Notes under the pieces: generated by a model | Told to the model about the DNA's origin: nothing | What the model saw: only the letters and a program-made list of their open reading frames with translations | Databases searched by the model: none | DNA from: Marnyiella aurantia | Lineage (GTDB): Bacteria; Bacteroidota; Bacteroidia; Flavobacteriales; Weeksellaceae | Direction of reading: 5' to 3' | NCBI RefSeq assembly: GCF_014041915.1 | Contig: NZ_CP059472.1 | Coordinates: forward strand, 1,736,001 to 1,800,000 | Length of the DNA: 64,000 nt | Program-made: the position numbers and the translations under genes | Shown here: piece by piece, positions 1 through 64,000 of the stretch | Position numbering within the stretch: position 1 is the first letter of the stretch | How the letters are laid out: each line of letters opens with the position of its first letter

Positions 1-140
1 AGTTGGTCTACTTCGTTGCGGTCAAATTCATAGTATGCGCTTTCATCCCAATAGGCATCGTCCAGCGAATGGAAACCAAATCCGAGATCTTCCAGTTTCT
101 GCTGCCAGTTTTGACGTGGGATAGTAGGGATCCTGTTCAT
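1..140 (-). CDS. Glutathionylspermidine synthase family protein (YgiC/YjfC-like), N-terminal part only
   Basis: The first 46 codons are read on the minus strand from an ATG whose A is at 140; the gene runs off the left edge of the window. The translated start contains NWQQKLEDLGFGFHSLD followed by a YWDESAYYEF stretch, which is the typical N-terminus of the YgiC/YjfC/GspS ATP-grasp family. Members carry an ATP-grasp ligase fold that joins an amine to a peptide-like acid, but the YgiC/YjfC substrates are not firmly established. The catalytic region lies outside the window. The start is 2 bp after the stop of the preceding lipoprotein gene, so the three genes at 803 to 1 form one operon. The family call is by motif recognition of a short segment. 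Confidence 0.75.
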   Translation of the reverse strand, partial: MNRIPTIPRQNWQQKLEDLGFGFHSLDDAYWDESAYYEFDRNEVDQ

Positions 141-142
141 AA

Positions 143-472
143 TCAGGATGAGGCACTGAAGCCCGATTTGCCCATTCCACCTCTTACCACATTCCCTTTA
201 TAGGCGTTTCGTCCAACATTGGAACTAGGTGAAAGCGCGCCATTATAGTACCCCCGCTGGAAACCGTTTGCTCCGGAAAAGCCGTAAGGTCTGAAAACAT
301 GATACAGCAGCAGCCCCGTCATAAAACCATGTGCCGGACTGTAGCCTGCCGTAGAATCCGAACGCATATATACTTTTTTCTCACCGTCCCAGGACTTCTC
401 TTCAGGAGTGGGAGAGCAGCTGGCTAAAATTCCGCTTACGAAAACTAGGGTGATTTGCTTGCTTTTTTTCAT
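143..472 (-). CDS. Small lipoprotein, possibly YgiB-like partner of the ATP-grasp protein
   Basis: A 109-residue protein if started at the ATG at 472; an upstream in-frame ATG at 538 lies inside the preceding gene. The N-terminus MKKSKQITLVFVSGILASCS is a lipoprotein signal peptide with lipobox LASC. The mature part is rich in Gly, Tyr, Asn and Ser and has a hydrophobic patch around FMTGLLLYHVF, ending in a low-complexity Gly/Ser tail. In proteobacteria a YgiB-type lipoprotein is encoded next to YgiC, and the arrangement here is the same (2 bp before the ATP-grasp start). That makes a functional partnership plausible, but I do not see enough shared motifs to assign the family firmly. Confidence 0.65.
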   Translation of the reverse strand: MKKSKQITLVFVSGILASCSPTPEEKSWDGEKKVYMRSDSTAGYSPAHGFMTGLLLYHVFRPYGFSGANGFQRGYYNGALSPSSNVGRNAYKGNVVRGGMGKSGFSASS

Positions 473-476
473 GATC

Positions 477-803
477 TTATTGAACGGTGATATAGAATTC
501 GTAGTCTTTCTTAGCTGTCTGCTCCACAGTGCCTCCATTCTGCTCTACAGTCACCAGAGTGTCCCCTAATGCAGGAATGGTGTCCATATTAATGATTTCC
601 CTGGCCAGACTGTTGTTTACCCACACTTTATGGCGTGTAACAAGTACATCTGCCGAGTCCAGGTGTTGAACGGAAACCTCTGTTTCGATCGAAGATTTTT
701 TAGGAACGGACTGAACTGTTTCGTCCGTAGGCTGCCCGCTGCTGCAGGAGATCACCAGTAAAAGGGGAAGTGCAGAACTGAGTCGGCGTATTTTTTGATG
801 CAT
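477..803 (-). CDS. Small lipoprotein of unknown function
   Basis: A 108-residue protein. The start at 803 is preferred over the in-frame ATG at 875 because it gives a clean lipoprotein signal peptide (MHQKIRRLSSALPLLLVISCS, lipobox VISC) and sits 19 bp downstream of a TAnnTTTG box at 822-829. The mature part is hydrophilic, with a central region around RHKVWVNNSLAREIINMDTI and a C-terminal KKDYEFYITV strand-like end. It is the first gene of a three-gene operon with the next lipoprotein (4 bp gap) and the ATP-grasp protein. No known domain recognised. Confidence 0.6.
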   Translation of the reverse strand: MHQKIRRLSSALPLLLVISCSSGQPTDETVQSVPKKSSIETEVSVQHLDSADVLVTRHKVWVNNSLAREIINMDTIPALGDTLVTVEQNGGTVEQTAKKDYEFYITVQ

Positions 804-821
804 CGTTTCTGTTATAAAAAT

Positions 822-829
822 CAAAAGTA
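822..829 (-). promoter_or_regulatory. Flavobacterial -7 box (TATCTTTTG-like; reads TACTTTTG on minus strand)
   Basis: TAnnTTTG match on the minus strand 19 bp upstream of the lipoprotein start at 803. It is divergent from the box at 860-867. No clear -33 TTG at standard spacing. Confidence 0.5.
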
Positions 830-859
830 GTAAATACTTATTTATTTTGTCAGAATATA

Positions 860-867
860 TAAATTTG
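860..867 (+). promoter_or_regulatory. Flavobacterial -7 box for the zinc peptidase gene
   Basis: TAAATTTG, 25 bp upstream of the ATG at 893, back to back with the minus-strand box at 822-829. Confidence 0.5.
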
Positions 868-892
868 AACATCAAACTTAATTAAATAAACT

Positions 893-1744
893 ATGAAATG
901 GACTGGGGACCGTAGCGGTAATGTGGACGACAGAAGAGGTGCCGGCAGTGGTGGAATGCTGGTAGGCGGCGGATTGGGCTCGCTTATTATTGCCGCCATC
1001 GTATTTTTCCTGGGTGGAGACCCTTCAGCTATCCTCAGTACCGGAGGATCATCCACTGCACAAACTGAGCAGCGTGACCTAACACAGGAGGAACTGCAGG
1101 TGCGGGAGTTTGTTCAGATGATCACTGCAGAGAATGAACAGACCTGGGATAAAATATTTTCGGAGAACGGTATGCAGTACAGCCCTGCAAAAGTGGTGAT
1201 GTTTGAAGGGATGACACAATCCGGCTGCGGAACCGCACAGGATGCTATGGGACCTTTTTACTGTCCCTCGGATCAGTCCATTTATATGGATATGAGTTTC
1301 TTTTCCGAATTGCAGAGCCGGTTTGGTGCAGAAGTCACTGAGTTTTCTGTAGCGTACGTGATGGCTCATGAAATGGGACATCATGTTCAGAATTTATTGG
1401 GAACTCTGCAGAAAACAGAACAGCTTAGACGAAGCGGTAACTATTCTGAAACGGATATGAACCAGGTTTCAGTCGCTACGGAATTACAGGCGGACTTTTA
1501 CGCTGGATTATGGGCACGTTATACCGAAAACCGTGAGAAATTTCTGGAACCGGGTGACCTGGAAGCTGCGATGAGTGCGGCTGAAGCTGTGGGTGATGAT
1601 AATATACAGAAGCGGTCTCAGGGTTATGTAAATCAGGAAAGTTTCACTCACGGTAGCTCAGCACAGCGAAAAGAGTGGTTTATGAAAGGTTACAACACCG
1701 GCGATATCAGGCAGGGTGACACCTTCAATGCATTACTTAAATAA
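893..1744 (+). CDS. ypfJ: Neutral zinc metallopeptidase, YpfJ family
   Basis: A 283-residue protein of the YpfJ/putative neutral zinc metallopeptidase family. It begins with the family's short charged head (MKWTGDRSGNVDDRRG), a Gly-rich linker and one membrane segment at about residues 23-41. The catalytic domain lies outside or in the periplasm. The zinc motif is HEMGH at residues 159-163; Cys112 and Cys124 (GCGTA, FYCPSD) are the conserved pair. A downstream ELQADFYAG segment supplies the likely third ligand region. Length and domain order are normal for the family. The physiological substrate is not known. It is monocistronic: own promoter box at 860 and a hairpin terminator at 1761. Confidence 0.93.
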   Translation: MKWTGDRSGNVDDRRGAGSGGMLVGGGLGSLIIAAIVFFLGGDPSAILSTGGSSTAQTEQRDLTQEELQVREFVQMITAENEQTWDKIFSENGMQYSPAKVVMFEGMTQSGCGTAQDAMGPFYCPSDQSIYMDMSFFSELQSRFGAEVTEFSVAYVMAHEMGHHVQNLLGTLQKTEQLRRSGNYSETDMNQVSVATELQADFYAGLWARYTENREKFLEPGDLEAAMSAAEAVGDDNIQKRSQGYVNQESFTHGSSAQRKEWFMKGYNTGDIRQGDTFNALLK

Positions 1745-1760
1745 GATTTAACAGTTTTGG

Positions 1761-1796
1761 AAATTCCTGCTTATATTTAGGCAGGAATTTTTGTTT
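1761..1796 (+). terminator. Rho-independent terminator of the zinc peptidase gene, abutting the next start codon
   Basis: A 10-bp perfect stem (AAATTCCTGC 1761-1770 with GCAGGAATTT 1781-1790), 10-nt loop, then TTGTTT. The T-run ends directly at the ATG (1797) of the next gene. Confidence 0.85.
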
Positions 1797-2333
1797 ATGA
1801 GCCTCTACTTCATTGCATTCGAACCACCGCCGGAAGTCTCAGATGAGATCAGGCTAATCGCGAAGGACTTCGCTGTACGATTTGGCGCCGAACGGGCGTA
1901 CAACAGCTTCCCGCATATTACTTTGATCCCGCCTTTCAGTTTTGATGAGCAAAATGAAAGTGAAGTTGTAGGTAAGTTTATGAAAATGATCCTGACGGTA
2001 AATCCTTTTTGGATGCGTTTAACAGGCTATAACTGCTTCAACAAACCCCAGAATCCTGTTATATATCTTGAGCCGGAATCTAACAAAGAACTTCAGAAAA
2101 TTTATTCCGAAACCAATTCTGCGATGTCTGCGTTTAATTATGCCGGCCATTTTCATCCTCACCTTACCGTGGCGTTCCGTGACCTAAGTCCCGAAGCATT
2201 TTTAAAGGCATGGGAGCAATATTGCAGTAAGAAAGTTGACTTTAATTTTCCTGTAGAAAAAATCAGCCTTTATAAGCACCTGCACGGGAAGTGGCATCCC
2301 ATTGCTTACCGGGACCTTCCTTCAGCAAAATAA
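1797..2333 (+). CDS. 2'-5' RNA ligase family / 2H phosphoesterase superfamily protein
   Basis: A 178-residue protein with the two hallmark HxTx motifs of the 2H phosphoesterase superfamily: HITL at residues 40-43 and HLTV at residues 122-125. Each supplies one catalytic histidine of a bilobal fold that acts on 2',3'-cyclic phosphate or related RNA ends; the actual substrate is unknown. The ATG at 1797 is chosen rather than the TTG at 1791, which would lie in the terminator T-run. The gene starts immediately after the upstream hairpin, so its expression must come from read-through or from a promoter inside the upstream gene. It is convergent with the DUF6909 gene, and the two share a palindromic terminator. 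Confidence 0.88.
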   Translation: MSLYFIAFEPPPEVSDEIRLIAKDFAVRFGAERAYNSFPHITLIPPFSFDEQNESEVVGKFMKMILTVNPFWMRLTGYNCFNKPQNPVIYLEPESNKELQKIYSETNSAMSAFNYAGHFHPHLTVAFRDLSPEAFLKAWEQYCSKKVDFNFPVEKISLYKHLHGKWHPIAYRDLPSAK

Positions 2334-2361
2334 TTAAGCCACCGGATCCGGTGGCTTAATT
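2332..2361. terminator. Bidirectional terminator, perfect 30-bp palindrome
   Basis: A perfect inverted repeat centred on GGATCC, with arms AATTAAGCCACC and GGTGGCTTAATT, lies between two convergent stop codons (2333 and 2364). A/T-rich ends on both sides fit termination in both directions. Confidence 0.8.
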
Positions 2362-2363
2362 TG

Positions 2364-4043
2364 TCAGATACTGTCCGATGAATTCAATATTTTCTCCAGA
2401 ATCTTCATTGTTATCAGGTACGTTGGCTTTACACCTGTCAGACCGAGTCCTCCAGAGGATAAGGTTGAACCTGTTTCAAGTGGATTATCAGATGCATAAT
2501 AGGCGTAACATACAAAAAGGTCGGGTGAAATATGATGCCTGATCTTGGAGGCAACCTGAATTGCTTTATGATAATGCGCGCCTTCCATTTCCAGACCCAC
2601 CGCGTTCCAGGTCGTATTCATAAAATAGGTTAAAATGTCTTTGTTCTGTAGGGAAGTACCCAAAACTGTGATCATTGAACCTTCGTAAGCTTTTATCTCA
2701 TCATCTTCAAAATCCTCAAGTTTAAGGGCGTTTTCGAAAACATAATTATCTGCCGTGCCCTCAAAGATATGAGAGGTGGGAATCATAATGTCACCTTTGG
2801 CTCCTGTTAAAATTCCGGCTTTACCCATAATCGATATGGATTTCACCTTCATTGTGTAAACTTCCTGATTATGTTCATAGGGTCTCAGCAATTCGTCCAT
2901 AATCTCGTAAGCCTGCTCACCGAAAGCATAGTCAAAAACAAGAATTACATCCTCACCATCATATTTAATGTTCTGGAATGGGGAGTTTGTAAGATCTACC
3001 TTGCTTAAATCAATAATCTGGACGTCAATATTACTCCCGCTGTTGTCATCAATATAGATAAGACCCTGACTTTCGGAATAATCCAGGACTTTTTCCTGCA
3101 GTGGCCTCTGATTGCTGATTTCCTGATAAAAAGAATAGTCCACTTCTTTGCTGGATTTGCGGCCCACCGCATCATTTCCGTAAAGCATATTTTTTACCGA
3201 ATGCATATTAGCCGAGATAATATGCAGCGGCCGCATGTGAAGGTCGTTGGTAGCCAAAACTTCCTTAACCCGGTTGGCCCATTTCTCACCAAAAAGGTGA
3301 TGACCCACACGTTCCCTAAGGATAGCACTGAAGTAGATTTCGCGTTCGCGAACCCCTTTCATATCGTCCAGGCTGGTCTTGCCCAGATAATAGATGATCT
3401 TAAACAGGCGGTCCGGATTAGTATCATCTCCAAAACTGTTGTAGGCATGGAGAACTTCGTCAAAAGTCCTTCCCAACAGCGATGAAAGGTGTATAAGAGC
3501 AATTTCCTTTTCTTTGCGGCTTAGTTTATTCTGACCTTTCGCAACTTCTTCTATAATCCTCCAGGTTCTGGTGGGTTTGTAATCCTCATCCTTACGGTAA
3601 CCCAGTTCGCGGATTTTATCGGCTTCTATATAAAGAAAGGTAAGATGTGTAAGGATATCATAGATTTCGGAACGGCCCAGAAGGACCTCAATATTCATCT
3701 GCTGTTCGTCAATACGGTAGCAGTTACGGCGGCGCTTCTTCGGTACAATAATCTCAAAACTGCCTTTTTCAAAGCCCTCGTCCGAAGTAAGGTGAACAAA
3801 CGCAGTTTCTTCAATCCCAGCCGGCAACCGGTCCAGCACATAAAGTAACCCATCTAGTTCCACCTTGTTGGATACGGCCATAGAACCGTAAATTTCAGGC
3901 GAGATGACCATAAGAAGATTTCGGATGGATTCCCCGGATACGCCGCCAGGTTTGAAAAAACCTCTGTAAAAGAGGTGACGCATGGTTACGTAAAGCCTTT
4001 CGATTGCTTCTGTGGTTTCGCGTGCACGTAGGTTTGTTGCCAT
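2364..4043 (-). CDS. DUF6909 family protein with C-terminal nucleoside-phosphorylase-like region
   Basis: A 559-residue cytosolic protein with no signal peptide. I recognise it as a conserved flavobacterial family (DUF6909) from its N-terminus (LRARETTEAIERLYVTMRHL). The N-terminal 300 residues are mostly helical and charged. The C-terminal 200 residues resemble the nucleoside phosphorylase / AMP nucleosidase fold: a Gly-rich strand-loop (SIMGKAGILTGAKGD, about 404-418), GLEMEGAH at 483-490, which matches the ribose-binding MEG signature of that superfamily, and a final GSTLSSGGLG loop. Enzyme activity is unproven. It is divergent from glutamine synthetase III, and its own promoter box is at 4090-4097. 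Confidence 0.75.
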   Translation of the reverse strand: MATNLRARETTEAIERLYVTMRHLFYRGFFKPGGVSGESIRNLLMVISPEIYGSMAVSNKVELDGLLYVLDRLPAGIEETAFVHLTSDEGFEKGSFEIIVPKKRRRNCYRIDEQQMNIEVLLGRSEIYDILTHLTFLYIEADKIRELGYRKDEDYKPTRTWRIIEEVAKGQNKLSRKEKEIALIHLSSLLGRTFDEVLHAYNSFGDDTNPDRLFKIIYYLGKTSLDDMKGVREREIYFSAILRERVGHHLFGEKWANRVKEVLATNDLHMRPLHIISANMHSVKNMLYGNDAVGRKSSKEVDYSFYQEISNQRPLQEKVLDYSESQGLIYIDDNSGSNIDVQIIDLSKVDLTNSPFQNIKYDGEDVILVFDYAFGEQAYEIMDELLRPYEHNQEVYTMKVKSISIMGKAGILTGAKGDIMIPTSHIFEGTADNYVFENALKLEDFEDDEIKAYEGSMITVLGTSLQNKDILTYFMNTTWNAVGLEMEGAHYHKAIQVASKIRHHISPDLFVCYAYYASDNPLETGSTLSSGGLGLTGVKPTYLITMKILEKILNSSDSI

Positions 4044-4089
4044 AAATTATATTGGGAATATATTTGTTAAAGTTATAATTAATGACGAA

Positions 4090-4097
4090 CAAAGTTA
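4090..4097 (-). promoter_or_regulatory. Flavobacterial -7 box for the DUF6909 gene
   Basis: Reads TAACTTTG on the minus strand, 46 bp upstream of the start at 4043. Confidence 0.5.
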
Positions 4098-4290
4098 ATA
4101 AATTATAGTTAACTATTTGCGGAACCAATACCTACATATGGTTAAGCAGTTTCGATTTGCAGACAATTAAAACCGTATGGTTTTCTATTCAACCCCCATA
4201 AATGTTCATATATTTTCTTAAAAAATCAAATTATTTAATGCATACCCCCTGAAAAAAGATAAATATTTATATGCGTATGTAAAAATAAGC

Positions 4291-4298
4291 TAAATTTG
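4291..4298 (+). promoter_or_regulatory. Flavobacterial -7 box for glutamine synthetase III
   Basis: TAAATTTG, 21 bp upstream of the ATG at 4320. It rules out the in-frame ATG at 4296, which overlaps the box. Confidence 0.6.
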
Positions 4299-4319
4299 CA
4301 GTACAAAAAACACTATTAT

Positions 4320-6521
4320 ATGTCCACGCTTAGATTTAACGCCCTTAAAGAACTTCCGTTCCGCAATTACAGAAAGGATAACTCAATTGAGGTTCCTAAA
4401 AAGCTGTCCGAACTCTTCTGTGAGAATGTTTTCTCAGAAGAAACAATGCGTGCTTACCTTACCAAGGAAGCTTTTACCTCTATACAGGACGCAATTAAGC
4501 GCGGCGCCAAAACACCACGTAATATTGCAGATCAGATTGCAGTTGCAATGAAGGATTGGGCTCTTTCCAAGGGTGCCACCCATTATACGCACTGGTTTCA
4601 GCCGCTTACAGGTTCAACAGCCGAGAAGCATGACAGTTTTTTCACACCTTTTGAAAGTGACCGCGCCATTGAAAGGTTTAACGGTAGCATGCTGATCCAG
4701 CAGGAGCCGGACGCCTCTTCCTTCCCTAACGGCGGAATCCGTAATACTTTTGAAGCTCGTGGTTATACTGCCTGGGATCCAACTTCTCCGGCTTTCATTA
4801 TAGGTACTACACTTTGTATCCCGTCTATCTTCATCTCCTATACAGGCGAAACACTTGATTATAAAACGCCCCTATTGCGTGCTATGCATGCGGTTGATGT
4901 TGCTGCTACCGATATCTGCAGATCCTACTTTGATAAGAATGTAACTAAGGTAATACCAACTTTGGGTTGGGAGCAGGAGTATTTCCTGGTAGACAGCGCT
5001 TTGTATCAGTCCAGACCAGATCTTGTACTTACAGGTAAGACAATGCTGGGACATTCGCCTGCAAAAGGTCAGCAGCTGGACGATCACTACTTCGGTTCTA
5101 TCCCGACCCGGGTGATGAATTTTATGAAGGAGCTGGAAATTGAGTGTATGAAGCTTGGTATTCCGGTTACTACACGTCATAACGAAGTAGCGCCCAATCA
5201 GTTTGAGCTGGCGCCGATGTTCGAGGAAACCAATGTGGCTGTGGACCATAACTCACTGCTGATGGATATTATGGCCAGGGTGGCGCATAAACACCACTTT
5301 CATATCCTTTTCCACGAAAAACCGTTTGCCGGCGTAAACGGAAGTGGCAAACATAACAATTGGTCACTGGCTACTGACACTGGCGAAAACCTGCTGAGTC
5401 CGGGCAAAAATCCAAAGAAGAACCTTCAGTTTCTTACCTTTTTTGTTAATACCCTGAAAGCTGTCCATGATTATGCGGATTTGCTTAGAGCAAGTATCGC
5501 GTCTGCAAGTAATGACCACCGTCTGGGCGCCAATGAGGCTCCACCTGCAATTATCTCTGCCTTTATAGGCTCACAGCTTTATTCTGTATTGGAGGAGCTG
5601 GAAAAAGTAACCGACGGTAAACTAAGCCCTGAAGAAAAAACGGACCTTAAACTTAATGTGGTAGGTAAGATTCCGGAAATCCTTCTGGATAACACAGACC
5701 GGAACAGGACTTCACCCTTTGCCTTCACGGGTAACAAATTTGAGTTCCGTGCCGTGGGATCATCTGCTAACTGTGCGGAACCCATGACTGCACTTAATGC
5801 CATAGTAGCCAGACAGCTTCAGGAGTTCAAGAAAAAGGTTGAGTATAATATTGAAAAAAAGAACCTGAAGAAGGACGAAGCGATATTTAATACCCTGCGT
5901 GAATATATTAAGGACTGCAAGAACATTATGTTCGAAGGGGACGGTTATTCGGACGACTGGGCGCAGGAAGCTGAAAAAAGGGGTATGAGTAACCTGAAAA
6001 CAACTCCCGAAGCTCTAAAAGAAGAACTAAACCAGAAATTTATTGACCTTTATGAAGGTCTTGGCATCTTTAACCACCGGGAGTTTGAAGCACGTAATGA
6101 GATCAAGCTTGAGAAATATTCTGCGGTTATAGATATTGAAGCAAAGGTACTTTCAGATATTGCCAGAAACCACATTATTCCTGCGGCTCTTAACTACCAA
6201 AACAGGCTTATTGAGAATGTAAAGGGGCTGAAGGAAATTTTTGGTGATGAGGAATTCAAACCATTGGCCAAGGAGCAGATGGAATTGATTCGCTCCATTT
6301 CCGCTAATGTATCAGATATTAAAACCGGTGTAGATGAACTGCTTAGTGCAAAAGAAGCGGCGCGTGCAACCATGGGAAGTCAGCAGCAGGCAGAAATGTT
6401 CTGTAATGATGTGGTTCCGCGTTTTGAAAAAATCCGTACTGCCAGTGATGAACTTGAGATGATGGTGGATGATGAACTTTGGCCCATGACCAAATACAGA
6501 GAGCTGCTGTTTACAAGATAA
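4320..6521 (+). CDS. glnN: Glutamine synthetase type III (GSIII)
   Basis: A 733-residue protein, the size expected for GSIII (about 700-730) and far longer than GSI. It makes glutamine from glutamate, ammonia and ATP and is the main ammonia-assimilating enzyme in many Bacteroidota. The GSIII-specific N-terminal domain precedes the catalytic core. The core shows GWEQEYFLVD (metal-binding Glu), the TRHNEVAPNQFELAP stretch, FHEKPFAGVNGSGKHNNWSL (glutamate and ATP binding) and NRTSPFAFTGNKFEFR (active-site Arg and Glu). The ATG at 4320 is chosen because it follows the promoter box and starts the usual MSTLRFNAL N-terminus. A terminator follows at 6542. Confidence 0.97.
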   Translation: MSTLRFNALKELPFRNYRKDNSIEVPKKLSELFCENVFSEETMRAYLTKEAFTSIQDAIKRGAKTPRNIADQIAVAMKDWALSKGATHYTHWFQPLTGSTAEKHDSFFTPFESDRAIERFNGSMLIQQEPDASSFPNGGIRNTFEARGYTAWDPTSPAFIIGTTLCIPSIFISYTGETLDYKTPLLRAMHAVDVAATDICRSYFDKNVTKVIPTLGWEQEYFLVDSALYQSRPDLVLTGKTMLGHSPAKGQQLDDHYFGSIPTRVMNFMKELEIECMKLGIPVTTRHNEVAPNQFELAPMFEETNVAVDHNSLLMDIMARVAHKHHFHILFHEKPFAGVNGSGKHNNWSLATDTGENLLSPGKNPKKNLQFLTFFVNTLKAVHDYADLLRASIASASNDHRLGANEAPPAIISAFIGSQLYSVLEELEKVTDGKLSPEEKTDLKLNVVGKIPEILLDNTDRNRTSPFAFTGNKFEFRAVGSSANCAEPMTALNAIVARQLQEFKKKVEYNIEKKNLKKDEAIFNTLREYIKDCKNIMFEGDGYSDDWAQEAEKRGMSNLKTTPEALKEELNQKFIDLYEGLGIFNHREFEARNEIKLEKYSAVIDIEAKVLSDIARNHIIPAALNYQNRLIENVKGLKEIFGDEEFKPLAKEQMELIRSISANVSDIKTGVDELLSAKEAARATMGSQQQAEMFCNDVVPRFEKIRTASDELEMMVDDELWPMTKYRELLFTR

Positions 6522-6541
6522 ATCAGTTCAACAGTTTTAAC

Positions 6542-6573
6542 AAAAATCTCATCCTTGCGGTGAGATTTTTTTT
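6542..6573 (+). terminator. Rho-independent terminator of glnN
   Basis: Stem AAAAATCTCA (6542-6551) with TGAGATTTTT (6561-6570), 9-nt loop, followed by a T-run. Confidence 0.85.
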
Positions 6574-6631
6574 ATATGAAGTTCCCTGTCTGTTTAGAGT
6601 TGACCGCCTAATCAATTATTATGCAATTTCT

Positions 6632-6780
6632 TAATTTTGAGGCAGATAGTACATTTTGAATTTATTTAATTATAGATGAACATTATATAATTAATAGATT
6701 TTGATGATTAAATGTTAAGGTATCTTAATAAAATTAACGCCGTATATCCTTGTTTTAGGGCTTTACGGCGTATTTTTATT
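6632..6780 (+). ncRNA. Candidate small RNA (promoter box plus orphan terminator)
   Basis: The 408-bp gap between glnN and the NlpC gene contains a TAATTTTG box at 6632-6639. About 100 bp downstream is a terminator-like hairpin (ACGCCGTA 6737-6744 with TACGGCGT 6764-6771, then ATTTTTATTT). No convincing ORF lies between them, and glnN already has its own terminator at 6542. A transcript of roughly 130 nt is therefore possible. The hairpin has strong G/C pairs and a T-rich tail; the promoter lacks a clear -33 element. This is inference from layout only, and the segment could also be the remnant of a lost gene. Confidence 0.3.
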
Positions 6781-6863
6781 TAACACACCTCTTTATAGTG
6801 TTAAAAACTGTTAAACTAAGTTATAGTAAATAGGCAAAAAGTAGCTCTTAGGGCACATTTCTA

Positions 6864-6871
6864 TAATTTTG
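6864..6871 (+). promoter_or_regulatory. Flavobacterial -7 box for the NlpC/P60 gene
   Basis: TAATTTTG, 58 bp upstream of the ATG at 6930. Confidence 0.5.
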
Positions 6872-6929
6872 CCCTGCATTTGAATTCAACGATATGTTTT
6901 CAGATGCTTCAAATAAAAAATAAAAAGAT

Positions 6930-7628
6930 ATGAAGAAAAGCGTTTTATTATACATTACTGTACTTACTTCAATTTTCACCTTACAATCCTGCGTAACTAA
7001 TTATCAAGTAGCCGAACCGGCTTTATATACGAAAGAATACAAATCAGATGCCAAAGTTTCCACTGCCGATGTAAAGCGTATGCAGGAAAACAAGCAAACC
7101 CTTATTAACAGTTTTGCCTCAGAAAAGTCTACCAAGATGGCAATTCTGAACAGCCTGGAGAAAAAGGCAGAAATGGTAAAGGCTATTAAATTTGCAAAAA
7201 CAATTGACGGAATTATAGAGGAAGCGACCACATACTTGGGAACACCTTACAGATACGGTGGAATGACCAGAAGCGGTATTGACTGCTCCGCTTTTGTACT
7301 TTCAGTTTTTGGATCCGCAGCAGGTGTTAACTTACCGAGGGTAGCCGCATCGCAGGCACAGGAGGGCGAGAAAGTTGAAAAAACTGAACTGCAGCGTGGT
7401 GACTTAGTGTTCTTCTCACAGGGTCGGGGACGGATTTCTCATGTAGGTATTGTAGAGAATGTAACAGAAGAAGGTGATATGAAATTTATCCACGCAGCTA
7501 CTTCCAGAGGTGTAATGGTTTCCTCACTGAATGATAAGTATTGGGGCCCAAGATACAGATTCGCTAAAAGGGTTATCAATCCGGATCTGGTGTCAGCTCA
7601 GGAAAATCTTGCCGGGACGTTGAATTAA
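6930..7628 (+). CDS. NlpC/P60 family lipoprotein (peptidoglycan endopeptidase)
   Basis: A 232-residue protein. A signal peptide ends in lipobox LQSC with lipidated Cys21, so it is a membrane-anchored lipoprotein. A linker of about 65 residues precedes an NlpC/P60 domain at roughly 95-215. It has the catalytic Cys119 in DCSAF, His171 in ISHVGI and a third polar residue His188 in FIHAA. Family members cut the D-Glu to diamino-acid bond of murein stem peptides, so a role in cell-wall remodelling is likely. It has its own promoter box and terminator, so it appears monocistronic, and it lies next to the rod-shape operon. Confidence 0.92.
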   Translation: MKKSVLLYITVLTSIFTLQSCVTNYQVAEPALYTKEYKSDAKVSTADVKRMQENKQTLINSFASEKSTKMAILNSLEKKAEMVKAIKFAKTIDGIIEEATTYLGTPYRYGGMTRSGIDCSAFVLSVFGSAAGVNLPRVAASQAQEGEKVEKTELQRGDLVFFSQGRGRISHVGIVENVTEEGDMKFIHAATSRGVMVSSLNDKYWGPRYRFAKRVINPDLVSAQENLAGTLN

Positions 7629-7652
7629 TCCACGAAGATTACAATACAGTAT

Positions 7653-7686
7653 AATCCGCCTGACCTTTTGGTCCGGCGGATTTTTT
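7653..7686 (+). terminator. Rho-independent terminator of the NlpC/P60 gene
   Basis: Stem AATCCGCC (7653-7660) with GGCGGATT (7675-7682), then a T-run. The next 200 bp, up to the rodA stop codon, contain nothing I can identify. Confidence 0.85.
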
Positions 7687-7897
7687 GTGCAATAAAGATC
7701 TAGCTTAAACTTACTGCATCAGCAATATATCCTGCAGACTGAATGGTTGTCCCCTGATTTTCAGTCACAATACTGGTGTCAGCAGAACGAAGATCATTGG
7801 TAGCACAGCGGCATTAACAATTCAAAAAGGAGTGCGGGCCGAGCCTGAGCACAGGATTATTCAGAAAAAAAAGTGGTGTACTGCTGGTTTGGCCATC

Positions 7898-9127
7898 CTA
7901 TACCAGTGAATTCTTATCCATGTAGTTAAGCTTGAAGAAGATGAAGGTCATCACCGAAAAAGCGAGCAAAGAACTTCCGCCGTAGCTGAAATAAGGTAGG
8001 GGAATACCCACAGTAGGGAAAAGCCCCATAACCATGCCTATATTGATGCTGAAGTGCATAAGCAGGATAGAAGCCAGGCAATAGCCGAATATTCGGTTAA
8101 AGGCAGTCTTTTGATTTTCTGCCAGGTAATATATGCGTCCTATGTAAAGTGCGTATGCCAGTACAAGAAGTGAGCTGCCCAGAAAGCCCCATTCTTCGCC
8201 CACCGTACAGAAAATATAATCTGTTTCCTGTTCAGGTACAAATTTACCCTGCGTAACCGATCCCTGGCGGTATCCTTTGCCGGTCAGTCCGCCCGAACCA
8301 ATAGCAGTTTTGGAATATAACAGATTATAACCGGAGGTGTCTCTAAATGCTTTCTCACCCTTGTATAATACTTCAATCCGTTCACGCTGGTGTTTCGGTA
8401 GTTTTTCCAGGACATGGGGTGTGGCAAATGCGATCCCGCTAAGCACCGCAACAATAACCGTAAATGTGGTGATGCTGATAATATTCCACGAAATCTTCCG
8501 GAAATTCATCAGGAGGTAAAGTCCTGCCAGAACAATTATACCTGCAAAAACGTACAGCGGATCCACTGCTATGGAAATCAGAAACACGGCGGCCAGAATA
8601 AGTCCAACACCAAAGAACCAACCATTGAAGCCTTCACGGTAAAGAGCGATAAAGAAGGCTGTAAAAACCAGTACCGAACCTACATCCGGTATAGCAAGCA
8701 CCACAACAGCCGGCACGGCTATAATAGCAATAGTTGTATAAAGTGATTTCCGGTTATTCAGGTTGAAGTCCGGTCCGGCTACGTAGTTAGCCAGCATAAG
8801 AGCTGTGCCAATCTTTGCGAACTCGACCGGTTGCATGGTGAAACCCCCAAAGCGGTACCAGTTTTTTTGACCCAGGATTTCTGTTCCAAATGGAAAAAGG
8901 CCTACCAGGAGTAATATTCCGCAAATGTAGAGTACACCGGAAAGGTTTTCGAACAGTTTCGTCCTTGCTACAAATATAAACAGGCCTGCACCACAGGATA
9001 TTCCGAAAAATATAAGCTGTTTGTTGCCCAATGCCTCATCTACACTGTAAATATTTGCAATAGCAAAGAGGCAAATTAAAAAATACAGCCCCAAACCGAA
9101 CTTGTCTATACCTTCTGCCCACTTCAT
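7898..9127 (-). CDS. rodA: Rod shape-determining protein RodA (SEDS peptidoglycan glycosyltransferase)
   Basis: A 409-residue multi-spanning membrane protein of the FtsW/RodA/SpoVE (SEDS) family. SEDS proteins polymerise lipid II into glycan strands together with a class B PBP. Family marks include the NWYRFGGFTMQPVEFAKIG region (the conserved Pro-Glu-Phe segment) and the C-terminal FPTVGIPLPYFSYGGSSLL stretch. It is the last gene of the mre operon. Its ATG overlaps the stop of mrdA by 4 bp, which fits translational coupling with its partner PBP2. Length is normal. Confidence 0.96.
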   Translation of the reverse strand: MKWAEGIDKFGLGLYFLICLFAIANIYSVDEALGNKQLIFFGISCGAGLFIFVARTKLFENLSGVLYICGILLLVGLFPFGTEILGQKNWYRFGGFTMQPVEFAKIGTALMLANYVAGPDFNLNNRKSLYTTIAIIAVPAVVVLAIPDVGSVLVFTAFFIALYREGFNGWFFGVGLILAAVFLISIAVDPLYVFAGIIVLAGLYLLMNFRKISWNIISITTFTVIVAVLSGIAFATPHVLEKLPKHQRERIEVLYKGEKAFRDTSGYNLLYSKTAIGSGGLTGKGYRQGSVTQGKFVPEQETDYIFCTVGEEWGFLGSSLLVLAYALYIGRIYYLAENQKTAFNRIFGYCLASILLMHFSINIGMVMGLFPTVGIPLPYFSYGGSSLLAFSVMTFIFFKLNYMDKNSLV

Positions 9128-11172
9128 TTCGTCCGGTTTTTAGGTTTTGCAATGTTCATTCTCGCCTTTATGGAATCTCTCTTATAAATAAGTTCCGCGC
9201 GGCGGTTGCTGTCTTTCACTGTCTTTATGCTGTCCTCCAGCTGGTGCATGAATATTGAATCTTTGTCCGATTCCCTGTAAAGCCCTTTACGCTTAAGGTC
9301 GGAAATCCACTGTCTGCGGTATTCAGGCATAAAACTCGCATTAACCATTTTTTTGTAAAGATGCTCACGCTTCAAATCACCCGTCAGATATTTTTCTGCA
9401 ATAACGGTAGATGCCGGGCCGGCCCATGTAGATCCGAATCCAGCGTGCTCCATTACGGCAACCACTACGATACGCGGTTTGTCTGCCGGTGCGGCCATCA
9501 CATAGATTGAGTTGTCTTTTCCCTGTGGGACCTGCGCTGTTCCTGTTTTAGCTAACTGCGTAAAATCTGTGGACTTTAAGCCACGTGCTGTCCCGTTCAG
9601 GACCACTGCTTCCATACCTTTTATGATTGGGTCAAAGTGCTTTGGATTCACCAGGGTCTGATGTTTTTTCCGAAATCTTGGATCGGGATTAGGTTTGCCG
9701 TCGATCGATTTTACGATATGTGGTGTATAATACCACCCCCGGTTTACAATTGCAACTACAGAATTGGCCATTTGGAGGGGAGTAAGCAATACATCACCCT
9801 GCCCCATACCATTGAAGACTGCACCTGTTGCCAGGGGATCCCAGTTCTTTACTCTTCCGCGGCCAATCGCTTTATTTATTGCTTCCATCCTGTTTTCATA
9901 AAACTCGCCGCTGGGAATCCGGCCTTTAGATCCAACCGCAAGGTCATTATTCAGGAATTCACCCAGCCCAAAACTGCTCATAATCTTCTTCCATTCATCT
10001 ACACCACGGCTTGGATCGCCGGGATATTTGTTGATGATCGCCAGATAGGCATATGAAAAATGGCAGTTGCTGGAAACCTGTATAGCTGGAATTAAAGGGT
10101 CAGCGCCGCCGTGTCCTTTGATCCTGAGGCCCTTGTAATTAAAACCGCCACCACAGGGGAAAATCGTATTTTCGTCCATTACTCCCATTTGCATGGCTGC
10201 CGCTGCAGTAAGTAACTTAAAGGTTGATCCCGGAGGATATGCCGCCTGAATGGACCGATCGAAGGTAGGACGGTTGTTGTACACCGTATCCATCTGCATA
10301 CGGTATAGATTTCTTGATTTCTGGGGACCCGTGAAGAGGTTAGGATCAATATCCGGTCCGGTAGCCATAACCAGAATTTCGCCGTTGCTGGGATCCAGAG
10401 CTACAATGGCACCGTGCTTGTCCACGAGCATCTCCTCAGCCATACGCTGCAGGTCATAGTCTATAGTGAGTGTGATGTCCTTTCCTGTAACCTCTTCCTT
10501 ATCCAATTCGCCATCTCTGTATGAGCCTATGTCCCGAAGTTTAATGTCTTTCTGGATATAGCGCATCCCTTTTTCGCCGCGAAGTTGCACTTCATAAGCT
10601 TTCTCTACTCCGGATTTACCTATGAAATCACCGGGACGGTAATACAGAGAATCTTTCTTAAGATCACGTTCGCCTACCTCGTTGGTATAACCAAGCAGAT
10701 TTCCGGAAGTGGATACTTCGTATTGGCGTTGTGGTCTACTCACGATACTGAATGCGGGATATTTAAATATTATTTCCTGAATCCTGGCCACCTCTTCACG
10801 GCTCAGGTTCTTCATAAAGGTCATGGGAACCAGCTTACTGTAATATTTTTCTTTTTTAAGAGTCTCTATTTTCTTTTCGAACTCGTGTTTACTGATCCCG
10901 AGCAATGCGCAGAAACTGATCGTATCAAAGTCCGGCCGCATTAGTGCCTGCGTATACGAAATTTCATACGCCGGTTGGTTGCCAACAAGAATTTTCCCGT
11001 TCCTGTCGAATACTACTCCCCGCTGGGGAATAATATATTCAATTTTAATGGATGTGTTCGCCGCATTCAGCGCATACCGGTCTGTAAACAGCTGCAAATA
11101 CGAAAGCCTCGCTACAAATATTGCTGCGATAAGTATAAGAACCGACAGTATTTTAAGAAACTGAGGCTTCAA
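9124..11172 (-). CDS. mrdA: Penicillin-binding protein 2 (class B transpeptidase)
   Basis: A 682-residue protein with one N-terminal membrane anchor (about residues 7-25), a PBP dimerisation domain starting near QRGVVFDRNGKIL, and a C-terminal transpeptidase domain. Catalytic motifs are all present: STFK at 316-319 (nucleophile Ser316), SSN at 367-369, and KTGT starting at Lys542. It cross-links peptidoglycan of the lateral wall as the partner of RodA. The C-terminal 80 residues are a charged, Lys/Arg-rich tail that looks disordered. It overlaps both mreD (4 bp) and rodA (4 bp). Confidence 0.96.
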   Translation of the reverse strand: MKPQFLKILSVLILIAAIFVARLSYLQLFTDRYALNAANTSIKIEYIIPQRGVVFDRNGKILVGNQPAYEISYTQALMRPDFDTISFCALLGISKHEFEKKIETLKKEKYYSKLVPMTFMKNLSREEVARIQEIIFKYPAFSIVSRPQRQYEVSTSGNLLGYTNEVGERDLKKDSLYYRPGDFIGKSGVEKAYEVQLRGEKGMRYIQKDIKLRDIGSYRDGELDKEEVTGKDITLTIDYDLQRMAEEMLVDKHGAIVALDPSNGEILVMATGPDIDPNLFTGPQKSRNLYRMQMDTVYNNRPTFDRSIQAAYPPGSTFKLLTAAAAMQMGVMDENTIFPCGGGFNYKGLRIKGHGGADPLIPAIQVSSNCHFSYAYLAIINKYPGDPSRGVDEWKKIMSSFGLGEFLNNDLAVGSKGRIPSGEFYENRMEAINKAIGRGRVKNWDPLATGAVFNGMGQGDVLLTPLQMANSVVAIVNRGWYYTPHIVKSIDGKPNPDPRFRKKHQTLVNPKHFDPIIKGMEAVVLNGTARGLKSTDFTQLAKTGTAQVPQGKDNSIYVMAAPADKPRIVVVAVMEHAGFGSTWAGPASTVIAEKYLTGDLKREHLYKKMVNASFMPEYRRQWISDLKRKGLYRESDKDSIFMHQLEDSIKTVKDSNRRAELIYKRDSIKARMNIAKPKNRTK

Positions 11173-11675
11173 ATGCGCTGTTTTATTTTAAAGATAAGTG
11201 CATAAAGCAATATAAATAGAAACGAAAATACGGTAGACAAAAGTATATTCAGCAGAATTTCAAAAAATCTGCTCAGTTTGAAAAATTCGATATACTGTAC
11301 CAGGAACTGGTGAAAGAATATCGCCGAAATTATAAATAGCAGAAACTGCGGCCACTGGAGTGTGGAGAAGGTAAAGAAGTCTGTAGTGGTATCTGTAGAG
11401 GTACGGAAAATGAGCGTACGGTAGTAAGCAACTGCAGTAGTGGCAAATGCATTGATCCCCCAGGTTCCTAAAAAGGCATCAATACTAAGTCCCAGGATAA
11501 AACTGAGTGCAAGGAAATGATATCTGTTTCGGAAAAATGGGTAGAACATCACGAAAACCGGATAAAGCACCGGTGTATATTCGCCGAAAAGTGTAATCCT
11601 GTTCAAAATGAAAATCTGCAATGCAGTTAAGAAAGCAATGAGAAGAATATCTGTAAATAAGGTTCTGCTAATCAT
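11169..11675 (-). CDS. mreD: Rod shape-determining protein MreD
   Basis: A 168-residue integral membrane protein with about five hydrophobic segments, matching MreD in size. MreD proteins diverge strongly, so the call rests on length, hydropathy (for example FALALSFILGLSIDAF-like loop segments) and its position between mreC and mrdA. Its start overlaps the end of mreC by 8 bp, and its stop overlaps mrdA by 4 bp. It is part of the elongasome that links cytosolic MreB to the periplasmic synthases. Confidence 0.9.
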   Translation of the reverse strand: MISRTLFTDILLIAFLTALQIFILNRITLFGEYTPVLYPVFVMFYPFFRNRYHFLALSFILGLSIDAFLGTWGINAFATTAVAYYRTLIFRTSTDTTTDFFTFSTLQWPQFLLFIISAIFFHQFLVQYIEFFKLSRFFEILLNILLSTVFSFLFILLYALIFKIKQRI

Positions 11676-12522
11676 TTTCCCGTTCTATAGTTACCTGCAT
11701 TGAATCCTCTATTTTCTGCACCTCTGCCTTCTTTAGATTTTTTACTACATAAATTTTGCTCAGAGTACCCATCTTCTCGCTCAGCTCAACAGAGATATCC
11801 CAAAAACCCGTCTTCCTATCTACTTCATAACCTGCAATGGTACCGATCATTACCCCTTTGGGAAAGATGGACGATTTGCCGTCCGTTTCCACAGTGTCCC
11901 CAATTTTAACAGGTACATATTTAGGAATATCAGAAAGATGCATCAGGCGCGAATTTTCTCCATGCCATGTAAGTGTACCAAAATATCCTGAATTCTTAAG
12001 TGCCGCATTAAGCCGGATCTTGTTAACGCTTAAGACAGACTGAACCAGCGAATAGCTGTTGGTTGTATTAATTACAATGCCCGCGATGCCTTGCGGCGCA
12101 ATAACTCCCATCTTGGGAAACACACCGTCCCTGCGGCCGCGGTTAATCGTAAAATAATTGTTTTTCCTGTTTATGGAGTTATATACTATCTCGCCATCAA
12201 CAAAAGTATATATCTGGCCACCGCCAAGTGTATCATGGACTCTGCGGAACGTAGGTCGGGTAAATCCGCCTTTACCATAAACCTGCTCCATAAGCATTTT
12301 GTTCTGAAGTACCAGTTGGTCGTTAATCTGCTTGAGCTTAAGGTAAGAGGTGCCTTTATCAATATAACCGGAAGCCCGTGAATTGAAGGCAGCTGTTTGC
12401 GCGGCCAGCCAGGACTGCTGCATGGCATTTCGGGTGAAAATGAGAACTACTGCAATAATTTGCAGCAGTAAAAAGAACATGAAAAGACTGTTCTTTGAAA
12501 ATAATCTCATCAAAAATCCCAT
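11668..12522 (-). CDS. mreC: Rod shape-determining protein MreC
   Basis: A 284-residue bitopic protein. There is one membrane helix at about residues 14-30, a coiled-coil stretch (LKLKQINDQLVLQNKMLMEQ region) that mediates dimerisation, and then a beta-rich periplasmic domain with the family signatures RGRRDGVFPKMGVI and a later DTVETDGKSSIFPKGVMIGTI-like loop. MreC scaffolds PBP2 activation. Its start is 22 bp downstream of the mreB stop. An alternative Met at residue 5 is possible, but Met1 gives the usual MGFLxRLFSKN start. Confidence 0.95.
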   Translation of the reverse strand: MGFLMRLFSKNSLFMFFLLLQIIAVVLIFTRNAMQQSWLAAQTAAFNSRASGYIDKGTSYLKLKQINDQLVLQNKMLMEQVYGKGGFTRPTFRRVHDTLGGGQIYTFVDGEIVYNSINRKNNYFTINRGRRDGVFPKMGVIAPQGIAGIVINTTNSYSLVQSVLSVNKIRLNAALKNSGYFGTLTWHGENSRLMHLSDIPKYVPVKIGDTVETDGKSSIFPKGVMIGTIAGYEVDRKTGFWDISVELSEKMGTLSKIYVVKNLKKAEVQKIEDSMQVTIEREND

Positions 12523-12543
12523 CCCGAATATGTAAGCGAATTA

Positions 12544-13569
12544 TTACTTTATAAGGAAGTTGAACTTATCCATATTTTTAAGTGCAATTCCGGTACCACG
12601 CACTACGGCACGCAGGGGATCTTCAGCCACGAAAACAGGCAGACCCGTTTTCTTGTGCAGCCTGTCCGCAAGTCCGCGTAACAATGCCCCGCCGCCCGCA
12701 AGGTAGATTCCTGTTTTGTAGATATCTGCGGCAAGCTCCGGTGGAGTAAGGGAAAGGGTTTCCATTACGGCATCCTCTATGCGGATAATCGATTTATCCA
12801 GAGCACGTGCAATTTCCTTGTAGCCAACCATGATTTCCTTTGGTTTTCCTGTGATAAGGTCTCTACCCTGTACCGGGATGTCTTCCACATCCACATCCAG
12901 ATCTTCCAAAGCAGAACCTGCTTCAATCTTTATTCTCTCAGCAGTTCTTTCCCCGATGTAAAGGTTGTGGTGTGTTCTCAGGTAATAGGCAATATCATTT
13001 GTAAATACATCACCGGCAATTTTCACAGATTTGTCACAAACGATACCTCCCAGTGCTACGACAGCGATTTCAGTTGTACCACCACCTATGTCGATGATCA
13101 TATTGCCTTCCGGTTTCTGTACATCAATGCCAACACCTATTGCAGCAGCCATCGGCTCATAAATCAAACGTACTTCCTTAGCATTCACTTTCTGAGCTGA
13201 GTCGCGTACAGCACGTTTTTCCACTTCAGTGATGCCGGATGGAATACAGATTACGATACGGAGGGCAGGCTGGATGAGCTTTCCTTTAATTCCCGGAATT
13301 TTTTTGATGAATTCCTTGATCATGTGTTCGGACGCGTGGAAATCGGCAATTACTCCGTCTTTTAACGGACGGATGGTCTTGATGTCTTCGTGGGTTTTTC
13401 CCTGCATGTGTTTTGCCTGTTCACCTACAGCAATCGGTTTACCTGTGGAGCGTTCAATAGCAACAATGGAAGGCTGGTCTATCACAATCTTGTTGTTATG
13501 TATAATCAGTGTGTTAGCTGTTCCTAAGTCAATCGCAATCTCCTGCGTGAACATATCAAATAAACCCAT
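12544..13569 (-). CDS. mreB: Rod shape-determining protein MreB (bacterial actin)
   Basis: A 341-residue actin-fold ATPase. The start at 13569 gives the standard N-terminus MGLFDMFTQEIAIDLGTANT; the in-frame ATG at 13650 would add 27 unconserved residues and lies upstream of the promoter box. Nucleotide-binding motifs are the phosphate-1 loop (DLGTANTLI), phosphate-2 (IDIGGGTTEIAVV) and the adenosine motif (LAGGGALLRGL). It forms membrane-bound filaments that organise lateral wall synthesis. It is the first gene of the operon mreB-mreC-mreD-mrdA-rodA. Confidence 0.97.
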   Translation of the reverse strand: MGLFDMFTQEIAIDLGTANTLIIHNNKIVIDQPSIVAIERSTGKPIAVGEQAKHMQGKTHEDIKTIRPLKDGVIADFHASEHMIKEFIKKIPGIKGKLIQPALRIVICIPSGITEVEKRAVRDSAQKVNAKEVRLIYEPMAAAIGVGIDVQKPEGNMIIDIGGGTTEIAVVALGGIVCDKSVKIAGDVFTNDIAYYLRTHHNLYIGERTAERIKIEAGSALEDLDVDVEDIPVQGRDLITGKPKEIMVGYKEIARALDKSIIRIEDAVMETLSLTPPELAADIYKTGIYLAGGGALLRGLADRLHKKTGLPVFVAEDPLRAVVRGTGIALKNMDKFNFLIK

Positions 13570-13606
13570 AATATTCTTCCGATTTCTTTTAGACAAATCA
13601 AGGGCA

Positions 13607-13614
13607 CAAAGATA
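13607..13614 (-). promoter_or_regulatory. Flavobacterial -7 box for the mreB operon
   Basis: Reads TATCTTTG on the minus strand, 37 bp upstream of the mreB start at 13569. Confidence 0.55.
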
Positions 13615-13929
13615 TGAATTTAGAACCATTTCAGGAGTCGGACTCGCCAATATTTGGTTAAAGTTTTATTAAAAGTACCTCGCTCTTCCTGTTAAAATTT
13701 GGCTCATATCAACATTATTCCTAATAATTGATATCTGCGCTATTAATTTATGATGATATTAGAAACCCGCTGGGAGAGGTCTGATATAATTAAAGATTTT
13801 TACACAGACTCATAAAGCGCATAAACATTGCGGAAATGTAAGTGAGGCGGAGTGTACCTTCTGATTTTTAAATACATAATGCTGATAATGATCACCGACC
13901 TGGAGGGTGAGGGTTAATTAAAATTTCAG
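13615..13929. other. Intergenic region between the mre and haem operons, nothing recognised
   Basis: About 315 bp between the divergent mreB and hemA promoter boxes. It is A/T-rich at its left end and somewhat more G/C-rich around 13830-13915. I see no ORF, repeat, hairpin of note or RNA gene in it. Confidence 0.5.
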
Positions 13930-13937
13930 TATTTTTG
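13930..13937 (+). promoter_or_regulatory. Flavobacterial -7 box for the haem operon
   Basis: TATTTTTG, only 10 bp before the hemA ATG at 13948, so the leader would be very short. Confidence 0.55.
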
Positions 13938-13947
13938 CAGTTGCGTT

Positions 13948-15222
13948 ATGAATAACCTTCCTGAAATAAATAAAACTGCCAATTTTGCCGTACTAAGCGT
14001 AAGTTACGAGAAAGCCGATGCTGAAACGAGGGGCAAATTCGCTTTTTTTGAAGAACACATTAAGGATTTTGTAAACTCACTGCATCAGGAAAGTATAGGG
14101 GATGCTTTTGTAGTGTCTACCTGTAACCGGACTGAAATTTACACAACCTCTGCCAACTATCTGATGGTTGCCGAGGAGTTCTGTAAAACTACAGGTGTAA
14201 GCCTTACGGATTTTCTGCAGTTTGCCAATATTTATACCCGCGAAGAGGCTCTCAATCATCTTTTCCGTGTGGCCGGAGGCCTGGAAAGTCAGATCATTGG
14301 TGATTTTGAGATTATCGGGCAGATTAAAAATGCCTATAACCGTTTCAAAAAAGAAAAGCAGAACAGCAATCCCTATCTGGAGCGCGCTATCAACTCAGCC
14401 ATTCAGATTTCCAGAAAAATCAAGAACGAGACTGGAATTTCAAACGGTGCTGCATCTGTATCCTATGCGGCAGTTCATTATATTTTAAATCATCAGAAAC
14501 AGCTCGCTGATAAGAACATCCTGTTGCTGGGTACTGGTGAGATAGGACAGAATACCGTAGAGAATTTGGTAAAACATATTTTCGAACCTAATATTAAGGT
14601 GATGAACCGGTCTTTGGATAAAGCCGAAAAAATTGCCGAAAAATACAAAATTCCTCATATTGCTATTGAAGATCTGGATGCGGAACTTAAAATGACGGAT
14701 ATCCTTATTGTAGCTACAGGTGCGGCGCATCCCATCATCAACAAAAACCATTTCCCAAATGGCAGGGAAACTCTGGTTATAGATCTTTCTATTCCGCATA
14801 ATGTAGACAAAAACGTTACGGAAAACCCAAATGTGCAGCTTGTGGATGTAGACCAGCTTTCAGCACACATCCGCGAAACAATGTCGCAGCGGAAAAAAGA
14901 AATTCCAAAGGCAGAGGAGATCATAAAGGAAATGAGTAAGGATTTTGCTGAATGGGAAAAGAAAAGGAAGATGGTACCCAAAATTCATCATTTCAAAGCC
15001 GTGCTGAAGAATATGGAGCGTAATGAGATGCATCATTTTCACCGCAAGCACAGATATGTAGGTGTGGAAGATATGGAACTGTCTGACCGTATGATCCAGA
15101 AGATAACCAACCGCTTTGCAAAATACATCATCGACCATCCCTGGAAGGCGGAGGAAGTAAGCAAGCTGATGCACGAGATTTTAGTGGAACAACCAAATAA
15201 TGAATTTAATGAAAAGCATTAG
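13948..15222 (+). CDS. hemA: Glutamyl-tRNA reductase
   Basis: A 424-residue enzyme that reduces glutamyl-tRNA(Glu) to glutamate-1-semialdehyde with NADPH, the first committed step of C5 tetrapyrrole synthesis. The catalytic Cys59 lies in VVSTCNRTEIY, and the NADPH-binding Rossmann motif is LLLGTGEIGQN near residue 192. A C-terminal helical dimerisation domain follows. It heads an operon in pathway order, hemA-hemC-hemD-hemE, with overlapping or nearly touching genes. Confidence 0.96.
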   Translation: MNNLPEINKTANFAVLSVSYEKADAETRGKFAFFEEHIKDFVNSLHQESIGDAFVVSTCNRTEIYTTSANYLMVAEEFCKTTGVSLTDFLQFANIYTREEALNHLFRVAGGLESQIIGDFEIIGQIKNAYNRFKKEKQNSNPYLERAINSAIQISRKIKNETGISNGAASVSYAAVHYILNHQKQLADKNILLLGTGEIGQNTVENLVKHIFEPNIKVMNRSLDKAEKIAEKYKIPHIAIEDLDAELKMTDILIVATGAAHPIINKNHFPNGRETLVIDLSIPHNVDKNVTENPNVQLVDVDQLSAHIRETMSQRKKEIPKAEEIIKEMSKDFAEWEKKRKMVPKIHHFKAVLKNMERNEMHHFHRKHRYVGVEDMELSDRMIQKITNRFAKYIIDHPWKAEEVSKLMHEILVEQPNNEFNEKH

Positions 15223-16123
15223 AATCGGAACCCGGAATTCGCCGCTGGCATTGTGGCAGGCGCGGGAAGTTGCGCGTCATCTTCAGAACAATAATTATAA
15301 GACTGAAATTACGCCCATACTGTCTTCCGGCGACAAAAACCTTACGCAGCCTCTATACGCACTGGGTATTACAGGCATCTTTACGCGGGACCTGGATACC
15401 GCGCTGCTGAACAGTGAAGTTGATATTGCTGTTCATTCACTAAAGGATGTTCCCACCGCACTGCCGGAAAATATTGAGCTCATCGCCTATCTGCAGCGGG
15501 ATTTTCATCAGGATGTATTGGTAAGGAAAGCCTCTTCGCTGCAAAAACCGCTTCATGAACTTAAGGTGGCTACAAGCAGCCTGAGAAGAAGAGCATTCTG
15601 GCTCCGCGAATTCGCCCATGCTGAATTTTCAGACATCCGCGGGAATGTGCAGACGAGGCTGCAGAAACTTGAAGACCTGGATTTCGACGCCACTATTTTC
15701 TCCCTGGCCGGAATCAAGCGTATGGATCTGGCTGTAGAATATGAAGAGCTTCCCATGATGATTTCAGCACCTTCGCAGGGAGTTGTGGCTGTGGCAGGGT
15801 TAAGTTCAAACAAAGAAATTAATGAGGTACTCAGCCAAATTACCCATCCGGAAACACAGATATGTGTACAGATGGAAAGGAATTTTCTGAGCACCCTGGA
15901 AGGAGGCTGTACCGCACCCATTGGAGCTTTTGCAGAAATGCAGGACGGACAGGTGCGTTTTACAGGACGCCTTTGCTCACTGGACGGAAAAGACTGCATT
16001 GAGACCGATAAGATTTTTACTTTCGAAGAAAACCGCAACTATGGTAAGGAGTTGGCGGAAGAAATACTTAATAATGGCGGCCGTGAGCTGATGTCCGTGA
16101 TTAAAGCAACGCTTAAAATTTAA
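15209..16123 (+). CDS. hemC: Hydroxymethylbilane synthase (porphobilinogen deaminase)
   Basis: A 304-residue enzyme from the ATG at 15209 (MKSIRIGTRNSPLALWQ, the usual start); the ATG at 15200 would add three residues and cannot be excluded. It joins four porphobilinogens into the linear tetrapyrrole hydroxymethylbilane. The catalytic Asp is in HSLKDVPT (Asp80), and the dipyrromethane cofactor attaches to Cys234 in EGGCTAPIGA. It overlaps the end of hemA by 14 bp. Confidence 0.95.
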   Translation: MKSIRIGTRNSPLALWQAREVARHLQNNNYKTEITPILSSGDKNLTQPLYALGITGIFTRDLDTALLNSEVDIAVHSLKDVPTALPENIELIAYLQRDFHQDVLVRKASSLQKPLHELKVATSSLRRRAFWLREFAHAEFSDIRGNVQTRLQKLEDLDFDATIFSLAGIKRMDLAVEYEELPMMISAPSQGVVAVAGLSSNKEINEVLSQITHPETQICVQMERNFLSTLEGGCTAPIGAFAEMQDGQVRFTGRLCSLDGKDCIETDKIFTFEENRNYGKELAEEILNNGGRELMSVIKATLKI

Positions 16124-16138
16124 CCTGCAACGGAGTAT

Positions 16139-16813
16139 ATGAAGGTTTTATTCACAAAGAAAAAGATTGATAAGAAAATGATTTCCGAGAAATTTGGGAG
16201 TCGTTTTTCTTATGATGTAGTGGATGTAATTAAAGTGAAGTCTTTACAGATGGAACCTTTCGACCTGAAAAATCATTCCCTGATCTTCACAAGCGTCAAT
16301 GCTGTGGAGGCTTTCTTTGAAAACGGTTTTAAGCCTAACGAAGATTTTACAGACCGAAACTATAACAAGATTTACTGTGTAGGTCAGAAGACCAAGAAAA
16401 AGCTCCGCGAAAAAGGATTCGGTACATTTAAGGTGAAAAAGCATGCTAAAGATTTGGCCGAGTTCATTATTGAAAATTCCGCCCGGGAAAAATTCATACA
16501 TTTCTGCGGTAATCTGGCGCTTGATGTATTAAACAATGCGCTTCCGCTTCAGAATATTTCTTACAGAAAGGTGGTTATCTACGAAACTGAGCTGCTGTAT
16601 CCGCAGGTTCACGGCGATTATGATGCCATTGCGTTTTTCAGCCCCAGTGGCGTACGCAGCTTTGCCAAATACAATTCCCTGGACGGCAGGAAAATATTCT
16701 CCCTGGGAAATACCACTTCTCAGGAAGTTAAAAATTATACTGAAAACAGAATTTATACCAGCAGAGAAAGCAGTTTCGAAGATATGCTGGATTTAATATT
16801 AAAATATGATTAA
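16139..16813 (+). CDS. hemD: Uroporphyrinogen-III synthase (operon copy)
   Basis: A 224-residue protein of the HemD fold, which closes hydroxymethylbilane with inversion of ring D. HemD sequences are poorly conserved; support comes from [13 protein letters not shown] near residue 48, [29 protein letters not shown] and the LGNTTSQEV segment near the C-terminus, plus its place between hemC and hemE. A second HemD-like gene is at 37111-37851. This copy starts 15 bp after hemC and overlaps hemE by 8 bp. Confidence 0.9.
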
Positions 16814-17831
16814 GAACGATTTATACCTGAAGGCCCTTAGGGGCGAAACCGTGGAGCGCCCACCTGTATGGATGATGAGGCAGGCAGGCAGATATCTGCC
16901 CGAATTTATTGAACTGCGCAATAAATACGACTTCTTCACCCGTTGCCAGACACCGGAGCTTGCCTCTGAAATTACCGTGCAGCCCATCCGCAGATTTCCG
17001 CTGGATGCTGCCATCCTTTTTTCCGACATTTTGGTGGTTCCTCAGGCCATGGGAATTGATTTCAAGATGAAGGAGAATGTAGGCCCCTGGCTGGATGATC
17101 CGATACGCACCACTGAGCAGGTAAATAATGTAGTGGTTCCGGATGTCAATGATACTTTAGGTTACGTTTTCGATGCCATAGAAATGACACTGGAAAAGCT
17201 TGATAATGAGATCCCACTGATCGGATTTGCAGGTTCGCCCTGGACCATCCTATGCTACTGTGTGGAAGGTAAAGGCAGCAAAGCATTTGATATTGCCAAA
17301 GCGTTCTGTTTCACCAATCCCGAAGCTGCACATCTTCTGCTTCAGAAAATAACAGATACTACAATCGCTTATCTGAAGAGAAAAGTAGAGAAAGGAGTTT
17401 CTGCAGTTCAGGTATTCGACAGTTGGGGAGGTATGCTTTCGCCAACAGATTATAAAGAGTTTTCCTGGCAGTATATTGACCAGATTGTTGAAGCTTTGAG
17501 TCCTCTGACACATGTTGTTGTTTTTGGTAAAGGCTGCTGGTTTGCATTGGAGGACATGATGAAGTCAAAGGTTTCAGCATTAGGCGTAGACTGGACCATA
17601 ACACCGGAAATTGCGAGAAAACTGACCAATAATTCAATCACACTGCAGGGTAATTTTGATCCTGCCAGACTTCATTCGTCACCGGAAACCATCAGACGGA
17701 TGGTTCACGAAATGATTGACCGTTTCGATAAAGACAAATACATTGTAAACCTTGGCCACGGAATCCTACCCAATATCCCGGTGGAAAACGCTGAAGCCTT
17801 TATTAAGGCAGTAGTTGAGTGGAAAGGATAA
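16806..17831 (+). CDS. hemE: Uroporphyrinogen decarboxylase
   Basis: A 341-residue enzyme that removes four acetate carboxyls from uroporphyrinogen III to give coproporphyrinogen III. The N-terminal signature [17 protein letters not shown] and the second signature [16 protein letters not shown] are intact; GNFDPARL and [17 protein letters not shown] complete the family pattern. It is the last gene of the haem operon, with a strong terminator 20 bp downstream. Confidence 0.97.
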
Positions 17832-17853
17832 TTTAAGTTCCGATAGATAATAG

Positions 17854-17883
17854 AAAACGCAGAAATTCATTCTGCGTTTTTTT
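17854..17883 (+). terminator. Rho-independent terminator of the haem operon
   Basis: An 11-bp stem, AAAACGCAGAA (17854-17864) with TTCTGCGTTTT (17870-17880), followed by T residues; the left A-run could also serve the convergent gene. Confidence 0.88.
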
Positions 17884-17887
17884 GTAA

Positions 17888-18499
17888 CTATTTCTTTGCG
17901 TATTTCCAGTGTCGTCCCTTACCTTCAGAAATCCACTCTACTGCTTCTGCCATTCTTTTATTACGGGTGGCTTCCGTTTTGGCCTCAGTAATCCACATCA
18001 CATATTCTTTCCGGAAGGAAGGTGAAGCTTTTTCAAAAATATCCTTTGCCTTAGGGGTAGTTTCCAGTGCCTCTATAAAATAATCCGGAACTTCAATTTC
18101 CGTTGAATTTGGACTCGCCTTCTTAATGGTGACGCCCATATCTGTAAGTTCCATTGCTTCCAGAATACAGTTTTTCAGTTGTGACTTGCTAGGTAAATCT
18201 TCAATTGTAGTGATCTTACCTAAGGTGAACATGGAGGTTTTTTCCCGGTCTTTGGTAAGTTCCTTCATCGTTTTCATCTCGCTCTCCAACCAGAAGCCAA
18301 AAGCACAATGCTGCTTGAAGGAAGCCATCGAACATAAATTCTTTCCCTTGTAAATAAAGTGTGGAAAGCTCCATTTCATAGCTTCGCCTGCCTCCGGGCA
18401 AAACTCGTGTACCGTTTTCCGGATGTATTCCAAAACAGGCTGCGCGAAGGGTTGCGCATTTTGAATGTAAGCATCAACTTTTGAATCGGATTCAGACAT
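17888..18499 (-). CDS. YdeI/OmpD-associated family protein with DUF1801 domain
   Basis: A 203-residue cytosolic protein. The first 110 residues match DUF1801 (VLEYIRKTVHEFCPEAGEAMKWSFPHF, with an HCAFGFW strand). The C-terminal 70 residues match the OmdA/YdeI helical domain (DYFIEALETTPKAKDIFEKASPSFRKEYVMWITEAKTEATRNKRM). This two-part architecture is common in Bacteroidota and Gram-positives; its molecular function is not established. It lies 10 bp downstream of the serine hydrolase gene on the same strand, so the two may be co-transcribed. Confidence 0.88.
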   Translation of the reverse strand: MSESDSKVDAYIQNAQPFAQPVLEYIRKTVHEFCPEAGEAMKWSFPHFIYKGKNLCSMASFKQHCAFGFWLESEMKTMKELTKDREKTSMFTLGKITTIEDLPSKSQLKNCILEAMELTDMGVTIKKASPNSTEIEVPDYFIEALETTPKAKDIFEKASPSFRKEYVMWITEAKTEATRNKRMAEAVEWISEGKGRHWKYAKK

Positions 18500-18509
18500 G
18501 TCTTTAATT

Positions 18510-19646
18510 TTATGAGTAGAGCTTTACGATTTCATTCACAATAAACCGCACTTGGTCGGGCCGGCCCCGGTCATTCTTGGGTTGGTCTTTATAACTGCCC
18601 GTCCTCACGATCACCATATTATGCTCCGGCACCACGATTACGTACTGCCCCTGTAAACCCAGCAGGAAATAATGCTTAACCGGATTGTCATTGTTAATCC
18701 AGACGCCCAATCCATAAATCCCTGCAGAAGCCGGTGTCGGGGTAATCATTTCTTCAACAAAATCCTCGTTCAGTATCTGTAGACCATTCGCTTTGCCTTT
18801 GTTCAGCATCATAAGACCGAGTTTCGCGAAATCGCGCGGCACGGCGTGAATGCAGCAAAAGGTTTTTTCCATGCCGCTGTTGTCTGTAGTCCATTCCGCA
18901 GGCTGTTCCATACCCAATGGCTTCCAGATTTTTTCCGAAAGATAATCTGCAACTGAGGTATTCACCGATTTTCGCAGCGCAAATCCCAATAACTGAGTGG
19001 AACCACTCTGGTACTCGAACCGTTGTCCGGGTGCCTCCTTGAATCCCTGAGCATGTATGGCCTGCTCCAGACTGTTGCCATAGTAGGCTCTGGCATTTGG
19101 CGCCAGTGGATTTTTGTAATCTTCATTCCAGTTCAGTCCGGACTCCATAGCGGCCAGATGCCTTAGGGTAAGATCTCTGCCGAATTCAGTATCTGTATAA
19201 TTATCATAGAACTCAGTGAACTTGCTGTCCAGGCTTTCAATCTTGCCTTCTTCCAAAGCCTTTCCTGTAAGCATTACAGCAACGGTCTTGGCCATAGAGA
19301 ATGAATTAGAACGGGTATTTTCGTCGTACCCCTTCCAGTACTGCTCATGCAGGAGTTTGCCGTCCTTCACCACCAGAAATGATACCGTCTTAGATTCTTC
19401 AAGACTTTTCAGCACGGCGTCTGGGAGCGACTTTTTGTTGTATTCTTCATCCTTAATCCATTCAACCGGTGTGCCCGTTGCAACTGTATTGCTTGGAAAA
19501 AGTTTGAGGTCGTCTATGGTCGCACTTTTTTCGCCGCGGAAATAGGTTTTAGCGATTCCCTTAAAAAGATAACCGTAATCAAATAGGTAAACGGCGGCTA
19601 TGGTTCCGGCGGCCACGGCAGCGGCGCCAGTCAGGATTTTTTTCAA
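18510..19646 (-). CDS. Serine hydrolase of the beta-lactamase/CubicO family
   Basis: A 378-residue protein with an N-terminal hydrophobic segment (residues about 5-22) that would anchor or export it. The class C beta-lactamase-like fold is marked by SMAK at 117-120 (nucleophile Ser117 and Lys120), a FEYQSGST tyrosine motif, and an AVPRDFAKLGLMM helix typical of this group. The usual third motif HxG is not obvious (VIVRTGSY lies at that point). Family members include esterases and D-aminopeptidases; resistance to antibiotics should not be assumed. Substrate unknown. Confidence 0.9.
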   Translation of the reverse strand: MKKILTGAAAVAAGTIAAVYLFDYGYLFKGIAKTYFRGEKSATIDDLKLFPSNTVATGTPVEWIKDEEYNKKSLPDAVLKSLEESKTVSFLVVKDGKLLHEQYWKGYDENTRSNSFSMAKTVAVMLTGKALEEGKIESLDSKFTEFYDNYTDTEFGRDLTLRHLAAMESGLNWNEDYKNPLAPNARAYYGNSLEQAIHAQGFKEAPGQRFEYQSGSTQLLGFALRKSVNTSVADYLSEKIWKPLGMEQPAEWTTDNSGMEKTFCCIHAVPRDFAKLGLMMLNKGKANGLQILNEDFVEEMITPTPASAGIYGLGVWINNDNPVKHYFLLGLQGQYVIVVPEHNMVIVRTGSYKDQPKNDRGRPDQVRFIVNEIVKLYS

Positions 19647-19673
19647 GATGAGGTTGTTTCAGACAAATTTAAA

Positions 19674-19700
19674 TAAAAAAAGTTCCGCAATTTGCGGAAC
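19674..19700 (-). terminator. Rho-independent terminator of glyS
   Basis: GTTCCGCAA and TTGCGGAAC (19682-19690, 19692-19700) form a tight stem; the A-run at 19675-19681 is the T-tail on the minus strand. Confidence 0.85.
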
Positions 19701-19730
19701 CCTCATTGTTTTTTGTTCGTAAACAGTCAC

Positions 19731-21272
19731 TTATATCTTGCTAAGCAGGTTTCTGAAGTTGGTCTTTTCATCGATAATTCTGCGCAAATCAGCTACCGCA
19801 ACTCTTTCCTGCTGCATCGTGTCGCGGTCCCTCAATGTTACTGTATGATCAGTGAGTGTATCATGATCAATCGTGATGCAGAACGGCGTACCTATGGCAT
19901 CCTGACGTCTGTATCTTTTTCCAATGCTGTCTTTATCCTCGTATATCATGTTGAAATCGAACTTCAGGTCGTTGAAGATCTTCTCACCGTATTCGCCAAG
20001 GCCGTCTTTCTTCATCAAAGGTAAAATTGCTGCTTTTACCGGTGCCAAAGCTGGCGGAAGTGACAGTACTGTTCTTTCGGAACCGTCTTCCAGAACTTCA
20101 TCTTTCAAAGCATTGGAGAAAATAGCCAGGAACAGACGGTCCAGACCAACCGAAGTTTCCACCACGTAAGGAACATAGTTCTCGTTTCTTTCGGCATCAA
20201 AATACTGAAGTTTTCTGCCGGAATGGTGTTCATGCGCTTTGAGGTCAAAATCTGTTCTGGAGTGAATGCCTTCCAGCTCCTTGAAGCCGAATGGGAATTT
20301 GAATTCAATATCTGCCGCAGCATTGGCATAGTGAGCCAATTTCTCGTGGTCGTGGAATTTGTAATTCTCCTCGCCCAAACCTAAGGCCAGGTGCCAGTTA
20401 AAACGTTTTTGCTTCCATTCTTCGTAGAAGCCGAGCTCAGTTCCCGGTGGCACGAAGAACTGCATTTCCATCTGTTCGAATTCGCGCATTCTGAAAATAA
20501 ACTGTCGCGCAACAATTTCGTTACGGAAGGCTTTACCAATCTGTGCGATACCGAACGGCAGTTTATGACGGGAGGTTTTCTGAACATTGAGGAAGTTTAC
20601 AAAAATACCCTGCGCTGTTTCAGGTCTCAGATAAAGATCTGTGGCAGAATCGGCGGAGGCGCCCAGTTTGGTGCCGAACATTAGGTTGAACTGGCGTACC
20701 TCTGTCCAGTTTTTCGAACCTGTATCCGGGTCAGCGATCTCAAGCTCTTCAATCAGCGCTTTCACATCCGCCAAATCTTCTGCTTCCAGAGATTTCGCCA
20801 TTCGGGAAAGAATGGATTTCTGCTTTTCGCGGTATTCCAGAACGCGGCCGTTCGTGGTTTCAAATTCATTCTTGTTGAATGCCTCGCCGAATCTCTTTGC
20901 CGCTTTGTCAATTTCTTTCTGTGCTTTTTCTTCCAGTTTTGCGCAGTAATCTTCCAGCAAAACATCAGCTCTAAAACGCTTCTTTGAGTCTTTATTATCA
21001 ATTAAGGGATCATTGAAAGCATCTACGTGGCCGGAAGCTTTCCAGATCGTAGGATGCATGAATATCGCGGAGTCGATACCCACGATATTTTCATTCATCT
21101 GAACCATGGCTTTCCACCAGTACTGCTTGATGTTGTTTTTTAGTTCTGCACCGTTCTGTCCGTAATCGTAAATCGCTGAAAGTCCGTCGTATATTTCACT
21201 GGAAGGGAATATAAAACCATATTCTTTCGCATGTGAGATCAGTTTCTTAAAAACATCTTCCTGTTTGGCCAT
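19731..21272 (-). CDS. glyS: Glycyl-tRNA synthetase, dimeric (alpha2) type
   Basis: A 513-residue class II aminoacyl-tRNA synthetase that charges tRNA(Gly). It is the single-chain form, not the alpha2-beta2 form. Seen are FIFPSSEIYDGLSAIYDYG (motif 1 region), the RPETAQGIFVNF segment with FRNEI (motif 2), and a C-terminal anticodon-binding domain beginning near PPALAPVKAAILPL. The length is typical. The promoter box is at 21292-21299 and the terminator at 19674, so it appears to be a single-gene unit. Confidence 0.97.
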   Translation of the reverse strand: MAKQEDVFKKLISHAKEYGFIFPSSEIYDGLSAIYDYGQNGAELKNNIKQYWWKAMVQMNENIVGIDSAIFMHPTIWKASGHVDAFNDPLIDNKDSKKRFRADVLLEDYCAKLEEKAQKEIDKAAKRFGEAFNKNEFETTNGRVLEYREKQKSILSRMAKSLEAEDLADVKALIEELEIADPDTGSKNWTEVRQFNLMFGTKLGASADSATDLYLRPETAQGIFVNFLNVQKTSRHKLPFGIAQIGKAFRNEIVARQFIFRMREFEQMEMQFFVPPGTELGFYEEWKQKRFNWHLALGLGEENYKFHDHEKLAHYANAAADIEFKFPFGFKELEGIHSRTDFDLKAHEHHSGRKLQYFDAERNENYVPYVVETSVGLDRLFLAIFSNALKDEVLEDGSERTVLSLPPALAPVKAAILPLMKKDGLGEYGEKIFNDLKFDFNMIYEDKDSIGKRYRRQDAIGTPFCITIDHDTLTDHTVTLRDRDTMQQERVAVADLRRIIDEKTNFRNLLSKI

Positions 21273-21291
21273 GATTATTAATTATTTGTGG

Positions 21292-21299
21292 CAAAAATA
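21292..21299 (-). promoter_or_regulatory. Flavobacterial -7 box for glyS
   Basis: Reads TATTTTTG on the minus strand, 19 bp upstream of the start at 21272. Confidence 0.5.
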
Positions 21300-21418
21300 G
21301 GGAATTAATTCTGTTTTTTGCCAAGCTGGCAGCCTGCTTTGAGCCGTCGTGCGGATACTGCGCCACCCGCACAAGGATGTGCGTTTAAACAAAGCACCCG
21401 TGCCTGGTGGCTGGATTA

Positions 21419-21445
21419 CAAAAAAAAGACAGGTAAAAACCTGTC
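21419..21445 (-). terminator. Rho-independent terminator of the first paralogous envelope protein gene
   Basis: Stem GACAGGT (21428-21434) with ACCTGTC (21439-21445); the A-run at 21420-21427 reads as the T-tail on the minus strand. Confidence 0.8.
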
Positions 21446-21466
21446 CTGAACCTTAAGCCCCTGTTA

Positions 21467-21946
21467 TCAGAAATTATAGCTCAATGCGAGATTGGTTCCC
21501 GCGGACTCCAGTTTAAAGTGTGGCTGAAATGCAGTAGGTTCACCGTTCTCCAATGCCATAGCTCTTTTCGCATTTTTATTGGCGGCAATGGCAAAAGGAA
21601 TTCCGATCCCTACCAATCCGGCTCCAATCCCGACAACCGTCCAGCCTTTAGAAGGCTGATTCTCATAAACTATTCCATTTCTCACTTCCTGTTTCTTGCC
21701 GCTAAGTGCGGGAATAATTCCAAATCCGATGGCAAAACCACCGGCATAGGCGAAAACCTGTCCCACAGTGGCATTAGTTCGGGCTTTTCCAAAGGTTTTT
21801 GAGGCTTCCTCATTTTTGAAGGCCTGGCGGTAGTCGCGGAGTTTAAAGGTTTGTCCCTCTTTTACAAGCTTGTTGCCTTCCATTGATACTTGAGCAATGG
21901 CAAGCTGGAAAGTTGCCATGAGGCTGAATAAAATTACTTTTTTCAT
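21467..21946 (-). CDS. Secreted or membrane protein of unknown function, paralog A
   Basis: A 159-residue protein with a signal peptide ([19 protein letters not shown]). A charged N-terminal part is followed by two Gly-rich hydrophobic stretches ([18 protein letters not shown] and the [20 protein letters not shown] region) resembling glycine-zipper membrane hairpins. It ends in LALSYNF with a terminal Phe. It is strongly similar to paralog B (22156-22647), including a shared [13 protein letters not shown] segment, and more distantly to paralog C (23764-24255). Function unknown; the aromatic C-terminus suggests the cell envelope. Confidence 0.8.
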
Positions 21947-21956
21947 GGTTTTTTAA

Positions 21957-21964
21957 CAAATATA
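21957..21964 (-). promoter_or_regulatory. Flavobacterial -7 box for paralog A
   Basis: Reads TATATTTG on the minus strand, 10 bp before the start at 21946. Confidence 0.45.
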
Positions 21965-21975
21965 AAAAAAAATTA

Positions 21976-22146
21976 GTGGTTAAAAGCAAAGCACAGGATG
22001 GGAAATCCAAAAAGAAAAGACTTTTCCAGTTGAAGGAAGATTCAGCTATCATTAACCGCATGGGTTATAAAAACGGTGGAGTGAATGCAGCTGTGGAACG
22101 GTTGAAAAGAAAAAAAACGGAATTGAATTCAGCCTCCCATTATTGA
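21976..22146 (+). pseudogene. Decayed internal fragment of pyrD
   Basis: This stretch translates as a degraded copy of PyrD residues about 91-133 (intact gene at 22747). [12 protein letters not shown] is identical, and the following [13 protein letters not shown] differs from the real [13 protein letters not shown] at only two positions. Nucleotide identity to positions about 23016-23146 is evident by eye. A net 3-nt insertion lies near the start of the match, and a stop follows at 22144. It has no start region and no active-site segment, so it cannot encode an enzyme. It sits between paralogs A and B exactly as the intact pyrD sits between B and C. Confidence 0.9.
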
Positions 22147-22155
22147 CAATATTTT

Positions 22156-22647
22156 TTAGAAATTATAGCTCAATGCCAATCCGTTTCCGGCACTTTCCAG
22201 TTTAAAATAAGGCTGGAACGCAACAGGCTGTCCATTTTCAATCGCCATCGCTCTTTTTGCATTTTTGTTGGCAGCCAGCGCGAACGGAATGCCAATGCCC
22301 ACAAGTCCTGCACCAATACCCACAATTGTCCAAGCTCCTTTTGCTTTTTCTACTTTTACGGTTTGCGTAGTGCCATTAACATTTATTTTTTTGTCCTCAC
22401 TCTGCAGTGCCTGAGCTAATCCGAATCCTAGACCGAATCCTCCCAAATAAGTGAAAGCTTCGCCAACCTTTTTGTTTGCTCTTGCTTTTTTAAAGTAATC
22501 ACGTGCTTCAATATTGTGTAATACCTCTTCATATTGTGAAAACTTATATTTCACGCCCTCTTTCACCAGTTTGTTTTTGTCCAGACTTACCTGAGAAAAG
22601 GATATTTGAAATAAACACAATACGGTAAACAATAAAATTTTTCTCAT
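22156..22647 (-). CDS. Secreted or membrane protein of unknown function, paralog B
   Basis: A 163-residue protein with a signal peptide (MRKILLFTVLCLFQISFSQ) and the same layout as paralog A: charged region, Gly-rich hydrophobic stretch (FTYLGGFGLGFGLAQAL), a [20 protein letters not shown] segment, the conserved [15 protein letters not shown] block and a terminal ALSYNF. It lies in reverse orientation upstream of pyrD, with 99 bp between the two starts. No function can be assigned. Confidence 0.8.
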   Translation of the reverse strand: MRKILLFTVLCLFQISFSQVSLDKNKLVKEGVKYKFSQYEEVLHNIEARDYFKKARANKKVGEAFTYLGGFGLGFGLAQALQSEDKKINVNGTTQTVKVEKAKGAWTIVGIGAGLVGIGIPFALAANKNAKRAMAIENGQPVAFQPYFKLESAGNGLALSYNF

Positions 22648-22746
22648 GGTTTTTTTTTGCCAATATACTGAAAAGCCCTAATTCCCGAATGGTTTCTCTT
22701 CATAAAATGATGAAAAAATCATTAAATTTACCACTCAAAATTCCGC

Positions 22747-23760
22747 ATGTATAAAAGCTTTATCCGCCCTATTCTATTCAAATTTGATCCTGAAGAAGTA
22801 CATTATTTTACCTTCACTCTTTTAAAGAATTTCAAAAGCCTCACCTCCATGTTTTTCCCTAAACCACTGGAAGACAAACGCCTGGAGAGGGAAGTTTTTG
22901 GGTTAAAGTTTAAGAACCCGGTAGGTCTGGCAGCAGGTTTCGACAAGGATGCTAAAATGTTCTCAGAACTGTCCGATCTTGGTTTCGGCTTTGTGGAGAT
23001 AGGTACTTTAACTCCCAAGCCGCAGGATGGCAATCCTAAGAAACGGTTATTCAGGCTGAAGGAAGATTCAGCCATAATAAACCGCATGGGTTTTAATAAC
23101 GGTGGCGTAGATGCAGCGGTAGAACGTCTTAAGAAGAACAAAAATGTCCTGATTGGCGGAAACATTGGCAAGAATAAAGTGACGCCGAACGAAGATGCCG
23201 TTAATGACTACATTATCTGTTTCGAAAAACTTTTCCCGTATGTTGATTATTTTGTTGTAAACGTAAGCTCTCCAAACACACCGAATTTACGTGCTCTGCA
23301 GGATAAGGAGCCTTTAACTAAACTTTTAAGTGAACTTCAGGCATTGAATGAAGCTAAGAAAAGTCCGAAACCTATCTTGTTGAAAATAGCACCTGATCTT
23401 ACTGACGAGCAGCTACTGGATATCATTGATATCGTAAAAGTTACGCAGATTGCAGGAGTTATTGCAACTAACACCACTCTTTCACGTGAAGGCTTAAGTT
23501 CTGAAAATAAAGATGAAAGTGGAGGTCTTTCGGGCAAACCACTTACCAAACGGTCTACAGAAGTTATCCGGTTTCTTTCAGAAAGAAGCAATAAAGCATT
23601 TCCGATAATTGGAGTTGGCGGAATTCACTCTGCTGAAGATGCCCTGGAAAAACTGGAAGCCGGCGCAAGTCTGGTTCAGCTTTACACCGGCTTTATATAT
23701 GAGGGACCTGAACTGATCCATGAGATAAACGCCAAACTTCTGGAAAAAGAAAGGGCGTAA
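22747..23760 (+). CDS. pyrD: Dihydroorotate dehydrogenase (quinone), class 2
   Basis: A 337-residue flavoenzyme that oxidises dihydroorotate to orotate in pyrimidine synthesis, passing electrons to membrane quinone. The class 2 N-terminal amphipathic extension ([23 protein letters not shown]) precedes the barrel. FMN and substrate regions include [24 protein letters not shown], the catalytic-loop [12 protein letters not shown] (Ser base typical of class 2), ATNTT and [27 protein letters not shown]. The upstream sequence has only a weak box (TAAATTTA). The 3' end is 3 bp from the convergent stop of paralog C. Confidence 0.97.
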
Positions 23761-23763
23761 GTC

Positions 23764-24255
23764 TTAGAAATTTACTGTCACACCCAGCGTGTTTCCATCC
23801 GTCTGAAACTGGTAATAAGTTTGTGATTTCGTTCCGAACTTATTCTCGGTTTCTACACCTTTCCTGATTTTCTTTTTGCCTAAATAGGCAAGTGGAATTG
23901 CTGTCGCAACAAGGACGCCCCCGCCTGCAACCATTGCCCAGCCGGGCTTAGAGACTTTGGTGCGCTGATAATTATTATAATTATAAGTGTATTGCTGTTT
24001 GGATAAAGCGTTGGGTAAGCCGGCTCCAATCATCAGTCCACCAAAAAAGCCCAATACAGTAGATATGGACTTGTGGGATCTGCCTTCGCGGATATAGTTT
24101 TTGGCAATAGGGTTTGCAAATTCTGTTTTGTAGGCAGACAGTTTGTACTCTGTACCATCCTTCTGGAATTTCTTTTCATTCTTGCTTAATGTAATTTCCT
24201 GAGCCTGCAACATATTTATTGCAATTACCATAGCCAGTGTGTACAATTTTAGCAT
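23764..24255 (-). CDS. Secreted or membrane protein of unknown function, paralog C
   Basis: A 163-residue protein with a signal peptide (MLKLYTLAMVIAINMLQAQ). It is a diverged relative of paralogs A and B: the same charged region (KKFQKDGTEYKLSAYKTEF), a Gly-rich stretch (VLGFFGGLMIGAGLPNAL), a second hydrophobic segment (WAMVAGGGVLVATAIPLAYLG), a Lys-rich block and a terminal VTVNF. A Tyr/Asn-rich loop (YTYNYNNYQRT) replaces the linker of A and B. Convergent with pyrD. Function unknown. Confidence 0.78.
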   Translation of the reverse strand: MLKLYTLAMVIAINMLQAQEITLSKNEKKFQKDGTEYKLSAYKTEFANPIAKNYIREGRSHKSISTVLGFFGGLMIGAGLPNALSKQQYTYNYNNYQRTKVSKPGWAMVAGGGVLVATAIPLAYLGKKKIRKGVETENKFGTKSQTYYQFQTDGNTLGVTVNF

Positions 24256-24337
24256 TGTTTTTGCGCGAAGATATTTAATTATCCTGCAATAAACTAAATG
24301 CTTTTAGGCAAATTGTATAAAGTTTACCTTAAGTTCA

Positions 24338-25582
24338 TCAGATAAAAAAATTACTGACGGTGTAGATGATAAGACCTACCAATCCGCCCACCAGCGTTCC
24401 GTTTACGCGGATAAACTGAAGGTCTTTCCCCACTTCGAGTTCAAGCTTTTCACTAAGTTCCTTACCTTCCCAGTTACCTACTGTGGAACTGATGAGGCTG
24501 GATGCCTGATGGGTGTTCTTCAGGATATATTTATAAGCAGTAACACGTACCCAGTGATCGATTTTGTACTGGAGTTTTTCATCAGTCTGAAGGTTCAGTG
24601 ACAGTTCTGTAAGATTTTTGTTTAAATAGGCTTTCAAAGCTGATTCTTCTTCCTCCAGTTCCCTGGCAAGTGATTTTTTTATAGATCTCCAGATATCAAC
24701 TGAATACTGATGTAGTTTATCTTCGGTAAGAAAATCATTCTTTATGTTTTTAAATTCATCTTTCCATTTCTTCTCAGTTTGAAGCTCCGAGGAAAATGCG
24801 TAAAGCTTAGACGTAATTTCCGAACGTAAAGGGTGTGAAGGATCATTTTCAACTTCTTCAAAGAATTTAGAAAGCCCACCCGTAATTTTTTCAGCAATCG
24901 TATCGTCCACAAATTTGGGAATAAGGAAATAGCTTTCTTTCTGAACTCTTTGTTTTACTATGTCCTGATTATTCAGCACATATTCTTTGATCTGTTTGGC
25001 GAGACCCGTGATCAGTTTTTGATGGTCCTGTTTTTCCACTAAATATTGAATACCGTTGCCTACAATGTGGTTTATTTTCAAATCATCGGTCATTTCACGT
25101 GCCTTCTTAGTAATAAATCCGGTCACCGAATCATCATCAAGTTTGTATAAGATATTCAGGATTATTTTTGAAAGTTCACTCACCAGGTTTTGCTGGTTTT
25201 TTTCTTTAGCCAACCATTCACCGGCCATATTTGAAATCCTGATTTTTTGAATATAAGGTCTGATGTTTTGAGGAGACAGGAAGTTGGAGACCACAAAATT
25301 TCCCAGATTATCACCAATGCGCTCTTTGCTGTTCTGGATGAGGTTCGTATGCGGAATTTTAAGTCCGAGAGGATGATGGAACAGGGCCGTTACAGCAAAC
25401 CAGTCGGCAAGCGCTCCCACCATAGCCGCTTCAGAGAATGCACGGATGTAGCCCACCCAGTGCGCGGGGTTCCGTTTTTCCAGTACTGTCATTAAAACAA
25501 ATACCACGGCCATCACCACAAAAAGTCCTGTGGCAATCATTTTGTATTTGCGGAGTTGCTTTCTTTTTTGAACGTCGTCCAT
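24338..25582 (-). CDS. DUF445 domain-containing inner-membrane protein
   Basis: A 414-residue protein of the DUF445 (YjiN) family. An N-terminal membrane segment (residues about 14-32) is followed by the family signature FSEAAMVGALADWFAVTALFHHPLGLKIPHT. Next comes a long amphipathic helical region, about 300 residues rich in Lys, Glu and Leu, and a C-terminal membrane helix (GTLVGGLVGLIIYTVSNFFI). The family is widespread; its function is not established. Confidence 0.93.
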   Translation of the reverse strand: MDDVQKRKQLRKYKMIATGLFVVMAVVFVLMTVLEKRNPAHWVGYIRAFSEAAMVGALADWFAVTALFHHPLGLKIPHTNLIQNSKERIGDNLGNFVVSNFLSPQNIRPYIQKIRISNMAGEWLAKEKNQQNLVSELSKIILNILYKLDDDSVTGFITKKAREMTDDLKINHIVGNGIQYLVEKQDHQKLITGLAKQIKEYVLNNQDIVKQRVQKESYFLIPKFVDDTIAEKITGGLSKFFEEVENDPSHPLRSEITSKLYAFSSELQTEKKWKDEFKNIKNDFLTEDKLHQYSVDIWRSIKKSLARELEEEESALKAYLNKNLTELSLNLQTDEKLQYKIDHWVRVTAYKYILKNTHQASSLISSTVGNWEGKELSEKLELEVGKDLQFIRVNGTLVGGLVGLIIYTVSNFFI

Positions 25583-25586
25583 ATTT

Positions 25587-25594
25587 CAAATTTA
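25587..25594 (-). promoter_or_regulatory. Flavobacterial -7 box for the DUF445 gene
   Basis: Reads TAAATTTG on the minus strand, about 5 bp before the start at 25582, so a leaderless or near-leaderless message. Confidence 0.45.
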
Positions 25595-25701
25595 AATAAA
25601 ATCAAACTTAACGCAGTGCTGCTATTTGTATGCCGATGCCTATAGTTGGACGTAGATTTTGGCAGGTTTAGGTTTGTAAACTATGTCTTAATATTAATGA
25701 C

Positions 25702-25709
25702 TAATTTTG
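25702..25709 (+). promoter_or_regulatory. Flavobacterial -7 box for msrB
   Basis: TAATTTTG, 16 bp upstream of the ATG at 25726. Confidence 0.5.
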
Positions 25710-25725
25710 AATTAATTTATATATT

Positions 25726-26247
25726 ATGAAAGCTTTGCTTTTCCTGCTTGCGCTGTTTGCCCTGCAGATGTGTACACAGATAAACCAACCCGAAAATACT
25801 AAAGTTATGCAAAATACAACCGAAAATCCTTATTACTCCAGGACAGACCGTACTAAACTTACCATAAGCAATGCTGAATGGAAAAATATACTCTCACCGG
25901 ATCTCTATGCCATTGCCCGCGAGGCCGATACTGAAAGACCATTTACCGGAAAGTATAATGAATTTGACGAACTTGGGGATTATTACTGTGCTGTTTGCGG
26001 CAATCATCTGTTCCGCTCCGATTCAAAATTTTCATCCACCTGTGGCTGGCCAAGTTTTTTCGAAGCTGATAAAGAAGGTGTAGCTTACAACCGCGACTCT
26101 ACTCATGGAATGGAAAGGATTGAAGTGGTTTGTAAGCGTTGCGATTCACATCTTGGACATGTTTTTAATGACGGTCCGCCACCAACCGGAATGCGCTATT
26201 GTATGAACTCAGTGAGCCTGGAATTCGTGGGTGACTCCCAAAAATAA
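25726..26247 (+). CDS. msrB: Peptide-methionine (R)-S-oxide reductase, lipoprotein form
   Basis: A 173-residue MsrB, which reduces the R-sulfoxide of methionine in proteins. The zinc-binding cysteines are all present (CAVC at 88-91 and CKRC at 136-139), with catalytic Cys159 in MRYCMNS and a possible resolving Cys106 in STCGWPS. Unusually for a cytosolic family, it starts with a lipoprotein signal (MKALLFLLALFALQMC, Cys16), so it probably repairs envelope proteins. Single-gene unit. Confidence 0.95.
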   Translation: MKALLFLLALFALQMCTQINQPENTKVMQNTTENPYYSRTDRTKLTISNAEWKNILSPDLYAIAREADTERPFTGKYNEFDELGDYYCAVCGNHLFRSDSKFSSTCGWPSFFEADKEGVAYNRDSTHGMERIEVVCKRCDSHLGHVFNDGPPPTGMRYCMNSVSLEFVGDSQK

Positions 26248-26332
26248 TAACAAATAGTAGCGAAAAAAATGTTAAATACTCTTAATTAGAGTTAAACTTT
26301 TGGGATCTAACTCCCTGAGAGATATTGTTATG

Positions 26333-26340
26333 TAATTTTG
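26333..26340 (+). promoter_or_regulatory. Flavobacterial -7 box for the L,D-transpeptidase-like gene
   Basis: TAATTTTG, 27 bp upstream of the ATG at 26368. Confidence 0.5.
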
Positions 26341-26367
26341 CCACACCAATCAATTTAACATAATAAT

Positions 26368-27117
26368 ATGCGCAAATTAATTTTGGCTGTATCAGCTACC
26401 TTTATACTGACTACCTCTTTTTACCGTGATACCCGTAATGATATTGTTGAAACCAGCATTGAAAATTCCGTGCCAGTTGCTGCTGTGCCTGGAGAAGAAG
26501 AAGTTTCTGCTGATCATGCTGCCGCTGAACTGTACAAAACCATAGACTTCGGAATGGGTAGCAAGATGAATGAAGAAGTTTTCCTGAAGGCTTTTTTGGG
26601 TTATTCAAATTTAAAAAATGCAGGAAAACTGGAGCACAGTGCAGGCATATTGACGGTTTGCGACTTTTCGCTTTCATCAACAAAGAAAAGATTGTGGGTT
26701 ATTGATATGAATTCTAAAAAAGTTCTGTTTAATGAGCTCGTAGCGCACGGAAAGAACACAGGAGAGGAGTTCGCTACAAATTTCTCCAATACCGAAAGTT
26801 CACTGCAGAGCAGCATGGGTTTCTATATTACAGAATCTACTTATAACGGGTCCAACGGTTACTCGCTGAAGCTTATCGGAATGGATAAAGGTTACAATGA
26901 TAACGCGTACAAACGCGCTATCGTAATGCACGGTGCAGATTATATAAGTGAGAACTTTATTAAGGCTCAGAACAGAATTGGGCGCAGTTGGGGTTGCCCG
27001 GCGGTAGCACGTGAGCTGGCTGAGCCAATCATCAACACTATTAAAGGGCAAAATGTGCTTTTTATCTATTATCCGGACCAGACCTATATGGAATCATCCG
27101 AGTGGCTTAAAGCGTAA
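26368..27117 (+). CDS. Murein L,D-transpeptidase catalytic domain family protein (YkuD-like)
   Basis: A 249-residue protein with an N-terminal export signal (MRKLILAVSATFILTTSF). Its catalytic region resembles the second YkuD-type family: VIVMHGADY-like strand with His188 and the nucleophile Cys210 in GRSWGCPAV. L,D-transpeptidases cross-link peptidoglycan stem peptides or attach proteins to them, but some members of this subfamily are uncharacterised hydrolases. Own promoter box and a strong terminator at 27135. Confidence 0.9.
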   Translation: MRKLILAVSATFILTTSFYRDTRNDIVETSIENSVPVAAVPGEEEVSADHAAAELYKTIDFGMGSKMNEEVFLKAFLGYSNLKNAGKLEHSAGILTVCDFSLSSTKKRLWVIDMNSKKVLFNELVAHGKNTGEEFATNFSNTESSLQSSMGFYITESTYNGSNGYSLKLIGMDKGYNDNAYKRAIVMHGADYISENFIKAQNRIGRSWGCPAVARELAEPIINTIKGQNVLFIYYPDQTYMESSEWLKA

Positions 27118-27134
27118 TTATATATGCCTTAAAT

Positions 27135-27168
27135 AAAAAAGGGAAGTCCAGCCGACTTCCCTTTTTTT
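27135..27168. terminator. Rho-independent terminator, probably bidirectional
   Basis: Stem AAAAAAGGGAAGTC (27135-27148) with GACTTCCCTTTTTT from 27154. A/T runs on both sides could stop both the transpeptidase gene and the convergent TonB receptor gene. Confidence 0.85.
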
Positions 27169-27182
27169 TGTGATTTACATTA

Positions 27183-29855
27183 TCAGAACTTAAAGTCCAT
27201 GCCTAAATAAAAATTGGCCGGCATTATAGGTGCGTAAACCATTCCACCATCAAAATAATTTCCGAAAGGATTGGCTGCATCTATGATAGGATTGTCCTGG
27301 GTGAAGGACGTCAGGTTTTCACCACCCACATAAATTCTTATGTTTTTAGAAAAGTCCCGCGAAATCTGTGCGTTCAGTGTTACAAAGGAATCTGAAGACC
27401 GCGCCAGCTGGAATTCTGAAGGATTAGTGGATAAATTTGGGAGGTCCTGCTTTCCAACATATTGAAGTGTAGTGTCGAAAGACCAGAAAGCTTTTCCCTC
27501 GGTAGGTTGTGTGCTGTAGGAAGCATTGAAGAAGCCTCTGTTCTTAGCCATAAACGGGATGTTTCTTCTGCCATCCATATAATCTGCCTGAACATCGTAA
27601 AATTTGTAGGCCACGCGAAGATCCAGATTTTTTGCCGGTGAAAAGTCAAGCTGAGTCTGGAAACTGTTCGCAAAGGATTTACCGTTCAGGTTATAGAATA
27701 CAATTTTCTGTGGCGAAACATCCAGGTCTGTCAGCACCTGATTTTGGAAGTCCGTCCGGAAGAAATCGGCTACCAGCGTTGCTTTTCTGTTGAAAAGGTT
27801 AAATTCCTGCTGAAGGCTGGCACCGTAATTCCAAGCGGTCTCAGGCTTCAGGTCATAAATTTCACCGCTGCTACCCAGGATTTCGATTTGCCTGTTTGAT
27901 GCAAAATACTGTTGGTTTTCAGCAAAAACATTGGCGGTACGGAATCCCCGCCCGGCGGAAAGTCTCAGAATGGTCCTTGGAGTAAAGTCATATTTAAAAT
28001 TAACGCGCGGCGTGAACTGGGTACCAGCCAGATTGTGAAAATCGGCTCTGGCACCTGCTACCAGTGTATAGTTTTCACCTGTAAGGGTGTATTCCAGAAA
28101 CAGCCCGGGAACAGTTTCCGTGCGGTTATAATTATCCTGAAGGTAAACCTCGTCAAATCTGTCGAACAGGAAACTTGCGCCTGTTTTGTACTTATGGTTG
28201 GTGTTCCCCAAAATGCTCTCAAAAATCAGATTTGAATAAAAGGTGCTTTGCTTGCCCAGATAATTCCTGTTTCCGAAGAAACTGTCCTGCTCATGATGGC
28301 TGTATTGGTTCATCCAGCCAATGCTTTGGTAAGGTTTTCCTTTAAAAACGTATCCTGTTTTGTTCCAGATATCAAACTTTTCGAGGTCGATGCCGATTCC
28401 GTAAAGAGTCTGTTGTGACTGATCGGTATGTCTGTCAAAGTCTTTCTGTCCGCCGTTACGTTCGTCTTTAACAAAGCTGATCCCGAAATGAGTTCCCAGG
28501 CCTGTATGTTCCAGATCATTATAATTAAGCAAATAAGCGGCGTTGATCTGGTTTCCTGTAGGTTGGTCCAAAAAGCCGTCGTCATTGGTATCCATCTTCG
28601 CCACGGTCGCGTTTCCGTGCAAAAGTACCGTCTGAGACCAATGTTCAGTCAGTGCGTTGGTAGAGGTTATATTTGTTTCAAATCTTCCGTTGGCATCGGC
28701 AAAGAAATTAATTGCTGTTTCGGGCGTACCCTGAAATTTCAGAAATTCCGTATTTATTTGTCCGGTGATACTTTCGTATCCATTGGTCACCGTACTGCCA
28801 CCTTTAGTCAATTGGATGCCACCAATCCAGCGGCCGGGAATCAGGTTCAAGCCATAAGGTGAAGCCAGTCCCCGAATGGAGGGAAGAAGTTCTCTTGTAA
28901 GTGAGGTGTATTTCTGGTCCAGACCCAGCATTTTCAGCTGTTTGGTGCCTGTAACAGCATTGCTGAAAGAAACATCTACGGTCGCATTGGTTTCGAAACT
29001 TTCCGAAAGGTTACAGCAGGCCGCCTTCAGCAATTCCTTCTGACCGATATTGAAGGTTAGTCCGGCCGATTTCCGGCTTAATGATGTCGCTTCTTCACGT
29101 TTTGTGATAAGAACTCCATCTATATTATGGTCAATATGATCCTTATGCTGTGTAAAATCCTTTTGAGGTTGCTGTTCATCGTCATGCACTAAATCACTCT
29201 TTACTCCGAAAGCAAGTTCACGGTCGTAAAGGCAGCAGCCAGGTAAAGCATTATAGACAGCATCTTTGGCCAGAAATTTTTCATTGTCGTGACCTGCTTC
29301 TGCAATTTTCTGCAAAATTATGTCTGATGAGGTTTTAGCAGGGTCGAATTCCAGAACTACAGTCTGAGTTTCAGAGTTCCAGTTTGCGCCGGACGCGCCG
29401 GCTTCTTTTGCCGCTTTTTCAATCCTGGCTTTGCAGGAACCACAGTTTCCTTTTACAAAAAAAGTGTTCGTCGGCAAAGCTGTTAGATTGTTTACGGGTT
29501 GTTCCGGACTCTTTATGAGTGACGGTGTTCTTTCATACAGGCAGCAGCCCGGAAGGTTTTTGTATACTGTGTCTGGCGCAGAATACTTCTCATTGTCATG
29601 ACCCACATCTGCAATTTTTTTTAATAGGGTGTCTCCTGTAACTGTGGAGGGGTCATATTTCACACTTAGAGTTTGTGTGGCGGCATTCCAGTTAGCGGAG
29701 GTGGCGCCCGCATTTTTCGCGGTAGTTTCAATTCTGTCTTTACACATACCGCATTCGCCTTTCACTTTAAAGGTTGATTCGGTAATGGTTTGGGCAGCTA
29801 TAGTTTGGGTAAGGAATAGGGTGATAATAAGAATACTTCTTAATAAAGTTTTCAT
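27183..29855 (-). CDS. TonB-dependent receptor with two N-terminal heavy-metal-associated (HMA) domains
   Basis: An 890-residue outer-membrane receptor with a signal peptide (MKTLLRSILIITLFLTQTIAAQ). Two tandem HMA units follow: unit 1 has CGMC (Cys35, Cys38) and unit 2 CGSC (Cys138, Cys141). Each is trailed by an AGHDNEK or VGHDNEK segment and an LPGCCLY dicysteine (104-105 and 207-208). A His-rich link (HKDHIDHN) leads to the plug, which carries a further KAACCNLSE dicysteine. The beta-barrel ends in LGMDFKF with terminal Phe. HMA domains bind Cu(I) or similar soft metals, so uptake or sensing of copper is likely but not proven. It is last of three same-strand genes with metal-ligand-rich products. 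Confidence 0.92.
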   Translation of the reverse strand: MKTLLRSILIITLFLTQTIAAQTITESTFKVKGECGMCKDRIETTAKNAGATSANWNAATQTLSVKYDPSTVTGDTLLKKIADVGHDNEKYSAPDTVYKNLPGCCLYERTPSLIKSPEQPVNNLTALPTNTFFVKGNCGSCKARIEKAAKEAGASGANWNSETQTVVLEFDPAKTSSDIILQKIAEAGHDNEKFLAKDAVYNALPGCCLYDRELAFGVKSDLVHDDEQQPQKDFTQHKDHIDHNIDGVLITKREEATSLSRKSAGLTFNIGQKELLKAACCNLSESFETNATVDVSFSNAVTGTKQLKMLGLDQKYTSLTRELLPSIRGLASPYGLNLIPGRWIGGIQLTKGGSTVTNGYESITGQINTEFLKFQGTPETAINFFADANGRFETNITSTNALTEHWSQTVLLHGNATVAKMDTNDDGFLDQPTGNQINAAYLLNYNDLEHTGLGTHFGISFVKDERNGGQKDFDRHTDQSQQTLYGIGIDLEKFDIWNKTGYVFKGKPYQSIGWMNQYSHHEQDSFFGNRNYLGKQSTFYSNLIFESILGNTNHKYKTGASFLFDRFDEVYLQDNYNRTETVPGLFLEYTLTGENYTLVAGARADFHNLAGTQFTPRVNFKYDFTPRTILRLSAGRGFRTANVFAENQQYFASNRQIEILGSSGEIYDLKPETAWNYGASLQQEFNLFNRKATLVADFFRTDFQNQVLTDLDVSPQKIVFYNLNGKSFANSFQTQLDFSPAKNLDLRVAYKFYDVQADYMDGRRNIPFMAKNRGFFNASYSTQPTEGKAFWSFDTTLQYVGKQDLPNLSTNPSEFQLARSSDSFVTLNAQISRDFSKNIRIYVGGENLTSFTQDNPIIDAANPFGNYFDGGMVYAPIMPANFYLGMDFKF

Positions 29856-29923
29856 CGTTAAAATTTAGATTAATTAAAAGAAAATTTGCTCTAAGGACGG
29901 ACCTTAGGCATAGACTCAGGAAA

Positions 29924-30289
29924 TTAACCTATTTTGGGAGGTTGCCAGATTCTGGCAGTCGGATCGGAAAAGTCCGGACTTAAGTAGCAAAAATCCATAT
30001 CGGAACGGCCTGCAACCAAAAGCCTGGTTACAGTGAGAAGTTCCGGTGTAACGGATGAGAATACTGATGTTGATGTACAGGTACGGCAGCTGCTACAATC
30101 GCTACCACAGGATTTCTTATCTTCACCATGGCAGGGCTTCGGATCTTTCTGTTCAGAAGGACAGCAGTCGCCCAATCCGGTTGTTGTGCAGCAGGATTGT
30201 GGCTTAATTTGGGCAAAGACGTTCTGTTTGGGTATAATAAAAACACCCAAACAAAAAATAATCACCAATATGTGAAGTTTCCTTGCCAT
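29924..30289 (-). CDS. Cys-rich secreted protein of the heavy-metal receptor locus
   Basis: A 121-residue protein with a signal peptide ending near NVFAQ. The mature part has ten cysteines, including two CC pairs (SCC, DCC) and a dense SCGSDCSSCRTC cluster, plus a conserved-looking IWQPPKIG C-terminus. The pattern (CC pairs and terminal PP) resembles small proteins found beside copper-related TonB receptors in Bacteroidota, sometimes called HYC_CC_PP proteins; I make that link with low certainty. It lies 68 bp upstream of the HMA receptor on the same strand. A metal-binding or metallochaperone role is inferred from the cysteines and context. Confidence 0.7.
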   Translation of the reverse strand: MARKLHILVIIFCLGVFIIPKQNVFAQIKPQSCCTTTGLGDCCPSEQKDPKPCHGEDKKSCGSDCSSCRTCTSTSVFSSVTPELLTVTRLLVAGRSDMDFCYLSPDFSDPTARIWQPPKIG

Positions 30290-30297
30290 TTATGGCG

Positions 30298-30305
30298 CAA
30301 AATTA
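30298..30305 (-). promoter_or_regulatory. Flavobacterial -7 box for the Cys-rich protein and receptor
   Basis: Reads TAATTTTG on the minus strand, 8 bp before the start at 30289; near-leaderless. Confidence 0.45.
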
Positions 30306-30311
30306 CGAATT

Positions 30312-30971
30312 TTATTTTAACGGTGCACCAACAGCTATGTCGCATCTGTGCCCGGGCTCACCGTGTGCAGGATTAAGTCCCGCCTTACCGCTGGCTGCGG
30401 CTGCAGGTTTACTTGCAACGTTATAAGCCATGGGGTCTGGAGTAGACTTGGCTGGTACTATACCCGCAGGTGCTGCAGTGCTGGTTGTGCTCTTCGCAGG
30501 GCTGTTAAGCGGGGCTCCTACTGAAATATCGCAACGGTGTCCTGGCTGTCCGTGTGGCGGGTTCATACCCGGAGCAGTGGACGGAGCGGGAGCAGGTGTT
30601 ACATTATAAGCAGCCGGATCTTTCTGAGCGGAGTTCGGAGTTATACTCTGTGGAGCTGCTGCAGGAGTTTTCGCTGCTGAATTTAAGGGCGCACCTACCG
30701 GAATTTCGCACTTATGTCCAGGCTGTCCGTGTGGAGGGTTAGTGCCGGGCGCTGTCTGCTGTACACCAGCTGTTGGCTGAGACGCTCCTGGAACTGAGGA
30801 AGTAACGCCAGCCGGCAACAGCATATTTGATGCCTGCGTTTTAGCCGCATCGGAATTGGTATTTGCAGAAGTCGTAGTGGCTGAATCTTTCAGATAGGTC
30901 GGCTTCTGGTTTTTTTCGCATGAGCTAAGTGCCAAAACGGCACCAAGTATAAATAGTGTGCTAATTTTCAT
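30312..30971 (-). CDS. Lipoprotein with three repeated His/Cys motifs
   Basis: A 219-residue lipoprotein (lipobox ALSSC, Cys18). The mature chain is Ala/Pro/Ser/Thr-rich and looks disordered. It carries three copies of a motif approximating NPPHGQPGHRCDIxVGAPLN, starting near residues 78, 137 and 200, with DPxAYNV linkers between them. The two histidines and one cysteine in each copy are invariant. Single copies of this motif occur in small flavobacterial lipoproteins (from memory). The ligand set suggests Cu or Zn binding; that is inference. It lies 22 bp upstream of the Cys-rich protein gene, and its promoter box is at 30991. Confidence 0.75.
   Translation of the reverse strand: MKISTLFILGAVLALSSCEKNQKPTYLKDSATTTSANTNSDAAKTQASNMLLPAGVTSSVPGASQPTAGVQQTAPGTNPPHGQPGHKCEIPVGAPLNSAAKTPAAAPQSITPNSAQKDPAAYNVTPAPAPSTAPGMNPPHGQPGHRCDISVGAPLNSPAKSTTSTAAPAGIVPAKSTPDPMAYNVASKPAAAASGKAGLNPAHGEPGHRCDIAVGAPLK
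30315..30383 (-). repeat. Third copy of the His/Cys motif repeat
   Basis: Residues 197-219 of the lipoprotein, the C-terminal end: NPAHGEPGHRCDIAVGAPL. Confidence 0.85.
30504..30572 (-). repeat. Second copy of the His/Cys motif repeat
   Basis: Residues 134-156 of the lipoprotein: NPPHGQPGHRCDISVGAPLN. Confidence 0.85.
30681..30749 (-). repeat. First copy of the His/Cys motif repeat
   Basis: Residues 75-97 of the lipoprotein: NPPHGQPGHKCEIPVGAPLN, the most diverged copy (Lys and Glu replace Arg and Asp). Confidence 0.85.
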
Positions 30972-30990
30972 ATCGTTATCTCTAATTCAG

Positions 30991-30998
30991 CAAAAGTA
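30991..30998 (-). promoter_or_regulatory. Flavobacterial -7 box for the His/Cys-motif lipoprotein gene
   Basis: Reads TACTTTTG on the minus strand, 19 bp upstream of the start at 30971. Confidence 0.5.
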
Positions 30999-31078
30999 GG
31001 AAATTCCTGCGACATTGCATTATCCGTTTGTTTTTTGTTGAATTTTACAATTTACGCAGGAAAACAGGCTGAAAAAAT

Positions 31079-31086
31079 TACATTTG
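31079..31086 (+). promoter_or_regulatory. Flavobacterial -7 box for the DUF3887 gene
   Basis: TACATTTG, 25 bp upstream of the ATG at 31112. Confidence 0.5.
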
Positions 31087-31111
31087 CAGTTGTAATAAAA
31101 CTGAACAGCTT

Positions 31112-31489
31112 ATGAAAAATGTATTTGTATTATGTTTTGTGTTTATTTCCGTACTGGGGTTTTCGCAGGACAGGAAAGGAATGGGTCAGAATTTCGTGAA
31201 GGCTATGTTTTCTGAGAAGGAGGCTGAAAAGGCCTATACAATGTTTAACGGAACAATTAAAGATCAGCTGCCACTGACGGACTTTAAGACTGTTGGCAGC
31301 GAAATCATGGGTCAGGTTGGGCCTTTCAAAAAGATTTTAGAAGTTAACAGTGAAGAGGATACTTACTATTTCTACTCTGAATTTGAGAAAAGCAGCCTGG
31401 ATGTCCAGATTACTTTTAACGGGGAGAACAAAATTGTTGGTTTTTATTTTGTTCCTCATAAAGAATTTGCAGCTGAGCCTAAGAAGTAA
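31112..31489 (+). CDS. DUF3887 domain-containing secreted protein
   Basis: A 125-residue protein with a signal peptide (MKNVFVLCFVFISVLGFSQ). The rest fits DUF3887, a small alpha+beta domain of the NTF2-like type: an N-terminal helix pair (FVKAMFSEKEAEKAYTMF), then strands ending in KIVGFYFVPH. Its function is unknown. Monocistronic, with promoter box and terminator. Confidence 0.82.
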   Translation: MKNVFVLCFVFISVLGFSQDRKGMGQNFVKAMFSEKEAEKAYTMFNGTIKDQLPLTDFKTVGSEIMGQVGPFKKILEVNSEEDTYYFYSEFEKSSLDVQITFNGENKIVGFYFVPHKEFAAEPKK

Positions 31490-31512
31490 GTCCAAAGCTC
31501 AGATCATCAGCT

Positions 31513-31555
31513 AAAAAAACACCTCGCGGCTTAATGCATGAGGTGTTTTTCTTTA
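31513..31555. terminator. Rho-independent terminator between convergent genes
   Basis: Stem AAAAACACCTC (31515-31525) with GAGGTGTTTTT (31540-31550), flanked by A and T runs; it can serve the DUF3887 gene and the convergent response regulator gene. Confidence 0.82.
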
Positions 31556-31573
31556 ATACCGATCCGGTGTTGT

Positions 31574-32260
31574 TTAGTTTTTCACCAGCAGGCGGAAACC
31601 TTCACCGTGTACGTTTATGATTTCCAGGCCTTCATCGTCACGAAGGAGTTTGCGGAGTTTAGCAATGTATACATCCATACTTCTCGCTGTAAAGTAGTTT
31701 TCCTTTTTCCAGATTTTCCTTAGTGCCAGATCGCGGGGCATGAAATCGTTCCTGTGCTGGCATAGGAGTTTCAGAAGTTCATTTTCCTTAGGAGAAAGCT
31801 TATACTCGTTATCTCCTACCCGGAGTTGGCGCAGCATGGAATCAAAAAAGATATTACTGATCTTGAACTGTTCCTGCTCGTCATTCTCCACAGCGGCACT
31901 GCGCTGCAGGATGGCTTTAATTTTATAAAGCAGCAGTTCCGTGTCGAATGGTTTTGTTATATAATCGTCGGCACCTAACTGGTAACCCTTCAGGATGTCT
32001 TCCCTTAAATTTTTGGCGGTAAGAAAGATTATTGGGGTGTTCTTATCAATTTTCTTTACATCCTCAGCTAATGAGAAGCCGTCTTTTTTCGGCATCATCA
32101 CATCAAAGATGCAGATGTCGAATTCATTCTCTGTAAATTCCTTTAAGCCCTGCTCCCCATCAACAGCGAGTGTTACCTCAAAATTATTGATGGTTAAGTA
32201 GTCCTTCAGAACTGCACCAAAACTTTGGTCATCTTCTACCAGTAGGATCCTGTTATTCAT
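31574..32260 (-). CDS. rprY: OmpR/PhoB-family response regulator (RprY-like)
   Basis: A 228-residue response regulator. The receiver domain has the acidic pocket EDD at 9-11, phosphoacceptor Asp53 in IFDVMMP, Thr81-type switch in FLTAK and the conserved Lys in YITKPF. The C-terminal winged-helix DNA-binding domain (about 130-228) contains YKLSPKENELLKLL and RSMDVYIAKLRKLL. It lies 25 bp downstream of the sensor kinase and is co-transcribed with it. Similarity in layout and sequence to Bacteroides RprXY supports the name; target genes are unknown. Confidence 0.9.
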   Translation of the reverse strand: MNNRILLVEDDQSFGAVLKDYLTINNFEVTLAVDGEQGLKEFTENEFDICIFDVMMPKKDGFSLAEDVKKIDKNTPIIFLTAKNLREDILKGYQLGADDYITKPFDTELLLYKIKAILQRSAAVENDEQEQFKISNIFFDSMLRQLRVGDNEYKLSPKENELLKLLCQHRNDFMPRDLALRKIWKKENYFTARSMDVYIAKLRKLLRDDEGLEIINVHGEGFRLLVKN

Positions 32261-32285
32261 TATGTTATTTTTTAGTTTGTTTGCA

Positions 32286-33836
32286 TTATAATACCTGATT
32301 CATAGGCAGTTTTATGGTAAAGGTGCTTCCTTTGCCTTTGCGCGACTCCACCAATACCTGTCCTTTGTGGAGTTCAATTATTTTCTTCACGTAAGACAAG
32401 CCAAGTCCCTGGCCTTTCACATTGTGAATGTTACCTGTTTCCTCGCGGAAGAATTTGTCGAAAATCCTTTTATTGTTGTCTATGTCCAGACCAATTCCCC
32501 TGTCTGAGATTTCAATGACATACCAATTGCCTTCATTTTGGGTTTTTACAAATATTTCAGGTGTTTCGGGTGAATATTTATTCGCATTATCCAACAGATT
32601 GATCAGCGCGTTTGAGATATGAAATTCATCCACTTTTACAATGTAACGGTCTGCCGTGAATTCCTGTTCCAGTGTGCCGTTACGCTGTGCGATGATGAGT
32701 CCGAAACTTTCAGTAATCTCCTTAATAAGATTGCGGAGGTTGGTTTCCTTCAGGAAAAGCTGCACTTCATTTCTTTCCAGCTTGCTCATGTTCAGTACGT
32801 TTTCCACCTGCTTTTTCATGCGCAGATTTTCCTGTTTTATAAGCTGTGAATAGTATTTCACCTTTTCCGGATTGGTGGCAATCTTATCATTAGCAAGTGA
32901 ATCAGTAGCTACCGAAATAGTGGCCAGCGGTGTTTTGAACTCATGCGACATATTATTGATGAAATCTGTTTTAACCTCAGCAATTTTCTTCTGCCTCATC
33001 ATGTAGTTAATGGAGATGATGTAGATTCCCAAAATGGTTAGTAAAGACATGAAGGTACCCAACAGCATGGGAAGGTTGTTTTTTGCCAGAGAATATCCCT
33101 TTCTGGGGAAAACTAAAGAGAGACTGTACAAAGTTCTGTCTCTGCTGTCTGCAAAAAGAGGATAGGTATAGCTGTCCGCATTTTTTTCAACCTTATAAAT
33201 TTCGTTGGCTACCGAAGTCAGATTATTCTTACTGTCCATAATTCCATAACCAAACTTGGTATCTATGCCCTTAAGTCGGAGTTCACGGGAGACCACAGAG
33301 TCCAGGATCGCCGGAACCACGCGCTTTTCCACCGGCAGATTACTCCCACTTAGTTTTGCAAATTCCCGCAAAGTAAATTCGCCACTTTGGATAGACCGGT
33401 TCAGGTCTTCTGTAAGAAGTTCGGGTGCTGATGAATCCCTGCGCAGACGAATCAAGGCTTCGTCTGTATACATAGTGGTTACCTTCAGGCTGTCGCCGCG
33501 CTGCGAAATAGGAATATCCTTATTTTCTATGATGTTTTTGGAATACGTAATGGTCCGGCGGCTGGCAGAGTCTTCCACCTGCTGTATGGCAGTCACTGAA
33601 GGCTGCGTGCTCCCCATTACATCCTTATTCAGATTTTTGTACTGAGCGTAATATTTTTCCACCTCAATATCAGTCATTTTTTTTGCTGATGACTCCAAAG
33701 CCGCATGCACCTTATTGGAGAAATCCTGCTCCAGGGCTTCATAATAGCTCTTCAGCCAGTAAAACTGGAGCGCAACGAAGACCACAAGGGATATCGTCAT
33801 AAATACTGATATAATTGGGATAAATTTGTTATTCAT
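32286..33836 (-). CDS. rprX: Sensor histidine kinase (RprX-like)
   Basis: A 516-residue membrane kinase: membrane helix 1 at about 8-28, a periplasmic sensor region of about 225 residues without a recognised ligand motif, and helix 2 at about 256-279. Then follow a HisKA domain with phospho-accepting His298 in NNMSHEFKTPLATI and a C-terminal ATPase domain (NALINLLDNANKYS N-box, DRGIGLD, GQGLGLSYVKKI). It signals to the adjacent response regulator. No promoter box was found in the A/T-rich upstream region. Confidence 0.92.
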   Translation of the reverse strand: MNNKFIPIISVFMTISLVVFVALQFYWLKSYYEALEQDFSNKVHAALESSAKKMTDIEVEKYYAQYKNLNKDVMGSTQPSVTAIQQVEDSASRRTITYSKNIIENKDIPISQRGDSLKVTTMYTDEALIRLRRDSSAPELLTEDLNRSIQSGEFTLREFAKLSGSNLPVEKRVVPAILDSVVSRELRLKGIDTKFGYGIMDSKNNLTSVANEIYKVEKNADSYTYPLFADSRDRTLYSLSLVFPRKGYSLAKNNLPMLLGTFMSLLTILGIYIISINYMMRQKKIAEVKTDFINNMSHEFKTPLATISVATDSLANDKIATNPEKVKYYSQLIKQENLRMKKQVENVLNMSKLERNEVQLFLKETNLRNLIKEITESFGLIIAQRNGTLEQEFTADRYIVKVDEFHISNALINLLDNANKYSPETPEIFVKTQNEGNWYVIEISDRGIGLDIDNNKRIFDKFFREETGNIHNVKGQGLGLSYVKKIIELHKGQVLVESRKGKGSTFTIKLPMNQVL

Positions 33837-33993
33837 GAACCTTTTAGATTTCAGGTGTTAAAATTACTGATTTTAAGAATGTAAATTTAATAATTCAACT
33901 GATATAATATTAAAATTTTCTTAAAAACGATTCTTTTAACGGTTTATTATAAATTGAATGACTGTTTTGTAACGCGGTTAATTTCTATTTTTT

Positions 33994-34001
33994 TAATTTT
34001 G
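33994..34001 (+). promoter_or_regulatory. Flavobacterial -7 box for the SRPBCC gene
   Basis: TAATTTTG, 17 bp upstream of the ATG at 34019. Confidence 0.5.
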
Positions 34002-34018
34002 AAATATAATACCTAGAG

Positions 34019-34510
34019 ATGAAGGACAAAACTATAGTTCAGATTGACCGGGAAGCGGCCACAATGTTTATAATGAGAGTTTTTGCTGCTGAAGTATCTG
34101 CGGTTTGGAAACACTTTTCCGAAAAGGAATTATTGGACAGCTGGTGGGCGCCGAAGCCGTGGAAATGCGAAACCAAAAGTCTGGACTTTTCGGAAGGCGG
34201 AGTCTGGCAGTATGCGATGGCTGGACCGGAGGGCGAACGCCATCACGCTGGAGTGCGGTACAGTGAAATTATGTTCCACCGCAGTATCGCCTGGTCTGAT
34301 TATTTTTCAGATTCGGCTGGCAATATTGATACGGATAAACAAGTCGTCGACTGGCTTATTGGTTTTACCGGTGTTCAGGAAGGGACTAAACTAACAGTGA
34401 ACCTTCATTTTAAATCAACAGCGGAATTGGAAAAGATCCTCAACTTTGGTTTTGCAGAGGGTTTTAGTGCAGGTCTTGACAATTTGGAACAGGCTCTGAA
34501 TTCCAGATAG
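34019..34510 (+). CDS. SRPBCC (AHSA1/START-like) domain protein
   Basis: A 163-residue cytosolic protein of the activator-of-Hsp90 homologue 1-like SRPBCC family. Marks are FAAEVSAVWKHFSEKELLDSWWAPKPW at the start, GGVWQYAMAGPEG in the middle and a long C-terminal helix (FAEGFSAGLDNLEQAL). The fold forms a hydrophobic ligand cavity. No specific ligand or partner can be inferred. Confidence 0.9.
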   Translation: MKDKTIVQIDREAATMFIMRVFAAEVSAVWKHFSEKELLDSWWAPKPWKCETKSLDFSEGGVWQYAMAGPEGERHHAGVRYSEIMFHRSIAWSDYFSDSAGNIDTDKQVVDWLIGFTGVQEGTKLTVNLHFKSTAELEKILNFGFAEGFSAGLDNLEQALNSR

Positions 34511-34524
34511 TACTATTAAAAGGT

Positions 34525-34875
34525 TTAAAAAAGCTCTTCATCCATAAAATACTGGATGATTGCTTTTTTCATCAGCAGTTGCTGCTCATTCGGTTTCAGT
34601 TCAGGAAGTTGCTCCACTTCGCTGAAATGTGGAAAGCCGTCCTTGTCGTAATGTGAAAATTTGTAGTATCCAAAAGGTTCAAGCAGCCGGCATACTGCAA
34701 TATGAAGGATATTCAGTTTGTCATCTTTTGTGTATTTCTGCTGGCCGCTGCCAAGTTCCTGTACACCGATCAGAAAAAGTATGGTGTCCAGTGAGGGATG
34801 TTTTTCGGTGTCGAAATTTTCCACAAAGAAATTTTCAACATTTGCCCACAATTCTCCTTCAGTTAAATTGTTCAT
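34525..34875 (-). CDS. Conserved hypothetical protein
   Basis: A 116-residue acidic cytosolic protein when started at the ATG at 34875 (MNNLTEGELWANVENFF); the in-frame ATG at 34890 would add five residues and overlaps the upstream gene further. It is helix-rich with SLDTILFLIGVQELG and a DDKLNILHIAVCRLLEPFGYY segment, followed by a short acidic tail. It overlaps the end of the oligopeptidase gene by 17 bp, which suggests co-expression. I do not recognise a domain. Confidence 0.7.
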   Translation of the reverse strand: MNNLTEGELWANVENFFVENFDTEKHPSLDTILFLIGVQELGSGQQKYTKDDKLNILHIAVCRLLEPFGYYKFSHYDKDGFPHFSEVEQLPELKPNEQQLLMKKAIIQYFMDEELF

Positions 34876-36919
34876 TATTCTTTTTTTCAAGTTTTAATAA
34901 AAATGCAAACTCCAGTGCATCCTCTTTCAGGCTTTCAAACCTTCCGCTGGCGCCGCCGTGTCCAGAGCTCATGTCCGTTTTAAAGATCAGTATATTGTTG
35001 TCTGTTTTCAATTCCCGCAATTTTGCTGTCCACTTGGCCGGTTCCCAATACTGAACCTGTGAATCGTGCAGTCCGGTCGTAATCAGCATATTGGGATAGG
35101 CCTTTGCTTCCACGTTGTCATACGGCGAATAGGATTTCATATAATGATAATACTCACTGTCATTTGGGTTTCCCCACTCGTCATATTCCCCGGCAGTCAG
35201 CGGAATGGTTTCGTCCAGCATTGTGGTTACCACGTCCACAAACGGTACCTGAGCGATAACTCCGTTAAACAGTTGGGGTTCAAAATTTATTACAGCACCC
35301 ACCAGCAGGCCTCCCGCAGAACCACCCATTCCATACAGGTGAGCTGGTGAGGTGTATTTGGAGGAAATGAGATATTTGGCAACATCAATAAAGTCGTAGA
35401 AGGTATTCTTCTTCTCCAGCATACGGCCTTCTTCGTACCATTCGCGGCCCAGATATTCGCCACCACGGATATGAGCAATGGCATATATGAAGCCGCGGTC
35501 CAGCAGTGAAAGGCGCACATTGGAGAATCCGGCATCTACGGTATGTCCGTAACTTCCGTAACCGTACATAAGAAGAGGGGTTTCCGGGCTTTTTGGTGTG
35601 TTTTTATGATAGACCAACGAGACCGGAATCATCGTTTCTCCATCACGCGATTTTGCCCACAGGCGTTCAGAAATGTAATTTTCGGGGCTGAAATTGCCGC
35701 CCAAAACTTCCTGTTGCTTCAGCAAGGTAGTGGTGCGCGCGCCCATGTCATACTCGTACGCGGTGGTGGGCTGGGTGAGTGAGGTATAACCGTAACGGAG
35801 TTTATCAGTGTCAAATTCCAGATTAAGGCTGATAAATGCTGTATAAGTAGGATCCGAAAAAGGCAGATAGTGACTTTCAGCATTTCTGGTGTCGGTAACT
35901 TTTAACTGTAAAAGTCCTTCCTTACGTTCTTCAACAACTAAAAAGTTCCTGAATATTTCAAAACCTTCAAGTAAAACATCCTCGCGGTGAGGCACAATAT
36001 CTGTCCAGTTTTCAATTCCCGGAGTGCTGACCGGAGTTTTTACAAGTTTAAAGTTAAAGGCGTCATCGGCATTTGTAATAATATAGAAATCATCAGCGAA
36101 ATGTTCTACAGAATATTCCAGCTCATCAGCCCTGGGCTGCAGGATTTTCCATTCACCCAGGGGATTATTGGCGGAAATAAAGCGGTGTTCGTCTGATAGG
36201 GTGCTGGAACTGCCAATAAATATATATTCAAGTGACTTTGTTTTGTACACATGTACGTCAAACGCTTCGTCTTTCTCATGATATACCTCAGCATCTTCCT
36301 GAGAAGTTGTCCCGATTTTGTGTCTGAATACTTTATAGGCACGCAGGTTTTCATCCTTACGTATGTAGAAAATATACTGGTTATCTGCAGACCACACGGC
36401 TTTACCGGTACAGTTTTCAATGATGTCAGCCAGTACTTCGCCTGTGTTTAGGTTTTTAATTTGAATGGTGTAAATCCTTCTTCCGACAGTATCGGTGGAG
36501 TAAGCGCCCAAACGGTTGTCAGGACTTGCTGCAGCACTGCCAAGATCGAAATATTCGTAACCTTGGGCAAGTTCATTGGCATCGAGCATCACTTCCTCTG
36601 GGCTTTCCAGAGTAAGGTGCTTCCTGCAGAAAATGGGATACTCCTTTCCCTTCTCATACCTAACTATATACCAGTAGCCATTAAAAAAATACGGAATAGA
36701 TTCGTCATCTTTTTTGTAGCGTGCCTTCATTTCCCGGAACAGTTCCTCCTGCAGCTGCTCAGTGTCTTTCATCACAAAATCGGCATATTCGTTTTCTGAC
36801 TCCAGATATGCAGTTACTTCAGGATTCTCTCTTTCGTTCATCCAGAAATAAGGGTCGCTTCGGCGGTCGCCGTGTTTTTCCAGGATCTTTTCTATTTTCT
36901 TGGCTTGGGGAATGTTCAT
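34859..36919 (-). CDS. ptrB: Oligopeptidase B (S9A family serine peptidase)
   Basis: A 686-residue enzyme with an N-terminal seven-bladed propeller region and a C-terminal alpha/beta-hydrolase domain. Catalytic residues are Ser534 in GGSAGG, Asp619 in HDSQV and His654 in SGHGGASGR. The DPYFWMNERENPEV start and RGGEYLGREWYEEG loop are family marks. Oligopeptidase B cuts short peptides after Arg or Lys in the cytosol. No signal peptide, and length is typical. Confidence 0.95.
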   Translation of the reverse strand: MNIPQAKKIEKILEKHGDRRSDPYFWMNERENPEVTAYLESENEYADFVMKDTEQLQEELFREMKARYKKDDESIPYFFNGYWYIVRYEKGKEYPIFCRKHLTLESPEEVMLDANELAQGYEYFDLGSAAASPDNRLGAYSTDTVGRRIYTIQIKNLNTGEVLADIIENCTGKAVWSADNQYIFYIRKDENLRAYKVFRHKIGTTSQEDAEVYHEKDEAFDVHVYKTKSLEYIFIGSSSTLSDEHRFISANNPLGEWKILQPRADELEYSVEHFADDFYIITNADDAFNFKLVKTPVSTPGIENWTDIVPHREDVLLEGFEIFRNFLVVEERKEGLLQLKVTDTRNAESHYLPFSDPTYTAFISLNLEFDTDKLRYGYTSLTQPTTAYEYDMGARTTTLLKQQEVLGGNFSPENYISERLWAKSRDGETMIPVSLVYHKNTPKSPETPLLMYGYGSYGHTVDAGFSNVRLSLLDRGFIYAIAHIRGGEYLGREWYEEGRMLEKKNTFYDFIDVAKYLISSKYTSPAHLYGMGGSAGGLLVGAVINFEPQLFNGVIAQVPFVDVVTTMLDETIPLTAGEYDEWGNPNDSEYYHYMKSYSPYDNVEAKAYPNMLITTGLHDSQVQYWEPAKWTAKLRELKTDNNILIFKTDMSSGHGGASGRFESLKEDALEFAFLLKLEKKNNEQFN

Positions 36920-36936
36920 TTTCTTATAAAAGATGT

Positions 36937-36944
36937 CAAAGATA
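36937..36944 (-). promoter_or_regulatory. Flavobacterial -7 box for the oligopeptidase gene
   Basis: Reads TATCTTTG on the minus strand, 17 bp upstream of the start at 36919. Confidence 0.5.
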
Positions 36945-37056
36945 ATTAATTTAGAGCAGTGGAGTTCGCTATCGCACTTATCGGTTACTTTTAAACCGGG
37001 GATAGGTCTTCCTTAATGCGGTTTCGTGACCTGGGGCAAACTGAGCTGCATTTTAA

Positions 37057-37087
37057 ACAAAAAATCCGTCCCAGCCAGGAACGGATT
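37057..37087 (-). terminator. Rho-independent terminator of the second HemD-like gene
   Basis: Stem AATCCGT (37063-37069) with ACGGATT (37081-37087); the A-run at 37057-37064 is the T-tail on the minus strand. Confidence 0.8.
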
Positions 37088-37110
37088 GTATAGCCAGGAT
37101 ACCAAGGGTA

Positions 37111-37851
37111 TCACTTATTCATATTTCTAATGTACTTTTCGATAGCCATAGTCATAGAAGGGGTTTCCTTCGTAGGCGCCATAACATTCACCATAAGTCC
37201 GGTTTCTTCTGCAGCACTTTGTGTTGTAGGGCCAAATACAGCAATTTTGGTATCGCCCTGCTTAAAGTCTTTAAAATTCTGATGAAGCGACTTGATTCCC
37301 TGCGGACTGAAAAACACCAGCATATCGTAATCCTGTATCGTTATATCCGTTAGGTCAGAACAAACGGTTCTGTACATAATTGCACGGGTCCATTCGACAT
37401 TTGCTTTGTCCAGAATAACAGGGATATCAGGACTCAACACATCTGAAGATGGGAGAAGATATTTTTCCGAAGGGAACTTCTTAAAAAGTGGTGCCAGGTC
37501 TGCAAAGGTTTTTTCACCAAAGCTGATCTTTCTTTTCCTGTATACTATATGTTTCTGAAGATAGTTGGCAATGGCCTCACTCTGGCAAATGTACCGCATG
37601 GAGTCCGGTACGCTGAAACGCATCTCCTCCGCCAGGCGGAAATAATGGTCAATTGCATTTTTGCTTGTGAAAATAATACCTGTAAACTGCGAAAGGTCAA
37701 TCTTTTGTGTTCTGAGTTCCTTGTTGTCCAGACCTTCCACATGGATGAACGGACGGAAATCTATTTTGATTTTTTCCTTTTTCGCCATCTCCAGATACGG
37801 TGAAGATTCACTTGGTGGCGGCTGAGAAACAAGAATAGATTTAATTTTCAT
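37111..37851 (-). CDS. Second uroporphyrinogen-III synthase family protein (HemD-like paralog)
   Basis: A 246-residue protein with the two-lobed HemD fold pattern. It has IIFTSKNAIDHYFRLAEE in lobe one, FFSPQGIKSLHQNFKDF and an AVFGPTTQSAAEETG segment in lobe two, matching the corresponding [19 protein letters not shown] and LGNTTSQEV segments of the copy at 16139. It is not beside haem genes but 12 bp downstream of a DUF4271 membrane protein gene, an arrangement I recall as common in Flavobacteriia. Whether it is a true synthase or has another task is open, because the operon copy is present. Confidence 0.85.
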   Translation of the reverse strand: MKIKSILVSQPPPSESSPYLEMAKKEKIKIDFRPFIHVEGLDNKELRTQKIDLSQFTGIIFTSKNAIDHYFRLAEEMRFSVPDSMRYICQSEAIANYLQKHIVYRKRKISFGEKTFADLAPLFKKFPSEKYLLPSSDVLSPDIPVILDKANVEWTRAIMYRTVCSDLTDITIQDYDMLVFFSPQGIKSLHQNFKDFKQGDTKIAVFGPTTQSAAEETGLMVNVMAPTKETPSMTMAIEKYIRNMNK

Positions 37852-37863
37852 ATTAATTTGTGT

Positions 37864-38541
37864 TTAAAAAAATAACATTTTCCAAAGCGCCATTATAGGT
37901 ATAAATTGGAGCGTGCAAATATACAAAAATTTATAATACCACTCATTAGGCAGAATGTGGTTTTTGTGAAAGATGTAAAATAACACTTTGAATATGAAAA
38001 CGATTCCAAAGAACAAAATGTAATATACTAACGCTTCACTCTTATCTATGGGAAAATAATAATGGCCAATGCACAGGCCCATAATAATTAGCGAAAGTAC
38101 AAAATAGAACCTTGTAGCCGTGAAGCAGAAGGAGTTCCAGCGTCTGGAAAAGCCTACGCTCTGGTAAAAAAGATAGCTTAGGGCAGCTTTACCCATATAA
38201 AACAGGATAAGGCACAGAAATGTGAATCCAAACTTGTTGAACTGCAGGCCAAGAACTTCAGGCAGCGAAAGAAATCTCGGGACTGTGGGCACATATTGTG
38301 AAATAAGAGCAGCCACGCTCAGGCAGTACGCGAAGGAGACAATGACCCACGTGATAACAACATTACTCGCGTCAGTAATATCCTGCATCAGGAAACGTTT
38401 TATATTTATACCCCGATGCAGCGAAGACAGCATGAACACGTACAGAAAGCAGGAAAGCAGCAGAATGGCAATCACCCAGTCATAGCTCTCGGTAAGACGA
38501 AGTTGGTTGGCGAAGGGTGTTTCTGCAATTATTTGTAACAT
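37864..38541 (-). CDS. DUF4271 domain-containing membrane protein
   Basis: A 225-residue integral membrane protein with about five or six hydrophobic helices. It has family marks such as the DASNVVITWVIVSFAY helix, the FLSLPEVLGLQFNKFGF linker and a KVLFYIFHKNHILPNEWYYKFLYICTLQ end. The function of DUF4271 is unknown. It is co-oriented with the HemD-like gene and 12 bp upstream of it. The promoter box ends 5 bp before the ATG. Confidence 0.9.
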   Translation of the reverse strand: MLQIIAETPFANQLRLTESYDWVIAILLLSCFLYVFMLSSLHRGINIKRFLMQDITDASNVVITWVIVSFAYCLSVAALISQYVPTVPRFLSLPEVLGLQFNKFGFTFLCLILFYMGKAALSYLFYQSVGFSRRWNSFCFTATRFYFVLSLIIMGLCIGHYYFPIDKSEALVYYILFFGIVFIFKVLFYIFHKNHILPNEWYYKFLYICTLQFIPIMALWKMLFF

Positions 38542-38546
38542 TTGTG

Positions 38547-38554
38547 CAAAAATA
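38547..38554 (-). promoter_or_regulatory. Flavobacterial -7 box for DUF4271/HemD-like genes
   Basis: Reads TATTTTTG on the minus strand, 5 bp before the ATG at 38541, implying a leaderless message. Confidence 0.5.
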
Positions 38555-38594
38555 GGATTATTTTAAAAACCAAAAAGCAGTCTTGAAATTACAC

Positions 38595-38602
38595 TATCTT
38601 TG
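38595..38602 (+). promoter_or_regulatory. Flavobacterial -7 box for the glycosyltransferase operon
   Basis: TATCTTTG, 9 bp before the ATG at 38612, divergent from the box at 38547-38554. Confidence 0.5.
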
Positions 38603-38611
38603 CACCCGTAA

Positions 38612-39328
38612 ATGAAGAAACTCGTTATCATACCCACTTATAATGAGCGTGAAAACATTCAGGGCATTATAGCCGAGGTGTTTGCTCTGGAACAGGATTT
38701 TCACGTACTCGTGGTGGATGATTCCTCACCGGACGGGACTGCTGATCTTGTAAAGAAGCTACAGGAAAAATACCCCCACCATCTGCATTTAAGTGTCCGT
38801 AAAGTAAAGGACGGATTAGGCAAGGCCTATATTCACGGATTCCGATGGGCACTGCAGAACGGTTATGACTATATTTTTGAGATGGACGCCGATTTTTCGC
38901 ACAATCCTGCTGATCTGCCGCGGATGTTCGAGGCATGTCTTACTGCCGACATGAGCGTGGGTTCCCGCTATTCCAACGGTGTAAATGTGGTTAACTGGCC
39001 TATGGGACGGGTTTTGCTTTCTTATTGTGCGTCAAAATACGTACGTTTTGTTTTGGGTATTCCGGTGCATGATACCACTGCAGGATTTGCCTGCTTTTCA
39101 CGAAAAGTTCTGGAAGAAATCGGACTGGATAATGTGAACCTTAAAGGCTATGGTTTTCAGGTAGAAATGAAATTCCGTGCTTTTAAAAAAGGGTTCAGGA
39201 TTGTAGAGGTGCCTATTATATTTACGAACAGGGTTAGGGGAGAGAGCAAGATGAACGGCGGTATCATTGGTGAAGCAGTTTTTGGTGTCCTTCACCTGAA
39301 GTGGCAGTCATTAATTGGAAAATTATAA
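38612..39328 (+). CDS. Polyprenol-phosphate mannosyltransferase-like GT2 glycosyltransferase
   Basis: A 238-residue GT-A enzyme of family GT2, similar to dolichyl-phosphate mannose synthase. Marks are IIPTYNERENI at the start, the VVDDSSPDGTADL nucleotide-binding loop, EMDADFSHNP (metal-binding DAD) and VHDTTAGFACFSR. It lacks a C-terminal membrane domain, like the soluble DPM1 type. It probably loads a sugar onto a polyprenyl phosphate for use outside the membrane; the sugar is not certain. First gene of a run that continues into DUF4296, tgt and the LptF/G permease. Confidence 0.9.
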   Translation: MKKLVIIPTYNERENIQGIIAEVFALEQDFHVLVVDDSSPDGTADLVKKLQEKYPHHLHLSVRKVKDGLGKAYIHGFRWALQNGYDYIFEMDADFSHNPADLPRMFEACLTADMSVGSRYSNGVNVVNWPMGRVLLSYCASKYVRFVLGIPVHDTTAGFACFSRKVLEEIGLDNVNLKGYGFQVEMKFRAFKKGFRIVEVPIIFTNRVRGESKMNGGIIGEAVFGVLHLKWQSLIGKL

Positions 39329-39333
39329 AGGGA

Positions 39334-39702
39334 ATGAAACAGTTTCTGTTTTTTTGTACGTTTACCTTTTTTCTGGCCTGCTCAGATTATGTGGAGCGGC
39401 CGGGTAAACTTCTTGATGAGGATACGATGTCCGAAATCATAGCTGAAATGACTGTTCAGGAAGAGTTGCTCAGGCTGAATCCAAAAAGTAATATGGAAAA
39501 TGCAACCAGATTTGTGCTTAAAAAACATGAAATTAGTGCGGCCGATTTTACAGCCAGCTATAAATATTATGCTACAAGCCGCAAGTTGCAGGGGATACTG
39601 ACGGAAGCTCAGAACATCATCAAAAACAGTCATCCGAAGGCGGACACATACATTGAAAACGAACTTAAGAAAATAAAAAAGCAGGAACTTCCCAGTAATT
39701 AA
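39334..39702 (+). CDS. DUF4296 domain-containing lipoprotein
   Basis: A 122-residue lipoprotein when started at 39334 (MKQFLFFCTFTFFLACS, lipobox FLAC); the in-frame ATG at 39301 lies inside the previous gene. The mature part matches DUF4296: RPGKLLDEDTMSEIIAEM followed by an FVLKKHEISAADFTASYKYYA helix. Function unknown. It begins 5 bp after the glycosyltransferase stop. Confidence 0.88.
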   Translation: MKQFLFFCTFTFFLACSDYVERPGKLLDEDTMSEIIAEMTVQEELLRLNPKSNMENATRFVLKKHEISAADFTASYKYYATSRKLQGILTEAQNIIKNSHPKADTYIENELKKIKKQELPSN

Positions 39703-39703
39703 T

Positions 39704-40837
39704 ATGCAGCCATTTTTTCAAATAAATAAAATTTCAGAAGGTAAAGCACGCGCAGGTATCCTCACAACAGATCACGGGCAGATACAAACGCCAATGTTCA
39801 TGCCAGTGGGTACGGTAGCTTCGGTAAAAACAGTACACCAGCGTGAACTGAAGGACGATATAAAAGCACAGATTATTTTAGGAAATACCTATCACCTACT
39901 GCTTCGTCCGGGAATGGACATCATGACACGGGCCGGCGGTCTGCACAAATTTATGAACTGGGAGTTGCCTATCCTTACAGATTCAGGCGGCTATCAGGTA
40001 TTCTCATTGGCAGCATCGCGTAAAATGACGGAGGAAGGTGTAAAGTTTAAATCGCATATAGACGGGAGCGTTCAGTTTATCTCTCCGGAGAAATCAATGG
40101 AGATTCAAAGGCAGATCGGTGCCGATATTTTCATGGCTTTTGATGAATGTACTCCATATCCGTGCGAATACAATCAGGCCAAAACATCAATGGAACTGAC
40201 CCATCGCTGGCTTAAAAGATGTATAGACTGGTGCGCGGAGAATCCTGAGATGTACGGACACCAACAACATCTTTTTCCTATTGTGCAGGGGTCTACGTAT
40301 GCGGATCTGCGTAAAATTTCGGCTGAGGTAATTTCCGAAAGCAATGCTGTGGGAAACGCCATCGGTGGGCTTTCCGTTGGTGAGCCTGAAGACGAAATGT
40401 ACCGTATTACCGATATCGTAACGGATGTTCTTCCCAAGGAGAAACCCAGATATCTGATGGGTGTGGGTACTCCATGGAATATTCTGGAATCCATTGGCCT
40501 CGGTATCGATATGATGGATTGTGTAATGCCTACCCGAAATGCGCGGAATGCTATGCTATTCACCTGGAATGGTGTGATGAATATGAAAAACCAGAAATGG
40601 AAAGACGATTTTTCACCTTTGGACGAGTTTGGAACCAGTTACGTAGACCGAGAGTACAGTAAAGCCTATGTGAGGCATCTTTTCGTATCCAAAGAGTATC
40701 TGGCAAAACAGATTGCCTCCATCCATAACCTGGCATTTTACCTGGATCTTGTAAGAGTAGCCCGTGAGCATATACTGGCCGGAGATTTTTACCAGTGGAA
40801 GGACTCAGTGATGCCGGCTTTGCGCCAGCGTTTGTAA
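39704..40837 (+). CDS. tgt: Queuine tRNA-ribosyltransferase lacking the zinc-site cysteines
   Basis: A 377-residue TGT that exchanges guanine-34 of tRNAs with GUN anticodons for the queuosine precursor. The barrel motifs are intact: DSGGYQVFSL, FDECTPYP, GGLSVGE and a DCVMPTRNARN segment with the nucleophilic Asp. The structural zinc site is altered. Where most bacterial TGTs have CxCxxC before a SRAYLHHL-like helix, this protein has Gly310, Ser312 and Asp315 before SKAYVRHL; the later His in IASIHNL remains. This may be a lineage feature. It starts 1 bp after the DUF4296 stop. Confidence 0.95.
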   Translation: MQPFFQINKISEGKARAGILTTDHGQIQTPMFMPVGTVASVKTVHQRELKDDIKAQIILGNTYHLLLRPGMDIMTRAGGLHKFMNWELPILTDSGGYQVFSLAASRKMTEEGVKFKSHIDGSVQFISPEKSMEIQRQIGADIFMAFDECTPYPCEYNQAKTSMELTHRWLKRCIDWCAENPEMYGHQQHLFPIVQGSTYADLRKISAEVISESNAVGNAIGGLSVGEPEDEMYRITDIVTDVLPKEKPRYLMGVGTPWNILESIGLGIDMMDCVMPTRNARNAMLFTWNGVMNMKNQKWKDDFSPLDEFGTSYVDREYSKAYVRHLFVSKEYLAKQIASIHNLAFYLDLVRVAREHILAGDFYQWKDSVMPALRQRL

Positions 40838-40852
40838 TTATTCAGCAGTTTC

Positions 40853-41947
40853 ATGGGGATTGTAGACCGTTATATCATCAAAAAATACCTGGGAACCTTC
40901 GGTTTCATTTTGCTGCTGCTCTCTACAGTGGTATTGGTAATTGATGTGCAGGCCAAAAAGCCGCGTATTGAAGAAAACGGTTTTCAGCTTTCGGAATTCC
41001 TGACGCAGTATTACCCGTTTTGGATCATTTACCTGGTTATGACATTCATGTCTATTCTCGTATTTATTGCAGTGATTTTCTTTACATCACGTATGGCCAA
41101 TAATACTGAGATTGTTGCTATAATCAGCAGTGGTGCCAGTTTCCACCGTTTTGCAAGGCCTTATTTTATAACGTCCCTTTTTATAGGGCTCTTTTCGCTC
41201 GTTATTAATCACTATGTTCTGCCGTGGGCCAACATCCAGAAAAATGAACTGGAGGCCTACACCATGAATGCGCGAAAGCGGGAGCAAATCATCGGAAGTG
41301 CACCCGTATCGGCACAGATAAATGTGAACGAATATATCTTCATCCACAGTTATAACAAAAAAGAAAAGAGGGGATCCGGATTTGCCTACAGGAAGTATGA
41401 TAAAGACAAGAGGTTGGTCTACCAACTTTTAGCTGCAGAGATGTATTGGGATGATGCAAAACAACATTTCGTGTTAAGCAGTTTCCACGAAAAAACGGTC
41501 AATAAGGACGATTCTGAAAAATTGACAAGTGGTGCAGAGATATTCAGGAAGTTTGGGTTTCCGCCTGAAGAGCTGTTTCCGGACCAGCTCTTGGGTCAGA
41601 CCAAGACCACACCTGAGCTGTTAAGATTTATTGACCGTGAACGGGAGAAGGGCAACAGCAATCTGAATACCTACCTGAACGAACTATACCAACGTACTGC
41701 AATGCCTGTTTCCGTAATAGTTCTCACTTTTCTGGCGCTTGCACTTGCTTCTGAGAAAAAGCGCGGTGGTTTGGGAGTAAACCTGGCCATAGGGATTGCA
41801 TTGGCCTTTATTTTTGTTTTTTCATTTGAAGCGCTCAAAGTAGTATCCGAGAATAAGACCCTGCCACCGGTGGTAGCCATGTGGCTGCCGAATATGGTCT
41901 TTGCTCCGCTTGCTGCGATACTTTACTTTCGAAGAGCGAATCAGTAA
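40853..41947 (+). CDS. LptF/LptG family permease
   Basis: A 364-residue inner-membrane protein of the YjgP/YjgQ family. It has three membrane helices at the N-terminus, a beta-jellyroll-like periplasmic domain of about 160 residues and three C-terminal helices. LptF and LptG form the channel of the ABC machine that lifts lipopolysaccharide from the inner membrane. Sequence marks are MGIVDRYIIKKYLGTF and the AIISSGASFHRFARP coupling segment. It follows tgt by 15 bp, and its 3' end overlaps the convergent birA by 7 bp. Confidence 0.92.
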   Translation: MGIVDRYIIKKYLGTFGFILLLLSTVVLVIDVQAKKPRIEENGFQLSEFLTQYYPFWIIYLVMTFMSILVFIAVIFFTSRMANNTEIVAIISSGASFHRFARPYFITSLFIGLFSLVINHYVLPWANIQKNELEAYTMNARKREQIIGSAPVSAQINVNEYIFIHSYNKKEKRGSGFAYRKYDKDKRLVYQLLAAEMYWDDAKQHFVLSSFHEKTVNKDDSEKLTSGAEIFRKFGFPPEELFPDQLLGQTKTTPELLRFIDREREKGNSNLNTYLNELYQRTAMPVSVIVLTFLALALASEKKRGGLGVNLAIGIALAFIFVFSFEALKVVSENKTLPPVVAMWLPNMVFAPLAAILYFRRANQ

Positions 41948-42657
41948 AGCATTTCTATTTCCTTGTGGTAGAACTTCTGCAGACCGTCGTGCTCAAGCTC
42001 AATCCATATGTTCCCTAATTCATCTGCGTGAGAAATCATGCCATTTTGACTACTATTATTTTTTTTGAAAACTGCAACCTCCTTTTTTCGGTAGAGGAAA
42101 GTATTGTAACATTGCAGTACATCCTGTCCTGTGGGATTATCTTTAGCTTTACATATCAGAAAATTATAAAGGGCTTCAGCGGTTTCGGTAAGAGGAAATG
42201 GGATTCCGGTCTGTGTGAGCAGTGACCCGGCCCTGGGCAGGTCTTCAAAATTTTCCTGCTGTACATTGATGCCTATTCCCACAATATAGTACTGGTGGTG
42301 CAGCACCTTCTTTTTCTCAATCAGCATTCCACATACTTTTTTATTTCCGATGATGAGGTCATTGGGCCACTTAATTCTTACTTCATGCTTTGTCAGATTG
42401 GCTGCAAATTCGCGAACCGCCAGCGCGGTATAAAAGTTGAATAAAGAATCGGAAGTCTTAACATAGTTTTCAGGAATTGCCACGGTAAGCGCGATGTTTT
42501 TACATTCAGAGGTTTTCCACCCGTTACCATACTGTCCGCGACCATTGGTCTGATTGAAAGTGTAAACACCTGAAAAATGATTGCTGCCGGCATGGATGTA
42601 TTTCAGAATCTCATCATTAGTGGAGCCGCATTCCTTCAGGTATATCAGGGTGGTCAT
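41941..42657 (-). CDS. birA: Biotin--[acetyl-CoA-carboxylase] ligase
   Basis: A 238-residue monofunctional biotin protein ligase without the DNA-binding domain of E. coli BirA. The catalytic motifs are present: GRGQYGNGW (biotinyl-AMP loop), KWPNDL and KVCGMLIE with the active Lys in the first segment. It attaches biotin to the carboxyl carrier protein of acetyl-CoA carboxylase. Divergent from rsfS, a common arrangement in Bacteroidota. Confidence 0.94.
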   Translation of the reverse strand: MTTLIYLKECGSTNDEILKYIHAGSNHFSGVYTFNQTNGRGQYGNGWKTSECKNIALTVAIPENYVKTSDSLFNFYTALAVREFAANLTKHEVRIKWPNDLIIGNKKVCGMLIEKKKVLHHQYYIVGIGINVQQENFEDLPRAGSLLTQTGIPFPLTETAEALYNFLICKAKDNPTGQDVLQCYNTFLYRKKEVAVFKKNNSSQNGMISHADELGNIWIELEHDGLQKFYHKEIEMLY

Positions 42658-42706
42658 TTATGAAAGTTTTAAGACTGTTGAGAATGTTAAAGTAAAGAAA
42701 AAAGAA

Positions 42707-42714
42707 TAAATTTG
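42707..42714 (+). promoter_or_regulatory. Flavobacterial -7 box for rsfS-ftsH
   Basis: TAAATTTG, 18 bp upstream of the ATG at 42733; it excludes the in-frame ATG at 42712. Confidence 0.55.
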
Positions 42715-42732
42715 CAGATTATACCAATTTTA

Positions 42733-43095
42733 ATGAATAACAATACAGCTAAGCAAGCACTAATAGATAAAATCGTTGATGCAGTACAGGATACAAAGGG
42801 TGAAGATATAATGATTTTCGACCTTTCAAAGATAGAGAATTCCGTAGCGGAAACATTCATCATCTGTAGCGCAAACTCAAATACTCAGGTTTCGGCAATT
42901 GCCGGTAATATCGAAAAGAAAGTCCGTAATGATCTTCAGGAACGTCCATGGCATGTGGAAGGTTCCGAGAATGCTATGTGGGTTCTTGTAGACTACGTTT
43001 CCGTAGTCGTTCACATATTCCAGAAACATATACGGGAATATTATGATATAGAGGAGTTGTGGGGCGATGCACAGATAACCAGGATAGAAGCTTAA
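42733..43095 (+). CDS. rsfS: Ribosomal silencing factor RsfS (Iojap/YbeB)
   Basis: A 120-residue protein that binds ribosomal protein uL14 and blocks subunit joining in starvation. Family marks are IVDAVQDTKGEDI, FIICSANSNTQVSAIA, RPWHVEGSENAMWVLVDY and VVHIFQKHIREYYDIEELWGDA. The start is set by the promoter box. It lies 16 bp upstream of ftsH. Confidence 0.95.
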   Translation: MNNNTAKQALIDKIVDAVQDTKGEDIMIFDLSKIENSVAETFIICSANSNTQVSAIAGNIEKKVRNDLQERPWHVEGSENAMWVLVDYVSVVVHIFQKHIREYYDIEELWGDAQITRIEA

Positions 43096-43111
43096 TTTAA
43101 AAAAAATTTGA

Positions 43112-45112
43112 ATGAATAATAAAGGATTTAACTGGTTTTTTCCCATAGCCATTTTGGCATTCCTTCTGTTCTTTGGTCGGGGGCTTTTTATGCCTTCTTC
43201 CAGTTCCGAGATTACGGAAGAGCAGTTTTTTGATATGATGAAGGAGGGGAAAGTCCAGAATATCAAAGCATACAGAGACAATTTCACGGCAGATGTATTC
43301 CTGACGCCTGAGGCCCGTACCGCTCTGGCTAAAAATGCGGAAGGAAGTAAGAGTCCCTTTGCAGCGCTGGAAACAACTCCGGGTGCAGATTATAATCTGA
43401 AGTTCGGTGAACTTAGACTTCTCATGGAGAAGTTTGATAAAGTAAAAGCCGAGAATCCGCAACTTAAGACCACTATTAATGTGGATACTGCCGGCAGTTT
43501 AATGGAAAGTTTTCTTATACAGATCGCAGTGGGTCTGATTATTCTGTCAATCATCTACTTCATTTTCTTCAGGAAAATGGCTGGTGGCGGCGGTCCTGGC
43601 GGCCAGATTTTCTCAATAGGAAAATCACGTGCGAAACTTTTTGACGAAAAAGACAAAGTTCAGACCACATTTAAGGATGTAGCAGGACTGGAAGGTGCCA
43701 AAGAGGAAGTGCAGGAAGTAGTAGACTTTCTTAAAAACTCCGAAAAATACACGAAACTTGGTGGTAAGATCCCGAAAGGCGTACTGCTTGTAGGTCCTCC
43801 CGGAACGGGTAAAACCCTTTTGGCAAAAGCCGTAGCTGGTGAAGCTAAAGTGCCGTTTTTTTCCCTGTCAGGTTCCGATTTTGTGGAAATGTTTGTAGGT
43901 GTGGGTGCTTCCCGCGTCAGGGATTTGTTTGCACAGGCAAAAGCAAAATCGCCCGCCATTATATTTATTGATGAGATTGATGCCATTGGCCGCGCAAGAG
44001 GTAAGGGTAATTTCACAGGCGGGAATGATGAACGTGAGAACACGCTGAACCAACTCCTTACGGAGATGGATGGTTTCGGTACAGATACTAACGTAATTGT
44101 AATGGCCGCGACCAACAGAGCGGATATCCTGGATAAAGCGCTCATGAGAGCCGGACGTTTCGACCGCTCCATCTACGTGGATTTACCTGAATTACATGAG
44201 CGACGCTCAATTTTTGATGTACATCTTTCCAAAATTAAGCTGGATGATAACATTGACAGGGAGTTTCTGGCTAAGCAGACCCCTGGTTTCAGCGGTGCTG
44301 ATATTGCTAATGTTTGTAATGAAGCCGCACTTATTGCTGCACGGAACAACCATGAATCAGTAACGAAGCAGGATTTCCTGGATGCGGTAGATCGTATCAT
44401 TGGTGGACTGGAGAAGAAGAATAAAGCCATTAAACCATCCGAAAAGCGCCGTGTTGCCTACCATGAGGCTGGTCATGCTGCCATATCCTGGCTGGTGGAA
44501 CATGCCGCACCTTTGCTAAAGGTGACCATCGTTCCCCGTGGACGTTCCCTGGGAGCTGCGTGGTATCTGCCGGAAGAGAGATCACTTACAACCACCGAGC
44601 AGATGTATGATGAACTATGTGCAACACTGGGTGGCCGGGCTGCTGAGCAAACAGTATTCGGTAATATTTCTACAGGTGCACTTTCGGATCTTGAACGCGT
44701 AACCAAGCAGGCTCAAGCTATGGTAACCATATACGGCCTTAATGATAAAGTAGGTAACATCTCTTATTACGACAGTTCAGGACAGAGCGAGTACAGTTTC
44801 GGAAAACCTTATTCTGAGGAAACCGCAAAAATGATAGACCAGGAGATCTCAAAAATTATCGAAAATCAGTACACACGTGCATTGGATATTCTGTCGGAAA
44901 ACCGTGATAAACTGGATAGCCTTGCTAAAAAACTTCTGGAGAAGGAAGTTATTTTCCGCGAGGACCTGGAAGAAATCTTCGGGAAGAGAGCATGGGATCC
45001 GGAGCTTACAGAACATCCTGTAAGTACAGTTGCAGGATCCGCAGCTGAGACAGCCCCCACAGCAGTTCCAGACGAGAATACTGCGGCGCCGGAAAGCCCG
45101 ACGCAACTGTAA
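43112..45112 (+). CDS. ftsH: ATP-dependent zinc metalloprotease FtsH
   Basis: A 666-residue AAA+ membrane protease. It has membrane helix 1 (about 7-25), a periplasmic domain, helix 2 (about 135-153), Walker A GPPGTGKT at 228-235, Walker [12 protein letters not shown], the second region of homology [22 protein letters not shown], and the zinc site HEAGH at 451-455. The C-terminal tail (about 635-666) is Ala/Pro/Glu/Thr-rich and disordered. It degrades misfolded membrane proteins and regulators. A long hairpin follows the stop. Confidence 0.97.
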
Positions 45113-45124
45113 AGAGTAAAATTT

Positions 45125-45166
45125 CCCGGCATTGATGTTCAAGCAGATCAATTCCGGGTATTTTTT
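45125..45166 (+). terminator. Rho-independent terminator of rsfS-ftsH
   Basis: A long stem CCCGG-C-ATTGAT with ATCAAT-T-CCGGG (45125-45136 and 45147-45158) and TTTTTT at 45161-45166. Confidence 0.78.
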
Positions 45167-45208
45167 GTCATTATATCAGGGTTTCCGGTGATTAACTGAA
45201 ATATTTTA

Positions 45209-45216
45209 TACTTTTG
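45209..45216 (+). promoter_or_regulatory. Flavobacterial -7 box for the LUD-cdsA-psd operon
   Basis: TACTTTTG, 24 bp upstream of the TTG start at 45241. Confidence 0.5.
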
Positions 45217-45240
45217 TATTGATATACTAATTGAACGAAG

Positions 45241-45822
45241 TTGAGCTTATTTAAAAAATTTGTCGGCAAGATAATGAACCAGTCTGAGGAAACGGAAAAT
45301 CAGAGCCTGGAAAAACTTGGAGATTCGCTTAAAAATGCGGACCTCGACTACAAGTTTGCGCAGCTTTTTACCCATTCCGGTGGATTTTTTAATTACTGTG
45401 CAGATGAAGCTGAAGCACTTCAAATCCTGAATCAGATTGTAAAAATTGAACAGCTTAAATCAGTTTTCTGCTGTGACCGGGACCTAAAGAATTTTCTTGA
45501 CGTTATAAAAGTTCCGTTCACCGATAATCTTGAACTTGCAAATGACGCAGCCTTTATCACATGCGAATATCTGATTGCTTATGATGGCAGGATAATGCTT
45601 TCGCACAATAATATTAAGCACTTCCACTCATCACGTTTACCTGAGAAGATAATTGTGATGGCAAATGTTTCCCAGATTGTATCCAACCTTAACGAAGCTA
45701 TGAGCAAGATCAAGCGCAATGGTAACGTGAAGAACCTCACTTCAATCAGTGGAAACCAAAACAAACTGGACGCCCCTACACGTAACAGCACGAAACTTTT
45801 CCTTCTTCTTATTGAAGACTAG
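45241..45822 (+). CDS. LUD domain-containing protein (LutC/YkgG family)
   Basis: A 193-residue cytosolic protein of the LUD (lactate utilisation) fold. TTG is used as the start codon; the first in-frame ATG is 33 bp later (MNQSEETENQ), and the TTG start restores the MSLFKKFVGKI N-terminus that I recall for relatives. Marks are AAFITCEYLIAYDGRIMLSHNN and LPEKIIVMANVSQIVSNLNEAM. LutC-like proteins are linked to iron-sulfur lactate oxidases, but here the context is phospholipid synthesis, so its role is unclear. 17 bp before cdsA. Confidence 0.85.
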   Translation: MSLFKKFVGKIMNQSEETENQSLEKLGDSLKNADLDYKFAQLFTHSGGFFNYCADEAEALQILNQIVKIEQLKSVFCCDRDLKNFLDVIKVPFTDNLELANDAAFITCEYLIAYDGRIMLSHNNIKHFHSSRLPEKIIVMANVSQIVSNLNEAMSKIKRNGNVKNLTSISGNQNKLDAPTRNSTKLFLLLIED

Positions 45823-45839
45823 TAACTAACAGTATTGCC

Positions 45840-46712
45840 TTGGACAAAAATTTAATTCAGCGTACCATCTCTGGTTTGGTATATATCCTGATCATTATGG
45901 CCTGTGTGCACCCGGCAGGTGCAGAAACTGTTAACAGAATCTTCCCGGACGCGGCTAAACAGCACTACCTCTATTACGGTCTTATAGCCTTGTTGTTCTT
46001 AGGTTCGGTGTGGGAATGTATGAAGATCATGAAATTTGGCACCGGATACGAGCGCTGGATTGTACTGCCGCTTGCTTTTTTTGTTTTCTACCTTTTCAGT
46101 AAAAGATATTTCAATTTTGGATTCTACTACGATTTCAGGCTGTCTGAAATACTTGCGCTGTCGCTGATCCTGATTGCAGTAGTCACATTGTTTAAATACA
46201 GTTCAGAACTTTACTACGACAGTGGCAAACTCATATTTACGGTAATATACACAGCCCTGCCGTTGGGTTTCGCACTTGGTCTGCCAAAATATTCCGCGTA
46301 TCAGAATACCTTCAGTCTGGAGGTGTTTTTCCTGTTTATCCTGATCTGGAGCAGTGATACTTTTGCCTATCTTACAGGAAAGTTTTTCGGAAAACATAAG
46401 ATGGCGCCTAAGATATCACCCAAGAAAACCTGGGAAGGTTTTGCCGGTGGCGTGGTGCTTACAGTTATACTGGCATTTTTTGTAGATAAATATTTTCCGG
46501 AGCTTCGCGGTAACTGGATGATCGTTGGTGCATTGATTGCCATCTTTGCGCCACTTGGCGATTTGGTAGAGAGCCAGTTGAAGCGCAGTTTCGCTGTAAA
46601 GGATTCCGGCAATCTGATTCCGGGACACGGTGGTATTTTAGACCGGTTGGATAGCTTTATTATCTGTGCGCCTGTAGTATATTTGTATTTTATATTAGAA
46701 AAACTTATTTAA
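45840..46712 (+). CDS. cdsA: Phosphatidate cytidylyltransferase (CDP-diglyceride synthase)
   Basis: A 290-residue multi-spanning membrane enzyme making CDP-diacylglycerol from phosphatidate and CTP. It begins with TTG (LDKNLIQRTISGLVYI, read as Met); no ATG occurs before the first helix. The signature region is KISPKKTWEGFAGG and the C-terminal KDSGNLIPGHGGILDRLDS with its metal-binding Asp. It is directly upstream of psd, which acts two steps later in phosphatidylethanolamine synthesis. Confidence 0.95.
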   Translation: MDKNLIQRTISGLVYILIIMACVHPAGAETVNRIFPDAAKQHYLYYGLIALLFLGSVWECMKIMKFGTGYERWIVLPLAFFVFYLFSKRYFNFGFYYDFRLSEILALSLILIAVVTLFKYSSELYYDSGKLIFTVIYTALPLGFALGLPKYSAYQNTFSLEVFFLFILIWSSDTFAYLTGKFFGKHKMAPKISPKKTWEGFAGGVVLTVILAFFVDKYFPELRGNWMIVGALIAIFAPLGDLVESQLKRSFAVKDSGNLIPGHGGILDRLDSFIICAPVVYLYFILEKLI

Positions 46713-46716
46713 TATC

Positions 46717-47370
46717 ATGAAACTTCACCGGGAATCCAAAGGGACCATTGTTGTTGCTACCCTTATTTTTGCAGTACTGAGCTTTTTAGCTGTATATTTT
46801 CTGGAGCTCTGGGCCCTGGTCGTGATTATTCCGCTCCTTATAATCTACGCACTTGTCTTTTGGTTTTTCCGTGTACCGAACCGCGATATTGAAGATCATA
46901 CAGAAAATGTGATTGCGCCAGTAGATGGCAAGGTTGTTATGATTAAAGAAGTGGATGAGGACGAATTTATTAAAGGAAAAGCTATTCAGGTTTCCATTTT
47001 TATGTCGCCTCTTAATGTGCATATTTGCCGCTATCCCGTGTCCGGTAAAGTGGTTTACAAAAAATATCATCCCGGGAAATATCTGGTTGCCTGGCATGAA
47101 AAATCCTCCACAGAAAATGAAAGAACTACGGTGGCGGTGGAAAGTCTAACGAACCATCAGGTAGTCTTCAGACAGATTGCCGGATATGTAGCACGCAGAA
47201 TTGTCTTCAGTTGTAATGAAGGTGACAGTGCAAAGGCCGGTCACGAATTTGGTTTCATAAAATTTGGTTCGAGAATGGATGTATTTCTGCCCCTGGACAC
47301 CGAAATCATCTGCAAAATTGGTGATAAAACCAAAGGAGGAGTTGATATTATTGCAAGAATGAAAACTTAA
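46717..47370 (+). CDS. psd: Phosphatidylserine decarboxylase, short (archaetidylserine-type) proenzyme
   Basis: A 217-residue proenzyme with two N-terminal membrane helices, APVDGKVV, the MSPLNVHICRYPVSGKV block and a C-terminal FGSRMD. Self-cleavage before the Ser of the GS pair forms the pyruvoyl group. It converts phosphatidylserine to phosphatidylethanolamine. Gap to cdsA is 4 bp, and a terminator follows. Confidence 0.94.
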   Translation: MKLHRESKGTIVVATLIFAVLSFLAVYFLELWALVVIIPLLIIYALVFWFFRVPNRDIEDHTENVIAPVDGKVVMIKEVDEDEFIKGKAIQVSIFMSPLNVHICRYPVSGKVVYKKYHPGKYLVAWHEKSSTENERTTVAVESLTNHQVVFRQIAGYVARRIVFSCNEGDSAKAGHEFGFIKFGSRMDVFLPLDTEIICKIGDKTKGGVDIIARMKT

Positions 47371-47395
47371 CCAGCACCCTAAACTTATTAGAGAG

Positions 47396-47418
47396 TCCGG
47401 CATTGCCGGATTTTTTTT
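47396..47418 (+). terminator. Rho-independent terminator of the LUD-cdsA-psd operon
   Basis: Tight hairpin TCCGGC (47396-47401) with GCCGGA (47405-47410) and eight T residues. Confidence 0.88.
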
Positions 47419-47443
47419 GTATATTTTGACAAACAAAATAAGA

Positions 47444-48016
47444 ATGTTAAAAATACTTACCTATAATTTACTGATTTCTCTGTTTATTATAATGCTGCTG
47501 GGGTGCAAAGAAGAATCAGACCTAAAACATTTGGAGCTGCAAAAACGTGATTCCTTACTTACGGTTAAGGAAAAGGAGTTCGCACTGAAAGCTGCAGACT
47601 ATAAGTCCTTACTGGAACTCCGGGACAGTCTTACTGCGATGAAGGACAGTGTTGCTGTAAATCCCTTGCCGGTAGATATCACAGGCAACTGGACCGGAAA
47701 GATCGTTTGCACTCACTCCAACTGTACGGATTATGTAGTAGGAGACGTACGTACAGACGAATGGAACCTTTCTGTGGATGATGGTAAAATTGCAGCAAAA
47801 AATATTAACAAGACCGGTGTTATACGAATGTACACCGGCGAGTATGATGGTACACGAATCCTGCTTGCATCACAAAATACGCCTGACGCCCCTGTAAACC
47901 GGTCCTTTAAAATTGAGTTCGGTACAGTTTCTGCGGAGCGGCTGGCAGGGACCCGGGAAATACAGGTAGACCAATCCTGTACCTCGCAATTCTCCATCGA
48001 ACTTGTAAGAAAATAA
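47444..48016 (+). CDS. Lipoprotein of unknown function upstream of a cation antiporter
   Basis: A 190-residue lipoprotein when started at the ATG at 47444; a TTG at 47417 lies in the terminator T-run and is unlikely. The lipobox is LLGC. A charged helical stretch of about 45 residues (HLELQKRDSLLTVKEKEFALKAADYK region) looks coiled-coil. It is followed by a beta-rich domain starting at ITGNWTGKIVCTHSNCTDY, with a Cys pair. The stop is 2 bp before the antiporter start, so the two are coupled. No known domain recognised. Confidence 0.72.
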   Translation: MLKILTYNLLISLFIIMLLGCKEESDLKHLELQKRDSLLTVKEKEFALKAADYKSLLELRDSLTAMKDSVAVNPLPVDITGNWTGKIVCTHSNCTDYVVGDVRTDEWNLSVDDGKIAAKNINKTGVIRMYTGEYDGTRILLASQNTPDAPVNRSFKIEFGTVSAERLAGTREIQVDQSCTSQFSIELVRK

Positions 48017-48018
48017 TT

Positions 48019-50157
48019 ATGAACAGTATGATAAGTATTGCGGGCCATTTTGTGTTACCGCTGGAGGATCCTATTCTTAAGTTTCTGGTTATCCTCATCA
48101 TTATTCTATCTGCTCCAATCTTACTGAACAGGATTAAGGTTCCGCACCTTATAGGCCTCATCATCGCAGGTGCAGTTATTGGACCTCATGGTTTCAATGT
48201 TTTGCCACGTGATGCAAGTGTTGTGGTTATGGGAACTACAGGTTTGCTATTCATCATGTTTATGGCCGGACTGGAGATAGACCTTACAGAGTTCAGGAAA
48301 AACAAATGGAAGAGTTTAACATTCGGAATGTACACTTTTTCCGTACCTCTTGTGCTGGGTATTTTTGCAGGATATTACATCCTGGGGTATGCCATGCTTA
48401 TCGCTGTACTTTTCGCCAGTATATTTTCTTCCCACACCCTCATATCATATCCGCTAATAAGTAAACTTGGGATAGCAAAAAACCGCGCAGTGAATGTAAC
48501 TGTGGGCGGAACAATGATAACCGATGTGCTGGCGTTATTGGTCCTGGCGGTATGCGTAGGTATGGCGCAGGGTACAGTTACGCCCGCATTCTGGATCAGG
48601 TTAACGCTTTCTGTGCTTGTTTTTGCCGGTGTAGTGCTGTTTGGCTTTCCGGTAATCGCTCGCTGGTTTTTTAAAAAAGTCCACGATAAAGTTTCCCATT
48701 TCATTTTCGTGATGGTGATGATCTACCTGGCCTCACTCTTTGCGGAGCTGGCGGGGGTAGAGGCAATTATTGGTGCCTTTTTGGCTGGATTGGCGCTTAA
48801 CAGACTTATCCCTCATACTTCGGCACTCATGAACCGGATTGATTTTGTGGGAAATGCCATCTTTATTCCCTTTTTTCTGATCAGTGTGGGCATGCTTATA
48901 GACTTTAAGGCTTTTTTCAAGGATTTCGAAACAATAAAAGTAGCGCTTATTATGACCGTCATTTCACTGGGAGGAAAGTATCTGGCAGCATTGGCTACGC
49001 AAAAAACATTTAGGTTTACGGATGATGAAGGTAAGTTGGTTTTCGGACTGTCCTCGGCTTCGGCAGCCGCAACACTGGCCACGGTAATGGTTGGATACAA
49101 TATTATTATCGGCGAAACTGAAAGCGGGGAGCCCATCAGACTTCTAAATGAAAGTGTACTGAACGGAAGTATCCTCCTGATACTTGTTTCATGTACGGTG
49201 TCCTCTTTTGTATCACAAAAAAGTGGTAAAAACATTGCTGATGCAGAAAGTGAGAACAGTATGAGTGACGAAGCAGAGGATGAGGAAAAAATCCTGCTGG
49301 CGCTGAGCTATCAAGCTACTGTGGCACCTATGACCAATTTGGCACTGCTTCTGAAGTCCAGGAAGAATACTGAGAATGTGTTTGCCCTTAACATCATCAA
49401 TGAAAAGGAGAATGAATCTTCTGATAAAATTGCTGAAAAACTGCTGGCTACTGCCGCAGAAACAGCTGCAGCTGCAGACCTTAAACTGAATATGCTGAAG
49501 AGGCATGACTCCGATGTTGTAAATGGCATCAACAATGAAATCCGGGAACACAGAATTACTGATCTTATTATTGCTGTGGACTGCGAAAGGGGTTTCTCTT
49601 CATCTTTCATTTATAACCTCTATAACGGATACTTAACCAACGAAAATACTAATCTGCTCGTCTATCATTCCGTGCAGCCGGTAGCCACCATCCAGGCCTA
49701 TCATGTCCTGATCCCCAGGAATGCGCACAGGGAGGCAGGATTTTTCAAATGTCTGCAGAAGGTGTGGAATATCTCCCGCCATTCATCAACAAGACTTATA
49801 TTTTATGCTGATGACAATATGACACAGATGCTGGAAACCATCCAGAAAAAAGCAACAATAGATGCGGAATTCCTCATCTTCAATAACTGGAAGGATCTTC
49901 CAAAAATTGCAGGCAAGATGAAAAATGACGAAGCTCTTATCCTGATGTTGGCCAAGCGGGGTATGGAATCATTTCATCCTGCCATGCAGTCGGTATCTCA
50001 TCATCTAAACAGCGATTTCCGAGACCGAAATTACATTCTAATTTACCCTTACGCCAACCGGAACAGCGAAGAAGGAACCGGATTATACTCCCGGAGTGTA
50101 AACAATCCTGATGATTTTGCTGAAATAGGCAATTTACTGGGAAATCTGTTTAAATAG
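48019..50157 (+). CDS. CPA2-family cation:proton antiporter (Kef/NhaS-like) with C-terminal USP-like region
   Basis: A 712-residue protein. Residues about 15-395 form a 12-helix Na+/H+ exchanger domain with RIKVPHLIGLIIAGAVIGPHGF, FMAGLEIDL and FASIFSSHTLISYP. Residues about 415-712 are cytosolic and contain two segments resembling universal stress protein domains (LALSYQATVAPMTNLALLLKS and the later RLIFYADDNMTQM and ILMLAKRG stretches). The ion is not identifiable from sequence. Preceded by a coupled lipoprotein gene. Confidence 0.9.
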   Translation: MNSMISIAGHFVLPLEDPILKFLVILIIILSAPILLNRIKVPHLIGLIIAGAVIGPHGFNVLPRDASVVVMGTTGLLFIMFMAGLEIDLTEFRKNKWKSLTFGMYTFSVPLVLGIFAGYYILGYAMLIAVLFASIFSSHTLISYPLISKLGIAKNRAVNVTVGGTMITDVLALLVLAVCVGMAQGTVTPAFWIRLTLSVLVFAGVVLFGFPVIARWFFKKVHDKVSHFIFVMVMIYLASLFAELAGVEAIIGAFLAGLALNRLIPHTSALMNRIDFVGNAIFIPFFLISVGMLIDFKAFFKDFETIKVALIMTVISLGGKYLAALATQKTFRFTDDEGKLVFGLSSASAAATLATVMVGYNIIIGETESGEPIRLLNESVLNGSILLILVSCTVSSFVSQKSGKNIADAESENSMSDEAEDEEKILLALSYQATVAPMTNLALLLKSRKNTENVFALNIINEKENESSDKIAEKLLATAAETAAAADLKLNMLKRHDSDVVNGINNEIREHRITDLIIAVDCERGFSSSFIYNLYNGYLTNENTNLLVYHSVQPVATIQAYHVLIPRNAHREAGFFKCLQKVWNISRHSSTRLIFYADDNMTQMLETIQKKATIDAEFLIFNNWKDLPKIAGKMKNDEALILMLAKRGMESFHPAMQSVSHHLNSDFRDRNYILIYPYANRNSEEGTGLYSRSVNNPDDFAEIGNLLGNLFK

Positions 50158-50167
50158 AATTTCAGAC

Positions 50168-51999
50168 TTATTCGAAGTTTTGCAGGTCTACCAGTTTGCG
50201 GTATACACCATCGTTTTCGTAAAGGTCAGTGTGGGTGCCCTGTTCCACAATCTTACCGCGTTCCATAACTACAATGGTATCTGCTTTCTGTATGGTTGAA
50301 AGACGGTGGGCGATAACCAGTGAAGTCCGGTTCTGCATCATTTTCTCCAGCGCATCCTGCACAAATCTTTCGGATTCAGTATCGAGTGCAGAAGTAGCTT
50401 CGTCCAGGATCATCACAGGTGGGTTTTTCAGGACTGCACGTGCAATGGAAAGCCTTTGTTTTTGGCCGCCCGAAAGCTTACCGCCGGCTTCACCGATTCC
50501 TGTTTCGTAACCCATTGGCAGTTCGGCAATGAAATCGTGTGCATTGGCAATTCGTGCGGCACTTTCAACACGCTCTTTTCCTGCAGACAGATTACCTAAA
50601 GCGATATTGTTGGCAATGCTGTCATTAAAAAGAATATTGTCCTGGGTCACCAAACCAAATAGCTGGCGGTAGCTGGAAAGTTTCAGATTCTTAATGTTGA
50701 TGCCGTCTATAAGTATTTCACCGGACTGTACATCGTAAAAACGGGTAATAAGGTTGGCAATGGTACTTTTGCCGCTTCCACTCTGACCTACTAGGGCGAC
50801 GCTTTGTCCTTTAGGGATCACGAGTGAGAAATTCTCCAGGATTTTACGGTCTTCATAGCCAAAACTGATGTTTCTGAACTCAATTTTATCTTTAAACTCA
50901 TTGATTTCCACTGCGTTTGAAATTTCCTTCAGCTGGTAGTCCGCATCCAGGATTTCAAAAACCCTTTTAGCCGAAACTTCACCCTTCTGGAAATTGGAAA
51001 TGGAGTTGGAAAGCCTTTTCAGTGGGTCCAAAATAGTGTAGAATAGGGAAATGTAGACAATGAACTCAGCACCCGAAAGGCCGTTGCCCTGAAGGGCCAG
51101 TTTTCCGCCGAAATAAACAATCATACCAATGGTGGTGGCTCCTAAAAGTTCACTGACAGGTGAGGCCAGCGCTTTCTTTTTAAATAATCTGAGCGAAAGA
51201 TGACGGATGGTGTTCAGCGTATTGTCAAAACGGTTACGGATCTGGTCCGAGGCATTAAAGATTTTGATCACCTTCAGGCCTACCAGGGTTTCATCTACAT
51301 AAGAATAAAGTTTACCTAACTCGTTCTGCGCCTCACCGGTATCTTTTTTCAGACTTTTACCAATAATTGAAATCAGGGTGCCCATCACCGGGAATACGAT
51401 CAGGGTGAATACGGTAAGCTCAAAATTGGAATAGAGTAAGTATCCCATGGTGAGGATAATTACAATAGGGGAACGTATGATATCAATCAAACTGTTCAGG
51501 ATATTGCCTTCAATTTCGCCTACATCAGAAGTGATTCGGGCAAAACATCCCCTTTACGGGTATCCGAGAAAAAGGCTACGGGCAGTTCCAGAATTTTGCT
51601 GTGCAGCTGACTCCTGAAGTCGCGGGAAACACCGGTGCGGGAATAGGTAAGGTAAAATTCAGAAAAATAACTGAATACATTACGGAACAGAAACATGCTT
51701 ATGAACATAATACATGTTAAGAGCAAAACATACTCAGGTCCGCGGTCGGCCTCCAGCTGCTGTATAAAATAATTGAAGCTGTCCTTCCCATAGGTGGCCA
51801 GGGTAGTTACATCTCCGCTATATATCGGCTCTGCATAAATTACGTCTGTTTTTTTGTCAAAAAGGATATTAAGGACCGGGATGAAACCCAGCATGGCAAA
51901 AATATTGAAAACCGCGTATAGTATGTTGAAGAAAATACCGAGTGCAATGCTGCCTTTGTATGGTAAGATGTATTCTATTGCCCGTTTGTAGTAGTTCAT
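50168..51999 (-). pseudogene. MsbA-like ABC exporter, broken by a single-base frameshift
   Basis: Two adjacent reading frames (51999-51520 and 51490-50168) together make one half-transporter: a six-helix exporter domain followed by an ABC ATPase with GQSGSGKST (Walker A), LSGGQKQR (signature) and VMILDEATSALD (Walker B). The 5' frame runs to FFSDTRKGDV and then goes out of frame; frame +1 continues RITSDVGEIEGNILNSLIDI as in intact relatives. One base is missing near 51536-51545, in or beside the TTTT/CCC runs. With it restored the protein would be about 610 residues, normal for the family. The start at 51999 follows a promoter box at 52017. It may be a consensus error rather than decay. Confidence 0.88.
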
Positions 52000-52016
52000 T
52001 AAAGCTGTTTGAACGG

Positions 52017-52024
52017 CAAAATTA
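52017..52024 (-). promoter_or_regulatory. Flavobacterial -7 box for the ABC exporter gene
   Basis: Reads TAATTTTG on the minus strand, 17 bp upstream of the ATG at 51999, and rules out the ATG at 52029. Confidence 0.5.
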
Positions 52025-52071
52025 CACAAATCCTGCTAATAAGCCATCTGCCGCACGGGACCACTGGCATC

Positions 52072-52100
52072 AAAAAAACAGCTCCCAAAGGGAAGCTGTT
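52072..52100 (-). terminator. Rho-independent terminator of the DUF4293 gene
   Basis: Stem AACAGCT (52077-52083) with AGCTGTT (52094-52100) plus inner CCC/GGG pairs; the A-run at 52072-52078 is the T-tail on the minus strand. Confidence 0.83.
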
Positions 52101-52127
52101 CCTACACTCAAAAAAATCGCTGTAAGG

Positions 52128-52517
52128 TTACCGGATACGGTCCGCAGATTTTACGAGCCTTGTGTCCCTGCGGATGTAGCTGTTTGCTAAAAACAGACAT
52201 AACAGCGCCACCAGAGGAAAAACCAGCTCAATACCTTTCTCAGGAAATGACATTCCTCCAGATAACGTTAGCAACCAGTATAACAGTAAACCCGTCAACA
52301 AAGCGTTTATCAACATACTGATATTGTTCAGCAGGATTTGTCGGGGTCTGTTCTTATAACTGAAAATAGAGATTACTCCCAATACAACACAAAGCAGCGA
52401 AAGTGCGGCGATGATATAGGTGCTTCCAAAAAGTTCCACATCCATAGCCGTAAAATGAAGGGCAGCAGCCGAAAGGACGGCCAGAAACATGAAGATGGTT
52501 TGTATTCTCTGTAACAT
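52128..52517 (-). CDS. DUF4293 domain-containing membrane protein
   Basis: A 129-residue protein with four membrane helices, starting MLQRIQTIFMFLAV and ending in the conserved NSYIRRDTRLVKSADRIR tail, both typical of DUF4293. The in-frame ATG at 52556 is rejected because the promoter box lies at 52561-52568. Divergent from rho, an arrangement I recall from other Bacteroidota. Function unknown. Confidence 0.9.
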   Translation of the reverse strand: MLQRIQTIFMFLAVLSAAALHFTAMDVELFGSTYIIAALSLLCVVLGVISIFSYKNRPRQILLNNISMLINALLTGLLLYWLLTLSGGMSFPEKGIELVFPLVALLCLFLANSYIRRDTRLVKSADRIR

Positions 52518-52560
52518 TTCAGTTCGTAAGCGCCAAAAATAGTACAAATTTTGCATATTT

Positions 52561-52568
52561 CAAAAATA
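52561..52568 (-). promoter_or_regulatory. Flavobacterial -7 box for DUF4293
   Basis: Reads TATTTTTG on the minus strand, 43 bp upstream of the start at 52517; only 4 bp separate it from the opposing rho box. Confidence 0.5.
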
Positions 52569-52572
52569 AGTG

Positions 52573-52580
52573 TAGATTTG
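52573..52580 (+). promoter_or_regulatory. Flavobacterial -7 box for rho
   Basis: TAGATTTG, 84 bp upstream of the ATG at 52665; the leader of about 80 nt is longer than for most genes here. Confidence 0.5.
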
Positions 52581-52664
52581 CATTACGAATTCTAAAGAAT
52601 AGCCGCCCGGCTGAACTTTTACAAACTCTACTTACATCATTTTTTACGTAACACACCCTTATAT

Positions 52665-54647
<1,983 letters not shown>

Positions 54648-54669
54648 GAGCTCCTCTTATTCAAAATAT

Positions 54670-54704
54670 AACTGCCCTGAAGAAATTCGGGGCAGTTTTG
54701 TTTT
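54670..54704 (+). terminator. Rho-independent terminator after rho
   Basis: Stem AACTGCCC (54670-54677) with GGGCAGTT (54690-54697), then TTGTTTT. Confidence 0.85.
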
Positions 54705-54713
54705 ATGGTGAGA

Positions 54714-54777
54714 ATTACTACCTTTATATTTAATGGTAAGAACATATAAATCCTTTACAATTGCTTGCAGCGCCTGA
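54714..54777 (+). pseudogene. Truncated leader of a DUF6705-type gene (first repeat copy)
   Basis: Promoter-proximal region plus 14 codons (MVRTYKSFTIACSA, start 54733) ending in TGA at 54775. It repeats, at an offset of exactly 99 bp, the leader and first codons of the next gene (MVRSYKSFPIACS, start 54832). The remainder of this copy is missing, so it is a relic. Confidence 0.75.
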
Positions 54778-54831
54778 TGTCTAATCATGTTCATTTATTT
54801 TGTAGGTCGGAAATTGTTATCTTTATAAATA

Positions 54832-55398
54832 ATGGTCAGATCATACAAATCCTTTCCAATCGCGTGTAGCCTTATTTTTTTTATTTCATGTAAGGCTCAG
54901 CAGTATCCCTTAAATCTGAATATACTGAACATTTCAAACAATTCATATTTGAAGGATACTTAATAACGATCTTGATTATTTTGTAGGCACATGGACAGCA
55001 AATTTGCAGGACAAAACCATCAAATTAGTAGTAACAAACACCTTAATTTTCCGTTTATTTTTCAAAACCAAACTCTATATAAGGATCTAGTAGTTAAATA
55101 TGCAATTGTTGTAGATGATATACTTATCCAACAAAGGACGTTGCAAAATACCATTTCGACTTATTATGATTTGTTTGCAATCGTAAGCATGTGTACAGAA
55201 GGTAATACATTAAATTTTCGTTTCAATGGCGCTAATTGTGGGGTCGGAGCTGGTACAGTTGATTTTGCAAAAATTTCTAATAGTCAGTTTAACTGGACTT
55301 TTACCCCATATAATACTTCGGTAACCGAAGAATGCCCGCCTAATGCAGATTTGAATATTTACCTTCCCGAGACTGATAACCTGATCTTCACCAAATAA
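54832..55398 (+). pseudogene. Frameshifted DUF6705 family lipoprotein gene
   Basis: From ATG 54832 a lipoprotein start (MVRSYKSFPIACSLIFFISC, lipobox FISC) is followed by KAQQYPLN and SYLKDT, a DUF6705 hallmark, then TAA at 54961. In frame +1 the protein continues NNDLDYFVGTWTANLQDKTIKLVVT to about 55036. After that the original frame resumes as HLNFPFIFQNQTLYKDLVVKYAIV to the stop at 55398. Two compensating indels thus interrupt the gene; an ORF from 54991 exists but begins inside the family domain. If intact, the product would be about 188 residues. DUF6705 has no known function. Confidence 0.75.
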
Positions 55399-55404
55399 TA
55401 TTCC

Positions 55405-55426
55405 AAACCGCCACCGGTGGTTTTCT
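55405..55426 (+). terminator. Rho-independent terminator after the DUF6705 relic
   Basis: Stem AAACCGCC (55405-55412) with GGTGGTTT (55416-55423) including one G-T pair, then T residues. Confidence 0.65.
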
Positions 55427-55564
55427 TATGCCGTATGTCTTTAGAACCAAGATCCGTCTCCGAGGTACCGTTGTTGGTGAATAAACCTGCGACGTTTTCG
55501 CTTCTGTCTATCCTTTTTATACTTTTTTAAGAAACTTTATAAGGCAAAGATTTTTCCGAATCCT

Positions 55565-55572
55565 TATCTTTG
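55565..55572 (+). promoter_or_regulatory. Flavobacterial -7 box for sodA
   Basis: TATCTTTG, 27 bp upstream of the ATG at 55600; it excludes the in-frame ATG at 55570. Confidence 0.55.
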
Positions 55573-55599
55573 AGAATTAACTTTAAAAATAACAGCATT

Positions 55600-56196
55600 A
55601 TGTCATTCGAATTACCACAGTTAGGATATGCTTACGACGCGTTAGAACCTACCATTGATGCCAGAACAATGGAAATCCACCACACGAAACACCACCAGGC
55701 GTACATCGATAACCTGAACAAGGCTATTGAAGGTACCGACCTTGAGGGTAAAACCATTGAGGAAATCTGCAAGACAGGTACCGATAAAGCAGCGGTTAGG
55801 AATAACGGTGGCGGGCACTTTAACCACACTCTTTTCTGGGAAATCATGACTCCGGGCGGAAGTAAAGAGCCTGTAGGAAACGTGAAAGCGGCTATTGAAA
55901 CTTACGGCGGTATGGAGAAATTCAAAACTGATTTTGCCGAAGCTGCCAAGACAAGATTCGGTTCCGGATGGGCATGGCTTTGCAAAAAAGATGATGGCTC
56001 TGTAACTGTTTGTTCTACACCCAACCAGGACAACCCTCTGATGCCTGTTGCAGATTGCCAGGGAACGCCTGTTTTGGGACTTGATGTTTGGGAGCACGCG
56101 TATTACCTGAACTACCAAAACAAAAGACCTGATTACGTTGCAGCATTCTTCAGCATTATTAACTGGGATAAAGTGGAGGAGCTTTTCAATAAATAA
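55600..56196 (+). CDS. sodA: Superoxide dismutase, Mn/Fe family (Mn-like)
   Basis: A 198-residue cytosolic enzyme that converts superoxide to oxygen and peroxide. Metal ligands are His27, His76, Asp162 (LDVWEHAY) and His166. [11 protein letters not shown] and the later NQDNPL segment are of the Mn type rather than the Fe type, although metal choice cannot be proven from sequence. No signal peptide. Own promoter box and a strong terminator. Confidence 0.96.
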
Positions 56197-56217
56197 GCTT
56201 ATCTGAATAAAAAGATG

Positions 56218-56243
56218 GGTCCGGCAAATTGCCGGACCTTTTT
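56218..56243. terminator. Terminator between convergent sodA and DUF6146 genes
   Basis: Stem GGTCCGGCAA (56218-56227) with TTGCCGGACC (56229-56238), T-run to the right and A-run to the left. Confidence 0.85.
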
Positions 56244-56244
56244 G

Positions 56245-56655
56245 CTATCTTGAATAGTCCATGGCACTGAGGCCGGTGAACCTGAGTTTGTATTTCCAGT
56301 TTACAAAGGCGAAGACCTGGTAGAGTTTATACTCAAAATCCAGACCATAGTTTTCATTGGGATCGTAGTCTATTGAAGATTCAATGATGTTTCTGTATCG
56401 TCCGGACATGTAATAGGAATTCCACTCGTTTACCAGGCTTCTGTTCCGGTTTCGAAGGGTCTCCAGGGAATACATGCTTTTAGGCTTGGCAATAGCATTC
56501 ATAAAGTAATCAAACTGTGAGTCAATTACCGTCAGGTCCCATTCACCATCATCTTCTTTATCTTGCTTAATGGTAGTGTCGTTACCTTTGGTCTGTTGGG
56601 AAGTGCAACTCATGCCTCCAAAATAGAGCGCGAGTAAAAAGATCAGCTTTTTCAT
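56245..56655 (-). CDS. DUF6146 family lipoprotein
   Basis: A 136-residue protein with a lipoprotein signal (MKKLIFLLALYFGGMSC). The mature part contains the DUF6146 features WDLTVIDSQFDYFMNAIAKP, NRSLVNEWNSYY and a Tyr/Phe-rich end (LYQVFAFVNWKYKLRF). Function unknown. The stop lies 2 bp from the shared terminator with sodA. Confidence 0.85.
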   Translation of the reverse strand: MKKLIFLLALYFGGMSCTSQQTKGNDTTIKQDKEDDGEWDLTVIDSQFDYFMNAIAKPKSMYSLETLRNRNRSLVNEWNSYYMSGRYRNIIESSIDYDPNENYGLDFEYKLYQVFAFVNWKYKLRFTGLSAMDYSR

Positions 56656-56696
56656 GTTGAATCAGATATATAGGTAAAGCTACAAATTACCGACCA

Positions 56697-56725
56697 TAAA
56701 AAAACCGGAACAACAGTCCCGGTTT
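56697..56725 (-). terminator. Rho-independent terminator of the EEP nuclease gene
   Basis: Stem AAACCGG (56702-56708) with CCGGTTT (56719-56725); the A-run at 56698-56704 is the T-tail on the minus strand. Confidence 0.78.
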
Positions 56726-56743
56726 ATATTTAAGTACAGACAG

Positions 56744-57943
56744 TTATCTGGCTGGTGTATGTTCTTTCTGAAGTACCGATACGGCAGGGAAGTGGTCACT
56801 GTACCCTCCGGTGTAACGGTCGCCGTCCCAGGAGCGGAATGGATACCCTTTCCACTGTCCCTGTGAGTTCACAAGGTAGGACGGAGCGAAAATCTCTGCT
56901 TTGTAAACAGAATAACTATTTGTCATTTTCTCCGGCGAATACAGGTTTTTTGACACAATGATCTGGTCGAACAGGTTGGGTGCATCACGGTAGGCCAGTG
57001 AGGCAACACCTGCTTTATACAGTTTGGTCATCAGGTTATAGTACGGTGATTTGTCTGAAAGTTCAGAAGGATCGCCCACGGCACCTAAATGTTTCCTGAG
57101 GCTTGGGCTCACAGGGTCGTCGTTAAAATCGCCCATGGCGATAAGCTTAATGCCCGGACTTTCGGCACTTGCCTTGTCCATTTCTGCTTTCAATGCTGCT
57201 GCAGCAGCGATACGTCTTGGCAGGGAGCGGGCTTCTCCGCCGCTTCGGGAAGGCCAGTGATTCATGAAAACTGCGATTCTTTCGCCATCAAGCAAGCCTT
57301 TCATCACAATGATGTCACGTGTATAAACCCTTTTACCTTCATCATCAAAAATCTTGATTTCCTTTTTATAGGTTTCAGTCGGGCGGAATCTTTTTTTCTG
57401 ATAGATAATGGCATTGTCTACACCACGTGCGTCGTACGAATTGTAGTGTACAATTCCATAATCGCTTTTGGCCAGTAACGGTTGGCTGATGAGATCCTGA
57501 ACGACCTGGCGGTTCTCTATTTCCAAAAGGCCCATTATTGCGGGATTGTCATTTGTGTATGTGCGGCCCAGTTCAGAAATGACTTTTGCCAGTTTCCCCA
57601 TCTTGTCATTATATTTCTGCGTGTCCCAGTTCTTGGCACTGTTCGCGGTAAAATCGTCAGCCAGAATCTGCCTTCTGATTACCTTTTTATCCTTCACGAG
57701 TTCGTTACTCCAGGGACCTCTGTAGTCTTCGGTAGTATCCATAAGGTCTATGGAGTCCAGAGGCACACTACGGTGGAAAGCAGGGTTGTTCACATCTTTG
57801 GTTCCGTCTATATAATCGAAGGAAGGTACAGTGTCCCAAAGGTTCTCCACATTCATGAATGCGACAGTGGCGCGTTGCACCTGTTTCTGCGAAAAGACCA
57901 TTCCGAAGCACAGTGTGGCGGTAATAATCAGATATTTTTTCAT
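56744..57943 (-). CDS. Secreted endonuclease/exonuclease/phosphatase (EEP) family protein
   Basis: A 399-residue protein with a signal peptide (MKKYLIITATLCFGMVFSQ). EEP motifs in order: VAFMNVENLWD at the start, LLEIENRQV, MNHWPSRSGGEARSL, MGDFNDDP (catalytic Asp-Asn) and GYSDHFPAVSV (catalytic Asp-His). The fold cuts phosphodiesters in nucleic acids or phospholipids; export points to extracellular or periplasmic substrates. It is divergent from a TonB receptor and near a DUF5689 lipoprotein, which supports a role in nucleic-acid or phosphate scavenging (inference). Confidence 0.92.
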   Translation of the reverse strand: MKKYLIITATLCFGMVFSQKQVQRATVAFMNVENLWDTVPSFDYIDGTKDVNNPAFHRSVPLDSIDLMDTTEDYRGPWSNELVKDKKVIRRQILADDFTANSAKNWDTQKYNDKMGKLAKVISELGRTYTNDNPAIMGLLEIENRQVVQDLISQPLLAKSDYGIVHYNSYDARGVDNAIIYQKKRFRPTETYKKEIKIFDDEGKRVYTRDIIVMKGLLDGERIAVFMNHWPSRSGGEARSLPRRIAAAAALKAEMDKASAESPGIKLIAMGDFNDDPVSPSLRKHLGAVGDPSELSDKSPYYNLMTKLYKAGVASLAYRDAPNLFDQIIVSKNLYSPEKMTNSYSVYKAEIFAPSYLVNSQGQWKGYPFRSWDGDRYTGGYSDHFPAVSVLQKEHTPAR

Positions 57944-58145
57944 TACAATATTTACAGTTATTTTAGTGTGTAAAATTAATAATTATTTGACACTAAATCT
58001 GCAAAATAGTTAAAAATCAATATGCGGTATTATGCAGTCGAGAGCAATTTAAACTGCTGGAAATGTCTTTATAAGGTTCATAATGCTGCTGTTATATATG
58101 ATTCAATAAAATGTTAAATATGTTTAACTTAACAAAAATTAAGTT

Positions 58146-58153
58146 TAATTTTG
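58146..58153 (+). promoter_or_regulatory. Flavobacterial -7 box for the TonB receptor operon
   Basis: TAATTTTG, 48 bp upstream of the ATG at 58202. Confidence 0.5.
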
Positions 58154-58201
58154 TAGCCCTTTATTGAATCAATATTAAAAGTGAATTTTAAATAATTTGT
58201 T

Positions 58202-61018
58202 ATGATTAAAAAACTGTCCTTAATCTCATTGTTTACACTGCTGCCTGCGTCTTTCTATTTCGCGCAGACTACTGTGTATGCCTATGTAAAGGATGCCGCA
58301 GGGAAACCGATTGAAAACGCTGAAATTGATTTGGCGCAGTCCGGCAACGATGTTACCGCAGACAAGATTGGATATTTCCAGTTTGTAGATATGCAGCCAG
58401 GCCGCTATCTGATCACCATTTTTAAGCCGACTTTTGAACCTAAAATTGTGGAGTTCGACGTTACGGCAGACGAAAAAAGAAAGGATCTGGGTGTTATCAG
58501 CCTGAACCCTTCACCAACCGATGCAGGAGTTTTGGTTATTGATGATTCTGCCGGCGACAATGACGAAGGCGGTTCGTCCATGCAACCTACCATTGGACTG
58601 TTAAGTTCCGGCCGGGATGTATTCCAAAGTGTTACAGCTTTTGAGCTTGGCGCCTACTGGTTCCGTCCGAGAGGTATCGAGAACCGCTATGAAGATATTC
58701 TTTTCAACGGTGTGTCTATGTCCAAGAATGATGACGGCAGGGTTGATTTCAGTAACTGGGGCGGATTGAACGATGTTACACGTTATCCATTTGAAAATGT
58801 GGACAATATTACCCCCTCTGAGTACACATTCGGTAATCTTGGTGGCGTGGTTTATTATAATACCCGTGCTTCCAGCTACCGTAAACAAACTTCGCTGGCC
58901 TACTCATTTACCAACAGAAGTTATTTTCACAGAGCGATGGCTACCTACAGCAGTGGTCTTACCAAGAATGGCTGGGCATTTACATTTTCAGGAAGCCGCA
59001 GATGGGCAGATGATGGTGTGATAGACGGTACTTACCAGGATTCATACGCCTATTTTGCCGCTATTGAGAAGCAGTTCAGCTCCAGGCATGCCATTAATTT
59101 TACCGCTTTTGGGGCACCGACTTACCGGGCTTCCAATTCTCCTAACACTCAGGAAACGTATGACCTGATGGGTAAGAATTATAATGCTTACTGGGGATGG
59201 CAGGATGGTGAGAAACGAAACTCACGTATCCGACGTGTTTTTGAACCTGTTTTCATGCTTACTGACTACCTTAAAATTGGTGAAAACAGCAACTGGAACA
59301 ATACCATTTCCTATCAGTTTGGTCGTGACGGCCGCAGCAGACTGGATTGGTTCCACGCAGCTGATCCTAACCCGACATACTACAGAAAATTACCTGGTTA
59401 TATGTACAGCGGTTTCATGGATGCTGACTCCGACGGTTCAACAGATATCACAGATGCAGAACAGGCTCAGTTTAATGCTTATGTAAATCAGTGGCAAACA
59501 AACCCAAATGTAAGCCAGATAGACTGGAACTCACTGTATTCCGCAAATATACTGAACCGGTATGATATGAACGGAAACGAGCAGGGTGCGGTTTATACGA
59601 TAGTAGAAGATGTAAACAAAGATAAAACTTTGAACTTCGCCTCTCATTTCGATACGAAACTTGCCTCTAACTGGAAACTTAACCTGAACTTTAATTATCA
59701 GAACCTTAAGTCTGATAATTTCCGGGAAATGAAAGACCTTTTGGGCGCTCTTTACGCAAATGACCTGAACGCCTTCAACAACGATGCACCGAATGATGCA
59801 GATAACCCTGGCCGCAGGATTATGGAAGGAGACAGAACTCAGTATTCTTACGACCTTCTTCGTAATACTTATGCACTGAATGCTTCTACGGAAGTGGATT
59901 TCCCAAAATGGAATGTAATGGCGTCCGTATTCTCTTCCTATTCTGAATCGCAGCGCGAAGGTAAATTCAGAAATCCACTTTATGCCGACAGTAAAGGAAA
60001 AAGTGATATTTACGACGCATTTGATGCCGGGATAAAAGGTAGAGTGACTTATAAGATTGACGGACGTAACTTCATTGTCTATAACGGAGCACTCTTCAGT
60101 CTGGCGCCTACGCTTAACGAGATTTTCATCAACCCAAGAGCTACTAACCTGATTACGCCGGGTGTGGAAAACCAGATTGTCAACTCAAACGATCTCAGTT
60201 ATATTTTGAGAGGCCAGATCCTGAAACTGAGGTTAGGCGCATACCATACCACGATGAACAACGCCACGGAAATCTCCAGATATTATGTGGATATCTCCAG
60301 TGAGACTGCGGATCAGGGAAATGCGCTTGTTGCTGAAGTTCTAAGCGGCATCAACAAAACCTACAAAGGTCTTGAACTGGGTGCGGAAGTGAAGATTACA
60401 CCTACACTTTCAGCAAATGCGGTAGCCAGTTATGGTGATTACAGGATAACCAATAATCCTACAGTTTATACCACCGATGATGACAGTGTAGAACGTACAG
60501 GATCTCCGGTAAGAGAATGGGGAACAGCTCAACTTAAAGATTATAAAGTTGCCGGAACTCCACAGAAGGCTTATTCCTTTGGGCTCAGATACAATTCTAC
60601 AAAATTCTGGTGGTTAGGAGCATCTGCAAATTACCTGCAGGACCAATTCCTGGATTTCTCAGCACTTAATAAAACAGCAGCCCTGTACACAAATCCTTTA
60701 ACTGGGGATAATTATAACGGCGTGACTCCGGAACAGATTGCGAGACTTACGGCACAGCAGAAATTTGAAGATCAGTTCATGCTCAATGCCAATGCAGGTA
60801 AGACATTTGTATACGGAAAATACAGAATGGGTGTTAGTGTAAGTGTAAATAATATCCTGAACAACCGCGATTATGTAACCGGAGGTTTTGAGCAGGGCAG
60901 AAACGTAAACTTTCCTGAGTCACTTGCTGACGCCAACCGGACCTACAGTTATTTTGGTCCTAAATTATGGTATGACAGAGGAAGAACCTTCTTCGCAAAT
61001 GTTTACTTAAGATTCTAA
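58202..61018 (+). CDS. TonB-dependent receptor with N-terminal carboxypeptidase-regulatory-like domain
   Basis: A 938-residue outer-membrane protein with a signal peptide (MIKKLSLISLFTLLPASFYFAQ). A beta-sandwich of the CarboxypepD_reg type follows (residues about 24-100, VYAYVKDAAGKPIENAEIDL). After it come a plug domain with an RPRGIENRYEDILFNGVSMSK segment and a large beta-barrel ending in YLRF with terminal Phe. The layout is SusC-like. It is followed 16 bp later by a DUF5689 lipoprotein, and together they probably form a receptor/lipoprotein pair, the lipoprotein taking the SusD position. Substrate not known; nucleic acid is suggested by neighbours. Confidence 0.93.
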   Translation: MIKKLSLISLFTLLPASFYFAQTTVYAYVKDAAGKPIENAEIDLAQSGNDVTADKIGYFQFVDMQPGRYLITIFKPTFEPKIVEFDVTADEKRKDLGVISLNPSPTDAGVLVIDDSAGDNDEGGSSMQPTIGLLSSGRDVFQSVTAFELGAYWFRPRGIENRYEDILFNGVSMSKNDDGRVDFSNWGGLNDVTRYPFENVDNITPSEYTFGNLGGVVYYNTRASSYRKQTSLAYSFTNRSYFHRAMATYSSGLTKNGWAFTFSGSRRWADDGVIDGTYQDSYAYFAAIEKQFSSRHAINFTAFGAPTYRASNSPNTQETYDLMGKNYNAYWGWQDGEKRNSRIRRVFEPVFMLTDYLKIGENSNWNNTISYQFGRDGRSRLDWFHAADPNPTYYRKLPGYMYSGFMDADSDGSTDITDAEQAQFNAYVNQWQTNPNVSQIDWNSLYSANILNRYDMNGNEQGAVYTIVEDVNKDKTLNFASHFDTKLASNWKLNLNFNYQNLKSDNFREMKDLLGALYANDLNAFNNDAPNDADNPGRRIMEGDRTQYSYDLLRNTYALNASTEVDFPKWNVMASVFSSYSESQREGKFRNPLYADSKGKSDIYDAFDAGIKGRVTYKIDGRNFIVYNGALFSLAPTLNEIFINPRATNLITPGVENQIVNSNDLSYILRGQILKLRLGAYHTTMNNATEISRYYVDISSETADQGNALVAEVLSGINKTYKGLELGAEVKITPTLSANAVASYGDYRITNNPTVYTTDDDSVERTGSPVREWGTAQLKDYKVAGTPQKAYSFGLRYNSTKFWWLGASANYLQDQFLDFSALNKTAALYTNPLTGDNYNGVTPEQIARLTAQQKFEDQFMLNANAGKTFVYGKYRMGVSVSVNNILNNRDYVTGGFEQGRNVNFPESLADANRTYSYFGPKLWYDRGRTFFANVYLRF

Positions 61019-61034
61019 TAATAAAAAAACGACA

Positions 61035-63094
61035 ATGAAAAAATACAGTTCATTTTTAAGATCTCTGTACTTCATGATGGCGGCCTTGCTTATTACGGGT
61101 TGTGTACATGATGATATTTATGATGATCCTAATCTGGCCGGCTACGAATGTAAAGATCTTACGGCTAATATGACTATAGCCCAGGTTAAAGCCTTGAAAC
61201 AGTCTGGCGTAGCCTATGTCTTTCCTGATGCTTCAGCATCGGAAATGATTATGGAAGGATATGTTTCATCTACAGATGAAACCGGGAATATCTACAAGAC
61301 AATCTATATCCAGGATAATCCGCAGAACCCTACACATGGTTTCACCATCAGTGTAGATGCAGTTAGTACGTACACAAAATTTCCACAGGGTTCTAAAATT
61401 TATATTAAGCTCAACGGCCTGGCCCTGGGAACTTATGGAGGTTTAATACAGTTGGGAGTGAAGGATGCTGCTGCCTCAGGGGCAGACGCTGTGTCCAGGA
61501 TCCCTGAAAGTACGGTTCCTGCCCATATTTTCCGGTCATGTACGGAGCGCGCTAAAATCGTTCCTAAGATACTTACACTTGCGCAGATGTCTGCCGCAAA
61601 CGATAATCTTTTGGGAGCCCTTATTCAGGTAAATAATGCCGAGTTTGACCGTACAGTTCTTTGCTCTGTTTTTGCACCGGACGGAACAAGTGTAGACCGC
61701 CGTATCAATGATGGCACAACAACATCTGCAAGGGTGGTTAGAAACAGTGGTTTTGCATCATTTGCCAACCAAACCCTGCCAAGCGGAAACGGAACCTTCG
61801 TTGGTATCATGAGCAAGTTCAACTCAACTTACCAGATGTACATCAATAAGGTTTCTGATCTCGACATGAACAACTTCCCAAGGCTGGACGGTATCGCGGC
61901 AGATCCTTGTACCCTGGACCTAACGGGGTCTTTCGCCGAAGACAGTTCAGGAAGTGAAGCAAATGTTTACAGGAGCATTAACTACTATTAATGGTGAGTA
62001 TGTGCTGAAAGGAAAGGTAACTGCTAATGACGAAACGGGTAATCTTTTCAAATTATATCTATATTGAAGATGCTACAGGTGGTATCCGCGTGAACATCAA
62101 TAAGACTAATCTTTATCAGGATGCGAGATTTAAAGTTGGTAAAGAAATTTATATCAAACTGAATACTTTACTTATTGGTAGTGTGAATGGTGAACTGCAG
62201 TTGGGTCAGCTGTTCGGCAATAATGTAGGTCAGATCGCTGAAGCGGATGTATATAAATTCTTTTTCGACAGTAAGAAGCCACTGGCCGCACCCGTTCCTA
62301 CGGAAAGAACAATTAGCCAACTTACAATGGCCGATGTTGGAAGATGGATAAAGCTCAAAGATGTGGAATTTATTAACACTGATCTGGGTAATAACTATGC
62401 CTCAGGATCACCAACCAACAGGACACTGAAAGACTGTAATGGAAATACCATCATTCTGCGTACAAGTCATTTTGCAAATTTTGCTTCTGAAGAAATAGAT
62501 GGTGGACGTGGCGATGTATACGCTATTCTAAGTGTTTTCAACGGAACGTACCAACTTTGGATTCCTAAGCAGATTCATGCTGATCTGGATAATCCAAGAT
62601 GCGACGGAAGTATTCCGCCCACTAAAATCTTTGCAGAGGATTTCCAGAATGGTCTTACTGCAAACTGGACAAAAGTAAGCGTAGCTGGCACACAGGAATG
62701 GACCACATCCAACCAGGGAGCAGGATCCAACTACTATGCTGTGATGAACGGCGGTGCTTTTGCCAATGAGGATTGGTTGGTTTCCAGTGAAATATCCCTT
62801 TCCGGATTCGGAAACTATTCCTTATCTTTTGATTCAGACGGAATGGGCGCGGCAGGATTACCACTGCAGGTATTTATTACTGACTCTTATACCGGCAATC
62901 CAACAACAACAAACTGGACACAGTTAACAGCTCCAATCGATACTAACCTTGGTGCGTGGGGATTCATTAACTCCGGTCTTGTGAATCTGAATGCATATGC
63001 CAACAAAAATGTGCGCATCGCATTCAAATATACAAGTTCAGCAACTGCTTCCACAACATGGGAGCTAGACAACGTAAAGGTTCTGGGACAATAA
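61035..63094 (+). pseudogene. DUF5689 / choice-of-anchor J lipoprotein, broken by two frameshifts
   Basis: Frame 1 (61035-61991) starts with a lipoprotein signal (lipobox ITGC) and a DUF5689 domain with EGYVSSTDETGNIYKTIYIQD. At about 61966-61969 the coding frame shifts, continuing TGALTTINGEYVLKGKVTANDETGNLFK. Near 62050-62055 it shifts again into the frame of 62027-63094, which begins usefully at YIYIEDATGG. The second half has a second DUF5689-like module, then a choice-of-anchor J / cleaved-adhesin-type domain from FAEDFQNGLTANWTKV to WELDNVKVLGQ. Restored length would be about 685 residues. DUF5689 resembles OB-fold modules of extracellular nucleases. Confidence 0.82.
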
Positions 63095-63118
63095 CCAAAC
63101 CACACACTGTATACTGAG

Positions 63119-63149
63119 AAAAGACTGCGAATCCGCAGTCTTTTCTTTT
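63119..63149 (+). terminator. Rho-independent terminator of the receptor/DUF5689 operon
   Basis: Stem AAAAGACTGCG (63119-63129) with CGCAGTCTTTT (63134-63144), followed by CTTTT. Confidence 0.88.
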
Positions 63150-63169
63150 ACGTTATATCCTTTAAAAGA

Positions 63170-63640
63170 TTAAAATGAAACTTCGTTCACTTCTTTACCT
63201 CTCTGGAAATTCATCGTCTTCTGGTTACCTTTATATGCGATATTTACCAGATTAAACTGTTTTGGAAAAGTTCCCAATAATATAGTATTCTTAATCCTTA
63301 TAGTACTTACATCTCCTATACCCCCGGATTCAAAATAAACCCATACGGTTTCACCTTTTACCTGACTTCCCGTGAAAGTAAGTGTTTTAGCTGCCCCGTT
63401 AATGTACACATCAATATTGTTATTAACGTACTTTTTCACTTCAGCCTCAAACTGTGCAGTATTTGGATTTATCTTTATGGCATCGGAAATATGGCTGGTA
63501 TTCAGCTTCGTGGTAAACTTCAGCGTTTTGCTGCCTTCCACGTAATCCACTTTAGTCATTGATGAATAAAAGTCCTGCGTGGCAAAACCCATCATCAGAA
63601 AAACTGTTAAAATGGAGATTATATGTAAATATTTTTTCAT
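63170..63640 (-). CDS. DUF6702 family secreted protein
   Basis: A 156-residue protein when started at 63640 (MKKYLHIISILTVFLMMGFATQ, signal peptide); the in-frame ATG at 63679 is probably upstream of the true start. The sequence fits DUF6702: SMTKVDYVEGSKTLKFTTKLNTSHISDAI, a beta-rich middle and VWVYFESGGIGDVSTIRIKNTIL near the end. Relatives are exported beta-rich proteins of unknown function. No promoter box seen. Confidence 0.8.
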   Translation of the reverse strand: MKKYLHIISILTVFLMMGFATQDFYSSMTKVDYVEGSKTLKFTTKLNTSHISDAIKINPNTAQFEAEVKKYVNNNIDVYINGAAKTLTFTGSQVKGETVWVYFESGGIGDVSTIRIKNTILLGTFPKQFNLVNIAYKGNQKTMNFQRGKEVNEVSF

Positions 63641-63701
63641 CTTTTTTATCGTTTTAACTGCAATATCGCAATTGCCCAAAAGTTGACAAATTATATGCCA
63701 A

Positions 63702-64000
63702 TCAGAAGTTTACCCCAATGGTGTACTTGTCGTAGAATGCTTTAATATGAGCCACTGCCTCATCGGCGGTATCAACCACCCGGTACAGATTCAGATCCTC
63801 CTCTGAAATCATTCCGTCCTTCAGCAGCGTTTGCTTAAACCAGTCCAGCAGTCCGCTCCAAAACTCACTGCCTACCAATATTACCGGGAAACGCGCAATC
63901 TTCGCCGTCTGTATTAGTGTAAGAGCTTCAGAGAGCTCGTCTAAAGTGCCAAAACCGCCCGGCATTACAATAAATCCCTGTGAGTATTTTACAAACATTA
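63702..64000 (-). CDS. LOG family (TIGR00730) Rossmann-fold protein, C-terminal part
   Basis: The last 99 codons of a gene that enters from the right edge; the Met encoded at 63996-63998 is internal. VMPGGFGTLDELSEAL is the hallmark PGGxGTxxE motif of the LOG/lysine-decarboxylase-like family, which binds nucleotide phosphate. It is followed by LTLIQTAKIARFPVILVGSEFW. Characterised members are cytokinin riboside 5'-monophosphate phosphoribohydrolases; in most bacteria the physiological role is unclear. Confidence 0.9.
   Translation of the reverse strand, partial: MFVKYSQGFIVMPGGFGTLDELSEALTLIQTAKIARFPVILVGSEFWSGLLDWFKQTLLKDGMISEEDLNLYRVVDTADEAVAHIKAFYDKYTIGVNF

Follow-up and report, generated by a model that had tools for sequence, protein, structure and literature searches.

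Introduction

The closest described counterparts of the locus reported here are the leader proteins CutF and CruR. CutF of Rhodobacter capsulatus is a small exported cysteine protein with a C-terminal Pro-Pro (PP), followed on the same strand by a metal-handling gene whose start is shielded by a stem (PMC9973294). According to the sections of that paper used here, its CxxC and PP lie about 45 residues apart, and it controls a multicopper oxidase whose synthesis is raised by copper. The survey in the same source gives 40% (normalised) of CutF-like proteins in Bacteroidota, with TonB-like proteins as frequent neighbors, and in the sections used here we found no worked-out Bacteroidota case. In Bordetella, the leader ORF for CruR (DUF2946) heads a copper TonB-dependent receptor (TBDR) operon with CrtA/BfrG (PMC9426467, PMC12914433). 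As far as the part of PMC9426467 considered here goes, CruR has a RAPP motif, is read out through Rho, and its downstream product is lowered by copper, opposite to CutF; the positions given there yield a CXXC-PP spacing of 51. Secreted arrest-peptide uORFs with RAPP/RGPP motifs before TBDR genes are said to be universal in Gram-negative bacteria, and copper-related ones are stated to be absent from Bacteroidota, in the portion of PMC12992588 drawn on here. On the receptor side, OprC of Pseudomonas is an outer-membrane copper TBDR with a Cys ligand in its plug and CxxxM-HxM ligands in plug and barrel wall (PMC8610252), and a TBDR of Bizionia argentinensis (Flavobacteriia) was proposed to be a copper TBDR by its OprC-like motif (PMC11213822).

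Here we analyze a gene set in a 64,000-nucleotide stretch of the Marnyiella aurantia genome (the window, Table 1). The plan of its leader resembles CutF/CruR, and we consider it fairly probable that the whole is a copper-acquisition locus of Bacteroidota with a TBDR importer, a leader switch and an accessory lipoprotein. The first-pass annotation had called the system undescribed, which is true in part only, as copper TBDRs and leaders of the CutF/CruR kind were already known elsewhere.

Table 1. Features of the locus and their positions in the window
Feature	Position	Strand	Remark
TBDR, 890 aa: signal-like N-terminus, HMA1, HMA2, plug with near-invariant ACCNLSES, barrel	27183..29855	-	
A279-C280-C281 codons, N-terminal edge of plug	29013..29021	-	position checked
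Two HMA domains, predicted periplasmic; CxxC at 35 and 138, then CC at 104 and 207	29286..29771	-	
Outer stem 3' arm (AATTAATCTA), nt -20 to -11 of TBDR start	29866..29875	-	
Inner hairpin between stem arms	29887..29910	-	
Outer stem 5' arm (TAGGTTAATT), over leader's last codons and stop	29922..29931	-	
Leader ORF, 121 aa: signal-like N-terminus, CC / CC / CxxCxxC, C-terminal IWQPPKIG	29924..30289	-	
Pro-Pro codons 117-118, proposed stall site	29936..29941	-	PPK invariant in 44 leaders
TAATTTTG, Flavobacterium-type -7 promoter box, 16 nt before leader ATG	30298..30305	-	
Lipoprotein, 219 aa, three NP.HG.PGH[RK]C[DE]I.VGAPL repeats	30312..30971	-	function putative
TACTTTTG, possible -7 box of lipoprotein gene	30991..30998	-	single observation, in the window
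RprY-like response regulator and RprX-like histidine kinase	31574..33836	-	neighbor genes; RprY model 298.5 bits, below cut-off of 370

Results and Discussion

Locus and receptor

An ORF check recovered the three consecutive minus-strand genes that the first-pass annotation had described as encoding exported products rich in metal ligands. The TBDR has two CxxC HMA domains (Cys at 35/38 and 138/141) and three CC pairs (104/105, 207/208 and 280/281). The Cys-rich protein, credited with ten cysteines, has 11 in its 121-aa ORF, the first at position 13 in the signal-like part and 10 later, and the three HxxxxHxC copies of the lipoprotein were confirmed as HG.PGH[RK]C repeats. As had been noted, no P-type ATPase is adjacent, the nearest PF00122 match lying about 88 kb away.

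The receptor barrel matched PF00593 (E 2.9e-28, 100 bits against a cut-off of 27), and two stretches matched PF00403 above its cut-off (HMA, E 9e-13; contig positions 1765286-1765462 and 1765598-1765771); elsewhere in the genome, PF00403 had no match at E up to 0.001. The Pfam plug domain gave no match in the window TBDR; the TBDR family profile aligned through the plug of 9gbc_A (E 1e-16). A TBDR match was present in 188/197 genomes of the host's family and in 65/247 genomes over the phylum. The A-C-C at the plug edge was invariant in a 55-sequence set, and the CC pair at 280-281 was kept in 87/88 family members over the phylum. Since, in addition, the genes remain together across genera, the metal-ligand pattern lies above chance. 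An HMA module fused to the TBDR or encoded nearby was found by rule in 71/88 loci and by eye in 7 more (by rule, none in 17/88). Compared with OprC, the window TBDR has its CC at the N-terminal edge of the plug and fused HMA domains, and neither CxxxM nor HxM is present in it. In CrtA, by contrast, neither Cys nor Met is conserved, and PMC12914433 makes no mention of HMA.

The soft-metal outer-membrane uptake theme proposed earlier is supported by these results, with copper as the most likely metal. CxxC-type sites bind several soft metals, and HMA modules with CxxC favor Cu(I). The latter preference, together with the two CopZ models that top the NCBIfam matches of the HMA part, though both below their cut-offs, makes it unlikely that the TBDR takes up a soft metal other than copper (zinc, silver, nickel) or a metal chelate that is not copper-specific. 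That alternative draws on the breadth of CxxC sites, on CutF-like leaders not all being copper-specific (PMC9973294, in the sections used), and on weak matches of the CzcI model to five of 44 leaders (best E 5e-5), which stand among other weak matches, including spore_III_AG in six of 44 (best 0.002). PF00115 (heme-copper oxidase) matched twice in the genome, which we counted as a sign of copper demand; one match lies next to a CPC-type ATPase, and the second contains an internal stop. A PF02630 (SCO) search gave two matches, both below cut-off. Copper uptake through the outer membrane is the apparent task of the conserved gene set.

Cysteine-rich leader

Leaders of relatives were collected from the neighborhoods of TBDR matches instead of by a direct leader search; a scan of genome contigs with the Cys-rich protein gave 3 relatives only. 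By rule, 11/88 TBDR loci had no leader. Pfam and NCBIfam gave no family for the window leader (Pfam: none up to E 0.1). Its length lies within the CutF-like limit of 150 aa, its PP, three residues from the C-terminus, within that of 15, and the TBDR, beginning 68 nt downstream on the same strand, within that of 1000 nt; its N-terminus is hydrophobic as read by eye. PPK, C33 and C65 were invariant in the 44 window-type leaders, and P20, C34, C61 and W115 were kept at 90% or more. From the start of the last CxxC to PP, 47-49 aa were counted in 29 of the 36 loci with CxxC (of 44; range 45-52), similar to CutF and close to CruR. The C-terminal motif differs from that of CutF as given in the consulted sections of PMC9973294, and what follows is a TBDR or HMA gene, not one for a multicopper oxidase. 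The small secreted products upstream of TBDR genes recall the RAPP/RGPP uORFs, at least as the consulted part of PMC12992588 describes them, but RAPP/RGPP occurred in the last 40 residues of 0/77 leaders, and the window type has WQPPK.

A second leader type, from other and mostly more distant lineages, occupies the same place and has the same stem, and 28 of its 33 members matched HYC_CC_PP (NCBIfam NF047658), a family for which our literature search found no paper naming it. The HYC_CC_PP model did not match the window leader and matched 1/44 of the window type, at E 0.01; DUF2946 had no match in the 33 other-type leaders up to E 1. A profile comparison of the two types aligned 7 columns only, too few to show common descent.

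The window leader also has its own promoter box. TAnnTTTG was found within -70 to +30 of the leader start in 39/44 loci, in the 70-nt stretch before the next gene in 0/44 loci, and in 67/228 other genes. Its conservation pattern, this box, the PPK and a covarying stem that reaches the start of the next gene all suggest that the Cys-rich protein is a regulatory leader, not a metal carrier.

Pairing between leader end and next start

In the window, the sequence directly downstream of the PP codons forms a perfect 10-bp outer helix (G-U counted) with the initiation region of the TBDR gene. With RNAalifold, no consensus structure emerged from 42 loci aligned by MAFFT, because sequence alignment lets the AT-rich arms slip out of register, and 24 relatives yielded the inner hairpin only (8 pairs, 6 with changes on both sides). 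We therefore used an alignment-free arm-swap test, in which the pairing of each locus's own arms is compared with permuted arms. The window family comprises 48 loci (L041-L087 and the window), of which the 44 of WxPPK type entered the test; L045, a locus without leader, and L085-L087, with the other leader type, were left out, and seven start codons were moved by a rule on CxxC position, not on RNA pairing. Own arms scored 25.3 per locus against 18.7 for permuted arms (sd 0.54; 0/20,000), with decoys at 9422/20,000 and 5001/20,000. In the dereplicated set of 32 loci, the scores were 25.4 and 18.0 (0/20,000). The other leader type (L085-L127; 43 loci, 33 with leader, 31 used after L100 and L118 were dropped for too short a gap) gave 25.9 against 18.9 (0/20,000), and here the decoy placed within the following gene was elevated (194/20,000). 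Among further loci, 38/41 were used and gave 27.7 against 20.9 (0/20,000). L168 and L173 (no leader by rule) and L181 (gap too short) had been dropped, and L152, L179 and L182 excluded as their genomes were already used; arm settings were unchanged and the leader rule was slightly changed by excluding HMA proteins. Families f2 and f8 of this set were already in the 31-locus set, with new genomes here, and the set includes at least one doubtful leader (L195) and three gaps above 300 nt. Own-versus-permuted comparison removes relatedness only partly; the dereplicated set, the decoys, the shuffles and the 38-locus set were included with this limit in mind. Pairing between leader end and next start is shown by covariation.

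In the window, the own 3' arm ranked only 15th of 44, because relatives share the motif, and its gap fold (z -2.6) was milder than many. Six of the 44 loci (L047, L053, L056, L072, L073 and L076) had no perfect helix of at least 8 pairs, a length reached by 36% of shuffles. Of the three weak Rfam matches obtained up to E 1, none lay on the stem or came close to its gathering score. A stem score of 22 was reached by 37/42 leader pairs against 7/84 other same-strand gene pairs at the same loci. The 5' arm is anchored to the leader's PP codons and stop, the 3' arm to the start that follows, and this holds for loci in which an HMA gene comes next as well. In L049, L050 and L082 the 3' arm covers the start codon itself.

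Together, these results suggest that metal is sensed during leader synthesis, setting the amount of importer. Bacteroidota mRNAs are largely without Shine-Dalgarno sequences. The ribosome would pause at the C-terminal PPK once the CxxC region has just emerged. Covering the 5' arm, the paused ribosome would keep the 3' arm from blocking initiation of the TBDR (or HMA) gene, which could then be translated. Copper binding to the nascent leader would end the pause, the stem would close, and importer synthesis would drop; this sign is tentative, as CutF and CruR respond to copper in opposite directions. At the envelope, the TBDR would carry copper, as such or chelated, across the outer membrane, the plug-edge CC pair and periplasmic HMA domains would take the metal leaving the barrel, and the Cu(I) held there would be handed over to cuproenzymes, e.g., heme-copper oxidases. 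The lipoprotein may serve as an accessory metal-binding protein of the envelope.

The same leader logic could act on transcription, through Rho-dependent termination as in CruR, instead of on translation initiation. CruR controls a copper TBDR in this way (PMC9426467, in the part considered) and the motif spacing is similar, yet we judge this improbable. The position of the 3' arm, in the initiation region of the gene that follows and in three loci over its start codon, is as expected for a translation block, and mRNA structure is reported to tune translation in Flavobacterium johnsoniae in the part of PMC6847099 drawn on. Quite unlikely, in our assessment, is that the Cys-rich protein works as a secreted metal carrier and the three products form a capture and hand-over chain, as the first-pass annotation had it. 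The 10 cysteines after the signal-like region and the conserved linkage to the TBDR would suit such a carrier. However, the leader is less conserved than its partner (55% identity against 90% for the TBDR between the window and its nearest relative, L041 in genome G004; 19-55% over 43 relatives), and the covarying stem and invariant PPK have no role in a carrier. A generic terminator, or a hairpin for mRNA stability, unlinked to leader translation is a very improbable reading of the stem, for although intergenic hairpins are common and the arms are AT-rich, other same-strand pairs seldom reach the stem score, on which ground an intrinsic terminator alone was rejected, and the arms are anchored to leader end and next start, HMA-gene loci included.

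For the translational leader switch, a broader reading is slightly favored: Bacteroidota would have their own phylum-wide metal-sensing nascent-chain leaders (HYC_CC_PP and WxPPK) with stall motifs other than RAPP/RGPP, an initiation-blocking stem and a copper importer with HMA acceptors. If true, HYC_CC_PP, a family without assigned function, gains a role; a phylum in which copper RAPP/RGPP leaders were not found, according to the part of PMC12992588 considered, has another type; and the idea of an importer that carries its own metal acceptor can be put to the test. As a caution, small Cys-rich exported proteins read as metal carriers may be nascent-chain sensors.

Lipoprotein and neighboring genes

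The lipoprotein has a lipobox-like SSC (read by eye) and no Pfam match above cut-off. The linkage across relatives anticipated for the three genes is conserved: besides the widespread TBDR, the lipoprotein lies within 2.5 kb of it in 100 of the 107 family genomes with both places listed (the 111 lipoprotein genomes minus four without a listed TBDR place). The proposal of a complete three-part module fared less well, as the lipoprotein was found in only 111/197 family genomes and 19/247 genomes over the phylum. In the g34 genomes with both lipoprotein and TBDR, the two were far apart or on separate contigs in 12/12. Leader and TBDR form a wider core than the three-gene set; the lipoprotein's link to the TBDR is confined to part of one family, and its proposed role is the weakest step of the model.

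The statement that no cytosolic regulator is adjacent stood in part: on the same strand, an RprY/RprX-like pair is encoded upstream, separated from the locus by one small gene of opposite orientation. A link of these neighbors to the locus is possible.

Locus and Distribution

Reading of the open reading frames recovered the three consecutive minus-strand genes that the first-pass annotation had described, with 22 nt between the lipoprotein gene and that of the Cys-rich exported protein (read here as a regulatory leader) and 68 nt between the leader and the TonB-dependent receptor (TBDR) genes.

Genes at and around the receptor locus of the window
Feature	Position	Strand or orientation
YkuD_2 L,D-transpeptidase and MsrB lipoprotein genes	25726-27117	downstream, convergent with TBDR gene
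TBDR gene	27183-29855	minus
Cys-rich exported protein (leader) gene	29924-30289	minus
Lipoprotein gene	30312-30971	minus
RprY/RprX-like two-component pair	31574-33836	upstream, same strand as the three genes (minus)
DUF3887 gene		upstream of the three genes, opposite strand

The window TBDR, used as query, had a match in 188 of the 197 family genomes (E 1e-40) and in 65 of 247 genomes across the phylum (E 1e-60). Relatives as queries (E 1e-100) matched 76 of 120 genomes in family f2 and 14 of 60 in family f8. The TBDR gene is broken in G340, where a stop splits it, and in G014, where only a fragment of 240 aa containing a stop is left. Among 88 inspected loci (87 fetched plus the window), 77 carried a leader upstream of the TBDR by rule. 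The lipoprotein was found in 111 of 197 family genomes and 19 of 247 genomes of the phylum sample. The core of the system is leader, TBDR, and HMA domain, and the lipoprotein is an add-on. It lay within 2.5 kb of the TBDR in 100 of the 107 family genomes with a listed TBDR place and elsewhere in seven; distances in linked genomes were 24-348 or 451-832 nt, and its position in inspected loci was upstream of the leader or directly downstream of the TBDR. In the 12 g34 genomes with both genes, the lipoprotein was more than 100 kb from the TBDR or on another contig. Among its g34 loci L131-L140, six were inspected by eye (L131, L132, L133, L135, L138, and L140), and none showed an evident copper gene.

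Receptor and HMA Modules

A CC pair in the plug was retained in 87 of 88 TBDR sequences, mostly as CC[ND]L[SAG]ES. In an alignment of 55 TBDRs, A279, C280, and C281 were invariant, and H413 and H607 reached 90%. The closest solved chain by sequence was 9gbc_A (E 1e-16), on which the CC pair aligned to the N-terminal edge of the plug. This edge faces the periplasm in TBDRs, and the CC pair of the window TBDR probably has the same orientation. Between zero and three HMA domains were fused to each TBDR; the TBDR of L068 (genome G030) carries three fused CxxC motifs of the HMA type. Where no domain was fused, the gene directly before or after the TBDR often encoded a separate exported HMA protein roughly 115 aa long. 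An HMA was fused or neighboring by rule in 71 of 88 loci and was recognized by eye in seven more (L088, L092, L110, L117, L119, L120, and L121). This alternation of the HMA between fused domain and neighboring gene argues well for a joint function of HMA and TBDR in the periplasm.

Leader Proteins

Across 44 leaders of the window's type, P117, P118, K119, C33, and C65 were invariant and P20, C34, C61, and W115 reached 90%, while the remaining positions varied (19-55% identity to the window copy). A TAnnTTTG box, corresponding to the -7 motif of Flavobacterium promoters, was located between -70 and +30 relative to the leader start in 39 of 44 loci, compared with 67 of 228 other genes; in 30 of the 39 loci it lay at -13 to -19. 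No such box occurred in the 70 nt ahead of the gene that follows the leader in any of the 44 loci. Since the box precedes the leader and not the next gene, the TBDR most likely shares the leader's transcript.

A CxxC was present in 36 of 44 loci; its last copy started 45-52 residues ahead of PP, and in 29 of those 36 loci the distance was 47-49 residues. By comparison, the CXXC-to-PP distance in CruR is 51 from published positions (PMC9426467), and 45 residues separate the motifs of CutF, a spacing its authors think may be critical (PMC9973294). RAPP or RGPP was absent from the last 40 residues of all 77 leaders.

Of the 33 leaders of the other type, 28 matched HYC_CC_PP (NF047658), a name that occurred in no paper of the literature searched, and none matched DUF2946 up to E 1. 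Among the 44 leaders of the window's type, one matched HYC_CC_PP, at E 0.01. Five had a match to the CzcI model, with a best E of 5e-5, six had one to spore_III_AG, with a best E of 0.002, and a few more models gave one weak match each. As a type, these leaders match neither HYC_CC_PP nor DUF2946. The two types share plan and place, with no demonstrable sequence likeness in profile comparison. In some loci the gene after the leader encodes roughly 240 aa: that of L095 shows an HMA-like CxxC at its start, and by length alone L154, L155, L159, and others have a next gene of 239-243 aa.

Stem between Leader End and Next Gene

Folding of the leader-TBDR gaps gave a recurrent outer stem. Its 5' arm begins no more than a few nucleotides after the PP codons and spans the leader's last codons and stop. 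Its 3' arm lies directly ahead of the next start; in L049, L050, and L082 it overlaps the start codon. Pairing was scored without alignment between the 24 nt after PP and the 46 nt around the next start, using a locus's own arms or those of other genomes. In a first run on 41 loci, none of 20,000 permutations reached the observed sum. With start codons corrected by rule, the 44 loci of the window's type scored 25.3 per locus, compared with 18.7 for permuted arms (sd 0.54; 0 of 20,000, the highest at 21.5) and 17.1 for shuffled 3' arms. After dereplication to 32 loci, the values were 25.4 and 18.0 (0 of 20,000). Decoys with an arm shifted upstream of PP or to within the next gene gave 9422 and 5001 of 20,000, respectively. 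A perfect helix of at least 8 pairs occurred in 38 of 44 loci, compared with 36% of shuffles; six loci had none. Leader pairs averaged 25.4 (n = 42), compared with 15.8 for other same-strand gene pairs from the same loci (n = 84; Mann-Whitney p 2e-16).

The other leader type (31 loci, 3 from the window's family and 28 from elsewhere; arm of at most 48 nt spanning the stop) scored 25.9, compared with 18.9 permuted (0 of 20,000) and 19.4 shuffled, with decoys at 6336 and 194 of 20,000. For 41 further loci from previously unused f2 and f8 genomes at the same arm settings, 38 were usable and scored 27.7, compared with 20.9 permuted (0 of 20,000) and 20.8 shuffled, with decoys at 1205 and 2106 of 20,000; this set included at least one doubtful leader (L195). 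Counting against the stem are the six loci of the window's type without an 8-bp helix, the window's own 3' arm, which ranked 15th of 44 with a fold z of -2.6, and RNAalifold, which found nothing on 42 loci and only an inner hairpin on 24 loci, with two-sided changes at 6 of 8 pairs. By eye, the leader's last codons in L104, L105, L106, and L113 seem complementary to a Shine-Dalgarno-like, purine-rich segment that precedes the next ATG.

Model and Relation to Known Systems

Gene order, motif conservation and spacing, the place of the promoter box, and the covarying stem are the observed part of our model. A ribosome would pause at the leader's PPK, and copper, as the putative ligand, would lower expression, a sign proposed because it suits an importer. 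Cu(I) may pass from the plug CC pair to the HMA, and the lipoprotein may be an envelope metal binder.

Copper TBDRs and metal-sensing leaders are already known. A ribosome paused at the C-terminal PP motif of CutF is proposed to open a stem before cutO (PMC9973294), copper on the CXXC of CruR ends RAPP arrest and turns a TBDR off (PMC9426467), CrtA imports copper and is tied to heme-copper oxidases (PMC12914433), and OprC binds copper via plug and barrel ligands (PMC8610252). By a rule-based count, CutF-like proteins are many in Bacteroidota, with TonB-like neighbors listed (PMC9973294). TonB-related RAPP/RGPP uORFs are described as universal in Gram-negative bacteria and copper-related ones as not found in Bacteroidota (PMC12992588). 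Among the literature matches listed, none concerned this leader-TBDR operon, its stem, or HMA-fused TBDRs. On a bolder reading, to which we incline slightly, the leader would form a separate phylum-wide class of sensor.

Lipoprotein Signal and Genome Setting

Some lipoprotein relatives carry CKKDE after the lipobox, which fits the Capnocytophaga surface-export signal C-X-K-(D/E)2-X (PMC5080379), whereas the CEKNQ of the window copy does not.

The window genome is one contig of 2.61 Mb. PF00122 (P-type ATPase) matched it five times, three with CPC, all away from the locus, in agreement with the earlier remark that no P-type ATPase is adjacent. One CPC-type ATPase adjoins a PF00115 heme-copper oxidase match, which by this arrangement would be cbb3-type; the other PF00115 match is interrupted by an in-frame stop. 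PF00403 at E up to 0.001 gave nothing beyond the TBDR's two HMA domains. These counts point to likely copper users in the genome, with no additional chaperone of the PF00403 type found. A CPC-type ATPase at G000:C1 407586 (L033, window genome) has a CPVC motif that recurs within its N-terminal region. Genes of similar length to the RprY/RprX-like pair lie upstream in a number of relatives (sequences inspected for L057-L060), and MsrB-like ORFs recur close to the TBDR in many loci of the family.
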